Shown here: in pieces, positions 1 through 58,993 of the stretch | Position numbering within the stretch: position 1 is the stretch's first letter | Layout: every line of letters starts with the position of its first letter | Assembly (NCBI GenBank): GCA_944321965.1 | Contig: CALUNH010000016.1 | Coordinates: 1 to 58,993 of the forward strand | Direction of reading: 5' to 3' | Length of the DNA: 58,993 nucleotides | From: an uncultured Alistipes sp. | Lineage (GTDB): Bacteria; Bacteroidota; Bacteroidia; Bacteroidales; Rikenellaceae | Made by a program: the position numbers and the translations under genes | The notes under the pieces: generated by a model | Databases searched by the model: none | What the model was told of the DNA's origin: nothing | Seen by the model: only the letters and a program-made list of their open reading frames with translations

Positions 1-339
1 GGAATCGCTCTTTACGATACGTCGGAAGAGGTGATCAGGCTGAAAAACAATGCTTCGGATGCGTCACTTCAAGTGGTTCGCGAAGTGGATCTCGAAGCCC
101 TTCTGTCGCAAATCCCGGCGTGCCGGGTTCTTGTCGCCACGGGCGGGAAATCGGCCGAGACGCTGAGTCGGATCCTGGGCTGCGAACTTCCGGCCGTGGG
201 CGAATGGACCCGGGCCGCGTATGGGGGCCGGGATCTGCAGGTTTGGCGGATGCCCTCCACGTCGCGGGCCTTCCCGCGGCCGGTGGAGTGGAAGGCTGAG
301 TTTTACCGCCGGGTCTTCTCCGCCGCGGGAATCTTCTGA
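1..339 (+). CDS. uracil-DNA glycosylase family protein, C-terminal part
   Basis: Cut by the left edge of the window; the frame is open from base 1 (beginning GIALYDTSEE) to the TGA at 337-339, giving 112 residues. The segment MPSTSRAFP near residue 80 resembles the second active-site motif (MPSTS/MPSSS) of Mug-type uracil/thymine mismatch glycosylases, and the family is common in Bacteroidota as a protein of about 160-170 residues, so roughly two thirds is visible. The family excises deaminated bases in DNA; the exact substrate cannot be told. Its neighbour mutS is also a repair gene, but mutS has its own promoter and a 286-base gap separates the two, so cotranscription is not implied. Confidence 0.72.
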   Translation, partial: GIALYDTSEEVIRLKNNASDASLQVVREVDLEALLSQIPACRVLVATGGKSAETLSRILGCELPAVGEWTRAAYGGRDLQVWRMPSTSRAFPRPVEWKAEFYRRVFSAAGIF

Positions 340-625
340 GCCGCCGCGGGGCGCTGCGGAGCTTCCGCGGCTTCCGGTAAGCCGAAAGCCCTCCTGCTGA
401 CCTCCGCGGACGGGTTTCTCAGCCCCGCCCCTGGCCGCCGCGGGGCGCTGCCGGGCTTTTCAGACCCGGAATCCCCGTAACCCCTGCAGGGTTGAAAGGG
501 GCGTGTCGACCGCCGTTGCAGGAGGGGAAAAAGTTGGAAAAAGGTCGAAAAAAATTCGAACCGGGGCTTTGCACGGCATCCGAAAAAGCCCTATCTTTGT
601 GTGTCAAAATTATACCTTTTCCACT
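340..625. other. intergenic region with 18-bp direct repeat and mutS promoter
   Basis: No credible gene is seen here. The first 110 bases are G+C-rich and hold two exact copies of GCCGCCGCGGGGCGCTGC at 340-357 and 434-451. The right part turns A-rich (from about 528) and contains the mutS promoter. A frame of the mutS reading frame runs open back to 503, but it overlaps the promoter and is judged untranslated. Confidence 0.6.
568..599 (+). promoter_or_regulatory. mutS promoter (Bacteroidota type)
   Basis: TTTG at 568-571, a 20-nt spacer, and TATCTTTG at 592-599 match the Bacteroidota housekeeping promoter (TTTG, 19-21 nt, TAnnTTTG). Transcription should begin near 606, which places the mutS start codon downstream of it. 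Confidence 0.8.
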
Positions 626-3319
626 TTGGCCTCAGATCAGAAAATCGAGAAAAAAGAGAACAAGAAATACGTCGAGACGCCCTTGATGAAGCAATATTAC
701 GCGATCAAGGCGGTGCATCCCGACGCCATTCTGCTTTTCCGCGTGGGGGACTTCTACGAGACGTTCGGGGACGACGCCATCAAGGCGAGCGGCATCCTGG
801 GCATCACGCTCACACGGCGGGCAAACGGAGCCGCCTCCTACGTGGAGCTGGCGGGTTTTCCGTACCATGCGATCGACAGCTACCTTCCGAAGCTGGTGCG
901 GGCGGGCGAGCGGGTTGCGATCTGCGAACAGCTGGAGGACCCGAAGCTGGTCAAGGGATTGGTCAAGCGGGGGGTGATCGAGCTGGTGACGCCGGGCATC
1001 GTCCTCGGGGACAACATCCTGGCGAACAAGGAGAACAACTACATCGCGTCGGTCTATTTCGGCCGTCAGACGACGGGCGTCGCCTTTCTGGACATCTCGA
1101 CGGGCGAATTCTACGTGGCCGAGGGTACGGACGGCTACGTGGACAAGCTGATCTCGAATCTCCAGCCGAAAGAGGTTGTTTACCAGCGGGGTTATGAGGA
1201 TCATTTCACGCAGGCCTTCGGGTCGCGGCTCTACACCTACCGGCTCGACGAATGGGTCTTTTCCGAGGAGGTCAACCGCGAAAAACTCTGCAAGCAGTTC
1301 GGCACGAAGTCGCTCAAGGGCTTCGGCATCGACCACTTCACGAGCGGCATTTCGGCCGCGGGGGCGATTCTCTACTACCTGGAGTTCACCGAACACCGGG
1401 ATACGGAACATATCGCCTCGATCTCGCGGATCGACCAGAACGACTACGTTTGGGTGGACAAGTTCACGATCCGGAACCTGGAGCTCTTTTCGTCGAACGG
1501 CGCCCGGGAGAAGTGCAGTTTTGCGGATGTCATCGACCGCACGCTGACGCCGATGGGCGGACGGCTGCTGAAACGGTGGATCGCCATGCCGATCAAGGAC
1601 CCGGCGAAGATCAACGAGCGGCTGGACGTCGTGGAGCGCTTCACGAAGGACGCGGAGCTGGCGGACACGGTGCGGGAGCAGGTTGCGCTGGTCGGGGACC
1701 TGGAGCGGATTGCGGGACGGATTGCGGCCCAGCGGGTTACGCCGCGGGAGCTGGTCCAGCTGAAGAACTCGCTCACGGCGATCGGGACGCTGAAGGCGGC
1801 GCTGGAGTCTACGGACGACGAACGCCTTCACGCCCTGGCGGCGCAGATCGACATTCTCTCGGAGATCCGCGACCGGATTGCGCGGGAGATCTACCCGGAC
1901 CCGCAGAACAACCAGATCCAGAAGGGTGGCGTCATCGCCGACGGCGTGGACCCGGAGTTGGACGACCTGCGGCGCATCGCGCTGCACGGCAAGGACTATT
2001 TGGCGCGGATCCAGCAGCGGGAGAGCGAAGAGACGGGTATCCCGTCACTGAAAATCAGCTACAACAACGTCTTCGGCTACTACATCGAGGTGCGCAACAC
2101 GCACAAGGACAAGGTTCCGGAGACGTGGATCCGCAAGCAGACGCTGGCGAATGCCGAACGCTATATCACCGAGGAGTTGAAGGAGTACGAGGAGAAGATC
2201 CTCGGGGCGGAGGAGAAGATGCTCGTGCTGGAGCAGCGGATCTATGCCGAGATCCTGGCCTTCATCTGCGGGTCGCTGACCCCGATGCTGCGGGATGCGG
2301 CGGCCGTGGCGCGGATCGACTGCCTGCAGTCGTTTGCGCGGCTGGCCGTCGAGCGGCGCTACGTGCGTCCGGTTCTCGACGACGGCAAGCGCATCGAGAT
2401 CAAGCAGGGCCGCCACCCGGTGATCGAGACGCTGATGCCCGTGGGCGAGGAGTACATCCCGAACGACGTGATGCTCGACGACCAAAAGCAGCAGATCATG
2501 ATGATCACGGGCCCGAACATGTCGGGTAAGTCGGCATTGCTGCGTCAGACGGCCCTGATCATCCTGATGGCGCAGATGGGTTCGTTTGTTCCGGCGAAAT
2601 CGGCCCATATCGGGGTCGTGGACAAGATCTTCACGCGCGTGGGGGCCTCGGATAACATTTCGCAGGGCGAATCGACCTTCATGGTGGAGATGCTGGAGTC
2701 GGCAAGCATCCTGAACAACATTTCGGACCGGAGCATCGTGCTGCTGGACGAGATCGGGCGCGGGACGAGCACCTACGACGGCATCTCGATCGCGTGGGCG
2801 ATGGTCGAGTACCTGCACAACCACCCGACGGCGCGTGCCAAAACGCTCTTTGCGACGCACTACCACGAGTTGAACGAGATGGAGCAGATGTGCCCGCGGG
2901 TGAAGAACTACCACGTTTCGGTGAAGGAGATGGGCAATCAGATCGTCTTTCTGCGCAAGCTGGAGCGGGGCGGTACGGAGCACTCGTTCGGTATCCACGT
3001 GGCGCGGATGGCGGGAATGCCGGTGTCGGTGGTGGCGCGTGCGGACGAGATTCTGCGCAACCTGGAGCTGGTCTACGGCAACAACGAGATCGTCCCGAGC
3101 CGGAGCCTGAAGGACCGGGGCCGGAAGTCGGCAGCACAGGCGGTGAAGGAGGCGGCCGAGAGCGGCATACCGCAGAACATGCAGTTGTCGATGTTCCAGC
3201 TGGACGATCCGGTGCTGGTCCAGATCCGGGACCAGATCAAGGGGATCGACATCAATGCACTGACCCCTTTGGAGGCGCTGAACAAGCTGAACGAGATCAA
3301 GAAGATCACGGGATTGTAA
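626..3319 (+). CDS. mutS: DNA mismatch repair protein MutS
   Basis: MutS recognises mispaired bases and recruits MutL. The mismatch-reading Phe-x-Glu is in GDFYETF (about residues 43-45); further on are the connector and lever/clamp regions, the ATPase P-loop GPNMSGKS, Walker [15 protein letters not shown] and the THYHEL switch. The length of 897 residues is normal. The start is placed at TTG 626 because the promoter -7 box ends at 599, so the ATG at 503 cannot be used, and because the conserved ETPLMKQYY segment lies upstream of the next ATG at 686. It is a single-gene unit ending at a hairpin terminator shared with the convergent udk. What is inferred is only the start codon; the identity is clear. 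Confidence 0.95.
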
Positions 3320-3338
3320 ACTGTTGGAACGTATACTG

Positions 3339-3371
3339 AAAAGCCCCAAACCAGTGAGGTTTGGGGCTTTT
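3339..3371. terminator. bidirectional terminator between mutS and udk
   Basis: Perfect 13-bp inverted repeat AAAAGCCCCAAAC / GTTTGGGGCTTTT with a 7-nt loop; T-tracts flank it on both strands, so it can end mutS (+) and udk (-). Confidence 0.9.
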
Positions 3372-3414
3372 GCTTTTGGCGGCAGTTTTTGCGTAGCGCA
3401 GTTTTTCCCGCAAC

Positions 3415-4035
3415 TTATCCGCGTTCGATCAGCGATCGGATGCTCTGAATAAGCATGGCCACGGCTACGGAGTTGAATCCTCCCTCGGGGATGATGACGT
3501 CGGCATACTTTTTCGAGGGTTCGACGAATTCGTCGTGCATGGGCTTCACCGTGGAGGTGTACTGCGTGATGACGGACTGCATCGTGCGGCCGCGTTCGCA
3601 GACGTCGCGCAGGATCCGCCGTGCGAGCCGGATATCGGCATCCGTATCGACATAGACCTTGATATCCATCAGGTCGCGCAGCTCCTTGTTCTCGAAGATG
3701 AGTATTCCGTCGACGATAATGACCTTCGAGGGTTTGACGCTGACGGTCTCCGGCATCCGGTCGTGGTCGACGAACGAGTAGACCGGATGTTCGATCGGGA
3801 CGTTGTTTTTCAGGGCCTTGATGTGCTCGACGAGCATGTCGGTATCGAAGGCCTGGGGGTGGTCGTAATTGAGTTTGGTGCGCTCCTCGTAGGTGAGTTC
3901 GGGATGCGCCTTGTAGTAGTAGTCGTGGCAGAGCGTAGCGACGTCATCCCCCTCGAATGCCTCCTGCAGTCGTTTTACGAGGGTTGATTTTCCCGATCCG
4001 GTACCTCCGGCGACTCCGATAACCGTAACTTTCAT
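3415..4035 (-). CDS. udk: uridine kinase (uridine/cytidine kinase)
   Basis: Phosphorylates uridine and cytidine to UMP and CMP in pyrimidine salvage. The P-loop GVAGGTGSGKST is at residues 8-19, followed by the nucleoside-binding DYYYK region near 40 and the acid-rich HDRMPETV segment near 90. At 206 residues the length matches bacterial Udk (200-215). ATG start. It lies 79 nt downstream of gyrB on the same strand with a hairpin between them, so it may be read by leakage from gyrB or from its own promoter, which I do not see clearly. Confidence 0.95.
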   Translation of the reverse strand: MKVTVIGVAGGTGSGKSTLVKRLQEAFEGDDVATLCHDYYYKAHPELTYEERTKLNYDHPQAFDTDMLVEHIKALKNNVPIEHPVYSFVDHDRMPETVSVKPSKVIIVDGILIFENKELRDLMDIKVYVDTDADIRLARRILRDVCERGRTMQSVITQYTSTVKPMHDEFVEPSKKYADVIIPEGGFNSVAVAMLIQSIRSLIERG

Positions 4036-4072
4036 GTCGTTTCGATCGTTTTAGGGTGGTCTGATGGTTCAA

Positions 4073-4106
4073 AAAAGGACCGCCCTCCGTTGTGGGGCAG
4101 TCCTTT
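4073..4106 (-). terminator. terminator downstream of gyrB
   Basis: On the minus strand AAAAGGACTGCCC pairs with GGGCGGTCCTTTT (one T-G wobble) around an 8-nt loop and is followed by T residues. It lies between the gyrB stop and the udk start. Confidence 0.8.
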
Positions 4107-4114
4107 TCCGTAAA

Positions 4115-6154
<2,040 letters not shown>

Positions 6155-6892
6155 TCAGGCGAGTTCGGCCGTGAGGTCGACTTCGCGGATCTTTCCCTGG
6201 GCGAAGAGGATGGCGCGGGCGGGGTAGTTTTCGATCAGCGAGGTGTTGTGGGTCGACATCACCACGGCGCATCCGTTTTCGGCGATCCTTCGGAACAGTT
6301 TCATGATTCCGTCTGCGGTCACGGGGTCGAGGTTTCCGGTGGGTTCGTCAGCAAGCAGCACCTGAGGATTGTTGAGCAGGGCGCGGGCGATCACCAGCCG
6401 CTGCTGCTCGCCTCCGGAGAGTTCGAAGGGCATCTTGTAGCTTTTGGATCCGAGTTCGACCAGTCCGAGGACCTTGTCGATGCGTTCGCGGATCTCGTGT
6501 TCATGTTTCCAGCCGGTAGCCTTCATCACGTAGTATAGGTTCATGAAGACGTTTCGGTCGGTGAGGAGCTGGTAGTCCTGGAATACGATTCCGATGCGGC
6601 GGCGCAGGTGGGGGATATCGCGGCGGCGGAGTTTTCGCAGGTCGAACCCGGCGACTTCGCCTTCACCGGTCAGGAGCTGCATTTCGGCGTAGAGGGTTTT
6701 CAGCAGGGAGCTTTTTCCGCTTCCGACGCGCCCGATCAGGTAGACGAATTCGCCGGGCCGGACGGCGAGGTTTACGTCCGAGAGGACCATTTCGCCCTGT
6801 CGGAGGAGTTTTTTTTCGGAGACGCTTCCGAAGGGGTCGTCGGCGTGGTAGATGGCTACGTTGCGGAGTTTTACGACGTATTTGCTGTCCAT
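6155..6892 (-). CDS. ftsE: ABC transporter ATP-binding protein, FtsE-like
   Basis: ATPase half of an FtsEX-type complex, which in other bacteria couples ATP hydrolysis at the septum to peptidoglycan hydrolase activation. Seen: Walker A GRVGSGKS near residues 54-61, Q-loop FQDYQLLTDRNVF, signature LSGGEQQR, Walker B VLLADEP, H-loop STHNTS; 245 residues. The DYQLL and TDRNVFMNL segments are those of FtsE rather than of LolD or MacB, which is why I favour it. No FtsX membrane partner is adjacent, so assignment rests on sequence only; LolD-like lipoprotein export remains the alternative. A TATATTTG at 6922-6915 may be its -7 box, but no -33 element is evident. Confidence 0.75.
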   Translation of the reverse strand: MDSKYVVKLRNVAIYHADDPFGSVSEKKLLRQGEMVLSDVNLAVRPGEFVYLIGRVGSGKSSLLKTLYAEMQLLTGEGEVAGFDLRKLRRRDIPHLRRRIGIVFQDYQLLTDRNVFMNLYYVMKATGWKHEHEIRERIDKVLGLVELGSKSYKMPFELSGGEQQRLVIARALLNNPQVLLADEPTGNLDPVTADGIMKLFRRIAENGCAVVMSTHNTSLIENYPARAILFAQGKIREVDLTAELA

Positions 6893-7014
6893 GGTTGTCG
6901 CGGTTTTCGGAAAACAAATATAGGAAAAATATCCGGAACGGGGAGCGTGGCGGGAAAAAACGAAAAAAATGTATTATCTTTGCGGGGTCTACGGTCGACT
7001 TCGCCGCAGAATCC

Positions 7015-7414
7015 GGGGGTGCCCGGTTTTGACAGCAGGCAGAGTTTGATGGTAAGCACGCCGAGCGCTGTGTGGCGGCTCGTAAATCCCGACGCTCGAA
7101 CTATAAATGGCAATAACAGCTACGCACTCGCTGCCTAATTTTCAAGGAAAATTGGCTTAATCGCCGGAGCCCAGGAGCTTTGGCGACGAGTATCCCGGAG
7201 AGGTGTTCCGCTCTTTAATGCCTTTCCATACGGGGTATCATTCATTTGGAGATAGTGCACCCGAAGTCCCGGCCGGTGTGCGAAAATCAAGGGACTGGGC
7301 CTTGCATTGGGTTGCCGCCTGCCAGGTGCGAGGAGAAGGACCAAACGGCGGCTAAGCGTGTAGAAAGCTTTCGGGTTCCCTGTTTGGACGCGGGTTCGAC
7401 TCCCGCCACCTCCA
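7015..7414 (+). ncRNA. ssrA: transfer-messenger RNA (tmRNA)
   Basis: tmRNA rescues stalled ribosomes and tags the unfinished protein. The 5' GGGGGTG (7015-7021) pairs with CACCTCC (7407-7413) with one G-T wobble to form the acceptor stem, and the T-arm (GGGTTCGACTCCC, centred near 7398) precedes it. The tag reading frame at 7109-7138 reads GNNSYALAA followed by TAA, close to the GETNYALAA and GENNYALAA tags of Bacteroides and Porphyromonas; an alanine is added first from the charged tmRNA. The genome continues CGA after the discriminator A, so CCA must be added enzymatically. Length 400 nt. TATCTTTG at 6975-6982 is a fitting -7 box, implying a 5' extension of about 25 nt removed by RNase P. 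Confidence 0.95.
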
Positions 7415-7420
7415 CGAACG

Positions 7421-7465
7421 AACCGGTTTATTCTTGATTCCCAAGGATAGACCGGTTTTGTTTTG
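7421..7465 (+). terminator. terminator of tmRNA
   Basis: AACCGGT (7421-7427) pairs with ACCGGTT (7451-7457), extended inside by ATTCTTG pairing with CAAGGAT, and followed by TTGTTTTGTTG. It begins 7 nt after the mature tmRNA 3' end. Confidence 0.75.
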
Positions 7466-7505
7466 TTGTATGGTCCGGTGTCTTCGGGCGAAAATCGCGG
7501 GACGA

Positions 7506-7537
7506 TTGGCTTTTTGTGCCTACTTTTCGTATCTTTG
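7506..7537 (+). promoter_or_regulatory. purT promoter
   Basis: TTG (7506-7508), 21 nt, TATCTTTG (7530-7537). The bases after the -7 box (TGCGTCAAAA) nearly repeat those after the mutS -7 box (TGTGTCAAAA). Confidence 0.75.
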
Positions 7538-7569
7538 TGCGTCAAAAAATCCAAAAAACTACCGTACCG

Positions 7570-8739
7570 ATGAAAAAAATACTGTTGCTGGGCTCCGGGG
7601 AGCTGGGCAAGGAGTTCACGATTGCGGCCCAGCGGCTGGGCCAGACGGTCGTGGCGTGTGACAAGTACGCCGGGGCTCCGGCCATGCAGGTAGCCGATGA
7701 CAGCGAGGTCTTCGACATGCTGGACGGCGAGGCCCTGGCCGCCGCCGTGGCCAAACACCGCCCGGACGTGATCGTCCCGGAGATCGAGGCGATCCGCACC
7801 GAACGGCTCTACGACTTCGAGCGCGAAGGCATCCAGGTGGTGCCGAGTGCGCGGGCCGTGAACTACACGATGAACCGCAAGGCGATCCGGGACCTGGCAG
7901 CCAAGGAACTGGGGCTGAAGACCGCGCGCTACTTCTACGCCACGACGCTGGAGGAGCTGCGCGAGGCGGCCGACCGGATCGGCTACCCGTGCGTGGTGAA
8001 ACCGCTGATGTCCTCCTCGGGCAAGGGTCAGTCGGTCGTGAAGGGCCCCGAAGAGGTGGAGGCGGCCTGGCACTACGGCTGTAAGGGTTCGCGGGGCGAC
8101 ATCCGCGAGCTGATCGTCGAGGAGTTCATCCGCTTCGACAGCGAGATCACGCTGCTGACCGTGACGCAGAAGAACGGCCCGACGCTCTTCTGCCCGCCGA
8201 TCGGCCACGTGCAGAAGGGCGGGGACTACCGCGAGAGTTTCCAGACGCCGCCCATTGCGCCGGAACACCTGGCCGAGGCGCAGCGCATGGCTGCCGCGGT
8301 GACCGAAGCGCTGACCGGCGCCGGGCTCTGGGGCGTAGAGTTCTTCCTGAGCCACGAGCACGGCGTCTACTTCTCGGAGTTGTCGCCGCGTCCGCACGAC
8401 ACGGGGATGGTGACGCTGGCCGGGACGCAGAACCTCAGTGAATTCGAGCTGCACCTGCGGGCGGTGCTGGGGCTTCCGATCCCGGCGATCACCTTCGAGC
8501 GGATGGGTGCCAGCGCGGTGATCCTCTCGCCGGTGGCCACGCAGACGCCGCACTACGAGGGCATCGAAGCGGCCCTGGCCGACAATCCGCGCACCGACAT
8601 CCGCATTTTCGGCAAACCCACGGCGCGGGTCAACCGCCGGATGGGCGTCGTTGTGGGCTACGAACCGCTGGGGAGCGACCTCGACGCACTCCGCGAGCGG
8701 GTGAAAGCGGCCGCCGCCAAAGTCAAAATCACCGAATAA
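7570..8739 (+). CDS. purT: formate-dependent phosphoribosylglycinamide formyltransferase (GAR transformylase 2)
   Basis: Makes formyl-GAR from GAR, formate and ATP in purine synthesis, replacing the folate-dependent PurN step. ATP-grasp enzyme: N-terminal [12 protein letters not shown], central [15 protein letters not shown] nucleotide loop near residue 155, and the metal and substrate segment WGVEFFLS...[15 protein letters not shown] near 260-290. At 389 residues it equals the E. coli enzyme (392). The start is ATG 7570, since the promoter -7 box ends at 7537 and [13 protein letters not shown] is the family N-terminus. The cyclophilin gene follows after 19 nt and is probably cotranscribed. 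Confidence 0.95.
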
Positions 8740-8758
8740 ACGAAAATAGAGACGACAC

Positions 8759-9199
8759 ATGAAAACCTATGCGATTATCGAGACCGAGAAGGGGACGATG
8801 AAGGCCGAGCTGTACGCCGACGCGACGCCGGGTACGGTGGCCAATTTCGTGGACCTTGCCGAGCACGGCTTCTATGACGGGCTGACGTTCCACCGGGTGA
8901 TTCCGGACTTCGTGATCCAGGGCGGCTGCCCGCGGGGTGACGGCACGGGAGGCCCGGGCTATACGATCAAGTGCGAGACTTCGGCGCCGCGCCAGCGCCA
9001 CGACCGGGGCGTGCTCTCGATGGCCCATGCCGGGAAGGATACCGGGGGTTCGCAGTTCTTCATCTGCATGAACCGCGAAAACACGCAGCATCTCGACGGC
9101 GTACACACCTGCTTCGGGCAGGTCGTCGAGGGGCTGGACGTCATCGACGACATCCGCCGCGGGGACCGGATCCTCACGATCCGCATCGTTCGGGAGTAA
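8759..9199 (+). CDS. peptidyl-prolyl cis-trans isomerase, cyclophilin type
   Basis: Accelerates proline isomerisation during protein folding. Cyclophilin landmarks are [13 protein letters not shown] (active-site Arg near residue 41), the short GDGTG loop, GGSQFFI and [15 protein letters not shown]. At 146 residues it is the compact cytoplasmic (PpiB-like) form with no signal peptide. It follows purT by 19 nt and is followed by a strong terminator, so the two form a small operon whose functional link is not obvious. Confidence 0.92.
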
Positions 9200-9224
9200 T
9201 CCGACGCTCCGGACCGCATACCGG

Positions 9225-9253
9225 CCGCTCCGATTGCATCGGGGCGGTTTTTT
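9225..9253 (+). terminator. terminator of purT-cyclophilin operon
   Basis: CCGCTCCGAT / ATCGGGGCGG stem (one T-G pair), 3-nt loop, then six T. Confidence 0.88.
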
Positions 9254-9421
9254 GTGCCCGCGCCGACCGTACCGACCGTGCCGACCGTGCCGCGTCCTCC
9301 CTCCGGACGGCTCTTTTGGTGTTTTTTTCGTATCCGTGCCGACCGCAAACCCCTCCGGACGGCTCTTTTCGGGCCGCCTCTCGCGGCCTGACCCCTTCGC
9401 CCCCTCGCCCCCCTCCTTCCC

Positions 9422-9456
9422 AAAAAAATCAGCCGCCCCCGATGGAGGACGGCTGA
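9422..9456 (-). terminator. terminator of the aminotransferase gene
   Basis: On the minus strand TCAGCCG pairs with CGGCTGA, with inner TCC/GGG-type pairing, followed by a run of seven T. It begins 26 nt beyond the stop codon. Confidence 0.7.
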
Positions 9457-9482
9457 CGGATGATCGGGACCCGAAGGCCCGG

Positions 9483-10670
9483 TTATTTTTCGAATGCGGC
9501 CTTGATCTTGTCGGTTGCCTTCTTGAGCAGCTCTTCGGGGCAGCAGAGCGTGATGCGGATGTAGTTCTTGCCCTCCGAGCCGAAGATTCCGCCGGGGGTG
9601 AGGAAGACGTCGGTCTTCTCCATCACCTCGTCGGAGAACGAGAAGCTGTCGCCCACGTAGCCTTCGGGGAGCTCGGCCCAGACGAAGAGCCCGGCCTGAT
9701 GCTCGCGGTAGCGGCATCCGAGCGCATTGAGGAGTTCATAGGCCTGACGCTCGCGGCCGTAGTAGATGGCGTTGAGTTCCTTGAACCACTCCTCGCCGAG
9801 TGCGAGGGCCGTAGCCGAAGCCGCCTGAATGGGATAGAACATACCCGAGTCCATGTTGCTGCGGAAGGTCATCACGTCCTTGAGCCATTCGGCCTTGCCG
9901 ACGAGCACGCCGACGCGCCATCCGGCCATGGAGTGGCCTTTCGAGAGGGAATTGAGTTCGAGTGCGACCTCCTTGGCGCCCTCGACGGCCATGATCGACA
10001 GCGGGCCTGCCGAGTTGCGGATGAAGCTGTAGGGGTTGTCGTGTACGATGAGGATGTTGTGCTTGGCGCCGAAGTCGATGATCTTCTCGAAGAGCTCCAT
10101 CGAGCCGACCTGTCCGGTGGGCATGTTGGGGTAGTTGACGAGCATCATCTTCACGCCGTCGAGTCCAGCCTTCTCGATGGCCTCGAAATCGGGGTAGAAG
10201 TTGGTCTCCTTGTTGAGTGCATAGGGGACCATGACGCCTCCTGCGAGTTTCACGCCTGCGGAGTAGGTCGGATATCCGGGGTTGGGGACGAGGACCTTGT
10301 CACCGGGATTGAGGAAGGTCATGCAGATGTGCATGATACCCTCCTTGGACCCGATCAGGGGATAGACTTCGCTCTTGAAGTCGAGGTCCACGTGATACCA
10401 TTTCTTGTACCAGTCGGCAAAAGCTTTTCGCAGGATGGGTTCGCCCTGATAGGACATGTATTTGTGGACATCGGGGCGCTGCGCCTCTTTACCGAGGCAT
10501 TCGATCACGGAGTGGTGCGGCGGGAGGTCGGGGCTTCCCATGGCAAGTTTGATGATCTGGCGACCGGTTGCCGCTTCGATCTCGGCGATTTCGCGCAGGC
10601 GGCGCGAAAAATAGTACTCTCCGATTCCGTCCAGCCGATGCGAACGGGCGATGTTGACTGCTTTTGCCAT
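9483..10670 (-). CDS. PLP-dependent aminotransferase, class I/II (DapL-like)
   Basis: Fold-type I aminotransferase of 395 residues. Seen: GSKEGIMHI and the VPNPGYPTYSAG loop near residues 115-150, the NYPNMPTGQV segment, and the Schiff-base Lys in LSKGHSMAGWRVG. The GSKEGI and PNPGYP patterns resemble LL-diaminopimelate aminotransferases and related alanine/aspartate aminotransferases, so the amino acid substrate is not fixed by sequence. Start ATG 10670 (MAKAVNIARSHR): the frame runs to 10706, but the -7 box TATCTTTG occupies 10711-10704, so the longer form cannot be translated. It appears monocistronic. Confidence 0.85.
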   Translation of the reverse strand: MAKAVNIARSHRLDGIGEYYFSRRLREIAEIEAATGRQIIKLAMGSPDLPPHHSVIECLGKEAQRPDVHKYMSYQGEPILRKAFADWYKKWYHVDLDFKSEVYPLIGSKEGIMHICMTFLNPGDKVLVPNPGYPTYSAGVKLAGGVMVPYALNKETNFYPDFEAIEKAGLDGVKMMLVNYPNMPTGQVGSMELFEKIIDFGAKHNILIVHDNPYSFIRNSAGPLSIMAVEGAKEVALELNSLSKGHSMAGWRVGVLVGKAEWLKDVMTFRSNMDSGMFYPIQAASATALALGEEWFKELNAIYYGRERQAYELLNALGCRYREHQAGLFVWAELPEGYVGDSFSFSDEVMEKTDVFLTPGGIFGSEGKNYIRITLCCPEELLKKATDKIKAAFEK

Positions 10671-10746
10671 ATTGTGATAGTTTTGGGGATTATGTACTGA
10701 TGACAAAGATAGGGAATTCGGGTGATATTAAAAAATTACAGGAATG

Positions 10747-10772
10747 AAAAAAGCGGCCGGAGCCGCTTTTTT
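10747..10772. terminator. bidirectional terminator after the AspT-type transporter
   Basis: AAAAAAGCGGC / GCCGCTTTTTT perfect 11-bp stem with a 4-nt loop; it begins 1 nt beyond the transporter stop codon on the minus strand. Confidence 0.88.
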
Positions 10773-10773
10773 G

Positions 10774-12438
10774 TTATAACGCAAACAGAATAAATATCTG
10801 GGCGGTGAGGACCCTGAGGAACATGACCATGGGGTAGACGGTCGAATATCCGACGGCGGGCATGTCGTTTCCGGCCGTGGCGTTGGCATAGGCCAGGGCG
10901 GGGGGATCGGTCGTGGAACCGGCGATGAGGCCCATCAGGGTGTAGTAGTTCATCTTGAGCCAGAGTCGTGCGACGATGGCGACGATGAGGATCGGGACGA
11001 CGGTAATGATGACGCCGTATCCGATCCAGCGGTACCCGCCGTTGACGATGGCTTCGACGAAACCGTCTCCGGCTCCGATTCCGACGGCTGCGAGGAAGAG
11101 CGCGATTCCGATTTCACGCAGCATGAGGTTGGCGCTGGCGGTGGTGTAGGTGACCAGGTGGAAGTGTGTTCCGAAGCGTCCGATGAGGATGGCGACGATC
11201 AGCGGGCCTCCGGCCAGGCCCAGCTTGACGGGCTGGGGGACGTCCAGCAGCGGGATCGAACCCAGCAGGACTCCGAGGGCGATTCCGACGAAGATGGTGA
11301 TGAGGTTCGGGTGGTCGAGCTTCTTGAGGGAGTTTCCGAGGACGTCGGCGACCTTGGCCACGCCTTCCGCGGGTCCGACGACCATCACGCGGTCTCCGAC
11401 CTGGAGTTCGAGTCCCTGATAGGGGATGAGGTCCATACCGGCGCGGTTCACGCGGGTGATGTTGATTCCGTACTTGGTGCGCAGGCGGAGGTCTGAGAAC
11501 TTTTTGCCGTTGATCGAGGATTTGGTGATGAGGATGCGCCGGGAGATGAGCTCGGCATTGGGGGTGTTGTTGCCCCAGTCCTCGTCGGTAAGCTCGACGC
11601 GGTGTCCGAGGAAGGCCACGACGGCCTCGACATCCTCGGCCTGGCAGATGACCCAGAGGCGGTCGCCGACATGGATTTTCGTATCGGCGTCGGCCATGGT
11701 GATGCTGCCGTCGGGGTGCATCACGCGGGAGATGACGAACTGGCGGTTCACCAGGTCGCGGACATACTCGACGCTGCGGCCCTCGATGATCTGGTTGGTG
11801 AACTCCACGGAGACCTTTTCGGCGAGTTTCTGTTCGTTGGCGAGTTCGGCGAGCCCCTCGTCCTCCTTCTTGAAATCGACGCGCAGGGCGTAGCGGATGA
11901 AGATCATCGAGAAGATGATGCCGACGACGCCGAGGGGGTAGGCCACGGCATAACCGAGTGCGATCGAGGGGTCGTTGATCCCCGAAGCGTCGGCATAGGC
12001 CTGCTGTGCGGCGCCGAGCCCGGGGGTATTGGTGACGGCGCCGGAGAGGATCCCGACCATGGCGGGGATCGGCGTACCGGTTGCGACGTGGATGATGTAG
12101 GCCGTGAGGACGCCGAGCAGGACGATGGCCGTGGCGCACCCGACGAGGGTGATGCCTCCGTGCTTGAAGGCGGAGAAGAATCCGGGTCCGACCTGCAGGC
12201 CGATCGAGAAGACGAAGAGGATGAGCCCGAACTCCTGGACGAAGTGGCGGACCTCGCTGTCGACGGTCATCCCGAAGTGGCTGGCGATGATCCCGACGAA
12301 GAGGATCCAGGTGATTCCGAGCGAGACGCCCTTGATCTTGATCTTTCCGAGGAGGATGCCGAGGGTGATGACCAGCGCGAAGGTCAGGACGGCATGAGCG
12401 ATGCTGTTTCCGAAGAAGAGGGAATACAACCAGTCCAT
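10774..12438 (-). CDS. AspT/YidE/YbjL-type transporter with two RCK_C domains
   Basis: Inner-membrane secondary transporter, 554 residues. Two homologous membrane halves (about residues 1-185 and 375-554) surround a soluble centre that holds two RCK_C/TrkA-C-like modules (about 200-370). The diagnostic repeats are SGAVTNTPGLGAAQQAYA in the first half and AGSTTDPPALAYANA in the second. Characterised members exchange aspartate for alanine, but YidE/YbjL homologues have unknown substrates and this one cannot be assigned. A TACTTTTG at 12486-12479 is a plausible -7 box. LrgB lies 106 nt upstream on the same strand. Confidence 0.88.
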   Translation of the reverse strand: MDWLYSLFFGNSIAHAVLTFALVITLGILLGKIKIKGVSLGITWILFVGIIASHFGMTVDSEVRHFVQEFGLILFVFSIGLQVGPGFFSAFKHGGITLVGCATAIVLLGVLTAYIIHVATGTPIPAMVGILSGAVTNTPGLGAAQQAYADASGINDPSIALGYAVAYPLGVVGIIFSMIFIRYALRVDFKKEDEGLAELANEQKLAEKVSVEFTNQIIEGRSVEYVRDLVNRQFVISRVMHPDGSITMADADTKIHVGDRLWVICQAEDVEAVVAFLGHRVELTDEDWGNNTPNAELISRRILITKSSINGKKFSDLRLRTKYGINITRVNRAGMDLIPYQGLELQVGDRVMVVGPAEGVAKVADVLGNSLKKLDHPNLITIFVGIALGVLLGSIPLLDVPQPVKLGLAGGPLIVAILIGRFGTHFHLVTYTTASANLMLREIGIALFLAAVGIGAGDGFVEAIVNGGYRWIGYGVIITVVPILIVAIVARLWLKMNYYTLMGLIAGSTTDPPALAYANATAGNDMPAVGYSTVYPMVMFLRVLTAQIFILFAL

Positions 12439-12544
12439 ATTTTTGCGAGTTTCAGGCCGAAATGTTCGAGGATTTGCGCAAAAGTAGTGTTTTTGCAGAA
12501 ATTTAAAAAACTTTTGCGGCGGGATTTTTCGCTGCGGGGGCGAA

Positions 12545-13243
12545 TCAGTATAAATAACGCTCCATGAGTGGCATCAGCAGGGCGGTAGCCAGCCCCATGA
12601 GGGCCATGGCCAGGCCGCTCAGGGCTCCTTCGACGGCTCCGATTTCGATGGCGCGTGCGGTTCCGATTCCGTGGGCTGCAGCGCCGAGCGCAAAGCCGCG
12701 GGCTTCGGGGTCGCGCACGCCGCACCTGCGGAGAATCCATTCGCCGAAGATGCTGCCGAAGATCCCGACGCAGAAGACCACCACGGAGGTGACGGAGACG
12801 TTTCCGCCCAGGGGTCCGGCAACCGACACGGCGATCGGGACGGTGACCGATTTCGGGGCGATGGAGTTCAGGATCTGCCGCTCGGCGCCGAATGCCATGG
12901 CGATGTAGACGACGCTCAGCACGCCGACGACACATCCGGCGAGGGTGGCCACGCCGACGGGCAGCAGACTGCCGCGCAGGCGTTCGACCTGTTCGTAGAG
13001 GAGGTAGCCGAGAGCGACGACCGACATGCCGAGTGCGAAGTTGAGCACCCCGGTGGCCTGCTGATAGCGGGGGTAGTCGATTCCCGTGCACTTGAGGAAG
13101 ACGATCACGGCGACGAAGGTCAGCAGCACGGGGTGGAGCAGCGGCATCCGCAGGCGGCGGTAGACGAGCCCGCCGAGGCAGTAGAGGCCGACGGTGAGCG
13201 TCAGCAGGAAGAGGTCCGAGGAGAGGAACGAACGGTCAAGCAT
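12545..13243 (-). CDS. lrgB: LrgB family protein
   Basis: Polytopic membrane protein of 232 residues. The family signature is visible in APKSVTVPIA (about residues 128-137) and ALGAAAHGIGTARAIE (about 185-200). LrgAB/CidAB were first described as holin-like murein hydrolase regulators; related systems export pyruvate or glycolate, so a metabolite-export role is at least as likely. Its ATG (13243) lies inside lrgA, 8 nt of overlap, implying coupled translation. Confidence 0.93.
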   Translation of the reverse strand: MLDRSFLSSDLFLLTLTVGLYCLGGLVYRRLRMPLLHPVLLTFVAVIVFLKCTGIDYPRYQQATGVLNFALGMSVVALGYLLYEQVERLRGSLLPVGVATLAGCVVGVLSVVYIAMAFGAERQILNSIAPKSVTVPIAVSVAGPLGGNVSVTSVVVFCVGIFGSIFGEWILRRCGVRDPEARGFALGAAAHGIGTARAIEIGAVEGALSGLAMALMGLATALLMPLMERYLY

Positions 13244-13607
13244 CGTGGCGGTGTTGTTTGATATGACGGAGGCGGGCCCTGCGGTTCAGGCTCTGGAAGG
13301 TCTTTCCGGCGACGAGCAGCACGAGGATCGTCGAGACGATCCCGGAGACGACGATGGCCCAGAGGTTTTCGAGGATGACGCGGTAGGAGTCCATGAGCCC
13401 GACGCCGTAGGGTACGAAGAAGAGGGCCATGGCGCCGAGCAGGAACCGTGCGGCGGGCCGGACGGTTTCGGCCTTGACCCAGCGCAGGCAGAGTGCGGCG
13501 AAGAGGAGGATCATGCCGATGATGTTCCCGGAGACGTAGCCTCCGGTGAGCAGGCTGAGGGCATTTCCCACGAGCCAGAAGAAGAGGATGAAGAAGAGTC
13601 CGGTCAT
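13236..13607 (-). CDS. lrgA: CidA/LrgA family holin-like protein
   Basis: Small membrane protein of 123 residues with four predicted membrane helices and the family segment SGNIIGMILLFAAL followed by RFLLGAMALFFVPYGVGL. Start ATG 13607, giving MTGLFFILFFWLVGNAL; the frame is open back to 13697, but the upstream part is Arg/Pro-rich, lies over an inverted repeat and reaches the promoter, so I exclude it. Partner and product context are as for lrgB. The leader carries a perfect inverted repeat at 13642-13669 that may be an operator or RNA hairpin. Confidence 0.9.
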   Translation of the reverse strand: MTGLFFILFFWLVGNALSLLTGGYVSGNIIGMILLFAALCLRWVKAETVRPAARFLLGAMALFFVPYGVGLMDSYRVILENLWAIVVSGIVSTILVLLVAGKTFQSLNRRARLRHIKQHRHDA

Positions 13608-13641
13608 AGGATCGAGGTCGTTCGTGCGGGGGCTCCGCGAC

Positions 13642-13669
13642 GAAGCCGGCTTACAGGGAAGCCGGCTTC
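13642..13669. repeat. inverted repeat in the lrgAB leader
   Basis: GAAGCCGGCTT and AAGCCGGCTTC form a perfect 11-bp inverted repeat with a 6-nt loop, and each arm itself contains the palindrome AAGCCGGCTT. It lies between the inferred transcription start (near 13688) and the lrgA ATG (13607). No T-tract follows, so a simple terminator is unlikely. Confidence 0.7.
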
Positions 13670-13694
13670 GGGGTGCTCCGCCGTTTTCGGGCGG

Positions 13695-13726
13695 CAAAGA
13701 TAGTGCAAGCGGGAAGGAAACGCAAA
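13695..13726 (-). promoter_or_regulatory. lrgAB promoter
   Basis: On the minus strand TTTG (13726-13723), 20 nt, TATCTTTG (13702-13695). The -33 element starts 1 nt after the stop codon of the small feo gene, so feo and lrg are separate units closely stacked. Confidence 0.8.
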
Positions 13727-13727
13727 T

Positions 13728-13883
13728 TTATTTTCGTTTGATCTCCTTCAGGGGGCACTGCGTGGAGTTGCAGGAGGCGCATCCGCCCCTGCGGCGCCCG
13801 CGCAGCAGTCGCCTGAACCACACGACGGCTGCGGCCGCGGCGAGTAGGACAATCCCTCCGGCGATCCACTCCTGCCACTCCAT
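13728..13883 (-). CDS. FeoB-associated Cys-rich membrane protein
   Basis: A 51-residue protein starting MEWQEWIAGGIVLLAAAAAV, with one membrane helix at about residues 8-22, a basic stretch (RRLLRGRRRGG) and then three cysteines in CASCNSTQCPLKE. This arrangement is that of the FeoB-associated Cys-rich proteins found after feoB in many anaerobes, thought to help iron transfer or FeoB assembly. It starts 3 nt after the feoB stop codon, so coupling is almost certain. It is short enough to be missed by length-limited gene calling. Confidence 0.88.
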   Translation of the reverse strand: MEWQEWIAGGIVLLAAAAAVVWFRRLLRGRRRGGCASCNSTQCPLKEIKRK

Positions 13884-13886
13884 CCT

Positions 13887-16481
13887 TCAGAAGATGCTTG
13901 CGATGTGGTAGACGATCCAGGCGACCACCCAGGCGACGGCCGTGTTGTAGAGGATCGACGCGACGGCCCATTTCCACCCGGCCTCGGAACCGATGGCGAC
14001 GACCGTGGCGATGCAGGGGACGTATAGCAGGATGAAGACCAGGAAGGCCAGGGCCGAAGCCTTCGAGAAGTCGCCGCTGGCCAGCAGCCGACGCGACAGC
14101 GAGGCGTTCTGTTCCTCTTCCGAGAGCTCCTCCGCCCGGAGTTCCGCCGCCGTGCCGTCGGCGACCGCAATCGAGGTCGGGGCGTCCGCCCCTCCGATGA
14201 TCCCGATGGTTTCGGGCGGCAGCGTCCCGGCTTCCGGCCGTATTCCGGCGGCTTCCGCCGCAGCGATCGGGCCTTCGGTGACTTCGGGCATCGCCGCCGC
14301 GCCTTCGGCGTAGAGCACGCCGAGCGTCGAGACGACGATCTCCTTGGCCGGAAGCCCCGAGAGCAGCGCCACGCTGGCCTTCCAGTTGAACCCGAGGGGT
14401 TCGAAAACCGGCTCGCAACCCTTTCCGATACGTCCGAGATAGGAGTTTTCGTAGTGGGCTTCGCTTCCGGCGGCCTTGTTCGTGCGGGGGTAGTAGCTCA
14501 GGGCCCAGACGATGACCGACGCGACGAGGATCATGCCGCCCATTTTTTTGAGGTACTGTGCACACTTGTCCCACATGTGGGAGAGGGTTGTTTTCCAGGT
14601 CGGGAGGCGGTAGGGCGGGAGTTCCATGACGAAGGGGGTCTCGTCCACGGGGAAGAGGAACCGCCGCATGAGCCGTGCGGTGACGACGGCCAGGAGAATC
14701 CCCAGCAGGTAGAGTCCGAGCATGACGGCCCCGGCATTCGTCGGGAAGAAGGTGGCCGTCAGGAGGATGTAGATCGGGATCCGGGCGCTGCAGGACATGA
14801 ACGGCGTGATGAGGATGGTGATCAGGCGGCTGCTTCGGCTTTCGATGGTGCGGCAGGCCATGATGGCGGGGACGTTGCACCCGAAACCCATGACGAGGGG
14901 TATGAACGACTTTCCGTGTACGCCGATGCGGTGCATGACGCGGTCCATGATGAATGCGGCGCGAGCGAGGTATCCTGAATCCTCCATGAAGGCGATGAAG
15001 AAGTAGAGGATCATGATGTTGGGGAGGAAGACGATGACCGATCCGACGCCTCCGATGATTCCGTCGACGAGCAGGTCGCGCAGGGCTCCGGCGGGCATCA
15101 GGGCGTCGACCCCCGCGCCGATCCATCCGACCAGGGCGTCGATCCACGCCTGGGGATAGGCCCCGATGCTGAACGTGCACCAGAACATCAGCCCCATCAG
15201 GGCGAAGAAGATCGGGAATCCCCAGAGTTTGTGGGTGACGAAGGTATCGATCAGGGCCGTGGCGGAGACCTCTTCGTTCTTGCCTGGGGTGAAGGTCTCC
15301 TTCAGGGCGCCCTGGATGAATCCGTACTTTTGGTTGGCGAATGCGGTTTCGACATCCTCGCCCAGGGCGTCGGCGATTCGTTTGGCCTCGCGGTCGCGGA
15401 TTTCGGCCCAGAGGGGGTAGCGTTCGCACCCTTTCAGGGCTGTTTCGGCCTGGGCGTCGCGTTCGAGCATCTTCATGGCCCAGTAGCGGGGCGGGAAAGC
15501 CTTGGGCAGCTCCCCGCGGTGGAGGCTCATGTCCTGATTGAGTTTGCGGAGGCTCTCGTCGATCACGGGCCCCATGTTGATGTGGATGTGGCGGACGCGC
15601 TCGTCGCGGTTTTCGAAGACGTCGATCACCGTATCGAGCAGATCGTTGATTCCTTTGTTGTTGCGGGCCTCGACCGGGACCATCGGCACACCCATCATGC
15701 GTCCCAGGCTGTCGTAGTCCAACCGGGCGCCGCTGGCCTGCAGTTCGTCGAACATGTTCAGCGCCACGACCATCCGGGGGTTGATATCGATCAGTTCGGT
15801 CGTGAGGTAGAGGTTTCGCTCGATGTTCGAGGCGACGACGGAGTTGATCACCACGTCGGGGGTCTTCGTGGCGAGGTGGTGGCGCACGTAACGTTCCTCG
15901 GGGGTGTAGGCCGAGAGGGCATAGGTCCCGGGCAGGTCCGTGATTTCGAAGCGGTAGCCGCGGTAGAGGCAGTAGCCGCTCTTGGCCCCGACCGTCACGC
16001 CGCTGTAGTTGCCGACATGCTCGTGCCCGCCCGAAATGGCGTTGAAGAGCGAGGTTTTGCCGCTGTTGGGGTTTCCGACCAGCGCCACGGCGATCGTGCG
16101 GCTCTGCCGGGTGAGGACCTCCTCGATCGACGAACACTCCTCCTCTCCGGAGGCAGTTTCCTCCGCGGTCAGCGGGAGGCCTTCGGGTTTCTCCGCCGGA
16201 GTTGCGGCAGCCTGCCGGATGCGTTCGGCCCGGCGTGCGAGGTACTCGTCGGCCTCGGAATCGGAGAGCACCTCGACCATTTCGGCCTCGCTGCGGCGCA
16301 GCGAGATGTCATAGCCCATGATCCGGTATTCGATGGGGTCCTTGAGCGGCGCGTTGAGAATCACCTCGACACGCTCTCCGCGGACGAACCCCATCTCCAT
16401 GATGCGGCGCCGGAACCCGCCGTGTCCCATGACCTTGACGATTGTGGCGGACTCGCCGCTCTTGAGTTCGGAAAGACGCAT
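13887..16481 (-). CDS. feoB: ferrous iron transporter, FeoA-FeoB fusion
   Basis: GTP-driven Fe(II) uptake through the inner membrane. Residues 1-75 are a FeoA (SH3-like) domain, 78-130 an acidic linker, then the G domain: G1 GNPNSGKTS (about 136-144), G3 DLPGTYALS, G4 NMFD; after it the FeoB membrane domain with the two Gate regions. At 864 residues it is longer than FeoB alone because of the fusion and because of an Ala/Glu/Pro-rich insertion at about 727-793, between KEIVVSTLGVLY and SLSRRLLASGDF, that contains IIGGADAPTSI (761-771), a motif like that of decarboxylase beta subunits. The promoter is clear. No Fur box was identified with confidence. Confidence 0.95.
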   Translation of the reverse strand: MRLSELKSGESATIVKVMGHGGFRRRIMEMGFVRGERVEVILNAPLKDPIEYRIMGYDISLRRSEAEMVEVLSDSEADEYLARRAERIRQAAATPAEKPEGLPLTAEETASGEEECSSIEEVLTRQSRTIAVALVGNPNSGKTSLFNAISGGHEHVGNYSGVTVGAKSGYCLYRGYRFEITDLPGTYALSAYTPEERYVRHHLATKTPDVVINSVVASNIERNLYLTTELIDINPRMVVALNMFDELQASGARLDYDSLGRMMGVPMVPVEARNNKGINDLLDTVIDVFENRDERVRHIHINMGPVIDESLRKLNQDMSLHRGELPKAFPPRYWAMKMLERDAQAETALKGCERYPLWAEIRDREAKRIADALGEDVETAFANQKYGFIQGALKETFTPGKNEEVSATALIDTFVTHKLWGFPIFFALMGLMFWCTFSIGAYPQAWIDALVGWIGAGVDALMPAGALRDLLVDGIIGGVGSVIVFLPNIMILYFFIAFMEDSGYLARAAFIMDRVMHRIGVHGKSFIPLVMGFGCNVPAIMACRTIESRSSRLITILITPFMSCSARIPIYILLTATFFPTNAGAVMLGLYLLGILLAVVTARLMRRFLFPVDETPFVMELPPYRLPTWKTTLSHMWDKCAQYLKKMGGMILVASVIVWALSYYPRTNKAAGSEAHYENSYLGRIGKGCEPVFEPLGFNWKASVALLSGLPAKEIVVSTLGVLYAEGAAAMPEVTEGPIAAAEAAGIRPEAGTLPPETIGIIGGADAPTSIAVADGTAAELRAEELSEEEQNASLSRRLLASGDFSKASALAFLVFILLYVPCIATVVAIGSEAGWKWAVASILYNTAVAWVVAWIVYHIASIF

Positions 16482-16830
16482 TTTTCAGATTTCAATTTGG
16501 CCTCCAAAAATACGATATTATTCCGACATGGGCAATCCCTACATGTGGGTATCTCCGCACGGCCCTGGGCCTCGGGATTCCGGGTGTGCGGTTCCGGGCA
16601 GCGGGCAACGGCCGGGACGGAACGCCCCGCCGGCCCCGGACACCCCGGACGTCGGGCGGTGTTCGGGGGTTCCGGAGGGCCGAAAAGCGGGTCAGAAGTC
16701 CCTCAAAGCGATTTTTTTGTCGAAAAAAGATGCGTTTTCCGGGCTTCGAAAGATGATGTTTAGAATATTTTTATATCTTTGCAATGATAACAACCCTAAA
16801 CAACTCCAAAACAATTAAATTTAAAAAACC
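16482..16830. other. divergent intergenic region feoB / H1-like gene
   Basis: Contains the feo promoter at the left and a TATCTTTG -7 box at 16774-16781 for the rightward H1-like gene, with an A+T-rich leader after it. The middle (about 16540-16690) is G+C-rich, with runs of CCGG and CCCC, and shows no gene or obvious structure. Confidence 0.5.
16505..16535 (-). promoter_or_regulatory. feo operon promoter
   Basis: On the minus strand TTG (16535-16533), 20 nt, TATTTTTG (16512-16505); the ATG follows 23 nt after the -7 box. Confidence 0.75.
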
Positions 16831-17004
16831 ATGAAAGAATTAGTAGAAAAGATCAATGCCGAATTCGCTGTATTCGCTGCCAATGCGGCTGCTCAGGTTG
16901 AGAAGAACAACAAGGCTGCCGGCACGCGCGCCCGCAAGTCTGCACTGGAGCTTTCGAAACTGATGAAGGAGTTCCGCAAGGTGTCCGTAGAGGCTGCGAA
17001 ATAA
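16831..17004 (+). CDS. histone H1-like (Hc1-type) small DNA-binding protein
   Basis: A 57-residue protein beginning MKELVEKINAEF and ending KEFRKVSVEAAK. The central NNKAAGTRARKSALELSKLMKEFRK is the lysine/arginine/alanine-rich pattern of the short histone H1-like proteins of Bacteroidota related to chlamydial Hc1, thought to bind and compact DNA. Basic and alanine-rich, no signal peptide. ATG is preceded by an A-rich leader and a TATCTTTG at 16774-16781, and a terminator follows within 20 nt, so it is monocistronic. Function beyond nucleoid binding is inferred from the family. Confidence 0.85.
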   Translation: MKELVEKINAEFAVFAANAAAQVEKNNKAAGTRARKSALELSKLMKEFRKVSVEAAK

Positions 17005-17022
17005 TTCGGGATCCGAAATTTC

Positions 17023-17062
17023 GAGAAAGGCCGCACCCCCACAGGGCGCGGCCTTTCTCATG
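17023..17062 (+). terminator. terminator of the H1-like gene
   Basis: GAGAAAGGCCGC (17023-17034) pairs perfectly with GCGGCCTTTCTC (17048-17059). Confidence 0.8.
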
Positions 17063-17137
17063 TCTGCTGTCTGCCGTCGGTTGTCTGCGGATATCTGCAC
17101 CCGGATTCCGGGTCGGGAGGGGGGCTGAGGTCAGGGG

Positions 17138-18850
17138 TCAGGGTTTGATTCCGTAGCGGGCGAAGATCTCGAAATCCTCCTCCCGGAGTCCGGTTTTGGC
17201 GAATGGCACGGCTTCGTTGTGGTCGTTCAGATAGAAACGGGGGGCCTCCCGGTCGAAGTCGTCACTGACGAGCGAGACCTTCGTCGAGAGACAGCGTCCG
17301 CGGATTGCGGCCATGTCTGCCATCGTGTGGAAGAGGGCGTGGGTTGTGGCCGGTGCCGTTTCGTTGGCGCGAGCCGCGGCGACCTTCTCGGGGAAGAAGT
17401 GGCGGTAATCCTCCGAGAACCAGGCCAGCGAGGCCACGTAGAGCTGATAGGCCGTTGTGGTAGGCGAGGCGTGGAGGAAGCGTTCGCGGGCATCGTCGAT
17501 CAGGTCCTCGCCGTGATCCGCACAGTAGAGCATCGCCGAGGAGGTACCCTCCAGCGAGCGGAGGAACCCGATGGTTTCGGCCAGGAAATGGTCCGTATAG
17601 AGGATCGAGTTGTCGTAGGCGTTGACCAGGAAGTGTCGGTGCTGGGGCGCGATGGCCACGTCGTCGTCGGGCAGGAAGCGTGCGAATTCGCGGGGATAGC
17701 GCTGGTGGTAGCTGAAGTGCGACCCGTAGCAGTGGAGGATGAAGAGGATCTTCCGGGCTTCGGAACGGTCGATGACCTTGCGCATTTCATCGAGGAGCTG
17801 CATGTCCTGCCGGGGGGATCGGATGTAGATCACGTGGCTGGCATCGTGAGCGAGGTTGTCGATCATGGCCCCCTGGGGCGACTGGTTGGAGATGAACCAC
17901 GTTTCGAAGCCGGCCTCGTTGAAGAGTGCGGGCAGGCCCTTCCGGCGATAGAGCTCCTCGTGTTCGTCGGTGGCGACCGAAGAGAGGATTAGGGGCACGC
18001 TCTTGTGGGTTGTGTTGCTCTGGGTGAGCATGTTTCTGAAGACGACGATGTCGTCCATCCGGGCCAGGCGCGGATTGGTTTCGCGTTCGTATCCGTAGAG
18101 CTGCCAGTTCATGGCCCGGGCGGCCTCACCTATAATATAGACATAGATTTCGCGTTCGGGGAGTTGCGCCGCGCGCTGCGCCTCGAACGTGAAGCCTTCG
18201 GAGGTCTTGTTGAAATTGTGGGCCTTACGGAATTCCGAGCCGCTCAGCCCGAGGTTGTAGAGGACGTTCAGCGGGAAAATCTCGTCGCGGAGGACGTGTT
18301 TCTCCTCACTCACGCGGTAGGCGGGCCAAAGGGCTATCAGTCCCAGCGCGAATAGAGCGGCTCCGGTAAGTCCGATATTGAGCCGGGTGGTCCGGGTGAT
18401 GTATCGCTTGTGTGCGATTTCGCGGGCCGCGAGCCACAGCAGCGGCAGGTAGAGCACGCAGACCAGGACGACCGAAGGGTATATGTTTCCGAGGAGTTCT
18501 CCGGCCTCCCCGGGGTTCGTGGTGAGGAGGTTGGTGAACATGTCGGTGGCGATGATGGAGTTTCCGAAAAGGTATAGCAGGACGATCTGGAATGCGCAGA
18601 AGAAGATGAATGGGAATCCGAGCCAGATCATCACGCCGGACCTTCGGAGTGCGACGCTCCACATCATGTAAAATCCCAGCGGGAGGAGGATCAGGGCTTC
18701 GTCGGTCCATCCGGAGTAGGGTTCCGTATTTGCCAGCACGCAGTTCGGGATGATCAGCGCCACGAAGAAATAGACGATCAGCAGCGTTGTGAAACGGCTG
18801 CGCGTCTTGACCTTGCGGTGTTTCTCGATCCGATTCTTATCCGCACTCAT
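17138..18850 (-). CDS. phosphoethanolamine transferase, EptA/sulfatase family
   Basis: Predicted inner-membrane enzyme of 570 residues that moves phosphoethanolamine from phosphatidylethanolamine to lipid A or another envelope glycan. Five hydrophobic segments occupy residues 20-175; the periplasmic alkaline-phosphatase-fold domain follows, with YIIGEAARAMNWQLYGYERETNP (metal Glu at about 242), the catalytic Thr in SNTTHKS (about 280-281), and DHGEDL late. Start ATG 18850, which gives a short cytoplasmic basic head before the first helix; the open frame upstream lies in the omp85 gene. Third gene of a YtfJ-Omp85-Ept operon, 17 nt after omp85. The acceptor cannot be told from sequence. Confidence 0.86.
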   Translation of the reverse strand: MSADKNRIEKHRKVKTRSRFTTLLIVYFFVALIIPNCVLANTEPYSGWTDEALILLPLGFYMMWSVALRRSGVMIWLGFPFIFFCAFQIVLLYLFGNSIIATDMFTNLLTTNPGEAGELLGNIYPSVVLVCVLYLPLLWLAAREIAHKRYITRTTRLNIGLTGAALFALGLIALWPAYRVSEEKHVLRDEIFPLNVLYNLGLSGSEFRKAHNFNKTSEGFTFEAQRAAQLPEREIYVYIIGEAARAMNWQLYGYERETNPRLARMDDIVVFRNMLTQSNTTHKSVPLILSSVATDEHEELYRRKGLPALFNEAGFETWFISNQSPQGAMIDNLAHDASHVIYIRSPRQDMQLLDEMRKVIDRSEARKILFILHCYGSHFSYHQRYPREFARFLPDDDVAIAPQHRHFLVNAYDNSILYTDHFLAETIGFLRSLEGTSSAMLYCADHGEDLIDDARERFLHASPTTTAYQLYVASLAWFSEDYRHFFPEKVAAARANETAPATTHALFHTMADMAAIRGRCLSTKVSLVSDDFDREAPRFYLNDHNEAVPFAKTGLREEDFEIFARYGIKP

Positions 18851-18867
18851 AAGCGAATGTTCTAAAC

Positions 18868-20070
18868 TTAAAAGGCCTCGTTGATACTCAGTAGGAAACT
18901 GTTGGTTTCTTTTCCGAATCCGTAGTCGAGGCGGACATTGACTCTTTTCTTGAGTTCCCAGCGGAGTCCGAGGCCGTAATTGGGGAGAGTCTGTCCCCAT
19001 TCGAACTTATCGAACGACGGGAATACGTTTCCGGCGCCGCCCCAGACGACGGCTCCGATCCGTCTCCAGATTCGTTGCCGGAGTTCGATCTGGAAGGTGA
19101 TCATGTTGTTGTCGGTGAACTGACCGAGGTAGTATCCGCGCATCCGCTGGTTGTCGCCGAGTCTTGCGAGCAGGGGCCAGGGGGTTCCGTCGGAGTTGAA
19201 TTCGCCGTAGAGGTCCATGGCGAGGACGGCATCCTTCCATACGCGCTGGTAGGCATCGGCGGTGAAGGTGGTTCTCCAGAGGGTCAGGCCGCAGTTTCCG
19301 AGGCCTTTCGGGTAGCAGGTCTCCTGGAGGCTCACGTAGACGCCCCGGAAGGGGTTTGGGATGAAGTCGCGGCTGTCGAATTCGGCGATGGCGCCGATCC
19401 CGGTAGCGGTGTACCGGGCGTTTTCACCGTCGAGGTATTCGGGGATGGAGAATTTGATACCGCGGGTGTAGTCGAATCCGACGATTCCTCCGAGATAGGT
19501 GTGTGGGAGGATTTCGCGCAGGTAGCGGCCTTCGATCTGAATCCGTTTTTCGGAGTAGGTGCTTTTCGGGTTGTGGAGTCCGGCGTCGTAACCGATTCCC
19601 CAGAAGTCGCGGGGTGCGGAGGTGAAGTCCGCGGAGTAGCTGACGCGCTGTTTGTTTCTGGCGAAGATGTTGTTTCCGGAGATTCCGACGGCGTAGAATC
19701 CCGAGATGTAGACGCTGGCATAGAGCGAGACATCGGAGGGTGAAGTGACGGAATCGGTCCGGTCGAGGCGGTATAGCCCCGCGGCGAGGACTCCGATACC
19801 GAGACTGGTTGTCTTCGAGTAGCTGGGGCCGCCGGCGAAGGTGAAGTCGATTTTCTTTTCGAAGGTACGGTCGGTGGTCGATTCGCCGAAATAGTCCACA
19901 ATCCGTTTCAGGAAAGGTTTCTTTCGGGGCGTCTCCCGGGGCAGGGGGGTATAGGTATAGCGGATCGTGTCTCCGTTCGAGACACGGAATCCGGATTCCT
20001 GGGCATACCCCGGAGCGCAGGCTCCCGCGAGGGTGATCAGGAGAGCCGACAAGACGGATCGGCGCAGCAT
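18868..20070 (-). CDS. Omp85/BamA-family outer membrane protein without POTRA domains
   Basis: Residues 1-23 are a signal peptide (SALLITLAGACAPGYAQ). There is then only a short linker before a beta-barrel of about 330 residues with alternating aromatic strands; MRGYYLGQF at about residue 310 corresponds to the conserved (V/I/M)RG(F/Y) loop-6 motif of Omp85 proteins, and the chain ends in the F-terminal strand LLSINEAF. At 400 residues there is no room for POTRA repeats, unlike BamA or TamA, so this is one of the surface-antigen-only members. It starts 4 nt after the YtfJ-like gene. Role unknown; lipid or protein movement across the outer membrane would fit the operon. Confidence 0.8.
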   Translation of the reverse strand: MLRRSVLSALLITLAGACAPGYAQESGFRVSNGDTIRYTYTPLPRETPRKKPFLKRIVDYFGESTTDRTFEKKIDFTFAGGPSYSKTTSLGIGVLAAGLYRLDRTDSVTSPSDVSLYASVYISGFYAVGISGNNIFARNKQRVSYSADFTSAPRDFWGIGYDAGLHNPKSTYSEKRIQIEGRYLREILPHTYLGGIVGFDYTRGIKFSIPEYLDGENARYTATGIGAIAEFDSRDFIPNPFRGVYVSLQETCYPKGLGNCGLTLWRTTFTADAYQRVWKDAVLAMDLYGEFNSDGTPWPLLARLGDNQRMRGYYLGQFTDNNMITFQIELRQRIWRRIGAVVWGGAGNVFPSFDKFEWGQTLPNYGLGLRWELKKRVNVRLDYGFGKETNSFLLSINEAF

Positions 20071-20074
20071 CGTG

Positions 20075-20593
20075 CTATCGATACTTGTCTATGGTATTGT
20101 AGAACGCCTCCTTGTCGGCTTCGGAGAGGACGCCTTTTCGGAGGAAGACCAGTTCACCCTCCTTGGAGACGATCATCAGTACGAACTGGTTGTTGCAGTC
20201 TCCGAGGTTCCAGGCGGAGCTCAGGGTCCGTTCCTGATCCGCGAGGACGGTAGCACCGTTTTTTTCGGTACGTTTTTTGGCCATGCTGCGGGCCATTCCG
20301 TTGGGGATCATGGGTGCGTCCTTGAGGTTCATGACGCCGAAACCGTAGATATTGTCACCCTGGGCGCGGTGGTTCTCTTCGAGTTCGAATGTGAAGTCTT
20401 CATTCTGTTTGTGGCGGTCGGGGTCGACGTAGAATATCATGAGGTTCTTCTCTCCGAAATAGGGCAGTTTGGCGGGTTTTCCGTCCAGGTCGAGCAGTTC
20501 GACATTCTGGACCTTGCGCGGGAGTTCCTGGGCGAAGGTCGTGGAGAGGGACAGCACTCCGGCAACCAGCAAGGCAATCACTTTCATCTTCAT
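20075..20593 (-). CDS. YtfJ-like periplasmic protein
   Basis: 172 residues with an N-terminal signal peptide (MKMKVIALLVAGVLSLSTTFAQ). The mature part has the thioredoxin-like pattern of the YtfJ family: KNLMIFYVDPDRHKQNEDF near residue 50, NLKDAPMIPNGM, and WNLGDCNNQF...LVFLRKG near the end; no CxxC is present, so thiol-disulfide chemistry is unlikely. Function of the family is unknown. Start ATG 20593 is preceded by a TAACTTTG -7 box at 20643-20636. First gene of the envelope operon. Confidence 0.75.
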   Translation of the reverse strand: MKMKVIALLVAGVLSLSTTFAQELPRKVQNVELLDLDGKPAKLPYFGEKNLMIFYVDPDRHKQNEDFTFELEENHRAQGDNIYGFGVMNLKDAPMIPNGMARSMAKKRTEKNGATVLADQERTLSSAWNLGDCNNQFVLMIVSKEGELVFLRKGVLSEADKEAFYNTIDKYR

Positions 20594-20803
20594 GGCAATC
20601 TCTGTTTTTCGGTATCCGAGTGAGTAAATCGGGGGCAAAGTTACGATAAATTCTTCGAACAACGGGATTCGGGCGACTTCTATTATTGTTCTAATCGTCA
20701 TTTTTTTCAGCAGGAAGGGCCGAAGCGGGGGTTGTGAGGCGGCCGTTGGAGAGACAGTCCGCATTTTCCGGGCGTGTCAGGCGGAAAAAATCGGGAGAAA
20801 GAG

Positions 20804-20834
20804 TTGCCGGAACGGTCGTCAGGAATTATCTTTG
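20804..20834 (+). promoter_or_regulatory. promoter giving an apparently leaderless message
   Basis: TTG (20804-20806), 20 nt, TATCTTTG (20827-20834), a full match to the consensus. Only 5 nt separate the -7 box from the ATG at 20840, so transcription should start at or within a base or two of the start codon. Confidence 0.75.
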
Positions 20835-20839
20835 CAACC

Positions 20840-21322
20840 ATGAAAACGAGCATACTATTTGTTTGCCTGGGCAATATCTGCCGGTCGCCGGCCGCCGAAG
20901 GGATCCTGCGCGACCGGATTGTACGGGCGGGGCTTTCGGATCGGATCGAGGTGGATTCGGCGGGCACCTACGGGGGTCACCGCGGCGACCTTCCGGACCC
21001 GCGGATGCGGAGTGCGGCTTCGCGGCGGGGCTATTCGCTGACCCACCGGGCGCGTCAGGTTCGGGAGGATGATTTCGAGCGTTTCGACCGGATCGTGGTC
21101 ATGGACGACATGAACTACGAGACGCTGCATCGGCTGGCGCCGTCGCGGGCCGCGGCGCAGAAGATCTACCGCATGACGGATTTCTGCCGCCACCATCCCG
21201 ACTGGACGTATGTTCCGGACCCCTATTACGAGGGTCACGAAGGTTTCGAACTGGTCCTGAACATGCTGGAGGACGGCTGCGAGGGTCTGCTGGAGGATCT
21301 GCAGGCGGGGGAACGGGGATGA
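20840..21322 (+). CDS. low-molecular-weight protein-tyrosine phosphatase
   Basis: 160 residues. The catalytic P-loop CLGNICRS (Cys-x5-Arg) is at about residues 9-16, and the general-acid loop VPDPYYEG is near 123-130, as in LMW-PTPs. In bacteria these often oppose BY-kinases in exopolysaccharide control, but no kinase or polysaccharide genes lie nearby. Start ATG 20840 is required for the P-loop spacing; the open frame back to 20774 crosses the promoter. The message appears leaderless, and a terminator follows. Confidence 0.93.
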   Translation: MKTSILFVCLGNICRSPAAEGILRDRIVRAGLSDRIEVDSAGTYGGHRGDLPDPRMRSAASRRGYSLTHRARQVREDDFERFDRIVVMDDMNYETLHRLAPSRAAAQKIYRMTDFCRHHPDWTYVPDPYYEGHEGFELVLNMLEDGCEGLLEDLQAGERG

Positions 21323-21344
21323 ACGCCGTATTCGGATATACGAC

Positions 21345-21377
21345 GGGCGCCGGAGAGGACCGGCGCTCGTTTTTTTG
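21345..21377 (+). terminator. terminator of the tyrosine phosphatase gene
   Basis: GCGCCGG (21347-21353) pairs with CCGGCGC (21360-21366), 6-nt loop, then TCG and seven T. Confidence 0.82.
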
Positions 21378-21390
21378 TGTTATGACCGAG

Positions 21391-22272
21391 TTAAAAGTCG
21401 AAACCGAAACTCAGGCTGTATGTATTGTGGAGAAGGGTCTCCTTTTTGGCGAAGAGGTAGGCGAAATCGAGTCTCAGATGGAGGATTCGGACTCCGGCGC
21501 CGACCGACCAGTAACTCGGATAGTAGTTGCGCTGTTCTCCGAGGTGATACCCGGTTCGGAACTGGACGAGCTGCATGAGGTTGTACTCCATACCGATCGA
21601 CATTTGGAATCCGCGCACGTCTTTGGGATAGAAGTAGTACCCGAGGTCTGTTCCGACGGTGATTTCGTGGGCATCGGAGAGGAACGTATCGAGGGCGACT
21701 CCGGCGGTGAGGTCCATCGGGAGAGCGTAGTCTGTATTGTCGAGACAGGCTCCGATGTTTGCGAGTTTGGCACCGGCGCGGAGAGCGGAGTAGCTTCCGA
21801 CGTTTTCGAGGGGGAGTTGATAGGCGATGCTGAGGTCTGCGGCCAGGGCGTCGGTCGAGACATCGGGACGGCTCATGTGCAGATACCGGGCCACGACACC
21901 GACCGCCCAGTTTTCGTTGATGCGTCGGGAGTATCCCAGATCGACGGCCATGTCGCTGTTTTCGCGTTCGCGCAGATACTGCCGCCATCCGGCCTGGAGG
22001 AGGTTTTCGCTGCCGAGGCGGCAGGAGCCCGAGACGGCATAGTAGTCGAAGTTTCCCTGTCCGTAGTAGGAAGAAGATATCTGTGAGGGGTTTCGCTGGA
22101 ACAGGGCCATTGCGGAGTTGTTGTAAATGGCGTGGGAGCCGGAGAGGGTGGTCATCATCACGCCCCCCATTCCGATGGTTTTGGCATCGGGTGTAGGGAG
22201 TGTAGCCTCCTGAGCGGAAGCAGCTCCGGAGATCAGGGCCGTAGCGGCCAGCAGGGTCACGAATCGTTTCAT
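21391..22272 (-). CDS. PorV/PorQ-like outer membrane beta-barrel protein
   Basis: 293 residues: signal peptide to about residue 21 (LLAATALISGAASAQ), then the hallmark DAKTIGMGGVMMTTLSGSHAIYNNSAMAL, equivalent to the SAGMGG...YNNPAGL start of PorV/PorQ and FadL-like barrels, and repeated amphipathic strands up to the final SLSFGFDF. PorV and PorQ serve the type IX secretion system in Bacteroidetes, but no other T9SS gene is in the window, so a transport or surface role outside T9SS is possible. Start ATG 22272 precedes a proper signal peptide; the open frame upstream has a Cys-rich non-signal head. A TATATTTG at 22352-22345 is a candidate -7 box. Confidence 0.72.
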   Translation of the reverse strand: MKRFVTLLAATALISGAASAQEATLPTPDAKTIGMGGVMMTTLSGSHAIYNNSAMALFQRNPSQISSSYYGQGNFDYYAVSGSCRLGSENLLQAGWRQYLRERENSDMAVDLGYSRRINENWAVGVVARYLHMSRPDVSTDALAADLSIAYQLPLENVGSYSALRAGAKLANIGACLDNTDYALPMDLTAGVALDTFLSDAHEITVGTDLGYYFYPKDVRGFQMSIGMEYNLMQLVQFRTGYHLGEQRNYYPSYWSVGAGVRILHLRLDFAYLFAKKETLLHNTYSLSFGFDF

Positions 22273-22391
22273 ACGGCACAAAATAGGGTAAGCGCAGCGG
22301 CAAACGACAAGCGTGTTACTATGCCGAACCGCTCCTATGTGTTGCAAATATAGCAAAAAAACGCACCCTCAGTCAGTTTTGGAACGAAAAA

Positions 22392-22427
22392 ACGGAGCGT
22401 CTCCCCTCTTTGCGGGAGACGCTCCGT
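22392..22427 (-). terminator. terminator of fabG
   Basis: Perfect 14-bp stem ACGGAGCGTCTCCC / GGGAGACGCTCCGT with an 8-nt loop, followed on the minus strand by TTTTTT. Confidence 0.92.
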
Positions 22428-22464
22428 CCGTTTCGGTTGCGGGAGGTCCCGCCAGCCGTTGTTT

Positions 22465-23211
22465 TTAGCAGTTCATGGCTCCGCAGCAGTGGATCACCTG
22501 ACCGCTGACATACGACGAGAGGTCCGATGCGAGGAACAGGGCGACCTTGGCCACCTCTTCGGGCGTACCGCCGCGGCGCAGGGGGATCTGCTTGTACCAC
22601 TCCTCCTTGACCGAATCGGGGAGTTTGTCGGTCATGTCGGTCATGATGAACCCCGGGGCGATGCAGTTGGCACGGATTCCGCGCGATCCCATCTCCTTGG
22701 CGATGGACTTGGCCAGACCGATCATGCCGGCCTTCGAGGCGGAGTAGTTGCACTGACCGGCGTTTCCGCTGACCCCGACCACCGACGACATGTTGATGAT
22801 CGAACCGGCTTTCTGACGGGCCATCACGGGTGTCACGGCGTGGATGAAGTTGAAAGCGGACTTGAGGTTTACGGTCAGGACGGCGTCCCACTGAGCCTCG
22901 GACATGCGCATCATCAGGCCGTCCTTGGTGATTCCGGCGTTGTTGACGAGGATGTCGATACGGCCGAAATCCTTCAGGATCTGGTCGATGACCTGATGGG
23001 TCTCTTCGAAGTTTGCGGCATTGGAGGCGTAGCCTTTTGCCTTGACGCCGAGTGCGGCGATTTCGGCTTCGGTAGCCTTTCCGTTCTCATCGATAACCAG
23101 GTCGGTGAAAGCGACATCGGCGCCTTCGGCGGCGAATTTCAGAGCGATGGCCTTTCCGATACCGCGTGCGGCACCGGTCACAACGGCCACTTTTCCTTCG
23201 AGCAGTTTCAT
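22465..23211 (-). CDS. fabG: 3-oxoacyl-[acyl-carrier-protein] reductase
   Basis: NADPH-dependent ketoreductase of type II fatty acid synthesis. Short-chain dehydrogenase landmarks: GAARGIGKAIA at residues 12-22, NNAG near 90, catalytic Ser in INMSSVVGVSG and Tyr-x3-Lys in CNYSASKAG. 248 residues, the usual FabG length. The C-terminus SGQVIHCCGAMNC carries three cysteines, typical of Bacteroidota FabG rather than of E. coli. A TATCTTTG at 23261-23254 is the likely -7 box. It stands alone, away from other fab genes, so another SDR substrate cannot be excluded but is less likely. Confidence 0.92.
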   Translation of the reverse strand: MKLLEGKVAVVTGAARGIGKAIALKFAAEGADVAFTDLVIDENGKATEAEIAALGVKAKGYASNAANFEETHQVIDQILKDFGRIDILVNNAGITKDGLMMRMSEAQWDAVLTVNLKSAFNFIHAVTPVMARQKAGSIINMSSVVGVSGNAGQCNYSASKAGMIGLAKSIAKEMGSRGIRANCIAPGFIMTDMTDKLPDSVKEEWYKQIPLRRGGTPEEVAKVALFLASDLSSYVSGQVIHCCGAMNC

Positions 23212-23356
23212 AATCTGACTATTTTTAAGGTACTATCATCCAATTTTCCGGCACAAAGATAGGAAAAATATCTTAAAAGCCCGCTTGCGGGAAGAAATTC
23301 GGCAAATTTGCGTATCTTTACCCGCCGGAAACGGATTCACAAAACCCATACTGAAT

Positions 23357-24637
23357 ATGAAAAGAGATTCCCGGATTTTTGAATTGATTGGCGCGGAGCG
23401 CAACCGTCAGATGCACGGCATCGAGTTGATCGCCTCGGAGAACTTCGTCAGCGACCAGGTGATGGAAGCGATGGGCTCGGTGCTCACGAACAAATATGCC
23501 GAAGGTTATCCGGCGGCGCGTTATTACGGAGGCTGCGAGGTAGTGGACCAGGTGGAGCGTCTGGCCATCGAGCGCATCTGCGAGCTCTACTGTGCGGAGT
23601 GGGCCAACGTGCAGCCGCACTCGGGGGCGCAGGCGAACATGGCGGTCTTCTTTGCGTGCCTGCAGCCGGGCGATACGTTCATGGGGTTGGACCTTGCACA
23701 CGGAGGCCACCTTTCGCACGGTTCGCCGGTGAACATGTCGGGCAAATACTTCAAGGCCGTCGGCTACCAGCTGGACGAGGCGACGGGCACGATCGACTAC
23801 GACGCGATGGAGCGCAAGGCGCTGGAGTGCCATCCGAAACTGATCGTCGGAGGGGCTTCGGCCTACTCGCGCGAGTGGGACTACAAGCGGATGCGCGAAA
23901 TCGCCGACAAGGTGGGTGCGCTGCTGCTGGTGGACATGGCCCATACGGCGGGTCTGATCGCCGCGGGGCTGCTGGAGAATCCGGTGAAATACGCCCATAT
24001 CGTCACCTCGACGACGCACAAGACGCTGCGCGGGCCGCGCGGCGGTATCATCCTCATGGGCAAGGACTTCGAGAACCCGTGGGGCCTGACGACGCCGAAG
24101 GGAGCCGTGAAGATGATGTCGCAGATTCTCAATTCGGCAGTCTTCCCGGGCATCCAGGGCGGTCCGCTGGAGCACGTGATCGCCGCGAAGGCCGTGGCGT
24201 TCGGCGAGGCGCTGCAGCCCGAGTACAGGGAGTACCAGCGTCAGGTCCAGAAGAATGCCGCAGCGATGGCCGCCGCCTTCACGAAGCGGGGCTACAAGAT
24301 CGTCTCGGGCGGTACGGACAACCACCTGATGCTGGTGGACCTCAGGACGAAGTTCCCCGACCTGACGGGCAAGCTGGCCGAGAAGTGCCTCGTGGCCGCC
24401 GACATCACGACGAACAAGAACATGGTGCCGTTCGACACGCGCTCGCCGTTCCAGACGTCGGGGCTTCGCTTCGGGACGCCGGCCATCACGACGCGCGGCC
24501 TGAAGGAGGATCAGATGGACTACATCGTCGAGTTGATCGACCGGGTGCTGAACGATCCGGAGAACGAGGAGAACATCGCCGCCGTGCGCAAGGACGTGAA
24601 TGCGCTGATGGCGAACTACCCGCTCTTTGCCTGGTAA
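23357..24637 (+). CDS. glyA: serine hydroxymethyltransferase
   Basis: PLP enzyme converting serine and tetrahydrofolate to glycine and methylene-THF, the main one-carbon source. Conserved elements: [10 protein letters not shown] (residues 20-29), the substrate loop [13 protein letters not shown], and the PLP Lys in [15 protein letters not shown] near residue 225. 426 residues, full length. Start ATG 23357 gives [11 protein letters not shown]; a TATCTTTA (23313-23320) is a near-consensus -7 box, which rules out the open frame from 23285. The DUF2461 gene follows after 15 nt. Confidence 0.96.
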
Positions 24638-24652
24638 TCGGGAGGGAGAAGC

Positions 24653-25330
24653 ATGGAAGAGGTCCTGGATTTCCTGCGGCGGTTGTCCGAGAACAACGAC
24701 CGGGAGTGGTTCGACGCCCACCGGACGGAGTGGGCGCATGTCAAGGGGCTGTGGGCAGGCTTCACGGCGGAGCTGATCGAGGGAATCGCGTCGTTCGACC
24801 CCGCGGTTCGGGGGCTCCGTCCGCAGGACTGCACCTACCGCATTGCCCGCGACACGCGCTTTTCGGCCGATAAACGACCGTATAAGAGCTGGCTCGGGGC
24901 GTTCGTTGTTCCGAAAGGCAAGAAATCGGGCTATGCGGGCTACTACTTCCACGTCGAACCGGCGGGCGACGGCCTTGTAGGCAATCACCTGCTGGCCGCG
25001 GGGGCGGTCTGCATCGAACCGGCAGTGCTTCGTTCGATCCGTGAGGAGGTGCTGGACCATGGCGCCGAGATGCTGCAGTCGATCGATGCGGCGCGGGGGT
25101 TCCGGCTCGACACGGCGAACCGCCTGAAACGGGTCCCGACGGGTTTCCCGGCGGATAGCGAATTTGCGGATCTGCTCAAACAGAAGGACTACTGCCTGGA
25201 AAAGACGGTTTCGGAGGAGTTCGTGCTGTCCGACGGCCTTCCGGGGCGGCTGGTGGAGGAGTTCCGGCGGACGAAACCCTTCCTCGACCAACTGAACCGG
25301 GCGATCCAGTACGCTTACGAGGAGATGTAA
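24653..25330 (+). CDS. DUF2461 domain-containing protein (TIGR02453)
   Basis: 225 residues without signal peptide or membrane segments. Family landmarks are FLRRLSENNDREWFDAHR at the start, YRIARDTRFSADKRPYKSWLGAFV (about 63-86) and GYYFHVEP. The function of the family is unknown. It begins 15 nt after glyA and is followed by a terminator, so the two are probably cotranscribed; the reason for the pairing is not evident. Confidence 0.87.
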   Translation: MEEVLDFLRRLSENNDREWFDAHRTEWAHVKGLWAGFTAELIEGIASFDPAVRGLRPQDCTYRIARDTRFSADKRPYKSWLGAFVVPKGKKSGYAGYYFHVEPAGDGLVGNHLLAAGAVCIEPAVLRSIREEVLDHGAEMLQSIDAARGFRLDTANRLKRVPTGFPADSEFADLLKQKDYCLEKTVSEEFVLSDGLPGRLVEEFRRTKPFLDQLNRAIQYAYEEM

Positions 25331-25360
25331 CCTTCCGATTGCACAACTCCGATTGCATAA

Positions 25361-25399
25361 AGAGAAGGCCGGTCCCGTTTTTCGGGACCGGCCTCTTTT
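25361..25399 (+). terminator. terminator of glyA-DUF2461
   Basis: GGCCGGTCCCG / CGGGACCGGCC stem with a T-rich loop, then CTCTTTTT. Confidence 0.88.
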
Positions 25400-25561
25400 T
25401 GGGGACTCACTCCCCCTCCTCTTTTTGCGGCAGCCGACTGCGGAAAGCGGGTCACCCGCCCCTTCCTGCACGCCTTGGCTGCCTTAGCCTTTCGTCTTCG
25501 GCCGAACCCCGAGTCCCTCGAATCCCCCCCCCGAATTCCTGGGCCCCGGAGCCGCCCCGGC

Positions 25562-27406
25562 CTATTCGACCGTCACCGACTTGGCGAGGTTGCGGGGCTG
25601 GTCGACGTTGCGGCCCTTGTAGACGGCGATGTAGTAGGCCAGCAGCTGCAGGGGCACGGACACGACGATCGGCATGAGACATTCGGTGATGACCGGGACC
25701 TCGATCACATAGTCGGCCGAACGGCGCACCTGCTCGTCGTCGCGGGCGCAGACGGCGATGATCTTGCCGCCGCGGGCCTTGATCTCCTCGATGTTCGAGG
25801 CGGTTTTTTCGTAGGTATGGTCGGGGGTGGCGATGGCCACGGTGGGCATTTCGGCATCGATCAGCGCGATGGGTCCGTGCTTCATTTCGGCAGCGGGGTA
25901 GCCTTCGGCATGGATGTAGGAGATCTCCTTGAGTTTCAGGGCACCTTCGAGGGCCGTGGGGTAGTTGTAGCCGCGTCCGAGGTAGATGAAGTTGTGGGCG
26001 TAGGTGAAGATCTTCGAGAGGTCGGCGATCTGCGGCGCGACCTTGAGCACCTCTTCGAGCGTTTCGGGCAGACGGAGCAGCGCTGCGGCCACTTCGTGGT
26101 AATACTCCTCCGGGACGGTTCCCTTTTCGTGTCCGATGGCCAGGGCGAGCATCGCCATGACGGTCACCTGTCCGGTGAAGGCCTTCGTGGAGGCGACGCC
26201 GATTTCGGGCCCGACATGGATATAGGCTCCGGAGTCGGTAGCGCGGGCGATGGAGGATCCTACGACGTTGCAGATTCCGAAGACGAAGGCCCCGGCCTTG
26301 CGGGCGAGTTCGACGGCAGCGAGCGTATCGGCGGTCTCACCCGACTGCGACACGGCGATGACGATGTCATCCCCGCAGATGATGGGGTCGCGGTAGCGGA
26401 ACTCCGAGGCGTACTCCACCTCGACCGGGATGCGGCAGATCGACTCGATCAGGTGCTCGCCGATGAGCGAGGCGTGCCACGAGGTTCCGCAGGCCACGAA
26501 GATGATCCTCCGGGCCCGCAGGAAGCGGTCGCGGTGGTCGATCACGCCGGAGAGTTTCACCTCGCAGGTCTCGGGGTTGATCCTCCCGCGGATACAGTCG
26601 ACGAGGGTCCGGGGCTGTTCGTAGATCTCCTTGAGCATGAAGTGGGGGTACCCGCCCTTTTCGAGCTGTGAGATCGAGAGTTCGAGTTTCTTGATGTCGA
26701 TCCGGGCGTCGTGGTTGTCGAGCGTCAGGAGTTTGAGCGGGGCGTTGCGGTTGATGACGGCGATCTCCCCGTCGTTTACGTAGACGAACTCCTGCGTATA
26801 TTCGATGATCGAGGCAGCGTCCGACGAGAGGAAATACTCCCCGTTGCCGATCCCGACCACCATCGGGCTGCTCTGCCGGGCGGCGATGATCTCGTCGGGG
26901 TTGCCTTTTTCGATCACGGCGATGGCATAGGCCCCGACCACCTGGCGGAGCGCCTGGCGCACGGCTTCGAGCAGCGAACAGCCGTTCGTCGTGCGGATGT
27001 ACTCGATGAGGTTGACCAGCACTTCGGAATCGGTGCTGCTGCGGAAGGTGTACCCGTTTTCGACGAGCGCGTCCTTCAGCACGCGGTAGTTTTCGATGAT
27101 TCCGTTGTGGATCAGTGCAATGCGCTCCGACTCGGAGTAGTGGGGGTGGGCATTTGCATCGTTCGGCACGCCGTGGGTGGCCCAGCGGGTGTGGGCGATT
27201 CCGATGGACCCCGAGAGGTCCTTACCCTGGAGGAAGTGCTCCAGATCGGAGACCTTTCCCTTGCATTTGAAGACGTTGAGCGCACCCTTGTCATTGACCA
27301 GCGCGACTCCGGCGCTGTCATAGCCCCGGTATTCGAGGCGGTGCAGCCCCTTGATCAGAATCGGACACGCCTCGCGCCGTCCGACATAACCGACAATTCC
27401 GCACAT
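25562..27406 (-). CDS. glmS: glutamine--fructose-6-phosphate aminotransferase (GlcN-6-P synthase)
   Basis: First committed step to UDP-GlcNAc: makes glucosamine-6-P from fructose-6-P and glutamine. The start is fixed by the N-terminal nucleophile Cys2 in MCGIVGYVG, so ATG 27406 although the frame is open to 27646. Class II glutamine amidotransferase domain to about residue 225 (TRWATHG, GIIENY), then two SIS domains with VACGTSWHA, SQSGETADTLAA and the C-terminal NLAKSVTVE. 614 residues, usual length. A TATCTTGC at 27438-27431 may be a weak -7 box. No glmS ribozyme fold is apparent in the short leader. glmM, two steps later in the pathway order, is four genes upstream. Confidence 0.97.
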   Translation of the reverse strand: MCGIVGYVGRREACPILIKGLHRLEYRGYDSAGVALVNDKGALNVFKCKGKVSDLEHFLQGKDLSGSIGIAHTRWATHGVPNDANAHPHYSESERIALIHNGIIENYRVLKDALVENGYTFRSSTDSEVLVNLIEYIRTTNGCSLLEAVRQALRQVVGAYAIAVIEKGNPDEIIAARQSSPMVVGIGNGEYFLSSDAASIIEYTQEFVYVNDGEIAVINRNAPLKLLTLDNHDARIDIKKLELSISQLEKGGYPHFMLKEIYEQPRTLVDCIRGRINPETCEVKLSGVIDHRDRFLRARRIIFVACGTSWHASLIGEHLIESICRIPVEVEYASEFRYRDPIICGDDIVIAVSQSGETADTLAAVELARKAGAFVFGICNVVGSSIARATDSGAYIHVGPEIGVASTKAFTGQVTVMAMLALAIGHEKGTVPEEYYHEVAAALLRLPETLEEVLKVAPQIADLSKIFTYAHNFIYLGRGYNYPTALEGALKLKEISYIHAEGYPAAEMKHGPIALIDAEMPTVAIATPDHTYEKTASNIEEIKARGGKIIAVCARDDEQVRRSADYVIEVPVITECLMPIVVSVPLQLLAYYIAVYKGRNVDQPRNLAKSVTVE

Positions 27407-27468
27407 GAGTTTTCGAGATTTTATCGGACGGCAAGATAAGAAAAAATTTTTAATAATTCGACACAACA

Positions 27469-27494
27469 AGGGGCGGGAATTTGCTCCCGCCCCT
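27469..27494 (-). terminator. hairpin between the inositol phosphatase gene and glmS
   Basis: AGGGGCGGGA / TCCCGCCCCT perfect 10-bp stem, 6-nt loop, followed on the minus strand by TGTTGTG; the T-tract is poor, so it may be a partial terminator that lets some transcription reach glmS. Confidence 0.65.
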
Positions 27495-27536
27495 GAAATC
27501 GGCTCGTTATGGGCTTCTCGAAGCCCCTCCCGACAG

Positions 27537-28319
27537 TTACCGGAGGTAGCGGCGCATTTCTGCAACCAGTTCGGGGCATCCGGCGAGGATCGAGACCCCG
27601 CGGTCGGGTCGCAGCGGTTCGACGACGCCTCCGGCCTCCGAGACAATCAGCTCTCCGGCGCAGATGTCCCAGACGTGCAGGGCCAACTCCCAAAAACCGT
27701 CGATCCACCCGGCCGCCACGGCACAGAGGTCGTAGGCCGCCGACCCCATGCGCCGCAAACCGCGGATGCGGGGCAGTATCCGGGCGACGTTGTCGCAGTT
27801 GTTGTCCGGATTCACATCCTTGTCGTAGGGGAATCCGGTGGCGAGGACCGCCGCCCCCAGTGACTCTTTCCTCGTGACGCGAATCCGCCGGGGTTGCAGC
27901 CCGCGTGAGGCGAGCCAGGCCCCTTGGCCCTTCACGGCCGTGTACAACTCGTCCAGATAGGGAGCGTAAACCACCCCGACGACGGTCTCGCCGTCCTGCT
28001 GCAGGGCGATCGAGACGGTGAAGACGGGCAAACCCTGGCTGTAGTTGGTCGTTCCGTCCAGCGGGTCGACCACCCAGTGCCAGCGGCTTCCGGCCGCACC
28101 GCGTTCTCCGCCCTCTTCGCCCAGCAGGGCGTGCCCCGGGAAACGCTCCGCAATGCGCCGGGCGATCAGCGCCTCACATTCCTTGTCGACGCGCGTCACC
28201 ACATCATAGAGGTTCGATTTGGTCTCGACGCCGAGGTCCCCGCTGCGGAAAGCGTCAAGCTGAATGGCCCCGGCCTCACGGGCCACGCCGACGGCAAAAT
28301 CCAGGAATTCTTCGTACAT
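27537..28319 (-). CDS. inositol monophosphatase family protein
   Basis: Mg-dependent sugar/inositol phosphatase of 260 residues. The metal sites are GEEGG near residue 69, DPLDGTTNYSQGLPVF near 86-101, and WDICAGELIVSEAGG near 217. SuhB and CysQ are paralogues; the sequence does not show which substrate is used (inositol phosphate, fructose bisphosphate or PAP). It starts 5 nt after the peptidase gene and is the last of the glmM operon before the hairpin at 27469. Confidence 0.88.
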   Translation of the reverse strand: MYEEFLDFAVGVAREAGAIQLDAFRSGDLGVETKSNLYDVVTRVDKECEALIARRIAERFPGHALLGEEGGERGAAGSRWHWVVDPLDGTTNYSQGLPVFTVSIALQQDGETVVGVVYAPYLDELYTAVKGQGAWLASRGLQPRRIRVTRKESLGAAVLATGFPYDKDVNPDNNCDNVARILPRIRGLRRMGSAAYDLCAVAAGWIDGFWELALHVWDICAGELIVSEAGGVVEPLRPDRGVSILAGCPELVAEMRRYLR

Positions 28320-28324
28320 GATCC

Positions 28325-29692
28325 CTACCGGCTTTCGGCGAAATACTTGTAGAAGAGCGGAATGGTCTCCACACCGCGTTCGAACTGTTCGAGTCCGAAG
28401 CTCTCGTTCGGGGAGTGGATGGCATCCTCGGCCAGCCCGAAGCCGATCAACAGGGACTTGATCCCGAGAATCGACTCGAATCCGCTGATGATCGGGATCG
28501 ACCCGCCGGAGTAGAAGGGCAGGGGTTTCTTGCCGAAGGTCTCCATGATGGCCTTTTCGGCGGCCTTGTAGGCGGGCATGTCGGTCGGTGCGACGTAGGG
28601 CATACCACCGTGCAGCGACTTCACGACGACCTTCACGCTCTTGGGCGCGATCCGCCGGAAATGGCGTTCGAAGAGCTTCGAGATCTTGCGGTAGTCCTGA
28701 TTCGGGACCAGCCGCATCGAGATTTTGGCCGAAGCCTTCGACGGGATGACGGTTTTGGTCCCCTCGCCGATGTATCCGCCCCAGATGCCGTTGACATCGA
28801 GCGACGGACGCACGCCGGTGCGTTCGAGGGTGGTGTAGCCCGCCTCGCCCTCGACATCGCCGATCTTCAGCGACTTCTTGTAGGCCGCGAGATTGAACGG
28901 GGCCTTGTTGAAGGCCTTTCGCTCGGCGGGCGTCAGTTCACGCACGTCGTCGTAGAAGCCGGGGATCGTCACGCGGCCGTTCCCGTCGATCAGACCGGCG
29001 ACCAGCCGCGTCAGGACGTTGGCCGGATTGGCCACGGCGCCGCCGAACAGCCCCGAATGGAGGTCCTTGTCGGGTCCCGTGACCTCGACCTCCATGTAGG
29101 CCAGGCCGCGCAGCCCGCAGGTGATCGAGGGTGTCTGCATCGAGAGCATCGAGGTGTCCGAAACGAGGATGATGTCGGCTTTCAGGAGTTTTTTGTGCTC
29201 GCGGCAGAAGTCGTAGAGACTGGCCGAACCGATCTCCTCCTCGCCTTCGAGCATGAATTTCACGTTGCAGGGCAGCGAATCCGTGGCGCACATCGCCTCG
29301 AAAGCCTTGGCGTGCATCCACAACTGCCCCTTGTCGTCGTCGGCACCGCGGCACCAGATGCGGCCGTCGCGGATGACGGGCTCGAAGGGGTCGGTGTGCC
29401 ACTCCCCGCGGGGATCGACCGGCATGACGTCGTAATGGCCGTAGACCAGCACGGTCCTGGCTTTCGGACTGACGATCTTCTCGGCATAGACCACCGGGTT
29501 TCCGGCCGTGGGCATCACCTCGGCCCGGTCGGCCCCGGCCTTGGCCAGCGCCGCGGCAAGGAACTCGGCACAGCGCTGCATGTCGGGCTTGTGCTCCGAC
29601 TGGGCACTGATCGACGGGATGCGCATCAGATCGAACAACTCATTGACAAAGCGCTCCTTATTGGCGCTTATATAATCCTTTACTTTATCCAT
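28325..29692 (-). CDS. M20 family metallopeptidase (dipeptidase)
   Basis: Cytoplasmic zinc dipeptidase of 455 residues. Zinc-site segments: VYGHYDVMPVD (about 80-90), GADDDKGQL (about 115), EGEEEIGS (about 150), and the C-terminal SPNESFGLEQFERG His/Ser region; the central lid domain (VDGxxGGY-like NGIWGGYIGEGTKTVIPS) is intact. The pattern is that of the CNDP/PepV-like group (dipeptidase annotated widely in Bacteroidota). Its ATG overlaps the end of nlpE by 8 nt, so translation is coupled. Confidence 0.88.
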   Translation of the reverse strand: MDKVKDYISANKERFVNELFDLMRIPSISAQSEHKPDMQRCAEFLAAALAKAGADRAEVMPTAGNPVVYAEKIVSPKARTVLVYGHYDVMPVDPRGEWHTDPFEPVIRDGRIWCRGADDDKGQLWMHAKAFEAMCATDSLPCNVKFMLEGEEEIGSASLYDFCREHKKLLKADIILVSDTSMLSMQTPSITCGLRGLAYMEVEVTGPDKDLHSGLFGGAVANPANVLTRLVAGLIDGNGRVTIPGFYDDVRELTPAERKAFNKAPFNLAAYKKSLKIGDVEGEAGYTTLERTGVRPSLDVNGIWGGYIGEGTKTVIPSKASAKISMRLVPNQDYRKISKLFERHFRRIAPKSVKVVVKSLHGGMPYVAPTDMPAYKAAEKAIMETFGKKPLPFYSGGSIPIISGFESILGIKSLLIGFGLAEDAIHSPNESFGLEQFERGVETIPLFYKYFAESR

Positions 29693-30155
29693 TTCTCCCT
29701 ATTTTTTTCCGCAATACGTAATGCTCGGCCAATTCGCCGGTGATCGGTTTCCGGTCGGCATCGAGGTGGCGCAGACGGTTCTCCTCGACCTGGTAGTACC
29801 CGACCTGTCCGCCGTCGGAGGGCGCCAGCGTCAACAAATTGCCCTCGACCTTGAAAGTACCCTTTTCATCAAACGCCGTGCCGCGTTCGAGGTACTCCAT
29901 GTGGAGCGCATAGCTGCCGTCGTCCGCCAGCACGAGGGTGGCCTTGATTCCCGGGCAGTCAGCCGCAGGCAGCGTTCCGGTGTAGGTCCCCGGGTAGTCG
30001 AGCGATGTTTCGGCGGTGTGCATGTCGGGGGCCTGGAGCGTCGTCTCCGTCGGAGCGGCAACCGCCTGGTCGGAAGCAGGGGCCTGCCTGCGGCCGTTTC
30101 CGCCGCAGGAGACCAGGACTCCCGCGACGGAAAGGATCAACAGGTATTTTCTCAT
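29685..30155 (-). CDS. NlpE-like lipoprotein (copper resistance protein NlpE N-terminal domain)
   Basis: 156 residues. The signal peptide ends in the lipobox GVLVSCGG (Cys at about residue 17), so it is a lipoprotein. A Pro/Ala/Thr linker follows, then the NlpE N-terminal beta-barrel pattern YPGTYTGTLPAADCPGIKATLVLADDGSYALHMEYL and DEKGTFKVEGNLLTLAPSDG. In E. coli NlpE senses surface contact and copper and activates Cpx; here no Cpx system is nearby. The CxxC of E. coli NlpE is not present in recognisable form. Lies 5 nt after glmM. Confidence 0.82.
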   Translation of the reverse strand: MRKYLLILSVAGVLVSCGGNGRRQAPASDQAVAAPTETTLQAPDMHTAETSLDYPGTYTGTLPAADCPGIKATLVLADDGSYALHMEYLERGTAFDEKGTFKVEGNLLTLAPSDGGQVGYYQVEENRLRHLDADRKPITGELAEHYVLRKKIGRNG

Positions 30156-30160
30156 CGTGC

Positions 30161-31552
30161 TCAGAGGTTGCAGATCGCCTTGATTTCGGAGATGAAACGC
30201 TGAGCCAGGGCATCGGCCTCCTCCATCGACTTGGCCTCGGTGTAGACGCGGATGATGGGTTCGGTGTTCGACTTGCGGAGGTGTACCCAGTTCTCCGGGA
30301 AATCGATCTTCACACCATCGATATCGTTCACTTTTTCATTGGCATAACGGGCCTTTACCTCACGCAGCACTTTATCCACGTCGATGGCCGGTGTCAACTC
30401 GATCTTGTTCTTCGAGGCGTAATAGGCGGGGTAGGTGGCGCGCAGCTGGGTCATGGTCATGTCCTTCTTGGCGAGCCACGTCAGGAAGAGCGCCGTGCCG
30501 ACCAGGGCGTCGCGGCCGTAGTGGAGTTCGGGATAGATCACTCCGCCGTTTCCTTCGCCGCCGATCACGGCGCCGACCTCCTTCATCTTGGTGGTGACGT
30601 TGACTTCGCCGACGGCCGAAGCGTAGTATTTGCCGCCGTGGCGCTCCGTGACGTCACGCAGGGCGCGCGACGAGGAGAGGTTCGAGACGGTCACGCCGCC
30701 GGGGTTCTGCGAAAGGATATAGTCGGCCACGGCCACGAGCGTGTACTCCTCGACGAACATCGAGCCGTCCTCCGAGACGAAGGCCAGTCGGTCGACGTCG
30801 GGATCGACCACGACCCCCAGGTCGGCCTTTTCGCGGACGATGACCTCGGAGATTTCGGTGAGGTGCTGCGGCAGCGGCTCGGGGTTGTGGGCAAATTCGC
30901 CCGTGGGATCGCAGTTGAGCTCGATGACCTCGCAGCCCAGTTCGCGCAGGAGCTTCGGCATGACGATGCCGCCCACGGAGTTCACGGCGTCGATCACCAC
31001 CTTGAAATGGCGTTTGCGCACGGCCTCGATATCCACGAGGGGCAGGGCCAGCACCTGGCGGATGTGTTCGTCGTTGAAATCTTCGCGGGCGATGACGTGT
31101 CCGATTTGGTCGATCGAGGGGAACTCGAAGGTTTCGTCTTCGGCCAGCGTCAGCACCTCCTGGCCTTCGGCTGCGGAGAAGAACTCTCCGTGGGCATTCA
31201 GGAGCTTGAGGGCGTTCCACTGGCGGGGGTTGTGCGAGGCGGTGAGGATGATTCCGCCGTCGGCCTTGCGGGTGATGACGGCCATCTCGGTGCCGGGCGT
31301 GGTGCAGAGTCCGACATTGATGACGTCGACGCCGCAGGCCAGGAGGGTTCCTTCCACCAGGTCCATGACCAGTTCTCCGGAGAGCCGGGCGTCGCGACCG
31401 ATGACGATGGTCAGGTGTTTCCCGGGATTGTTGCGCGCGATCACGCGGGTATAGGCGGTTGTGAACTTCACGATGTCGAGCGGCGTAAGGTTCTCGCCGA
31501 CGGGTCCTCCGATGGTTCCACGGATACCCGAAATGGATTTGATAAGCGTCAT
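30161..31552 (-). CDS. glmM: phosphoglucosamine mutase / phosphohexomutase
   Basis: Alpha-D-phosphohexomutase of 463 residues. The phosphoserine loop is ILTASHNPRQWNALK (near residue 100), the metal loop DPDVDR (near 250), the sugar loop GGEGNGGVIYPE (near 330) and the phosphate loop RKSNTEPIIRVYTEA near the end. The short N-terminus SGIRGTIG and the presence of glmS downstream favour GlmM (GlcN-6-P to GlcN-1-P) over phosphomannomutase, but substrate choice is inferred. First gene of the operon glmM-nlpE-peptidase-IMPase. Divergent from the nucleoside phosphorylase across 115 nt. Confidence 0.88.
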   Translation of the reverse strand: MTLIKSISGIRGTIGGPVGENLTPLDIVKFTTAYTRVIARNNPGKHLTIVIGRDARLSGELVMDLVEGTLLACGVDVINVGLCTTPGTEMAVITRKADGGIILTASHNPRQWNALKLLNAHGEFFSAAEGQEVLTLAEDETFEFPSIDQIGHVIAREDFNDEHIRQVLALPLVDIEAVRKRHFKVVIDAVNSVGGIVMPKLLRELGCEVIELNCDPTGEFAHNPEPLPQHLTEISEVIVREKADLGVVVDPDVDRLAFVSEDGSMFVEEYTLVAVADYILSQNPGGVTVSNLSSSRALRDVTERHGGKYYASAVGEVNVTTKMKEVGAVIGGEGNGGVIYPELHYGRDALVGTALFLTWLAKKDMTMTQLRATYPAYYASKNKIELTPAIDVDKVLREVKARYANEKVNDIDGVKIDFPENWVHLRKSNTEPIIRVYTEAKSMEEADALAQRFISEIKAICNL

Positions 31553-31604
31553 GTTACGTTAGGTTTTATGGGTATTTCACGTAAATAAAAATTCGCGGTG
31601 AAGT

Positions 31605-31635
31605 TTTGATATTCGAGGTAAATATATTACTTTTA
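31605..31635 (+). promoter_or_regulatory. promoter of the nucleoside phosphorylase gene
   Basis: TTTG (31605-31608), 19 nt, TACTTTTA (31628-31635), one mismatch to TAnnTTTG; start codon 32 nt downstream. Confidence 0.65.
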
Positions 31636-31667
31636 TGCCAATTATGGAAATTTAAAAGCAAGAATTT

Positions 31668-32546
31668 ATGAGGACGATCCCTGCTTCCGAATTGATTATC
31701 AACGACGACGGTTCCATTTTTCATCTTCACCTTCGTCCGGAGCAACTGGCCGACACGGTGATTCTGGTCGGCGACCCCGGGCGCGTGGCCCTCGTGGCGG
31801 AACATTTCGAAAACAGAGAGTGTGAGGTTTCGAACCGCGAATTCCGGACCGTAACGGGAACCTACCGCGGCAAGCGCATGACGGTGCTCTCGACGGGCAT
31901 CGGCATCGGCAACATCGACATCTGCGTCACGGAGCTCGACGCGCTGGCCAATGTGGATTTCGCCACACGGCAGGAGAAGGCCGAAAAACGGCAGTTGACA
32001 CTCGTGCGCCTGGGGACCTCGGGGGCCCTGCAGCCCGACATCCGGATCGGGGAGTTCCTCTTTTCGCGCACGTCGTGCGGCTTCGACGGCCTGCTGAGCT
32101 ATTACAAGGGACGGGACGAGGTTTGCGATCTCGCGCTGGAAGAGGCCTTCGTCCGCCATACGGGTTGGTATGAAAAGATGCCGCGCCCCTACTTCGTGAA
32201 TGCCGACACGACCCTTTTCGAGCACTTCCGCGACACGACGCGCGAAGGAATCACCATCGCCGCTCCGGGTTTCTACGCCCCGCAGGGGCGCTGGGTGCGT
32301 CTCGAACCCCACGACGCACACCTGAACGAGAAGATCGAATCGTTCGATTTCGGAGGGCGCCGCATCACGAACTTCGAGATGGAGGGCTCGGCGCTGGCCG
32401 GACTGGCGGCCCTGATGGGCCACCGCGCCGCCACGATCTGCACGATCATCGCCCAGCGCGTCGCCCACGAGGCCAACACCGACTACAAGCCCCACGTAAA
32501 GCGGATGATCGCCATGGCGCTTGACAAACTGGCCGCCCTGGAATAG
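31668..32546 (+). CDS. nucleoside phosphorylase (uridine phosphorylase-like)
   Basis: Cleaves nucleosides with phosphate in salvage. 292 residues of the PNP/UDP phosphorylase fold: phosphate loop VGDPGRVALVAEHF (about 33-46), STGIGIGNIDI (about 80-90), the ribose segment RITNFEMEGSALAGL with the catalytic Met-Glu (about 226), and an Arg-rich base site. It is longer than E. coli Udp (253), with additions around LATRQEKAEKRQ and the DTTREG region; this longer form is usual in Bacteroidota. Base preference cannot be fixed. Confidence 0.85.
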   Translation: MRTIPASELIINDDGSIFHLHLRPEQLADTVILVGDPGRVALVAEHFENRECEVSNREFRTVTGTYRGKRMTVLSTGIGIGNIDICVTELDALANVDFATRQEKAEKRQLTLVRLGTSGALQPDIRIGEFLFSRTSCGFDGLLSYYKGRDEVCDLALEEAFVRHTGWYEKMPRPYFVNADTTLFEHFRDTTREGITIAAPGFYAPQGRWVRLEPHDAHLNEKIESFDFGGRRITNFEMEGSALAGLAALMGHRAATICTIIAQRVAHEANTDYKPHVKRMIAMALDKLAALE

Positions 32547-32627
32547 ACGTCGCCCGGGCGCAAGGTGATGCGCAGGAGTAAACCCCTCGGAAAAATCCGG
32601 ATTGCGGAGTGCCCGAATCCGGAGGAA

Positions 32628-32691
32628 GGGGGGGGGTACTTGGGAGATGGGAGATACTTAGGAGATGAAAGGTACTTATTGAAGAAAGAGA
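32628..32691 (+). repeat. G-run and 18-bp tandem repeat upstream of dnaN
   Basis: Nine G at 32628-32636, then units starting ACTT at 32638, 32656 and 32674: ACTTGGGAGATGGGAGAT, ACTTAGGAGATGAAAGGT and a diverged third. The array ends about 18 nt before the dnaN ATG and holds several GGAGAT/GGTACTT segments. No consensus dnaN promoter is visible in this gap (32547-32709). Confidence 0.7.
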
Positions 32692-32709
32692 TAAAAACAG
32701 AAAACGATT

Positions 32710-33834
32710 ATGAAATTTTCCGTATCAAGTTCGGCACTGCTGTCGCTTCTGGCAACGACGGGCAAGGTAATCAGCAATAAGAACACGCTGCCCATTCTGG
32801 ATTATTTCCTCATGGAGTTGAACGGCAACACGCTGAAAGTTACGACTTCGGACCTCGAAACGACGCTTGTGGGCCAGATCGAGGTGGAGAGCGTCGAGAG
32901 CGAGGGTACGATCGCAGCCCCGGCCAAACTGATGCTCGACTCGCTGAAGGAGTTTCCGGAGCTTCCGCTGACGATCGACGTCAACGACAAGAACTGGGAG
33001 ATCCGGATCAACTGGAAGAGCGGCTCGCTCTCGATTCCGGGCGCAAGTGCCGTGAGCTACCCGGCCGTTCCGCAGTTGAGTGCCGAGCGCAAGGAGCTGC
33101 GGCTGGATGTCGACACGCTGGTGAACGGAATCAACAAGACGATCTTCGCCACGGCGGACGACGAGTTGCGTCCGGTGATGAACGGCATCTATATCAATCT
33201 GGCGCCGAGTGCGCTGACCTTCGTCGGTACGGATGCCCACAAGCTGGTGAAGTACGAGTCGGAGAGCGAGAATGAGATCACGGCATCGTTCATCCTGCCG
33301 AAGAAGCCCGCAAACCTGCTGAAATCGGTGCTGCTGAAGGAGGATGATGCCATCGAAATGGCCTTCGACTCGAAGAACGCGCTGTTCAGGCTCAAGAGCC
33401 ATACGCTGGTATGCCGTCTGATCGAGGGCAACTACCCGAACTACAACGCGGTGATCCCGGCGAACAACCCCAACAAGGTGCTCGTGGACCGCATCGAGCT
33501 GGTGAACGGCATCAAGCGCGTGGCGGTGTGCTCGAATCCCACGACGAACCTCATCCGTATGGATATTGCCGACGACCGGATCAACCTCACGGCCCAGGAC
33601 ATCGACTTTTCGGTGTCGGCCAACGAGACGATCTCGTGCAGCTACGACGGGCAGCCCATTTCGATCGGCTTCAAGTCGACGTTCCTGGTTGAGATTCTCT
33701 CGAACATCGACACCCCGACGGTGGTGATCGAGCTGGCCGACTCGACGCGGGCCGGGGTCTTCAAACCGGTCTACGACGACAGGCAGACGAGCTCGACGCT
33801 GATGCTTCTGATGCCGATGATGATCAACGCATAA
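32710..33834 (+). CDS. dnaN: DNA polymerase III subunit beta (sliding clamp)
   Basis: Ring clamp that tethers polymerase III to DNA. 374 residues, with the three clamp domains in order; typical segments are KFSVSSSALLSLLATTGKVIS at the start, ATDELRPVMNGIYIN-like ATADDELRPVMNGIYI near residue 145, and FKSTFLVEILSNI plus the C-terminal LMLLMPMMI, where the hydrophobic protein-binding cleft lies. Full length. ATG start at the end of an A-rich leader that follows a repeat array. First gene of a tight run with the exonuclease gene 13 nt behind it. Confidence 0.97.
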   Translation: MKFSVSSSALLSLLATTGKVISNKNTLPILDYFLMELNGNTLKVTTSDLETTLVGQIEVESVESEGTIAAPAKLMLDSLKEFPELPLTIDVNDKNWEIRINWKSGSLSIPGASAVSYPAVPQLSAERKELRLDVDTLVNGINKTIFATADDELRPVMNGIYINLAPSALTFVGTDAHKLVKYESESENEITASFILPKKPANLLKSVLLKEDDAIEMAFDSKNALFRLKSHTLVCRLIEGNYPNYNAVIPANNPNKVLVDRIELVNGIKRVAVCSNPTTNLIRMDIADDRINLTAQDIDFSVSANETISCSYDGQPISIGFKSTFLVEILSNIDTPTVVIELADSTRAGVFKPVYDDRQTSSTLMLLMPMMINA

Positions 33835-33847
33835 GGTTCGGCGCGCA

Positions 33848-34621
33848 ATGAAGCTGAATCTCAAACGCCCGATCATCTTCTTCGACCTGGAGACCACGGG
33901 CGTGGATACGGCGCGGGACCGGATCGTGGAGATCTCGATGATCAAGGTGATGCCCGACGGGGAGGAGATCACGCGGACGCGGCGGCTCAATCCGGGGATG
34001 CACATTCCCGCGGAGGCGACGGCCGTGCACGGCATCACGGACGACGACGTGCGGGACTGCCCGACGTTCGCGCAGGTGGCCAAGTCGCTCGAACAGTTCA
34101 TCCGGGGGTGTGATTTCGGGGGGTTCAATTCGAACCGCTTCGACCTTCCGGTGCTGGTGGAGGAGTTTCTGCGCGCGGGCGTGGACGTGGACCTGAAACG
34201 GCGCAAGTTCGTGGACGTGCAGAACATCTTCCACAAGAAGGAGCAGCGGACGCTGGTGGCGGCCTACAAGTTCTACTGCGACAGGGATCTCGACGAGGCG
34301 CACTCGGCGGAAGCCGACACGCGGGCGACCTACGAGGTGCTGAAGGCGCAGCTGGACCGCTATGACGACCTGGAGAACGACGTCGACAAGCTGGCGGAGT
34401 TTTCGAGCCGGGGCGAAACGGCGGACTATGCGGGTCGGATCCTCTACAACGAGAAGGGAGAGGAGGTCTTCGGCTTCGGGAAGTACAAGGGGCGCTCCGT
34501 GTCGGAGATATTCCGCATCGAGCCGAGCTACTATGCGTGGATGATGAACGGAGATTTCCCGCTCTATACGAAAAAGGTGATCACCGAGATCCGGATGCGG
34601 GAGAAAATGCAGAACAAATAG
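33848..34621 (+). CDS. 3'-5' exonuclease, DnaQ family
   Basis: 257 residues. DEDDh exonuclease: ExoI FFDLETTGVD (about 11-20), ExoII NSNRFDLPVL (about 98), ExoIII HSAEADTRATYE with the His-x4-Asp. A C-terminal extension carries VFGFGKYKGRSVSEI and YYAWMMNGDFP, the small module found after DnaQ/ExoX-type nucleases in Bacteroidota. It could act as the proofreading epsilon subunit: it sits directly behind dnaN, and dnaE is in the same window. Whether it is the replicative epsilon or a repair exonuclease is not decided. Confidence 0.88.
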   Translation: MKLNLKRPIIFFDLETTGVDTARDRIVEISMIKVMPDGEEITRTRRLNPGMHIPAEATAVHGITDDDVRDCPTFAQVAKSLEQFIRGCDFGGFNSNRFDLPVLVEEFLRAGVDVDLKRRKFVDVQNIFHKKEQRTLVAAYKFYCDRDLDEAHSAEADTRATYEVLKAQLDRYDDLENDVDKLAEFSSRGETADYAGRILYNEKGEEVFGFGKYKGRSVSEIFRIEPSYYAWMMNGDFPLYTKKVITEIRMREKMQNK

Positions 34622-36436
34622 ATGATGAAACGACTCTTTGCCACCCTTCTGATGCTTGCATGGGGGCTTTCGGTCCTTGCGGGCGGGAAGTCCGAGACGA
34701 TCGTCTATATCAACGGAGCCAAGTACTACATCCATACGGTGCGGGCCGGGGAGACGCTCTACGGGCTGGCGAAGACCTACGGCGTGGACGAACGGGTAAT
34801 CCTGGAAAACAACCCCTCGATTGCCCGGGGGCTGCAGGCCGATGCGAACATCAAGATACCCTACATGGCGGCGGCTCCGGAGCCGAAGTCGGAACGGAAA
34901 CTGCGCAAGACATTCGATTTCCACCACGTGGCGCAGGGCGAGACGCTCTACGCCATTTCCCGGCAGTACGAGATTCCGGTGAAGACGCTGCTGGAGGACA
35001 ACCCGAACCTCGACCCGCTGCACATGCGCCCCGGGGAGCGGATCCTGATCCGGAAGAAGCAGATCGGCTCGGAGGATGAGGCGGGCACGCAGGAGCAGTG
35101 GGAGGAGTACCGGCAGTCGCTGAACAGCGTGGCCGATGCGGGGACGTCGTACCATATCGTCCACCCGGGCGAGACGTTCTATTCGCTGTCGCGACGTTTC
35201 GGGATCACGGAGGAGGAGCTGAGCCGTCTCAACGGAGGGCTGAAGCCCGCGGATCTGAAGGCCGGGGCGATGATCGTCATCCCGGGGACCGGGGTTTCGG
35301 TTGCGGTGTCGGCCGACAGCCTGCGTCACGATTCGCTGGCGGGCTTGCGGACGGTGGAGCCGATCGAGTTCCGGGCCCTGCGGCGCAGCGACCCGCTTGA
35401 TGTGGCGTTGCTTCTGCCGCTCTCCGTGGCCGGGCAGGCCAACGACAACTACCTGGATTTCTACCAGGGGTTCCTGCTGGGTCTGGACAGCGTGAAGCAG
35501 AAATCGGGGATTTCGGTGAACGTGGAGCTCTTCAATACGGCGCGTGACACGGCCCGCATCCGGGAGATTGTTGCCGACGCGGCGTTCCGCAAGGCGGATC
35601 TGGTCGTGGGTCCGGTTTATGAGGAGGGGCTTGATGCTGTAGTCCGCTTCGCCGAGGAGAAGCGCATTCCGGTAGTTTCGCCGCTGGCGCACATCGAACG
35701 GACGAACAGCGACGTGCTGTTCCAGCTGGCTCCGGATCCGGCCCGGAAATACGAGAAGGTGGAGGATCTGGCGGGCAACGGCCGACGGGTGACGCTGATC
35801 TACACGTCGACGACCGACAAGGAGTTCGAACGAGAAGTCCTTGCGCTGCTGGGCAACCGTCCCTTCGAACGTTACAACTACCGTTACGAACACCCCTCGT
35901 CGCAGGGCGCGAACAGCCCGAGCGACCTGACGCCGCTGCTGGAGAACGATGCGGAGAACGTCTTCGTGATCCTCTCGGACAACGAGGTGGATGTGGACCG
36001 CATTCTGGCGGCGCTGGCCTCGGCCGACACGAGCATTACGTCGCGCGGGCGCACGGCACCGCGCTTCACGGTGCTGGGCAACGCGCGCTGGAACCGCTAC
36101 AACAACCTCGACCGGGCGATTTTCTTCAAGGACCGCGTGGTTTTCATCTCGACGTACCATGCGAAGCGCGATTCGGAGGCTGTGAAGGCCTTCGACAGTG
36201 CCTATCTGCGGTCGTTCGGGATGTTGCCGACGCTCTTCTCCTACCGGGGATACGACACGGCGATGATCTTCGCTCCGGCGATGTACGGCGACATCGAGTA
36301 CGACCTGGAGGACCGCCGTTTCACGCCGCTGCAGACGACCTATCTGTTCAGCCAGCCGGAGGGGGGTGCGAACCACGTCAATTACAACTGGACGCGGGTG
36401 AACTACCACAAGGATTTCACGATAACGATCGAATAA
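34622..36436 (+). CDS. LysM peptidoglycan-binding protein with periplasmic-binding-like domain
   Basis: 604 residues, exported: signal peptide to about residue 21 (LFATLLMLAWGLSVLAGG). Three LysM repeats follow, near 37-82 (HTVRAGETLYGLAKTYG), 100-145 (HHVAQGETLYAISRQY) and 175-222 (YHIVHPGETFYSLSRRFG), then a domain of about 330 residues with the periplasmic-binding-protein/LppC pattern (VALLLPLSVAGQANDNYLDFYQGFLLGLD, DLVVGPVYEEGLDAVV, PVVSPLAH). Such proteins bind the wall; the second domain resembles LpoA-type activators, so a role in controlling peptidoglycan synthesis or hydrolysis is plausible. It begins directly after the exonuclease stop codon. Confidence 0.85.
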   Translation: MMKRLFATLLMLAWGLSVLAGGKSETIVYINGAKYYIHTVRAGETLYGLAKTYGVDERVILENNPSIARGLQADANIKIPYMAAAPEPKSERKLRKTFDFHHVAQGETLYAISRQYEIPVKTLLEDNPNLDPLHMRPGERILIRKKQIGSEDEAGTQEQWEEYRQSLNSVADAGTSYHIVHPGETFYSLSRRFGITEEELSRLNGGLKPADLKAGAMIVIPGTGVSVAVSADSLRHDSLAGLRTVEPIEFRALRRSDPLDVALLLPLSVAGQANDNYLDFYQGFLLGLDSVKQKSGISVNVELFNTARDTARIREIVADAAFRKADLVVGPVYEEGLDAVVRFAEEKRIPVVSPLAHIERTNSDVLFQLAPDPARKYEKVEDLAGNGRRVTLIYTSTTDKEFEREVLALLGNRPFERYNYRYEHPSSQGANSPSDLTPLLENDAENVFVILSDNEVDVDRILAALASADTSITSRGRTAPRFTVLGNARWNRYNNLDRAIFFKDRVVFISTYHAKRDSEAVKAFDSAYLRSFGMLPTLFSYRGYDTAMIFAPAMYGDIEYDLEDRRFTPLQTTYLFSQPEGGANHVNYNWTRVNYHKDFTITIE

Positions 36437-36438
36437 TC

Positions 36439-37092
36439 ATGGCATCACTGACGAATAATACGATTCCCGAAAAGACCATCGAGCGGCTGAGCGAATACCG
36501 GCGGACGCTTCTATCGTGCCACCGTCAGGGCATCACGCATGTTTTTTCCCATGTGCTGGCGGGCATCCACGGCATCACGGCGGTGCAGGTGCGGCGCGAC
36601 CTGATGCTGATCGGGTTTTCGAGCGACACGAAGAAGGGCTATGACGTGCAGGTGCTGATCGAGTACATCAGCAACATTCTCGACAGCCCGACGCCGATGA
36701 ACATTGCGGTGCTGGGTATGGGCCACCTGGGTCAGGCCATCACGAAGTATTTCAACGGCAAGGGTCTGAAACTGAAGATCACGGCGGCATTCGACGTCGA
36801 CCCGGAGAAGGTGGACAAGACGATCGACGGGATTCCGTGCTACCACATGGACACGTTCGAGGAGCGGGTCGAGGATCTGGACATTTCGATCGTGATCGTC
36901 TCGTCGCCGACGAAAGTGGCGCCGACGCTGGTGCTTCCGATCATCAATGCGGGCATCAAGGGGGTCCTAAACTTCACCTCCACGCCGCTGAACTTCCCGC
37001 AGGGGATCGTTGTGGAGAACTACGACATCACGACGCTCCTGGAGAAGGTGGCCTACTTCGTCAAGGAGAACGACAACAACGCCAATTCATAG
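36439..37092 (+). CDS. rex: redox-sensing transcriptional repressor Rex
   Basis: 217 residues: N-terminal winged helix (PEKTIERLSEYRRTLL ... GITAVQVRRDLMLIG) and a Rossmann domain starting NIAVLGMGHLGQAI for NADH binding, ending in a domain-swap helix (LLEKVAYFVKEN). Rex senses the NADH/NAD ratio and represses fermentation and respiration genes. It lies 2 nt after the LysM gene and before a flavin enzyme gene. I did not find a clear Rex operator (TTGTGAAnnnnTTCACAA) in the window. Confidence 0.93.
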   Translation: MASLTNNTIPEKTIERLSEYRRTLLSCHRQGITHVFSHVLAGIHGITAVQVRRDLMLIGFSSDTKKGYDVQVLIEYISNILDSPTPMNIAVLGMGHLGQAITKYFNGKGLKLKITAAFDVDPEKVDKTIDGIPCYHMDTFEERVEDLDISIVIVSSPTKVAPTLVLPIINAGIKGVLNFTSTPLNFPQGIVVENYDITTLLEKVAYFVKENDNNANS

Positions 37093-37118
37093 GGCGTACG
37101 AAACGGGGGAAAGGCGGC

Positions 37119-37193
37119 ATGAGAGTATTCTACGGTATGTACGCGACAAGCACGCCGAGGTGTGCACGGCGGATCTTCTACGGAGAGCCATGA
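37119..37193 (+). CDS. short leader ORF coupled to the RibF-like gene
   Basis: A 24-codon frame starts with ATG 37119 behind a GGGGGAAAGGCGG purine stretch and ends with the TGA of ATGA, whose ATG (37190) opens the RibF-like gene. Its first codons (MRVFYG) nearly copy the start of that gene (MRVFHG), and IFYGEP ends it, so the DNA TATTCTACGG recurs three times in 75 nt. No homologue is recognised. It may be a translated leader that couples or tunes RibF translation, or the debris of a duplicated gene start. Translation is inferred, not shown. Confidence 0.4.
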   Translation: MRVFYGMYATSTPRCARRIFYGEP

Positions 37194-37792
37194 GGGTATT
37201 CCACGGATTCGAGCATCTTCCGCGTTTCATCCGCCCGGCGGTTACGGTCGGGTCCTACGACGGCGTGCACCGTGGCCACCGGGCGTTGATCGATCGGCTG
37301 GTGGCGGAGGCCCGGGCGCAGGGCGGGGAGAGCATCGTGCTGACCTTCGAGCCGCACCCGCGCATCACGCTGGGGCGTGCCGAGGGTTTGCAGCTGTTGA
37401 CGACGCTCGAAGAAAAGGTGGCCCTGCTGGCCGGACTGGGGGTCGACAACGTGATTGTCATTCCGTTCGACCGGAGGTTCAGTGCGCTTTCGAGCCTGGA
37501 GTTCGTCGAAGAGTACCTGATCGGGCGGGTGGGAGCCGAGACGCTGGTTGCAGGCTTCAACCACCGCTTCGGCCATGACGGCCTGGCGTGCGACGCCCCG
37601 GAGCTGGCGTCTCGCCTGCGGATCGTGAAGGTCGGGGCCTGCACGGTCGACGGGGTGCGGGTCAGTTCGACGGCGATCCGCCGCCTGCTGGAAGCGGGAG
37701 AGCGGGCCGCGGCCGAGCGACTGGCGGGTCATCCGCTGCCGGAACATTCCCGCATGGAAGGAGCGAAAGAAGAATCGAAACCATTCAAATAG
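37190..37792 (+). CDS. FAD synthetase family protein (RibF N-terminal domain only)
   Basis: 200 residues. The nucleotidyltransferase motif is GSYDGVHRGHRALIDRL (residues 22-38); FEPHPR near 62 and the C-terminal VSSTAIRRLLEAGE complete the FMN adenylyltransferase domain of RibF. Bifunctional RibF is about 310 residues with a riboflavin kinase domain after this point; here the protein ends about 30 residues after SSTAIR with no kinase domain. So it may make FAD from FMN only, or be a diverged cytidylyltransferase-like protein. Start ATG 37190 overlaps the leader ORF stop. The thioesterase gene follows after 4 nt. Confidence 0.82.
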   Translation: MRVFHGFEHLPRFIRPAVTVGSYDGVHRGHRALIDRLVAEARAQGGESIVLTFEPHPRITLGRAEGLQLLTTLEEKVALLAGLGVDNVIVIPFDRRFSALSSLEFVEEYLIGRVGAETLVAGFNHRFGHDGLACDAPELASRLRIVKVGACTVDGVRVSSTAIRRLLEAGERAAAERLAGHPLPEHSRMEGAKEESKPFK

Positions 37793-37796
37793 CATT

Positions 37797-38219
37797 ATGG
37801 TAAGCCACGACTGTAAAATCCGGGTCTGGTACAAGCATACCGACCAGATGGCGATCTGCCACCATTCGAACTACATCTGCTACTACGAAGCTGCGCGGAG
37901 CGAATTGCTGCGCGAACTGGGCATGTCGTTTGCCGAGGTCGAGCGGCGGGGGATCATGATGCCGATCCTCGAAGTGCAGTCGAAGTACCGCAAACCGGCC
38001 TATTTCGACGAACTGCTGACGGTGCGGATCATCTTGAAGGAGATCCCCTCGACGCGGATCAACTTCTTCTACGAAATCTATAACGAGAAGGGGGAACTGA
38101 TCAATACGGGGATGACGCAGCTGGGCTTCATCCACAGCGATACGCGGCGTCCGTGCCGCTGCCCGGAGTGGTTTCTGGAGCTACTGCGGGGCCGCTGGAC
38201 GGAGGAACCGGCGGAGTAA
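37797..38219 (+). CDS. acyl-CoA thioesterase, YbgC/4HBT family
   Basis: Hot-dog fold thioesterase of 140 residues. The active-site pattern is WYKHTDQMAICHHSNYICYYEAAR, where a Tyr/Asp-x-x-x-x-x-H-x-x-Y arrangement with Asp at about residue 16 is normal for YbgC; RSELLRELGMSFAEVERRG follows. No Tol-Pal genes, the frequent neighbours of ybgC, are near. It lies 4 nt after the RibF-like gene at the end of the operon; substrate unknown. Confidence 0.88.
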   Translation: MVSHDCKIRVWYKHTDQMAICHHSNYICYYEAARSELLRELGMSFAEVERRGIMMPILEVQSKYRKPAYFDELLTVRIILKEIPSTRINFFYEIYNEKGELINTGMTQLGFIHSDTRRPCRCPEWFLELLRGRWTEEPAE

Positions 38220-38309
38220 ACGGCCACTTCGGCCCGCCGGAAGGAACGACGATTTTTTCCGATCCATCCTGCTTTCTGCGGCCTGCCGTCCTGCAGCAGC
38301 CTGTAGATA

Positions 38310-38344
38310 AAAAGAGGCGCCCCGCAATGCGGAGCGTCTCTTTT
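38310..38344. terminator. bidirectional terminator between the thioesterase gene and htpG
   Basis: AAAAGAGGCGCCCCGC pairs with GCGGAGCGTCTCTTTT (one wobble, one mismatch) around a 3-nt loop; it serves both convergent genes. Confidence 0.8.
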
Positions 38345-38384
38345 CATGAATCCCGGAACCGGACCCGGGCCCGGTGTGCGGCGG

Positions 38385-40445
38385 CTACTTTTCGATGAGC
38401 GAGATCGATCGCTGGATGAAATCCGTAAGGTTCTTGCCCTTCAACATGCCATTGGTCAGCAGCGCGAGGTCGATGATTTGCTTGACGAGCTTGTTCTCGC
38501 CGCCGATCTGACGCAGGCGTTCGTTGCGCTCGTCGCGCAGCGTGACGACCTTCTTCGAAAGCTCCTCGCGGGTGGATTTCTCCTCGGGCGTGAAGTCGGC
38601 CTCCTTCTTGTCCTTGGTGACCTCCTCGAATCGCTTCTCCTCGGCCACCGCGGCGTCGATCTTCTTGGTCATGGTCTTGAGTTTGTCGCCGTAGGCCTTC
38701 TCGACGTCGGCAAGGATATCGATGACGATGGGGTGGTTTCCGTTCACCGCGATGGTGAAGTTGTCGGGCATCTGTCCGTAGAACTGGCTCATGCCGCCGC
38801 CACCCATCTGGGCCATCTCCTTCATGCGTCGCATGAATTCGTTCTGCGTGATGACGACCGGGGCCTCGTCGGGCGACATGGCCTCGAACGAGATGTTGTA
38901 GTGAATCTTCTCGTCCTTGGGCATCTGGCTCTCGAAGACCGGTGTCAGCAGCTCCTGCTGGGCTTCGGTGAGCGACATCTTGATACTGTCCTCCTTCTGG
39001 ATCAGCTTGTCGATCACGTCGCTGTCGACGCGCACGAAGCGGGTCTCCTGGTTCTTCGACTCATACCAGTTGATGTAGTGGCTGTCCAGCTGGCCGTCCA
39101 TGACGAGCACGTCGTAGCCCTTGGCCTTGGCGGCTTCGAGCGAGGTGTACTTCTCCTCGGGATCGTCGACGTAGAGGAAAACGACGGTCTTGTTCTTGTC
39201 GGTCTGATTCTCCTTGACCTTCTCGGTGTACTCCTTCGGGGTGAAGTACTTGCCCTCGACGTTCTTCCAGAGCATGAAGTTTCCGGCCTTCTCGGCGAAC
39301 TTTTCGTCGGTGAGGATACCGTACTGAATGAAGATTTTCAGGTCGTCCCACTTCGACTCGTAGTCGGGGCGCATCGTGTTGAAGAGCTCCTGCAGACGGT
39401 CTGCGACCTTGCGGGTGATGTAGCTCGAAATCTTCTTGACGTTGGCGTCGCTCTGGAGGTAGCTGCGGGAGACGTTGAGCGGGATGTCGGGCGAGTCGAT
39501 GACGCCGTGGAGAAGCGTCAGGTACTCCGGGACGATCCCTTCGACCTGATCCGTGACGTAGACCTGGTTGCAGTAGAGCTGGATCTTGTTCTTCTGAATC
39601 TCGAAGTTGTTGTGGATCTTCGGGAAGTAGAGGATACCGGTCAGGTGGAACGGGTAGTCGATGTTCAGATGGATCGAGAAGAGGGGTTCGTCGCTCAGCG
39701 GGTAGAGCTCGCGGTAGAACTCCTTGTACTGCTCCTCGGTGATCTCCGAGGGTTTGCGGGTCCAGAGCGGGTCGACGTCGTTGATGATGTTGTCCTTGTC
39801 GGTATCGACGTACTTGCCGTCCTTCCACTCCTTGACCTTTCCGAAGGCGATGGGCACGGGCAGGAAGCGGCAGTATTTCTTCAGCAGTTCCGAAACCTTC
39901 GACTCCTCGGCATACTCCTGGGTGTCATCGGCGAGGTGGAGCACGATGGTGGTCCCGCGGTCACGGGCCTCGTCGGTCTCCTCCATTTCGAACTCGGGGG
40001 TTCCGCTGCAGCTCCAGTGCACGGTCTTGGCGCCCTCCTGCCACGAACGGGTAAAGATTTCGACCTTGTCGGCAACCATGAAGGCCGAATAGAACCCGAG
40101 CCCGAAGTGTCCGATAATGGCCTGGTCCTTATATTTGGCCATAAACTCCTCGGCACCCGAGAAGGCGATCTGGTTGATGTAGCGGTCCAGTTCATCGGCG
40201 GTCATTCCGATCCCGCGGTCAGTGACCGTGAGGGTTTTGGCCTTGGGGTCCACCGAGACATGAATCGTCAGGTCGCCCAACTCGCCCTTCATTTCGCCCT
40301 TGGCCGAGAGGGTTTTCAGCTTCTGGGTGGCATCCACGGCGTTGGAAATCAGCTCGCGGAGGAAAATTTCGTGATCCGAATAGAGGAATTTCTTGATGAC
40401 AGGGAAGATGTTCTCCGTCGTAACTCCGATTTTTCCGTTTTTCAT
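38385..40445 (-). CDS. htpG: molecular chaperone HtpG (Hsp90)
   Basis: ATP-dependent chaperone of 686 residues. GHKL ATPase elements: ELISNAVDATQKL (about 33-45), DRGIGM (about 80), and the GHFGLGFYSAFMVADKVEI lid segment; the middle and C-terminal dimer domains follow. The start is ATG 40445 (MKNGKIGVTTENIFP); the open frame upstream to 40700 has no Hsp90 similarity and runs into the nitroreductase promoter. HtpG of Bacteroidota carries the same short acidic insertions seen here (DKNKTVVFLY, EERFEEVTKDKKEADF). No consensus promoter or CIRCE element was seen upstream. Confidence 0.95.
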   Translation of the reverse strand: MKNGKIGVTTENIFPVIKKFLYSDHEIFLRELISNAVDATQKLKTLSAKGEMKGELGDLTIHVSVDPKAKTLTVTDRGIGMTADELDRYINQIAFSGAEEFMAKYKDQAIIGHFGLGFYSAFMVADKVEIFTRSWQEGAKTVHWSCSGTPEFEMEETDEARDRGTTIVLHLADDTQEYAEESKVSELLKKYCRFLPVPIAFGKVKEWKDGKYVDTDKDNIINDVDPLWTRKPSEITEEQYKEFYRELYPLSDEPLFSIHLNIDYPFHLTGILYFPKIHNNFEIQKNKIQLYCNQVYVTDQVEGIVPEYLTLLHGVIDSPDIPLNVSRSYLQSDANVKKISSYITRKVADRLQELFNTMRPDYESKWDDLKIFIQYGILTDEKFAEKAGNFMLWKNVEGKYFTPKEYTEKVKENQTDKNKTVVFLYVDDPEEKYTSLEAAKAKGYDVLVMDGQLDSHYINWYESKNQETRFVRVDSDVIDKLIQKEDSIKMSLTEAQQELLTPVFESQMPKDEKIHYNISFEAMSPDEAPVVITQNEFMRRMKEMAQMGGGGMSQFYGQMPDNFTIAVNGNHPIVIDILADVEKAYGDKLKTMTKKIDAAVAEEKRFEEVTKDKKEADFTPEEKSTREELSKKVVTLRDERNERLRQIGGENKLVKQIIDLALLTNGMLKGKNLTDFIQRSISLIEK

Positions 40446-40605
40446 AACAGGTTGTATTGTTTTTTTGATTTTTCTGCCCCGAAAAACAACAAACGGTGTG
40501 CCATCCCGGTATTTCTGCCAGATTGTCAGTTGCAACTGACAGTATCTGACGCCGGGGCGGAAATCCGGGTCGGGGACTTTCCGGCGGCGGAAGGCTGTTC
40601 CGGAA

Positions 40606-40637
40606 TTTGTAAGCGCGGCAGATTTTGCGTATCTTCG
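40606..40637 (+). promoter_or_regulatory. nitroreductase promoter
   Basis: TTTG (40606-40609), 20 nt, TATCTTCG (40630-40637), one mismatch to TAnnTTTG; start codon 40 nt downstream. Confidence 0.7.
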
Positions 40638-40677
40638 CAAAAACGGAATCAGCAAACAAACCTTACTTTTTACTGCT

Positions 40678-41196
40678 ATGGATTTTCTCGCACTGGCCAA
40701 ACGGCGCTATGCGTGCCGTCAATACAGCGACCGGAAGGTCGAACCGGAAAAGCTGCAACAGATTCTCGAAGCGGGGCGTGTGGCCCCGACGGGCGCGAAC
40801 CGCCAGCCGCAGCGGCTTGTGGTCGTGCAGTCGCGGGAGGGACTGGAGCGTCTGACGCGCTGCACGCGGGATTTCGGGGCACCGCTGGCGATCATCGTCT
40901 GCGCCGACACGGACGAGGTGTGGACGCGGAAGTACGACGGGAAGAAGATCGGGGACATCGACGCCTCGATCGTGACGGACCACATGATGCTTTGCGCGGC
41001 GTCGCTGGGGCTTGACACGCTGTGGATCTGCATGTTCAAACCGGAGGCGGTGCGCGAGGAGTTCCACCTTCCGGCCCACATCGAGCCGGTGAACATCCTG
41101 CTGGTGGGCTACGGGGACGGGGAGCCTTCGTCGTCCGACCGCCACGACACGCTCCGCAAACCGCTCACGGAGACGGTTTTCGAGGAGTCGTTCTAA
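40678..41196 (+). CDS. nitroreductase family protein
   Basis: FMN-dependent oxidoreductase of 172 residues. Family features: RYACRQYSDRKVEPEKLQQIL with the FMN-phosphate Arg at the start, APTGANRQPQRLVVV (about 36-50), the ASIVTDHMMLCAASLGLDTLWIC helix, and the C-terminal GYGDGEPSSSDRH. The class reduces nitro compounds, quinones or flavins with NAD(P)H; the natural substrate is unknown. Divergent from htpG, with its own promoter, and followed by a hairpin. Confidence 0.9.
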   Translation: MDFLALAKRRYACRQYSDRKVEPEKLQQILEAGRVAPTGANRQPQRLVVVQSREGLERLTRCTRDFGAPLAIIVCADTDEVWTRKYDGKKIGDIDASIVTDHMMLCAASLGLDTLWICMFKPEAVREEFHLPAHIEPVNILLVGYGDGEPSSSDRHDTLRKPLTETVFEESF

Positions 41197-41200
41197 AGCG

Positions 41201-41231
41201 AAGCGGAAGGTCCTGACCGGACCTCCCGCTT
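41201..41231. terminator. terminator after the nitroreductase gene
   Basis: AAGCGGAAGGTCC / GGACCTCCCGCTT stem with one mismatch and a 5-nt loop, ending in TT; it could also stop the convergent epimerase transcript, though T-tracts are short. Confidence 0.6.
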
Positions 41232-41301
41232 TACTTCAGCAAAAACAACATAAAGACGTCGTTTTCAAAAACTTACCTCTTCAAAATACCGATTCGGTCC
41301 T

Positions 41302-42294
41302 TTAGCGGACGTACAGACGGTATTTTGCACGCCACGATTCGCCGGGTGCTACCGATTGGAAGCCTTCGGCCGCGGGATCGGCGGCATTCGGGGCGTTGGT
41401 CACCCAGGACTGCGGTTCGGGGCAGCAGTAGGGCTCCTGCCCGCCGTTGTTCCAGATCGTCCAGTAGGTCGTCTGTCCGTCCACCTCGTAGAAGACCCGC
41501 ACGCCGGTACGGAGATTCTCGACCACGGCCCCGCGATAGGGCTTGCCGTCGACCTCGATTTCGCGCAGCGTGAAGCCCGCCTCGATGGGTTCGCAACCCG
41601 TCACGCGCAGCCCTTCACTGCGCAGTTTCGCAAACTGTTCCGACAACGGCAGCTTCCTGCCGGTCGGGAGGTTGCGGCTGCTCAGTTCAACCTGTTCACC
41701 CACAGCCACGCGCATCAAGTAATCTTCCGCTTCGCCCCCGGCAAACGGGATCCGCAGCGGGGTATGGAACCCCACACCCAACGGCATCCGTTCGCGGCTG
41801 CGGTTCGTGAAGACCACCTCCTGCTCCAGCCCTTCGGCCGTCAGCCGGTAGACGATCTTGCACTTGAACTCGTGCGGGAAGTCGCGGAAAATGGCGTCGC
41901 TGCCCGCATTGGCGTAGTAGCGGCACTCGACCAGCACCTCGTCGTCCGTCTCCACGGCCTTCGAGACCTGGAACGGCTGGCTTTTGAGGATGCCGTGGTG
42001 GTAGTTGTGCTCCTTCTCGATCGTGATCGGGTATTGATAGGTCCGCCCTTCGAAGGTGTAGCGGCCGTCGGCGATGCGGTTGGGCGGGAAGAGGATCGGC
42101 AGCCCGAAGACCTGCGGACGCCGGAGGAAGGTTTCGATCTCCGCCTCCGCCGGGGTGTGCAGCACCTCGACGCCGCGCCGCGTGTCGGCCAGGCGGATGA
42201 GGTTGGCACCCATCCCGGGGACCAGCAGCGCCGTATAGTCGCCCTTCGAAAACTCCACGGCCTGCAGGCCGTGGTAATCCACACAGCGGATCAT
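41302..42294 (-). CDS. aldose 1-epimerase family protein
   Basis: 330 residues. The galactose-mutarotase fold is visible in ALLVPGMGANLIRL (about 23-36), PILFPPNRIADGRYTFEG (about 66-83), YHHGILKSQPF with the substrate His (about 98), GVGFHTPLRIPF with the second catalytic His (about 174), and EPYCCPEPQSWVTNAPN near the C-terminus. It interconverts alpha and beta anomers of hexoses. It starts 3 nt after trxA in the dnaE-trxA-epimerase run; why a sugar epimerase is there is unclear. Confidence 0.87.
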   Translation of the reverse strand: MIRCVDYHGLQAVEFSKGDYTALLVPGMGANLIRLADTRRGVEVLHTPAEAEIETFLRRPQVFGLPILFPPNRIADGRYTFEGRTYQYPITIEKEHNYHHGILKSQPFQVSKAVETDDEVLVECRYYANAGSDAIFRDFPHEFKCKIVYRLTAEGLEQEVVFTNRSRERMPLGVGFHTPLRIPFAGGEAEDYLMRVAVGEQVELSSRNLPTGRKLPLSEQFAKLRSEGLRVTGCEPIEAGFTLREIEVDGKPYRGAVVENLRTGVRVFYEVDGQTTYWTIWNNGGQEPYCCPEPQSWVTNAPNAADPAAEGFQSVAPGESWRAKYRLYVR

Positions 42295-42297
42295 CGC

Positions 42298-42612
42298 TTA
42301 AAGCAGTTTTTCGATCTTGGCCTTGAGGGCATCCTTCGAGCAGGCGCCGACCTGCTTGTCGACCTGCTGTCCGCCCTTGAGGAAGATGATCGTCGGGATG
42401 TTCCGCACGCCGAACTTCATCGTGATGTCATCGTTCTCCTCGACGTCGCATTTGCCGATAACGACCTTGCCCTCATACTCTGCGGCCAGTTCGTCGACGA
42501 TGGGGGCGATCATGCGGCAGGGTCCGCACCACTCGGCCCAGAAGTCGATCACAACGGGCTGATCGCCTGCGATCAGCGACTCGAAATTCTCTTTGTTGAT
42601 TGCCAGTGCCAT
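42298..42612 (-). CDS. trxA: thioredoxin
   Basis: 104 residues, cytoplasmic, with FWAEWCGPCRMIAP (active-site Cys pair at about 31 and 34), the cis-Pro segment NIPTIIFLKGG and the terminal helix. It reduces disulfides in ribonucleotide reductase and other enzymes. Located 24 nt after dnaE and 3 nt before the epimerase gene. Confidence 0.95.
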   Translation of the reverse strand: MALAINKENFESLIAGDQPVVIDFWAEWCGPCRMIAPIVDELAAEYEGKVVIGKCDVEENDDITMKFGVRNIPTIIFLKGGQQVDKQVGACSKDALKAKIEKLL

Positions 42613-42636
42613 TTTCTTGGTGTTTTTAAGTTGTTG

Positions 42637-45600
42637 TTATGCAATAGAATAGTGTATTTCGTTTTCATCCAGATAGTCGGTCAGTTCGGCCGTGAGGCTC
42701 ACCTTGTGGCTCTTGGAGAAGAGTCCCAGGGAGACCTTCGCCTCGCGGTCCACGACATTCACGCGCAGCAGCGTGTTTCCCTTTGCCCGGCGGACCCGTT
42801 CGGCAAAGTCGCGGATCAGGGTTTCGGTCACCTCCTCGATCGGCAGCTGGACGGAGATCTCCCGGATCATCGTGTCGCGCAGCTCCTGCAGCTGGACCAT
42901 CGAGAGGATCTTGAATTCGAGTTCCTGGTCGTTGTAGGGCCGAGGCTGGACCTTTCCGCGGATAAAGAGGAAGTAGTCGGCGAAGAGGTACTTGCGGAAG
43001 TTCTCATAATCCTTGCCAAAGAGGGCGAATTCGTGCGCTCCGTTGTAGTCTTCAAGTTTGAATTTGCCCCACGGCTTTCCGGTTTTGGTCATGAGGTTCT
43101 GCACGCCGACGACCATTCCCGCCACGGCAATCTCCTGACCCTTGAGGGGTTCGAGGTTTTCGAGTTCCGAGAGTTGGGTTTTGCACATGTGGTCGATGAT
43201 GATCTTGTAGTCGTCCAGGGGGTGAGCCGAGAGGTAGAGCCCGACCATTTCGCGTTCGCGGGTAAGTTTTTCGAGCTGGCTCCAGTCGGCGCAGGCCGGG
43301 ATGACCGGACGCTGGATATCGACATGCCCGCCTCCGCCGAAGAGGCTTTGCTGGGCATTGTTCTGCTCGTTCTGGTAACGCTGCCCGTATCGCATCAGCT
43401 GCTCGATGAAGGTGACGCCGCTCGAATCGCGGGAGTCGGCCCCGAAGAACTTGCAGCGGGCGAAGTCGGAGATCGAATCGAAGGCTCCGGCGTATGCGAG
43501 GTTTTCGAGACACTTGCGGTTGACGAGCGAGTAGTTGACCCGTTCGACGAAATCGTAGATATCCTTGAAGGGACCGTGGGCCTTTCGTTCGGCGATGATG
43601 CTCTCCACGGCGGCGGCCCCGACGCCCTTCACGGCGGCGAGTCCGAAGCGCACATCCCCGGCGAGGTTGGCCGAGAAGGTCTGCATCGACTCGTTGACAT
43701 CGGGTCCCAGGACGCTGATTCCCATCCGCTTGCACTCGTTCATGTAGATGGTCAGCTGCTCGATGTTCGTCAGGTTTCGGCTCAGCACCGCGGCCATGTA
43801 CTCCGAGGGGTAGTTGGCCTTGAGGTAAGCGGTCTGGAAGGCCACCCAGGAGTAGCACGTGGCGTGCGACTTGTTGAAGGCGTAGGAGGCGAACTTTTCC
43901 CAGTCGGCCCAGATCTTTTCGAGGACCTTTTCGTCGTGACCGTTCTTCCGGCCGCCCTCGATGAACTTGGGTTTCAGGTGGTCCAGCTTGTCCTTGAGTT
44001 TCTTGCCCATGGCCTTCCGCAGGGTATCCGACTCACCGCGGGTGAAGTTGGCCAGCAGACGCGACAGCAGCATGACCTGCTCCTGGTAGACCGTGATGCC
44101 GTAGGTGTCCTTGAGGTACTTCTCCATGATCGGGATGTCGTACACGATGGGGCTGCGGCCGTGCTTGCGGGCGATGAAGTCCGGGATGTAGTCCATCGGG
44201 CCGGGGCGGTAGAGGGCGTTCATGGCGATGAGGTCCTCGAAGGTCGAGGGCTGGAGTTCGCGGAGGTACTTCTGCATTCCCGCGGACTCGAACTGGAACG
44301 TCCCGACGGTGCGGCCCTCGCTGTAGAGCTTGTAGGTCGCGGGGTCGTTGATGATCGAGAAGTCGTCGATATCGATCTTCACGCCCTTGGTCTGGCGGAT
44401 GTTCTCCACGGCATCCTTGATGATCGAGAGGGTCTTCAACCCGAGGAAGTCCATCTTGATCAGCCCCGTATCCTCGATCACCGAACCTTCGTACTGCGTG
44501 ACGAGCATCTTCTCGCCGGTCTCCTTGTCGTCGGCCGTCGAGACGGGCACCCAGTCGGTGATGTCGTCGCGGCAGATGATCGTACCGCAGGCGTGCACGC
44601 CGGTATTTCGGACGTTTCCTTCGAGCATTTTGGCGTAGCGGATCGTGTCGCGCAGCACGGGGTTGTCCGACTGCTCGGCGGCCTTCAGTTCGGGGACCAG
44701 CTCGATGGCCTGCCCGAGGCTCTTCACGGGTTTGCCCTCGGGGGTCTTGTCGGGAACCAGCTTGCAGAGGCGGTCCGACTCCGAGAGGACGAGTTTCTGT
44801 ACGCGGGCCACATCCTTGATGGAGAGTTTGGTGGCCATCGTGCCGTAGGTGATGATATGTGCGACCTTCTCCTTGCCGTACTTCTGGGTCACCCAGTTCA
44901 ACACGCGGCCGCGGCCGTCGTCGTCGAAATCGACGTCGATATCGGGGAGCGAGATACGGTCGGGATTGAGGAAACGCTCGAACAGCAGGTCATAGGCGAT
45001 GGGGTCGATCTGCGTGATGCCGAGACAGTAGGCCACGGCGGACCCGGCCGCCGAACCACGCCCCGGGCCGACCGAGACGTCCAGTTCCTCGCGGGCCGCG
45101 CGGATAAAGTCCTGCACGATGAGGAAGTAGCCGGGGAAACCCATGGTCTTCATGACGTGGAGCTCGAAACGCAGACGCTCCTCCTGCTCTTCGGTCAGAT
45201 GCTCGCCGTAGCGGCGGTGTGCGCCCTCCATGGTGAGCTTGGCGAGGTAGTCGGCCTCGAACTTGATGCGGTAGAGCTTGTCGTAACCGCCCAGTTTCTC
45301 GATTTTCTTGCGCCCCTCCTCCTCGGACATGACGACATTTCCGTTCTCGTCGCGCGTGAATTCGTTGTAGAGATCCTTCTCGGTAAAGCGCTGCCGATAC
45401 TCCTCCTCGGTTCCGAACTCCTTCGGGATCTGGAAGTTGGGCATGATCGGCGCATGGTCGATCGAGTAGTTTTCGATCTGGTTGCAGATATCGACGGTCG
45501 TAGCCATCGCCTCGGGGTCCGTCTCGCCGAAGATCGACTCCATCTCGGCGGTAGTCTTGAGCCACTCCTGCTTGGAGTAGAGCATTCGTTTCGGGTCGTC

Positions 45601-46455
45601 GAGGTCCTTGCCCGTCGAGAGACAGATCAGACGGTCGTGGGCCTCGGCGTTGTCCTCGTCGACGAAGTGCACGTCGTTCGTGCAGACCATCCGCACGTTG
45701 TATTTCGCGGCCAGCTCCCGGAGGTGCTTGTTGACATGCAGCTGCATGGGGTAGGCCTCATGGTTGGCCCGTTCGACGGTGGCCTTGTGCAACTGGAGTT
45801 CGAGGTAGTAGTCGTCACCGAAGAGGTTCTTGTGCCAGCGGATCGCCTCCTCGGCCTTTTCGAGGTCGTTGGCCGTGATGGCGCGGGGCACCTCCCCGGC
45901 CAGGCAGGCCGAGCAGCAGATCAGCCCCTCGTGATACTTCTCGATCTCCGTATGGTCGGTACGCGGGCGCATGTAGAAGCCCTCGGTCCAGGCCTTCGAG
46001 ACGATCTTGATCAGGTTATGGTAGCCCTTGAGGTTCTTGGCCAGCAGGATCAGGTGGTAACCGCTCTGGTCGGGTTTTCCCTCCTTGTCGTAGAGCGTGC
46101 GGCGGGCGACGTAAACCTCGCAGCCGATGATGGCCTTGAAGGCGGCCTTGCGGCGCAGGGTCTCCAGCTCCTTCTCGCAGCGGGCGATCTCGGCGGCGGG
46201 GTCATCCACGGCCTCCGAGCCGTCGCGCAGGGCGGCCAGCCGGGCTTCGCAGGCGGCGGCCTTCTCCTTGAACTTTCCCGTCACCTTTTTGACGTAGTTG
46301 TAAAACTCCTTGATTCCGAACATGTTGCCATGGTCGGTCACGGCGATGCCGGGTTGGCCGTCGGCGATGGCCTTGTCCACGAGGTTGGGGATGCTGGCCT
46401 GCCCGTCGAGGATCGAGTATTGCGTATGTACGTGAAGATGTACGAATTGGGACAT
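42637..46455 (-). CDS. dnaE: DNA polymerase III subunit alpha
   Basis: Replicative polymerase, 1272 residues. An N-terminal PHP domain (HLHVHTQYSILDGQASIPNL, TDHGNMFG) is followed by the palm with the catalytic aspartates in SLPDIDVDFDDDGRG, the fingers (GVHACGTIICR, QYEGSVIEDTGLIKMDFLGLK), the VYQEQVMLLSRLLANFTRGESDTLRKAMGKK segment, a helix-hairpin-helix and an OB domain (GQEIAVAGMVVGVQNLMTKTGKPWG). A charged stretch near residues 60-100 (EARLAALRDGSEAVDDP) enlarges the PHP domain, as is common in this phylum. ATG start; TATCTTTA at 46493-46486 is a near-consensus -7 box. Heads the dnaE-trxA-epimerase operon. Confidence 0.97.
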   Translation of the reverse strand: MSQFVHLHVHTQYSILDGQASIPNLVDKAIADGQPGIAVTDHGNMFGIKEFYNYVKKVTGKFKEKAAACEARLAALRDGSEAVDDPAAEIARCEKELETLRRKAAFKAIIGCEVYVARRTLYDKEGKPDQSGYHLILLAKNLKGYHNLIKIVSKAWTEGFYMRPRTDHTEIEKYHEGLICCSACLAGEVPRAITANDLEKAEEAIRWHKNLFGDDYYLELQLHKATVERANHEAYPMQLHVNKHLRELAAKYNVRMVCTNDVHFVDEDNAEAHDRLICLSTGKDLDDPKRMLYSKQEWLKTTAEMESIFGETDPEAMATTVDICNQIENYSIDHAPIMPNFQIPKEFGTEEEYRQRFTEKDLYNEFTRDENGNVVMSEEEGRKKIEKLGGYDKLYRIKFEADYLAKLTMEGAHRRYGEHLTEEQEERLRFELHVMKTMGFPGYFLIVQDFIRAAREELDVSVGPGRGSAAGSAVAYCLGITQIDPIAYDLLFERFLNPDRISLPDIDVDFDDDGRGRVLNWVTQKYGKEKVAHIITYGTMATKLSIKDVARVQKLVLSESDRLCKLVPDKTPEGKPVKSLGQAIELVPELKAAEQSDNPVLRDTIRYAKMLEGNVRNTGVHACGTIICRDDITDWVPVSTADDKETGEKMLVTQYEGSVIEDTGLIKMDFLGLKTLSIIKDAVENIRQTKGVKIDIDDFSIINDPATYKLYSEGRTVGTFQFESAGMQKYLRELQPSTFEDLIAMNALYRPGPMDYIPDFIARKHGRSPIVYDIPIMEKYLKDTYGITVYQEQVMLLSRLLANFTRGESDTLRKAMGKKLKDKLDHLKPKFIEGGRKNGHDEKVLEKIWADWEKFASYAFNKSHATCYSWVAFQTAYLKANYPSEYMAAVLSRNLTNIEQLTIYMNECKRMGISVLGPDVNESMQTFSANLAGDVRFGLAAVKGVGAAAVESIIAERKAHGPFKDIYDFVERVNYSLVNRKCLENLAYAGAFDSISDFARCKFFGADSRDSSGVTFIEQLMRYGQRYQNEQNNAQQSLFGGGGHVDIQRPVIPACADWSQLEKLTREREMVGLYLSAHPLDDYKIIIDHMCKTQLSELENLEPLKGQEIAVAGMVVGVQNLMTKTGKPWGKFKLEDYNGAHEFALFGKDYENFRKYLFADYFLFIRGKVQPRPYNDQELEFKILSMVQLQELRDTMIREISVQLPIEEVTETLIRDFAERVRRAKGNTLLRVNVVDREAKVSLGLFSKSHKVSLTAELTDYLDENEIHYSIA

Positions 46456-46525
46456 TTTCCAGGGATTTTCCGGGTTTTGGCGAGGTAAAGATAGCGATAT
46501 TTACAGAGATTTCCCGGCCGGGTAC

Positions 46526-46556
46526 TTGTATTTTATCAACAAAATGCTTAACTTTA
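46526..46556 (+). promoter_or_regulatory. promoter of the DUF2007 gene
   Basis: TTG (46526-46528), 20 nt, TAACTTTA (46549-46556), one mismatch to TAnnTTTG; the ATG is 27 nt downstream. Confidence 0.65.
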
Positions 46557-46582
46557 TATACCGAACCAAAACCAAACAGATC

Positions 46583-46792
46583 ATGCAAGACGACTCGATG
46601 GTTGTATTGGCGGAGTACAACACCATAACGGAGGCCGAGATCGCGAAATCGATGCTCGACAGTGCCGGGATCTGGTCGACGATCCGCAACGAATACATGT
46701 CGGCCATATACCCGATCGGAACGATGCCCGCCCAGGTTGTAGTCCGGACGGAGGACCTGGAGAAGGCCCGCACGCTGCTGCAACACAGATAA
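46583..46792 (+). CDS. DUF2007 domain-containing small protein
   Basis: 69 residues starting MQDDSMVVLAEYNTITEAEI. The pattern (a strand, a helix with EAEIAKSMLDSAGI, a variable centre, then QVVVRTEDLEKARTLL) is that of the DUF2007 or putative signal-transducing family, an ACT-like fold. Function unknown. ATG 46583 is chosen because the promoter ends at 46556. Monocistronic, divergent from dnaE and ended by a terminator. Confidence 0.82.
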   Translation: MQDDSMVVLAEYNTITEAEIAKSMLDSAGIWSTIRNEYMSAIYPIGTMPAQVVVRTEDLEKARTLLQHR

Positions 46793-46860
46793 ACGCACGG
46801 CAGGGCGTAGATGCGGAGACCCTCGCTGTGTGCAGCACAGGGCGGGAATCGGCATACATG

Positions 46861-46900
46861 CAAAAGGCTTCGCCTGTACGGGGCGAAGCCTTTGTTTTTC
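46861..46900. terminator. terminator between the DUF2007 gene and aroE
   Basis: CAAAAGGCTTCGCC and GGCGAAGCCTTTG pair around a 6-7 nt loop; TTTTTC follows on the plus strand, and A residues on the left can serve the minus strand. Confidence 0.82.
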
Positions 46901-46920
46901 AAGCGGCTGCCAGATGTCAA

Positions 46921-47670
46921 CTAAAGCAGTTCTTCACCGTTCCAGATGCGCCACGAGGCCTCGGCCTGTTCGACAAACATCGTCCGCCCGTTTAACGTAT
47001 GGGCTCCGCGCTGACGGCCGTAATCGAGGAACTGCGTCACCTCCGGGTTGTAGACCAGATCCAGCAGGTAGTGGTCCGGAGTGAGACAGGCGTAGGGGAT
47101 GCGCGGCGCCTCTGTGACATTGGGGTAGGTCCCCACGGGCGAAGCGTTGATAATCAGATGGCTGCATTCTACCACCTCACACGGCAGGTTATCATAGGTG
47201 TAGTTTCCCTTCGCCGGATCGCGCGAAACCAGCGCAAAGGGAATCCCGCGCTCGGCCAGCGCATACTGCACGGCCTGCGAAGCCCCGCCGGTCCCGAGGA
47301 TGAGCGCCTCGCCCGGCTCGGCGAAGCCTAACAGTTCGCTCAACGCCTCGCGCAGCCCGATGATGTCGGTATTGAAGCCCTCCAGCCGCCCGTCCGGCGT
47401 GCGGCGGATGCAGTTCACCGCCCCGATGGCCTGCGCCTCGGGCGACACCGCATCCAGGTAGGGGATCACCTCCCGCTTGTAGGGGATCGTGACATTCAGC
47501 CCGCAAAGGTCCGGGTGCTGCCCCAGCAACCCGCTCAGCGCTCCGATCTCCGGCAGTTCATAAAGTGCATACGCACAATCGCTTATACCCTCTTTCGTAA
47601 ACTTTTCCGTGAAGTAGGACGCCGAGGCCGAATGGCCCAGCGGACGGCCGATCAATCCGAACCTTCTCAT
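46921..47670 (-). CDS. aroE: shikimate dehydrogenase
   Basis: NADPH-linked reduction of 3-dehydroshikimate in aromatic amino acid synthesis. 249 residues. Substrate segment SASASYFTEKF, catalytic Lys-containing GLNVTIPYKREVIPYL (about 58-73), nucleotide loop ILGTGGASQAVQYAL (about 123-137) and the closing MFVEQAEASWRIWNG. Its length is slightly short of E. coli AroE (272), as in other Bacteroidota. It starts 3 nt after the DUF368 gene. Confidence 0.94.
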   Translation of the reverse strand: MRRFGLIGRPLGHSASASYFTEKFTKEGISDCAYALYELPEIGALSGLLGQHPDLCGLNVTIPYKREVIPYLDAVSPEAQAIGAVNCIRRTPDGRLEGFNTDIIGLREALSELLGFAEPGEALILGTGGASQAVQYALAERGIPFALVSRDPAKGNYTYDNLPCEVVECSHLIINASPVGTYPNVTEAPRIPYACLTPDHYLLDLVYNPEVTQFLDYGRQRGAHTLNGRTMFVEQAEASWRIWNGEELL

Positions 47671-47673
47671 TGT

Positions 47674-48618
47674 TCAATCCTCTTTTTTCCGGGATGCGAT
47701 AAAATGGGCCAGGGTTTCGATGCCGTAGATGGTCAGGAATCCCACCACGCAGAGGATTACGGCTTCGGCCAGCAGGGCCGGTTTGTCGTAGAGCGTCTCG
47801 AAGGTTCCGGGCAGGATGTTGCTCTCGACCAGCGGCTGGACCTTTCCGTGGCTGTCGACGTAGGTTTCGACGACCTCCTTCCAGGGCCAGACCTTGTTGA
47901 GCGAACCGACCATGAAACCCATCAGCAGGGCCACCGTGAGGTCGTGCCAGTGCTTGAGCAGCCACGACAGGAGGTGCGAGAAGGAGATGATGCCGGCCGC
48001 CACCCCCACGACAAAGATCGCCATGACGGGGATGTTCAGATCCACAACGGCCTGCATGATATACTGATACTTGCCCAGGAGCAGCAGGATGAAGGCTCCG
48101 GAGATGCCCGGGAGGATCATGGCGCAGATGGCGATGGCGCCCGACAGCATGACGAACCACCAGTCGTTGGGGGTTTCGGCCGGGGTTGCGATGGTGATCC
48201 ACCAGGCGATTGCGGCTCCGACCGCAAAGGAGAGCAGGGTTTTCCAGTTCCAGTGTCCGACCTGCCGGGCGACGAGGAGCGCCGAAGCGATGATCAGCCC
48301 GAAGAAGAACGACCAGATGGCGATCGGATGGTTCGTGAGCAGGTAGGTCATCAACCGGGCCAGCGAGAAGATGGCGATGGCGATTCCGGCCAGGACGGAG
48401 AACAGGAAATTGCCGTTGATGTGGCGCCAGAATTCGGCGAAACGCCCCTTCAGCAACAGTTTGAGGGCCGTGGTGTTGACACTGCGGATCGAGTCGAGGA
48501 GTTCTTCGTAGATGCCCGAGATGAAGGCGATCGTGCCGCCCGAGACGCCGGGGACCACGTCGGCCATACCCATGGCGCAGCCTTTCATGGCGAGGAGGAT
48601 GTAGCGGGAAAAGTTCAT
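47674..48618 (-). CDS. DUF368 family polyprenyl-phosphate transporter
   Basis: Polytopic inner-membrane protein of 314 residues. The two inverted family motifs are ADVVPGVSGGTIAFI (about 16-30) and LPGISGAFILLLLGKY (about 155-170). Members (PopT-like) have been shown in other bacteria to return undecaprenyl phosphate across the membrane for reuse in wall and polysaccharide synthesis. Start ATG 48618 gives MNFSRYILLAMKG; the open frame upstream to 49014 is Arg/Pro-rich and crosses the promoter (TATCTTTG at 48739-48732). Followed 3 nt later by aroE. Confidence 0.9.
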   Translation of the reverse strand: MNFSRYILLAMKGCAMGMADVVPGVSGGTIAFISGIYEELLDSIRSVNTTALKLLLKGRFAEFWRHINGNFLFSVLAGIAIAIFSLARLMTYLLTNHPIAIWSFFFGLIIASALLVARQVGHWNWKTLLSFAVGAAIAWWITIATPAETPNDWWFVMLSGAIAICAMILPGISGAFILLLLGKYQYIMQAVVDLNIPVMAIFVVGVAAGIISFSHLLSWLLKHWHDLTVALLMGFMVGSLNKVWPWKEVVETYVDSHGKVQPLVESNILPGTFETLYDKPALLAEAVILCVVGFLTIYGIETLAHFIASRKKED

Positions 48619-49027
48619 AATTTCTGAATAATGAGGTTTAGGGGGCCGTTCGGAGGGATGGCGGACGGTTATCGAGTCGGGGTTTCCGGGGCTTATCCAT
48701 CCGGGGTCCTCCAGGCCGGTTTTCCAGAGGGCAAAGATACGAAAAAATCGTATAATTACACGTTTCGAAGCGGAGAATTGCGATTGAAAAACGCGAAGGG
48801 CGGAGCGTCCGGTTTTTGCGGTTCGGTTCGGGGGCTGTCCGGCCGGGCGGGAATCCCGGGATTCCGGAGACGGCGGAGAGCGGAGATCCGGTCGCCGGGC
48901 GGCAAGAAAGGCAAGGATACTCCGGCTGCCCGGGCTGCAAAAAACAGGGGTGCCTCGGTCGCCGGACAACAAAAACAGGGGCCGTCCGGAATCATCGGAC
49001 CGCCCCTGTTCCATGAGTTTACGAAAC
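48619..49027. other. intergenic region DUF368 gene / PUR gene
   Basis: Holds the TATCTTTG -7 box for the DUF368 gene at 48739-48732, a 16-bp perfect palindrome GGAATCCCGGGATTCC at 48850-48865, and the terminator of the PUR gene at 48974-49010. Between them is G+C-rich sequence without a credible gene. Confidence 0.55.
48974..49010 (-). terminator. terminator of the PUR gene
   Basis: On the minus strand AACAGGGGCGGTCCG pairs with CGGACGGCCCCTGTT (one mismatch), 7-nt loop, then TTT. Confidence 0.8.
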
Positions 49028-49324
49028 TCATTTCGCCGATTCGGGAATACCCTTGCTGCGGCGAATGAAATCTACGACTTCACCGAGTCCTTCCGAGAAC
49101 TTCGTAAAATCCTCCTTATACAGAAAGATTTTGTGTCGGTCGTAAGAAGACGAGCCATCGGGAGCCGTAATTTTCCGGCTCTCGGTGATGGTCAGGAACC
49201 AGTCATCGCCGCGTGTAGCCCTGACATCGAAAAAATAAGTACGACGGCCCGCCTTTACGGCTTTGGAGAGGATCTGATCTCCATAATCCTCATTGTCGCG
49301 TCGTGGTTGGGTTGGGGTTGACAT
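49028..49324 (-). CDS. PUR-alpha-like DNA/RNA-binding protein (DUF3276)
   Basis: 98 residues. After a polar head (MSTPTQPRRDNED) comes the PUR repeat pattern GRRTYFFDVRATRGDDWFLTITESRK and HKIFLYKEDFTKFSEGLGEVVDFI. The Bacteroidetes/Borrelia PUR proteins bind single-stranded nucleic acid; in Borrelia one regulates gene expression. What this one controls is unknown. It has its own promoter and terminator. Confidence 0.88.
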   Translation of the reverse strand: MSTPTQPRRDNEDYGDQILSKAVKAGRRTYFFDVRATRGDDWFLTITESRKITAPDGSSSYDRHKIFLYKEDFTKFSEGLGEVVDFIRRSKGIPESAK

Positions 49325-49382
49325 GGGACTTATTTTTTGGGGTTAACTCCGAGGGGTCTTCAACCTGTCGGATTCGTATAGA

Positions 49383-49413
49383 CGAATATACGAAAAAGTT
49401 TACAATGCACAAA
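49383..49413 (-). promoter_or_regulatory. PUR gene promoter
   Basis: On the minus strand TTTG (49413-49410), 19 nt, TATATTCG (49390-49383), one mismatch to TAnnTTTG. The leader is about 50 nt. Confidence 0.65.
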
Positions 49414-49422
49414 AAATCCGGG

Positions 49423-51021
49423 CTATTTTTTCTGTTCGAGGATCGGTTTTCCCGCCTGCTCCCACGCTTCGAGGATCCCGACGGCCCGCCGGTAGGCCGG
49501 GCTCAGACGGGGATTCACCACCTGGAAATAGGCTCCCGTACCGAACAGACGCTGGGCTGCCAGGGCCTTGAGCTGCGTGCGCACGATGGGTTCCGAGCGG
49601 GCGAACCCGGCCTCGTCGAACGCCACGCCACGCCGTGTTCCCAGCTCCGTGAGGGCTTCGAGCACGCTGTCCGCGGGTTCGAACCCGGCGTCGAACGCCC
49701 CGAAAGCGGGGTAGAGCCGGGTGAGGCTGTCGCGCGAACGGTCGAGCCAGTCGTTGACGAACTCGGCCACGATGCCGCGCCGGATCAACTCGGCATAGTA
49801 GTCGGAATAGCCTGCCGTATCGGCTTCGACCACGATATCGGGGCGGATGCCGCCTCCGCCGTAGACCGTGCGCCCGGTGCGGAGCGTGCGGAAGGCTGGA
49901 GCTCCGGCATCGAGCGAGTCGCGCACGGCATCGTCATAGCGCCGCAGGTGGTCGAGGTAGTATTCGCGGCGTTTGCCCTTTTCGTAGGGGCGCTGGATGA
50001 CCCGGCCCGAAGGGGTGTGGTAGCGGGCCACGGTGATCCGCACGGCCGAGCCGTCGGGCAGTCCGATCTGCCGCTGCACGAGCCCCTTCCCGAAGCTCGG
50101 GCGCCCGATGATGACACCCCGATCCCAGTCCTGAATGGCCCCGGCCACAATCTCCGACGCCGAGGCCGACGATTCGTCGATCAGGACCGCGAGTTTTCCG
50201 CGGAGGTCTTCGCCGTTGCTCTGCGCGCGGAATGACGAAGAGGGTACGGCCCGTCCCTCGGTGGAGACGATCGTGGCCCCGCGCGGCAGGAAGAACCCCG
50301 CCATTTCGATGGCCTGTTCCAAGAGTCCGCCGCCGTTCCCGCGCAGGTCGAGGATCAGCTTCTCGGGGCGTCCCAAATCCCGATACCCCTTCGAAAACTC
50401 CTCCATCGTGGTGTGGCCGAAGCGGTTGACCTTGATGTATCCGATGCCATCCGGGGTCAGGTAGGCGGCATCCACGGTATTGAGAGGGATTTTGTCACGT
50501 ACGATCACGAAGTGCAGCAGCCCCGGGGTTCCGTGGCGCACGACGTCGATCTCGACCTTCGTGCCGCTCTTGCCGCGCAGGTGTTTGGGGACCTCCGAGC
50601 GCGACATCCCCACGGCCTGCAGCGTGTCGATGCGCACGATGCGGTCGTTGGCCCTCACGCCGACCCGCTCGGCCGGGCCTCCGGCGATGGTGTTCACAAC
50701 GATCACCGTGTCGCGCAGCGTATTGAACTCCACCCCGATTCCGCTGAACTCCCCTTCGAAGCTCTCCCGGACGCCCTTCATCTCCTCGGCATCGAGGTAG
50801 GCGGAGTGGGGGTCCAGCTCTTCGAGCATCCCCCGGATGGCCCCTTCGACAACGGGCTTCATCTCCACGTCGTCGACATAGAGCCCGTCCAGATAGCGGT
50901 AGACCCGGGCCAGTTTCTGGAACTGCTGCATATTCTCCAGCTCCTGCGCCCGTATCGGCTCCCGGGCCGCCAGAGACTGGAGCACGAGGAGCGTGATGAC
51001 AGCGATAAGACCTTTTCGCAT
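49423..51021 (-). CDS. S41 family C-terminal processing peptidase
   Basis: 532 residues. An N-terminal membrane/signal segment (LIAVITLLVLQSLAA) is followed by a helical region, a PDZ domain (GIGVEFNTLRDTVIVVNTIAGGPAERVGV, about 95-180) and the S41 protease core: KLILDLRGNGGG, catalytic Ser in DESSASASEIVAGAI, Lys in FGKGLVQRQ. The C-terminal 150 residues are a helical addition usual in Bacteroidota. Periplasmic processing of envelope proteins is expected. Start ATG 51021; a GTG 12 nt upstream (51033) is possible but less likely. Confidence 0.93.
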   Translation of the reverse strand: MRKGLIAVITLLVLQSLAAREPIRAQELENMQQFQKLARVYRYLDGLYVDDVEMKPVVEGAIRGMLEELDPHSAYLDAEEMKGVRESFEGEFSGIGVEFNTLRDTVIVVNTIAGGPAERVGVRANDRIVRIDTLQAVGMSRSEVPKHLRGKSGTKVEIDVVRHGTPGLLHFVIVRDKIPLNTVDAAYLTPDGIGYIKVNRFGHTTMEEFSKGYRDLGRPEKLILDLRGNGGGLLEQAIEMAGFFLPRGATIVSTEGRAVPSSSFRAQSNGEDLRGKLAVLIDESSASASEIVAGAIQDWDRGVIIGRPSFGKGLVQRQIGLPDGSAVRITVARYHTPSGRVIQRPYEKGKRREYYLDHLRRYDDAVRDSLDAGAPAFRTLRTGRTVYGGGGIRPDIVVEADTAGYSDYYAELIRRGIVAEFVNDWLDRSRDSLTRLYPAFGAFDAGFEPADSVLEALTELGTRRGVAFDEAGFARSEPIVRTQLKALAAQRLFGTGAYFQVVNPRLSPAYRRAVGILEAWEQAGKPILEQKK

Positions 51022-51109
51022 GATTGGCAACACATTTTATATGAAAAGTCCCGAGCACGTTATTTTATGAAGAACTCCGAGCTCGGATCCTCCGGATACC
51101 CCGGATATT

Positions 51110-51135
51110 AAAAAGGGCCCCGAATCCGGAGCCCT
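51110..51135 (-). terminator. terminator of hisS
   Basis: On the minus strand AGGGCTCC pairs with GGGGCCCT (one T-G) and is followed by TTTTT. Confidence 0.78.
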
Positions 51136-51146
51136 GAATCGAAGCG

Positions 51147-52484
51147 TCAGGCCAGCACCCGGACGAGCTCTCCGAACGGCACCTGCCGCTGATCGCCCGT
51201 CCGCATCTCCTTGACCGTCGCGGCCCCGGCCTCCAGCTCCTGCGACCCGACGATCACCACATAGGGGATTCCGCGCCGGTTGGCATACTCCATCTGCTTC
51301 TTCATCTTGCCCGCCTCGGGGTAGATCTCCGCGGAGATGCCTTCACCGCGAACCTGACGAAGCAGCGGCAGCACGGCAGCCTCCTCGGCGGCGCCGAGGT
51401 TGGTGAAGAGCACGCGGGTCGTGCAGTTGACCTCCTCGGGGAAGAGGTCCAGCCCGGTCATGACGTCGTAGATGCGGTCGGCGCCGAACGAGATGCCGAC
51501 ACCCGAGAGGTTGGGCATTCCGAAGATGCCCGTGAGGTCGTCGTAGCGTCCTCCGCCGCAGATCGAGCCGATGGCGAAATCGAGGGCCTTGACCTCGAAG
51601 ATCGCACCGGTATAGTAGTTCAGGCCGCGGGCCAGCGAGAGGTCGAGCTCCACCGTGAGGTCGATACCCAGCCGCTCGACATACCCGAAGACGGTCTCCA
51701 TCTCATCGATGCCTTTCAGACCGGTCTCCGACGTTGCCAGCACTTCGCGCAGCTGATTGATCTTCTGGTGGTTGTCGCCGCTCAGTTCAAGAATCGGTTG
51801 AAGCCGGTCGACCGCCTCCTGCGACAGCCCGCGCTCCAGCAGTTCGGCCTTCACGTTCTCCAGACCGATTTTTTCCAGCTTGTCGATCGCCACCGTGATA
51901 TCCATCATCTTGTCGGCGTGGCCGATCGCCTCGGCAATACCGAAGAGGATCTTGCGGTTGTTCATCTTCAGCGCCACGCGGATGCCCAGCGCCTTGAAGA
52001 CCCGTTCGACGATCTCCACCAACTCGACCTCGCACAGCAGCGAGCGCGTGCCGATCACGTCGACGTCGCACTGGTAGAATTCGCGGTAGCGGCCCTTCTG
52101 CGGACGGTCGGCACGCCACACGGGCTGGATCTGGTAGCGTTTGAAGGGGAAGGTCAACTCGCCCTGGTGCTGCACGACGTAGCGGGCGAACGGGACCGTC
52201 AGGTCGTAGCGCAACCCCTTCTCGCAGATCTTCGAGGCCTGGCGCACCTCGTCGTCGGTGAGGCCCGAGGCGTAATCGCCCGAATTGAGGATCTTAAAGA
52301 GGAGTTTGTCGCCCTCGTCGCCGTACTTGCCCAGCAGCGTCGAGAGATTCTCCATCGCCGGGGTCTCCAGCGGTGCGAATCCATAGGAGCGGAAAACCCG
52401 CTTCACCGTGTCGAAAATATACTGTCGGCGCATCATCTCCGCCGGGGAGAAATCGCGCGTACCTTTGGGTATGGAAGGCTTCAT
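51147..52484 (-). CDS. hisS: histidyl-tRNA synthetase
   Basis: Class II synthetase of 445 residues. [13 protein letters not shown] at the start; motif 2 with [10 protein letters not shown]; the HisRS-specific [15 protein letters not shown] and the motif 3-like [23 protein letters not shown]; a C-terminal anticodon-binding domain ([17 protein letters not shown]). Start ATG 52484 (MKPSIPKG); the frame extends 11 codons upstream only because it reads through a 7-bp repeat array. That array occupies the region where a ribosome-binding site would be expected. Confidence 0.95.
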
Positions 52485-52486
52485 AT

Positions 52487-52565
52487 CAATTGAAAATGGA
52501 CAATGGACAATGGACAATGAACAATTGAAAATGGAAAATGGATAATTAAAAGTGAAAAATTAAAA
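52487..52565. repeat. 7-bp repeat array, left arm of the four-helix-bundle cassette
   Basis: On the plus strand variants of the unit AAAATGG/ACAATGG repeat about ten times (for example CAATGGA three times at 52501-52517). The part AATTGAAAATGGAAAAT (52523-52539) matches the reverse complement of the right arm at 53011-53027 with 15 of 17 identities. Seen from hisS it lies directly upstream of the start codon. Confidence 0.8.
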
Positions 52566-52622
52566 CATTCGCAATAAAATTTAACGTGACAGGAATTTAC
52601 AAATTGACGGCAATGGGTTGAA

Positions 52623-52979
52623 TCAAATGGTTCCAGCAGTGGTTTTGACAATGGAAGTCAACAATTTTTCCAGTTCGGAGCAGTCGGGAAGGATCGTCTT
52701 CCGCTCGTCGCAGGTCAGATAATCCGCCGCCACAAGCAGTTCGATCCAGTATTTTGTTTCGGCACACTCTTTCAGAGCGACGTTCATTTTGGAAAGAAAA
52801 TCCTTCCGGCTCTGGCCCTGCTGGGCTTCGACGATGTTGGCCCCGATGCTCGTTCCCGAACGCAGGAGTTGTTTGGACAACACAAACTCCTTTTTTTCGT
52901 CGCACAAGTATTTGTAAAGCCGAACGATGCGCACGGCAAACGCAAAACTCTTCTCAACGGCCGGATTTTCCTTCATCAT
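52623..52979 (-). CDS. four-helix-bundle protein (23S rRNA intervening-sequence family)
   Basis: 118 residues, helical. Family pattern: EKSFAFAVRIVRLYKYLC at the start, KQLLRSGTSIGANIVEAQQGQSRKDF (about 40-65), LKECAETKYWIELL and a final ELEKLLTSIVKT. This is the TIGR02436/S23 family, encoded inside intervening sequences of 23S rRNA in Leptospira and Coxiella and widely scattered in Bacteroidota; the Avd accessory protein of diversity-generating retroelements has the same fold. No retroelement is nearby. Function is unknown; nucleic acid binding is assumed. It lies between two 7-bp repeat arrays. Tandem ATGATG start; the second (52976) is equally possible. Confidence 0.88.
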   Translation of the reverse strand: MMKENPAVEKSFAFAVRIVRLYKYLCDEKKEFVLSKQLLRSGTSIGANIVEAQQGQSRKDFLSKMNVALKECAETKYWIELLVAADYLTCDERKTILPDCSELEKLLTSIVKTTAGTI

Positions 52980-53003
52980 ACCCCACAGTTCAACCGGATC
53001 ATT

Positions 53004-53036
53004 ATTTATAATTCTCCATTCTCAATTCTCCATCAG
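53004..53036. repeat. 7-bp repeat array, right arm, overlapping the end of ettA
   Basis: On the plus strand TTCTCCA-type units (ATTCTCCATTCTCAATTCTCC), i.e. GGAGAAT on the minus strand. The ettA stop codon TGA and the preceding Met-Glu-Asn codons lie inside it. Confidence 0.78.
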
Positions 53037-54698
53037 TTTTCTGTATTTCACGCGGTGGGGTTCCGTGTCGCCGCCCTGGGCCTTTTTCCACGCCTCGTAC
53101 TCCGAGTAGGAGCCCTGGTAGAAGACCACCTTCGAGTCGCCTTCGAACGAGAGGATGTGCGTGGCGATGCGGTCCAGGAACCAGCGGTCGTGCGAAATCA
53201 CCACGGCGCATCCGGCGAAGTTTTCGAGACCCTCTTCCAAGGCCCGCAGCGTATTGACGTCGATGTCGTTCGTCGGCTCGTCCAGCAGCAGGACGTTGCC
53301 CTCCTCCTTCAGTGCGAGGGCCAGGTGGAGGCGGTTGCGCTCACCGCCCGACAACATGCCGCACTTCTTCTCCTGGTCGGCGCCCGAGAAGTTGAACCGC
53401 GCGACGTAGGCCCGGGCATTGACCTGCCGGTTGCCCAGCGTGATGAGGTCCGTACCGCCCGAAATCACCTCGAAGACCGTCTTCTCGGGATCGATCGACT
53501 TGTGCTGCTGGTCGACGTAGGCCAGTTTCACCGTGGGGCCCACGCGGAACGAACCGCTCGTCGGTTGTTCGAGTCCCATGATCATGCGGAAGAGGGTGGT
53601 CTTGCCCGTACCGTTCGGGCCGATGACGCCCACGATGCCGGCGGGCGGCAGCGAGAACTCCAGATGCTCGTACAGCACGCGGTCGCCGAAGGCCTTCGAG
53701 ACGTCGTGCGCCTCGATCACCACGTCGCCCAGCCGCGGGCCGTTCGGAATGAAGATTTCGAGCTTCTCCTCCTTCTGTTTCGTATCCTCGTTCATCAGCT
53801 TGTCGTAGGCCGACAGACGCGCCTTCGACTTGGCGTGGCGCCCCGAGGGGGACATGCGCACCCACTCCAGCTCGCGTTCGAGGGTCTTGCGGCGCTTCGA
53901 CTCCTGCTTCTCCTCCATGGCCATGCGCGTGGTCTTCTGTTCGAGCCAGCCCGAGTAGTTGCCCTTCCACGGAATGCCCTCGCCGCGGTCCAGTTCGAGG
54001 ATCCACCCGGCGACGTTGTCCAGGAAGTAGCGGTCGTGCGTCACGGCGATCACCGTACCCTTGTACTGCTGGAGGTGCTGTTCGAGCCAGTCGATCGACT
54101 CGGCGTCGAGGTGGTTCGTGGGCTCGTCGAGCAGCAGCACGTCGGGTTGCTGCAGCAGCAGGCGGCACAGCGCCACGCGGCGCCGCTCACCCCCCGAGAG
54201 GACCTTCACCGGCTGATCCGGGTCGGGGCAGCGCAGGGCATCCATCGCACGCTCCAGCACGCTGTCCAGTTCCCAGCCGTTCACGTGGTCGATCTGCTCG
54301 TACAGTTCGCCCTGACGCTCGATGAGCCGGGCCATCGTATCGTCGTCCATCGGCTCGCACAGCTTCATGTTGATCTCCTCGTACTCCTTCAAGAGAGCCA
54401 CCGTCGCGGCGCACCCCTCCTCGACGACCTCCTTCACGGTCTTCGAGTCGTCGAGTTTGGGCTCCTGCTCCAGATAGCCCACCGTATATCCGGGCGAGAA
54501 GACCACTTCGCCCTCGAAATTCTTGTCGATGCCGGCGATGATCTTCATGAGCGTGGACTTGCCCGCGCCGTTCAGACCGATGATACCGATCTTGGCCCCG
54601 TAGAAGAACGAGAGGTAGATGTTGTTCAGCACCCGTTTCTGGTTGGGGAAGGTCTTGCTTACGCCGACCATCGAGAAGATGATTTTTTCGTCTGCCAT
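53022..54698 (-). CDS. ettA: energy-dependent translational throttle protein EttA (ABC-F)
   Basis: Ribosome-binding ABC-F ATPase that gates the first elongation steps by ATP/ADP ratio. 558 residues. Two ATP-binding cassettes: Walker A GLNGAGKST (about 40) and GPNGTGKTT (about 357); signatures LSGGERRR and LSGGERNR; Walker B LLLDEPTNHLD and LLLDEPTNDID. The arm/linker contains ERELEWVRMSPSGRHAKSKARL, diagnostic for EttA. The end HRVKYRKL is the normal family terminus, after which Met-Glu-Asn and the stop come from a repeat array. A TATCTTTG at 54739-54732 serves as -7 box. Confidence 0.95.
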   Translation of the reverse strand: MADEKIIFSMVGVSKTFPNQKRVLNNIYLSFFYGAKIGIIGLNGAGKSTLMKIIAGIDKNFEGEVVFSPGYTVGYLEQEPKLDDSKTVKEVVEEGCAATVALLKEYEEINMKLCEPMDDDTMARLIERQGELYEQIDHVNGWELDSVLERAMDALRCPDPDQPVKVLSGGERRRVALCRLLLQQPDVLLLDEPTNHLDAESIDWLEQHLQQYKGTVIAVTHDRYFLDNVAGWILELDRGEGIPWKGNYSGWLEQKTTRMAMEEKQESKRRKTLERELEWVRMSPSGRHAKSKARLSAYDKLMNEDTKQKEEKLEIFIPNGPRLGDVVIEAHDVSKAFGDRVLYEHLEFSLPPAGIVGVIGPNGTGKTTLFRMIMGLEQPTSGSFRVGPTVKLAYVDQQHKSIDPEKTVFEVISGGTDLITLGNRQVNARAYVARFNFSGADQEKKCGMLSGGERNRLHLALALKEEGNVLLLDEPTNDIDVNTLRALEEGLENFAGCAVVISHDRWFLDRIATHILSFEGDSKVVFYQGSYSEYEAWKKAQGGDTEPHRVKYRKLMEN

Positions 54699-55021
54699 AT
54701 CCTTATCAGCGAGATTTTTTCAGTTTTCCGCCAAAGATACGCAGAAAATCCGGATTTTCCCGCCCCTGAAGCCCGAATATTTTCCCGGGAGGCGGAGGAT
54801 CGGCGCTGAACGGGCTCCGGAGTCCCCGAAAGGCCGGATTTCCGACCCCAGCAGTTTCTCTACGGCCCGGAGAAGGCCGGGGTCCGCAGCGTACCCGGCG
54901 GCAATCCCGTGCAGAGCGCCTGCGGGCGACACGCCTCCACCCATGTCCCGGCACGAAAAATCCCGCCTCCTTCTCGGGAAGCGGGACTTGACAAACGATC
55001 GGCGACCGGTCTCGGGTCGGA
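54699..55021. other. intergenic region ettA / rubrerythrin
   Basis: Contains the ettA -7 box TATCTTTG at 54739-54732 and the terminator of the rubrerythrin gene at 54955-54989. The remaining G+C-rich stretch of about 200 bases shows no gene. Confidence 0.55.
54955..54989 (-). terminator. terminator of the rubrerythrin gene
   Basis: On the minus strand AGTCCCGC pairs with GCGGGATT (one G-T) across a 12-nt loop with its own CTTC/GAAG-type pairing, followed by TTTTT. Confidence 0.75.
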
Positions 55022-55600
55022 TCAATAGTTCTCCTTCTTGGGCTCGAAGTAGGCCTGCGGGTGCTTGCACGCCGGGCAGAGTTTCGGAGCCTCCTCGGCC
55101 TCGATGATGAAACCGCAGTTGCGGCACTGCCACCAGATCTTGCCGTCGCGCTTGAAGAAGTTCCCGTCCGTGAGGCGGCTCAGCAGCTTCAGATAGCGGC
55201 GCTCGTGCTCGGCCTCGACGATCGAGATCATGCGGAACGCTGCGGCGATCTCGGCAAAGCCCTCCTCGTCGGCCACCTGGGCGAATTCGCGGTAGAGCAC
55301 GTCCCACTCTTCGTTCTCACCCTTCGCGGCAGCCAGCAGGTTCTCGGCCGTCGTTCCGATCGGGCCGGTGGGGTAGCTGGCCGTGATCTCCACCTCGCCG
55401 CCTTCGAGGAACTTGAAGAAACGCTCGGCGTGCTCCTTCTCCTGTTCGGCCGTCTCGGCAAAGACACCGGCAATCTGTTCGTAACCCTCCTTCCTGGCCT
55501 TGCTTGCAAAGAAGACGTAGCGGCTCCGGGCCTGGCTCTCACCGGCGAATGCCTTCAACAGATTCTGTTCGGTTCGCGTACCTTTGATGCTCTTTTCCAT
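55022..55600 (-). CDS. rbr: rubrerythrin
   Basis: Non-haem iron peroxidase that removes hydrogen peroxide in anaerobes. 192 residues: an N-terminal four-helix ferritin-like domain with iron ligands in LKAFAGESQARSRY, AETAEQEKEHAERFF and SIVEAEHERRYLKLL, then a C-terminal rubredoxin domain CRNCGF ... CPACKHP. Full length with both iron sites intact. Own two-box promoter and terminator, so it is a single-gene unit; a redox regulator may act on it, but no operator was recognised. Confidence 0.96.
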   Translation of the reverse strand: MEKSIKGTRTEQNLLKAFAGESQARSRYVFFASKARKEGYEQIAGVFAETAEQEKEHAERFFKFLEGGEVEITASYPTGPIGTTAENLLAAAKGENEEWDVLYREFAQVADEEGFAEIAAAFRMISIVEAEHERRYLKLLSRLTDGNFFKRDGKIWWQCRNCGFIIEAEEAPKLCPACKHPQAYFEPKKENY

Positions 55601-55640
55601 ACTCTATAATGTTTAAGTGTGTTGTTTTCCGTTTCTGGGG

Positions 55641-55673
55641 CAAAGATAAACCTTTCCCGCACAAATCACCAAA
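55641..55673 (-). promoter_or_regulatory. rubrerythrin promoter
   Basis: On the minus strand TTTG (55673-55670), 21 nt, TATCTTTG (55648-55641); leader about 35 nt. Confidence 0.75.
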
Positions 55674-55700
55674 CTTTTTCGATCGTTAGTTTTTATCCCG

Positions 55701-56804
55701 CTATTCGGTTTGCTTATAGGGTGTGTCGTCCTCACCGGTCAGCGCCTCGACATCGGCCCGGAAGAGGCCGTAGGCCGACGGCAGGGCCATCGTATCGGCG
55801 GCTTCGGGCGGCAGGATGCGGTAGCGCGGCAGCGCCACCCACACGGGCGTCGCATCGAGCCGGTAGGTCATCCGGCCCTCGGGGTGACGAACGGCCTCGA
55901 TCTCGGCGACCAGCCCTCCGTCGGTGTAGCGCCGTCGCTGGTTCGAGACCAGGTTGCCCAGCGAGTAGAGCACCACATGCGTGGAATCCGCCTCCCAGGG
56001 CTGCACCACATGGGGATGGCTCCCGACCACCACGTCGACGCCGTGACGCCGCAGGAAGGCCGCCAGGCTGCGTTGCGCGGCATTGGCCCGCCGTTCGTAC
56101 TCGTTGCCCCAGTGGAGGCAGGCGACGATGAAATCGACCCCTTCGGCCCGTGCGGCGGCCAGATCGGCAGCCATCTGCACGGTGTCGATCCGGTTGACGA
56201 TCATCCCCTCCGGGACGGGCATTCCGTTGGTGCCGTAGGTGTAGTTCACCAGCGCCAGCCGCACGCCGCACCAGGTGAGGTAAAGCGGATGGTTCCTCCG
56301 GTAATCTGCACTGTCCGCAAAGACGCCCGTATGGCGGATCCCGCAGCGGTCGAGCTCCTCGATGCTTGTGCGGATCCCCTCGGCACCGCCGTCGCAGCAG
56401 TGGTTGTTGGCCATCACCGCGACGTTGACCCCCGCCTCACGCAGGGCGTCGGCCAGCGCCACCGGTGAACGGAACAGCGGATAACCCGTATAGCGTTCCC
56501 GACGGGTCAGTGTGGTTTCGAGGTTCACGACCGTGAGGTCGGCGGCCCGCATCCGCGGAGCCAGCGCCGCAAAAACAGGGCCATAATCGAAACCTTCGCC
56601 GCTGCGGGCCGCCTCGACCTGGGGGAGATGCTGCATGACGTCGCCTCCGAACCACATCCGCATCCGCTGGGGCGGCGGCACGGGACCCGGTCCGAACCAT
56701 CCGGCCGGGCGTGCCGACCCGGCCTGCCGGGGTGACCCCGCAGGGGTGCAGCACGTGGCGACGAACAGCAGGGCTATCAGGATTCGGATGCAGCGGCGTT
56801 TCAT
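55701..56804 (-). CDS. CapA family lipoprotein
   Basis: 367 residues. The signal peptide (RILIALLFVATCC) ends in a lipobox with Cys at about 17-18, so an outer-face or periplasmic lipoprotein is expected. The PGA_cap metallophosphoesterase fold shows MWFGGDVMQHLPQ (about 47-59), DLTVVNLETTLT, ANNHCCDGGAEG, YTYGTNG, CLHWGNEYE and VVGSHPHVVQPWE. CapA takes part in poly-gamma-glutamate capsule formation in Bacillus, but no capB/capC is near and family members also occur in other pathways; the substrate is unknown. Start ATG 56804 precedes the signal peptide; the open frame upstream is Arg/Pro-rich and overlaps the DUF4491 gene. Confidence 0.85.
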   Translation of the reverse strand: MKRRCIRILIALLFVATCCTPAGSPRQAGSARPAGWFGPGPVPPPQRMRMWFGGDVMQHLPQVEAARSGEGFDYGPVFAALAPRMRAADLTVVNLETTLTRRERYTGYPLFRSPVALADALREAGVNVAVMANNHCCDGGAEGIRTSIEELDRCGIRHTGVFADSADYRRNHPLYLTWCGVRLALVNYTYGTNGMPVPEGMIVNRIDTVQMAADLAAARAEGVDFIVACLHWGNEYERRANAAQRSLAAFLRRHGVDVVVGSHPHVVQPWEADSTHVVLYSLGNLVSNQRRRYTDGGLVAEIEAVRHPEGRMTYRLDATPVWVALPRYRILPPEAADTMALPSAYGLFRADVEALTGEDDTPYKQTE

Positions 56805-56860
56805 GGCAGCGGGTTTCCGGTTTTTTGGGGAGGGGGAAGGTAGCGGCAGGTGGAAACGGT

Positions 56861-57199
56861 TTATCGGCGAGAGACCCGGCGAGGGCTCCGACCAGACTCC
56901 CGGCGGGCTGGATTCTTCGGGAACCACCCTTTGGCGACCCGCTTGCGCTGCTCGAACAGCTCGCCGATGCTCCACAGCGACGAGGCGCCCCATACGGCCA
57001 GCAGCGTCGACCACAGGACGTGCCGCACGGCGATCGACCCGGCGATTGCAGCGAGCCCCATCACGAGGAACACCCACCAGATCCTTACGCCGAAGTAGTA
57101 TTCACCCTTGATGACCAGCGGATGGAAGAGGCCGATAATCAGAAAGGTGGCGATTCCGATTACGATTCCCGTCAGGTTGTATTGTGCCAGAAAGTCCAT
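56861..57199 (-). CDS. DUF4491 family membrane protein
   Basis: 112 residues with three predicted membrane helices (about 8-28, 40-58, 62-80). The pattern IGLFHPLVIKGEYYFGVRIWWVFLVMGL, then SLWSIGELFEQRKRVAKGWFPKNP, is that of DUF4491, a Bacteroidota family of unknown function. The C-terminal tail is Arg-rich. It lies 56 nt before the CapA-like gene and could share a transcript with it. Confidence 0.8.
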   Translation of the reverse strand: MDFLAQYNLTGIVIGIATFLIIGLFHPLVIKGEYYFGVRIWWVFLVMGLAAIAGSIAVRHVLWSTLLAVWGASSLWSIGELFEQRKRVAKGWFPKNPARRESGRSPRRVSRR

Positions 57200-57298
57200 T
57201 TCCAGAAACGGTATTGGTTGTCCCGGTTTAATAATTTATCGCAGGGATTCGAAGGTCCCGGAGGTCGGAAGTCCGAATCCTTCGAATCGCCGTCTTCT

Positions 57299-57350
57299 TC
57301 CATTTTCAATTTTCAATTTTCCATTCTCCATTTTCCATTCTCCATTTGCA
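57299..57350. repeat. solo 7-bp repeat array at the end of the mechanosensitive channel gene
   Basis: Plus-strand units TTTTCAA, TTTTCAA, TTTTCCA, TTCTCCA, TTTTCCA, TTCTCCA run in register (period 7). Same repeat type as at 52487-52565 and 53004-53036, but no four-helix-bundle gene is present here. The last eleven codons and the stop of the channel gene (57313) lie in it. Confidence 0.85.
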
Positions 57351-58527
57351 AAAGGTCCGCTCCGGAGGGGCGCTGGAAGACCCGCAGCCCGAACTCCGGC
57401 AGCACGGCCAGCAGGTGATCGAAAATCGCCGCCTGCAGGGCCTCGTAGGCCACCCATTCCGTACAGCGCGAAAAACAGTAGACCTCGACGGGCAGCCCCT
57501 CCGAGGTGGGCTGCAACATCCGCACCATTTGCATCATCTCGGGATGGACCTCTGGATTCCGCCTCAAGTATTGCCGGACATAATCCCGGAAAAGATGCAG
57601 ATTGACAACCGGTTGCCCGTCCGGAGCAGCCTCTTCGGCAACAAGGCCCTTCCGGTGCAGTGCCGCCAGTTCCTCCGCCGTACAGAAACGCACCGTCGTG
57701 GCGTCAACCGCCAGCGAACGCTTGATCCGCCGCCCGCCGCTCTCGCGCATCCCGCGCCAGTTCTGGAACGAATCGCTCACCAGCGCATAGGGCGGGATCG
57801 TCGTGATCGTCTTGTCGAAATTCTGGATCTTGACCGTCGTCAGCGTCACCTCCGTGACGTAGCCGTCGGCGCCGTACTTCTCCATCGTAATCCAGTCCCC
57901 CGGCCGCAGCATGTCGTTGGCCGAGAGCTGCACCCCGGCCACCAGTCCCAGGATGCTGTCCCGGAAGATCAGCATCCCCACCGCGGCCGAAGCGCCCAGT
58001 CCCGCCAGAATCGCCGTGGCGTCGCGTCCGATCAGGATGCTCACGATGAGGATCGCACCCACGCAGAAGGCCAGCAGCTTGATCATCTGGTATATGCCCT
58101 TCAGCGGGCGGTTGCGCAGGGTTTCATGTTGTGTGGAGATGTCGTGCAGCGTGTCCAGGAAGGCGTTGACCAGCAGCAGCACCGCCACGATCAGGTAGAT
58201 CAGGCACACCTTCCGGAGCAGGTCCAGCAGCTGCGGCATGTCGTAGAAGGCCGCAGCCAGCAGCATGTACCAGATCAGGGGCGGGATCAGCCGCGCCGCA
58301 GCCCGCATCAGGTGGTCGCTGAACAGGTAATCGTCCCACGTGGCCTTCGTGCTCCGGCTGAGGCGCTGCAGCGCCGGGACAACCACTCCCCGGAAGAGCT
58401 TCGCAGCTCCCCACGAGAGTATGACGATCCCCGCCAGGATGATGATTTTGGTGGTCCAGTCGATATGAACCTGGCTCCATCCGATGCCGGACAGCCATTC
58501 GGCAATCGGTCCGTTGAGTTCTTCCAT
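57313..58527 (-). CDS. mechanosensitive ion channel, MscS family (YbdG-like)
   Basis: 404 residues. Five hydrophobic segments to about residue 205; the MscS pore helix and beta-domain entry are in AILAGLGASAAVGMLIFRDSILGLVAGVQL and DMLRPGDWITMEKYGADGYVTEVTLTTVKIQNFDKTITTIP. The length and the long N-terminal membrane part resemble YbdG/MscM, a low-conductance osmotic safety valve. The family-like sequence ends at about FQRPSGADLLQ; the final MENGKWRMEN is read from a 7-bp repeat array. Start ATG 58527. A TATCTTTG at 58605-58598 is the -7 box and directly follows the upstream porin terminator. Confidence 0.88.
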   Translation of the reverse strand: MEELNGPIAEWLSGIGWSQVHIDWTTKIIILAGIVILSWGAAKLFRGVVVPALQRLSRSTKATWDDYLFSDHLMRAAARLIPPLIWYMLLAAAFYDMPQLLDLLRKVCLIYLIVAVLLLVNAFLDTLHDISTQHETLRNRPLKGIYQMIKLLAFCVGAILIVSILIGRDATAILAGLGASAAVGMLIFRDSILGLVAGVQLSANDMLRPGDWITMEKYGADGYVTEVTLTTVKIQNFDKTITTIPPYALVSDSFQNWRGMRESGGRRIKRSLAVDATTVRFCTAEELAALHRKGLVAEEAAPDGQPVVNLHLFRDYVRQYLRRNPEVHPEMMQMVRMLQPTSEGLPVEVYCFSRCTEWVAYEALQAAIFDHLLAVLPEFGLRVFQRPSGADLLQMENGKWRMEN

Positions 58528-58606
58528 CGTATCGTTCGGGTCGTTCGCAGCCGGGAAACCGACGGTTCCCCGTGCCGGGATTCTTGTTTGCTGTCGGCAA
58601 AGATAC

Positions 58607-58636
58607 AAAAAAAACGGTCCCCTTCACCGGGGACCG
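58607..58636 (-). terminator. terminator of the porin gene
   Basis: On the minus strand CGGTCCCC pairs with GGGGACCG across GGTGAA, followed by eight T. The T-tract runs straight into the -7 box of the channel gene. Confidence 0.85.
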
Positions 58637-58661
58637 CATCCAAGAGAATCCGAATGAGGCT

Positions 58662-58993
58662 TTAGAAGTTGTACTGCACCATCACCTGAGCCCGGTTGGC
58701 ATGGCCTTCGAGGTTGTTCATGTCCTTGCGCGTGCCATAGAGGTACTCGGCGGCGATGCGGCAGCGGGAGTTGAGCGAATAGAAGATGTTGCCGAAAATA
58801 TACTGTCCCTTCCTGTATTCGTCGTCGGCGTAGAAGCCGTTCTCCTGCTCGACATTGACCTCCGAATAGCCGCCCGAAATGAAGAGCCGCGGCGAGAGGT
58901 TGAACTGTGCGGCGGCCTGCCAGCCCCACATCGGCATGGTCTGGATCTGGTCGGCATTCTCGGGATTGGGCGTGAAGTCGAGCCCCGACCCCG
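58662..58993 (-). CDS. outer membrane porin-like protein, C-terminal part
   Basis: Cut by the right edge; about 110 residues are visible and the frame is open to the edge (GLDFTPNPENADQIQT precedes MPMWGWQAAAQF), so the internal Met is not the start. Beta-barrel pattern: strands such as AAAQFNLSPRLFISGGY, KGQYIFGNIFYSLNSR, RIAAEYLYGTRKDM, and a terminal strand AQVMVQYNF ending in Phe, the Bam recognition signal. The end resembles DcaP-like trimeric porins of Bacteroidota, but the visible part is too short for a firm family call. Confidence 0.7.
   Translation of the reverse strand, partial: GSGLDFTPNPENADQIQTMPMWGWQAAAQFNLSPRLFISGGYSEVNVEQENGFYADDEYRKGQYIFGNIFYSLNSRCRIAAEYLYGTRKDMNNLEGHANRAQVMVQYNF

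Follow-up and report, generated by a model that had tools for sequence, protein, structure and literature searches.

Among the described systems closest to the locus considered here, RAYTs are IS200/IS605-related HUH (Y1) transposases situated between two inverted REPs, which are palindromes of 20-40 bp (PMC2817692, PMC8266576). The 23S rRNA intervening sequences (IVSs) of Coxiella and Leptospira resemble the locus in protein content, with complementary ends around one gene, S23p/IVP, whose product belongs to the PF05635 family. Another member of this family, XCC0516 (PDB 2gsc), is described as a homopentameric ring (PMC4990558), and the family has been said to resemble Avd, the accessory protein of diversity-generating retroelements (DGRs) (PMC10053308). 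Finally, TAACTGA direct repeats are dispersed in Beggiatoaceae, Cyanobacteria and Bacteroidetes and have spread with 'no mechanism evident', in the words of PMC4679880.

The locus under study is located in the window, by which we mean the whole stretch of 58,993 nucleotides that was analysed. Here a gene for a four-helix-bundle (4HB) protein of the PF05635 family is enclosed by two inverted heptamer arrays, termed arms below, such that the order on the minus strand is ettA, array, 4HB gene, array, hisS:

51147..52484, minus strand: hisS, downstream neighbour of the 4HB gene; its start is the ATG at 52482-52484, placed from relatives
52487..52560, minus strand: 3' arm, downstream of the 4HB gene; heptamers of the 5'-arm family, inverted (CAATGGA on the plus strand), about 8-9 copies (TRF)
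52623..52979, minus strand: 4HB gene, PF05635 / TIGR02436, 118 aa (profile matches)
53011..53033, minus strand: 5' arm, upstream of the 4HB gene; array of about 3.3 heptamers of the GGAGAAT/TGAGAAT type (read in gene sense), overlapping the end of ettA (TRF)
53022..54698, minus strand: ettA, upstream neighbour of the 4HB gene; its stop codon is inside the 5' arm
57298..57347, minus strand: solo array of the window heptamer family; no 4HB gene found adjoining

With REPtrons this arrangement shares the single gene between inverted short repeats, the dispersal of the repeat between genes and the pairing of gene with repeat type, whereas the gene encodes a PF05635 four-helix bundle and the repeat is a non-palindromic tandem array of 7-8-nt units with no palindrome head of the GTAG type; it is REPtron-like in layout, and not a REPtron. 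With the rRNA IVSs it has in common the PF05635 protein and the complementary ends around one gene, but it lies outside rRNA, its ends are heptamer arrays of a locus-specific unit, solo arrays accompany it and nothing points to selected RNA pairing. Its relation to Avd is one of homology at the family level, as stated in PMC10053308; the window locus has neither a reverse transcriptase (RT) nor TR or VR, and its neighbours are ettA and hisS. The TAACTGA-type arrays differ in being direct repeats of a single unit, and the accessible part of PMC4679880 mentions no S23 or helix-bundle gene. As with MITEs, gene-less inverted array pairs exist (L120 in genome G049, and three pairs of TTRGCY arrays); unlike MITEs, the array ends are variable, no transposase is known and no target-site duplication was recognised. 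Searches of an open-access literature library did not turn up the association of a 4HB gene with inverted heptamer arrays, and a gene between mirrored arrays looks like a hitherto undescribed kind of small mobile element. In what follows we argue that the PF05635/Avd-family gene and its cognate inverted arrays together constitute a mobile unit only about 0.5 kb in size, a reading to which we assign a probability of roughly 0.6.

The locus between ettA and hisS

In profile searches the window 4HB protein matches PF05635 with an E value of 7e-29 and TIGR02436, 'four helix bundle protein', with one of 6e-32; its only relative in the PDB by phmmer is 2rld_A, a Bacteroides thetaiotaomicron protein (E 5e-41), and the profile of its relatives matches 2gsc (E 5e-38). 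The single-sequence structure model of this protein is poor (pLDDT 66), and that of a relative, L121, is good (pLDDT 92.7) and displays four helices. The PF05635 gene is the sole gene of the unit, in which a known transposase or recombinase is absent, and the unit is inserted between ettA and hisS, not in the 23S rRNA gene. The 3' arm is resolved by TRF into 8.6 copies of CAATGGA (52487-52546), with a period of 21 across 52488-52560, and the 5' arm into 3.3 copies of ATTCTCC (53011-53033). The latter supplies the stop codon of ettA, the C-terminus among relatives being KLMEN-stop, KLME-stop or similar, and only 3 nt separate the end of the 3' arm from the probable start codon of hisS, a position taken from relatives; the mechanical ORF begins farther out, within the array. 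The solo array at 57298-57347 adjoins the 3' end of a further gene on the minus strand; translation continued into it would yield a C-terminus finishing in ...LLQMENGKWRMEN, at a stop codon within the array, much as ettA does.

The preliminary description of this DNA reported a gene of the rRNA-IVS family between two 7-bp arrays of opposite orientation, and both TRF and the profile matches confirm it. Its figure of 15 matching positions out of 17 between the inverted inner arms (52523-52539 and 53011-53027) is exact, and the two mismatches are indeed wobble-compatible, producing G.U in the sense (minus-strand) RNA and A.C in the other strand. Taken alone, however, a match of 15/17 is weak, since two further such 17-mer pairs occur within the window at spacings of 380-619 nt. 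In our flank test the 350 nt preceding a gene are aligned with the following 350 nt in reverse complement, and by this measure the window locus has a score of 28, equalled or passed by 3 of 40 cross-locus pairings. The same value is the top score among 579 sliding placements within the window, where it is reached by three, all at about 52.2-54.4 kb. The window copy ranks among the weaker ones of its kind, and the real support for it is provided by the other loci and by the empty site in relatives, and not by the 15/17 match alone.

Recurrence across genomes

PF05635 is present in 70 of 101 related genomes at an E value of 0.001, and in 53 above the curated cut-off. Within the window's own order, where 88 of 90 4HB loci were usable, 69 exceed the 95th percentile of the cross-locus pairings (27) and 35 the 99th, compared with 18 of the 88 above the cut-off in direct orientation, and the median inverted score is 38.5 for own-locus flanks versus 18 for cross-locus pairings. 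A further set of named loci, being the best 80 of at least 590 family-pattern matches and not a random sample, gave 62 of 79 above its own 95th percentile (24), 40 above the 99th and 51 above the stricter cut-off of 27, with 13 in direct orientation. These named loci span Bacteroidota, Patescibacteria, Planctomycetota, Fibrobacter and Clostridia, together with one archaeal contig (Methanophagales, L194, score 29), such that the arrangement recurs across phyla. On plasmids, all 12 loci read from 25 records scored above 24, the cut-off derived from the named loci; at the locus of a Nostoc sp. C052 plasmid, where the unit is AATTCGT, the arms match in 36 of 36 positions, and in 4 of the 12 strong direct repeats between the flanks occur as well. 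Below the cut-off were 19 of the 88 order loci and 17 of the 79 named ones. Thus 4HB genes elsewhere do mostly carry inverted arrays; their lack, which the preliminary description had named as refuting its view, is not what was seen.

This property is specific to the gene. The control set consisted of 652 ORFs of at least 80 aa on eight contigs, several of them array-rich, of which 19 scored above 27; six were 4HB loci (the window's own being counted through an overlapping ORF), so that 6/6 4HB loci compare with 13/646 other ORFs. Similarly, in a blind scan of 395 kb of genome G084 the top three inverted pairs among 1961 scan windows were three of its four 4HB genes, and a search for TTRGCY arrays alone led to one more 4HB gene, enclosed by convergent arrays (G109:C3 22731-23486). 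A chance origin of the inverted flanks is ruled out by the cross-locus, sliding-window and other-ORF controls taken together. Among 50,697 phage records there were 0 matches to one canonical 4HB protein.

As regards gene context, the plasmid 4HB genes L293, L300, L301, L302, L299 and L298 sit in defence-type operons, the settings being positions between cas2 and cas1, beside cas1, between hsdS and hsdR, and between genes for a helicase and a methylase (in one case annotated DrmD/PglX).

Insertion at sites that are empty in relatives

EttA was detected in 119 of 121 genomes of the same genus, and 30 ettA-hisS loci were read. The comparison of hisS-ettA spacing that the preliminary description had proposed did reveal an empty site: the two genes are neighbours in 30/30 loci, and the 4HB gene is present solely in that of the window (L091). 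The gap is short in 22 of them, with neither a 4HB gene nor an inverted pair (in L098, L100 and L104 a weak CTTTCAC-like run precedes hisS, judged by eye), while six (L092, L096, L097, L099, L116, L119) contain a different ORF of 176-177 aa, without arrays or an inverted pair, and L120 of genome G049 has a gene-less inverted heptamer pair with an inverted score of 44. At a second site the joined flank query is interrupted by 512 nt where genome G044 carries its element (L025). The site is filled also in G025 and is contiguous in 16 genomes, where the whole query is matched in one piece at 78-83% identity; two of these contiguous relatives (L269 and L273) have a short solo array, by eye. As with an insertion sequence, therefore, one and the same site carries the unit in some relatives and lacks it in others.

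No target-site duplication was recognised; because the arms are themselves repeats and the intergenic sequences of the relatives differ, the exact junction cannot be placed. Neither a transposition event nor an excision product was seen among the loci compared, and the fetched loci included no near-identical copies at separate places in one genome, bar a tandem pair in G087. At this latter locus (G087:C67 66536-67383, L064) two tandem 4HB genes have nearly identical scores, and the flanks are in direct repeat with a score of 301.

Arms, gene and the level of action

The unit of gene and arms has a median length of 495 nt. Arm units are mostly of 7 nt and often of 8, present in about 4 copies per arm (medians 4.2 and 4.3), and they vary from locus to locus, the two arms of one locus agreeing with each other. 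With each flank measured alone, the periods agree in 53 of the 54 loci, out of 167, that have a clear period on both sides; on mutually aligned arms they agree in 102 of 104, a figure that is partly so by construction. The units are non-palindromic and, in gene sense, poor in C (A.36, T.30, G.25, C.09). Likewise the 5' arm read in gene sense has more G than C in 110 loci, the opposite in 13 and a tie in 8, and the sequence preceding this arm has more G than C in 92 loci versus 35.

Where orthologous elements occupy one site, the arms match better within than across elements in 6 of 19 pairs on full flanks, or in 7 of 19 by the biased measure of cutting the arms around their own best alignment. 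This within-locus advantage is clear for Capnocytophaga/Lacinutrix L123/L162/L195 and L083/L084, and it is absent in close pairs. The same gene (79-86% nt identity) also occurs with unrelated flanks, namely in L164/L175, L137/L141/L200 and L022/L054. At L012 a larger tandem repeat of about 78 bp occurs 3' of the 4HB gene, every copy having its own heptamer array.

To our knowledge, no catalytic domain has been recognised in the PF05635 family, whose 4HB genes are common and scattered, and we know of no function for them outside Avd. The gene is under purifying selection, with dN/dS values of 0.04-0.19 in 13 of the 14 pairs with finite dS and 0.88 in the remaining one, a very close pair. It is also preferentially oriented along host operons: by a crude calling of neighbour genes, 90 of 131 loci have both neighbours in sense with the 4HB gene, 4 have both antisense, 19 have one of each and 18 lack a call on at least one side, and at the annotated plasmid loci the corresponding numbers are 9 in sense, 2 antisense and 1 mixed.

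Such an orientation accords with the main rival of a DNA-level unit, namely an intervening sequence operating in RNA, in which the arms would pair in a polycistronic mRNA and RNase III would cut the stem, freeing the 4HB message and leaving the neighbours unharmed. The 90 versus 4 bias is in keeping with this possibility, as are the predicted pairing of the ends of the sense RNA (MFE z -2.25) and the rRNA IVSs of Coxiella, which, according to PMC4990558, comprise a 28-bp stem and an S23p ORF and undergo cleavage by RNase III. Yet the orientation can likewise arise from a gene that needs its neighbour's promoter, and pairing of the ends is expected from any inverted repeat. The mismatches between arms allow a distinction to be drawn, as G.U and A.C should be equally frequent if only the DNA duplex matters and G.U should be in excess if RNA pairing is selected; in the sense RNA of 131 loci we counted 131 G.U against 163 A.C, hence no excess of G.U, and the wobble compatibility of the window arms was on this count dropped as general evidence. 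Moreover, none of seven rRNA motifs was present in 170 loci, and unpaired solo arrays are far commoner than pairs. Of the IVS-like element initially suggested, therefore, the discrete element stands and chance does not account for it, but an action through RNA pairing like that of rRNA IVSs is unsupported. Given arm mismatches with no tendency to G.U, we lean towards a unit acting at the level of DNA and consider the processing of RNA unlikely, although it is the strongest of its competitors.

Solo arrays of the cognate unit

Three heptamers of the window family have 113 matches at no fewer than 26 sites in the window's own genome, compared with 0 for the reversed-pattern control, and among the matches listed only those at the window locus have opposite-strand partners around a gene. 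Seven of the nine AATKGAN arrays examined in this genome start between -59 and +3 nt relative to the stop codon of an ORF that lies on the same strand and encodes 366-501 aa.

Across genomes G000-G060, for which the 4HB loci above the cut-off were largely fetched, TTRGCY is matched 85-576 times in each of the six genomes that carry a 4HB gene with TTRGCY arms, and no more than 80 times in any of the other 55. AATKGAN has 95 matches in G000, 138 in G056 and 335 in G049, where just one arm fits, within one mismatch, besides 106 in G005 and 154 in G031, and at most 16 elsewhere; for AATKAGT the counts are 205 in G025 and 122 in G044, besides 112 in G051 and 79 in G052, and at most 37 elsewhere. 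Array-rich genomes with no cognate 4HB gene detected are G005, G031 and G051, incomplete assemblies in which the weak hits were examined in part. The coincidence of array abundance with a 4HB gene of cognate unit is strong, and it is not exclusive; the six genomes with TTRGCY arms trace to just two orthologous insertion sites, so that it involves few independent events.

Among TTRGCY solo arrays in stretches of G028, G109 and G138 (L241-L260), those between co-directional neighbours are in the same direction in 9 cases and opposite in 18 (p 0.12), convergent settings outnumber divergent ones by 14 to 3, and only 2 of 46 arrays lie inside ORFs. A sense bias as a property of arrays is thereby ruled out for this family; the likeliest cause of the sense bias of the 4HB genes is accordingly expression from the host operon. 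As TTRGCY and AATKGAN arrays are placed differently, no general claim on array orientation is made. Three gene-less inverted TTRGCY pairs were found, with arms 62-173 nt apart, and unpaired solo arrays far outnumber pairs.

One could suppose that the arrays are passive, with slippage making the heptamers, template switching keeping the arms alike and the 4HB gene being an ordinary gene of a tolerant operon. Heptanucleotides are the most abundant of the longer simple repeats in many genomes and have been ascribed to slippage in earlier work cited in PMC4679880, and the 9 versus 18 count of TTRGCY solo arrays is compatible with passivity. This nevertheless leaves the specificity of the inverted flanks for 4HB genes (6/6 versus 13/646 other ORFs in the control contigs), the recurrence in unrelated phyla with differing units and the insertion in one piece at the empty ettA-hisS and G044 sites without a cause, and we hold it to be improbable.

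A possible mechanism of movement

If the unit is mobile at the level of DNA, the identity of the mover is constrained. The HUH (Y1) family PF01797 is found in 0/61 genomes of this genus, compared with 31/40 genomes of other genera in the order, which rules out a RAYT acting in trans for this genus. That the Avd-family protein might instead assist an RT encoded elsewhere, which would copy a hairpin RNA, is suggested by the Avd-like description of PF05635 in PMC10053308 and by the sense orientation of the gene with transcription, but it is very improbable, as the array-rich, 4HB-bearing genomes G028, G044, G049 and G056 (80-91% complete) have no PF00078 match and the two RVT_1 matches of the window's own genome fall on C3 and C34, away from the window's contig. 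With no HUH transposase seen in the genus and with element-bearing genomes that show no PF00078 match, the mover should be either the 4HB protein itself or host replication or repair.

We therefore envisage, for the DNA-level mobile unit, that the 4HB protein assembles as a ring-shaped homopentamer like the published XCC0516, which would recognise the unit of its own locus, as single-stranded nucleic acid or as DNA, and so bring one arm next to the other. Copying or moving of the unit would be left to replication or repair enzymes of the host, and the solo arrays of cognate unit could be by-products or non-autonomous passengers. Since such a ring would contain five four-helix bundles and an arm has about 4-5 units, each subunit may bind one unit. 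The binding of protein to unit, this stoichiometry, the part played by the protein in movement and the host enzymes employed are all inferred.

Implications

A broader proposal is that such units represent a pan-bacterial class of minimal mobile elements, in which a pentameric Avd-family ring would read the heptamer specific to its locus in the two inverted arms, each subunit taking one unit, keep these arms alike and seed solo arrays genome-wide. Some of the heptanucleotide repeats dispersed in bacterial genomes would then be owed to this class, with the rRNA IVSs and the Avd of DGRs as offshoots of one family of selfish elements. We advance this tentatively, as a possibility that has the odds somewhat against it.

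Through the link to cognate inverted heptamer arrays, the PF05635 4HB family gains a testable role. The dispersed heptamer arrays in turn gain a candidate agent, which could account for some of the common short repeats of bacteria, and a REPtron-like system built on a protein of quite different fold is added to those described. If the arms do evolve in concert and switch their units, they would constitute a natural experiment in the co-evolution of a small protein and its repeat.
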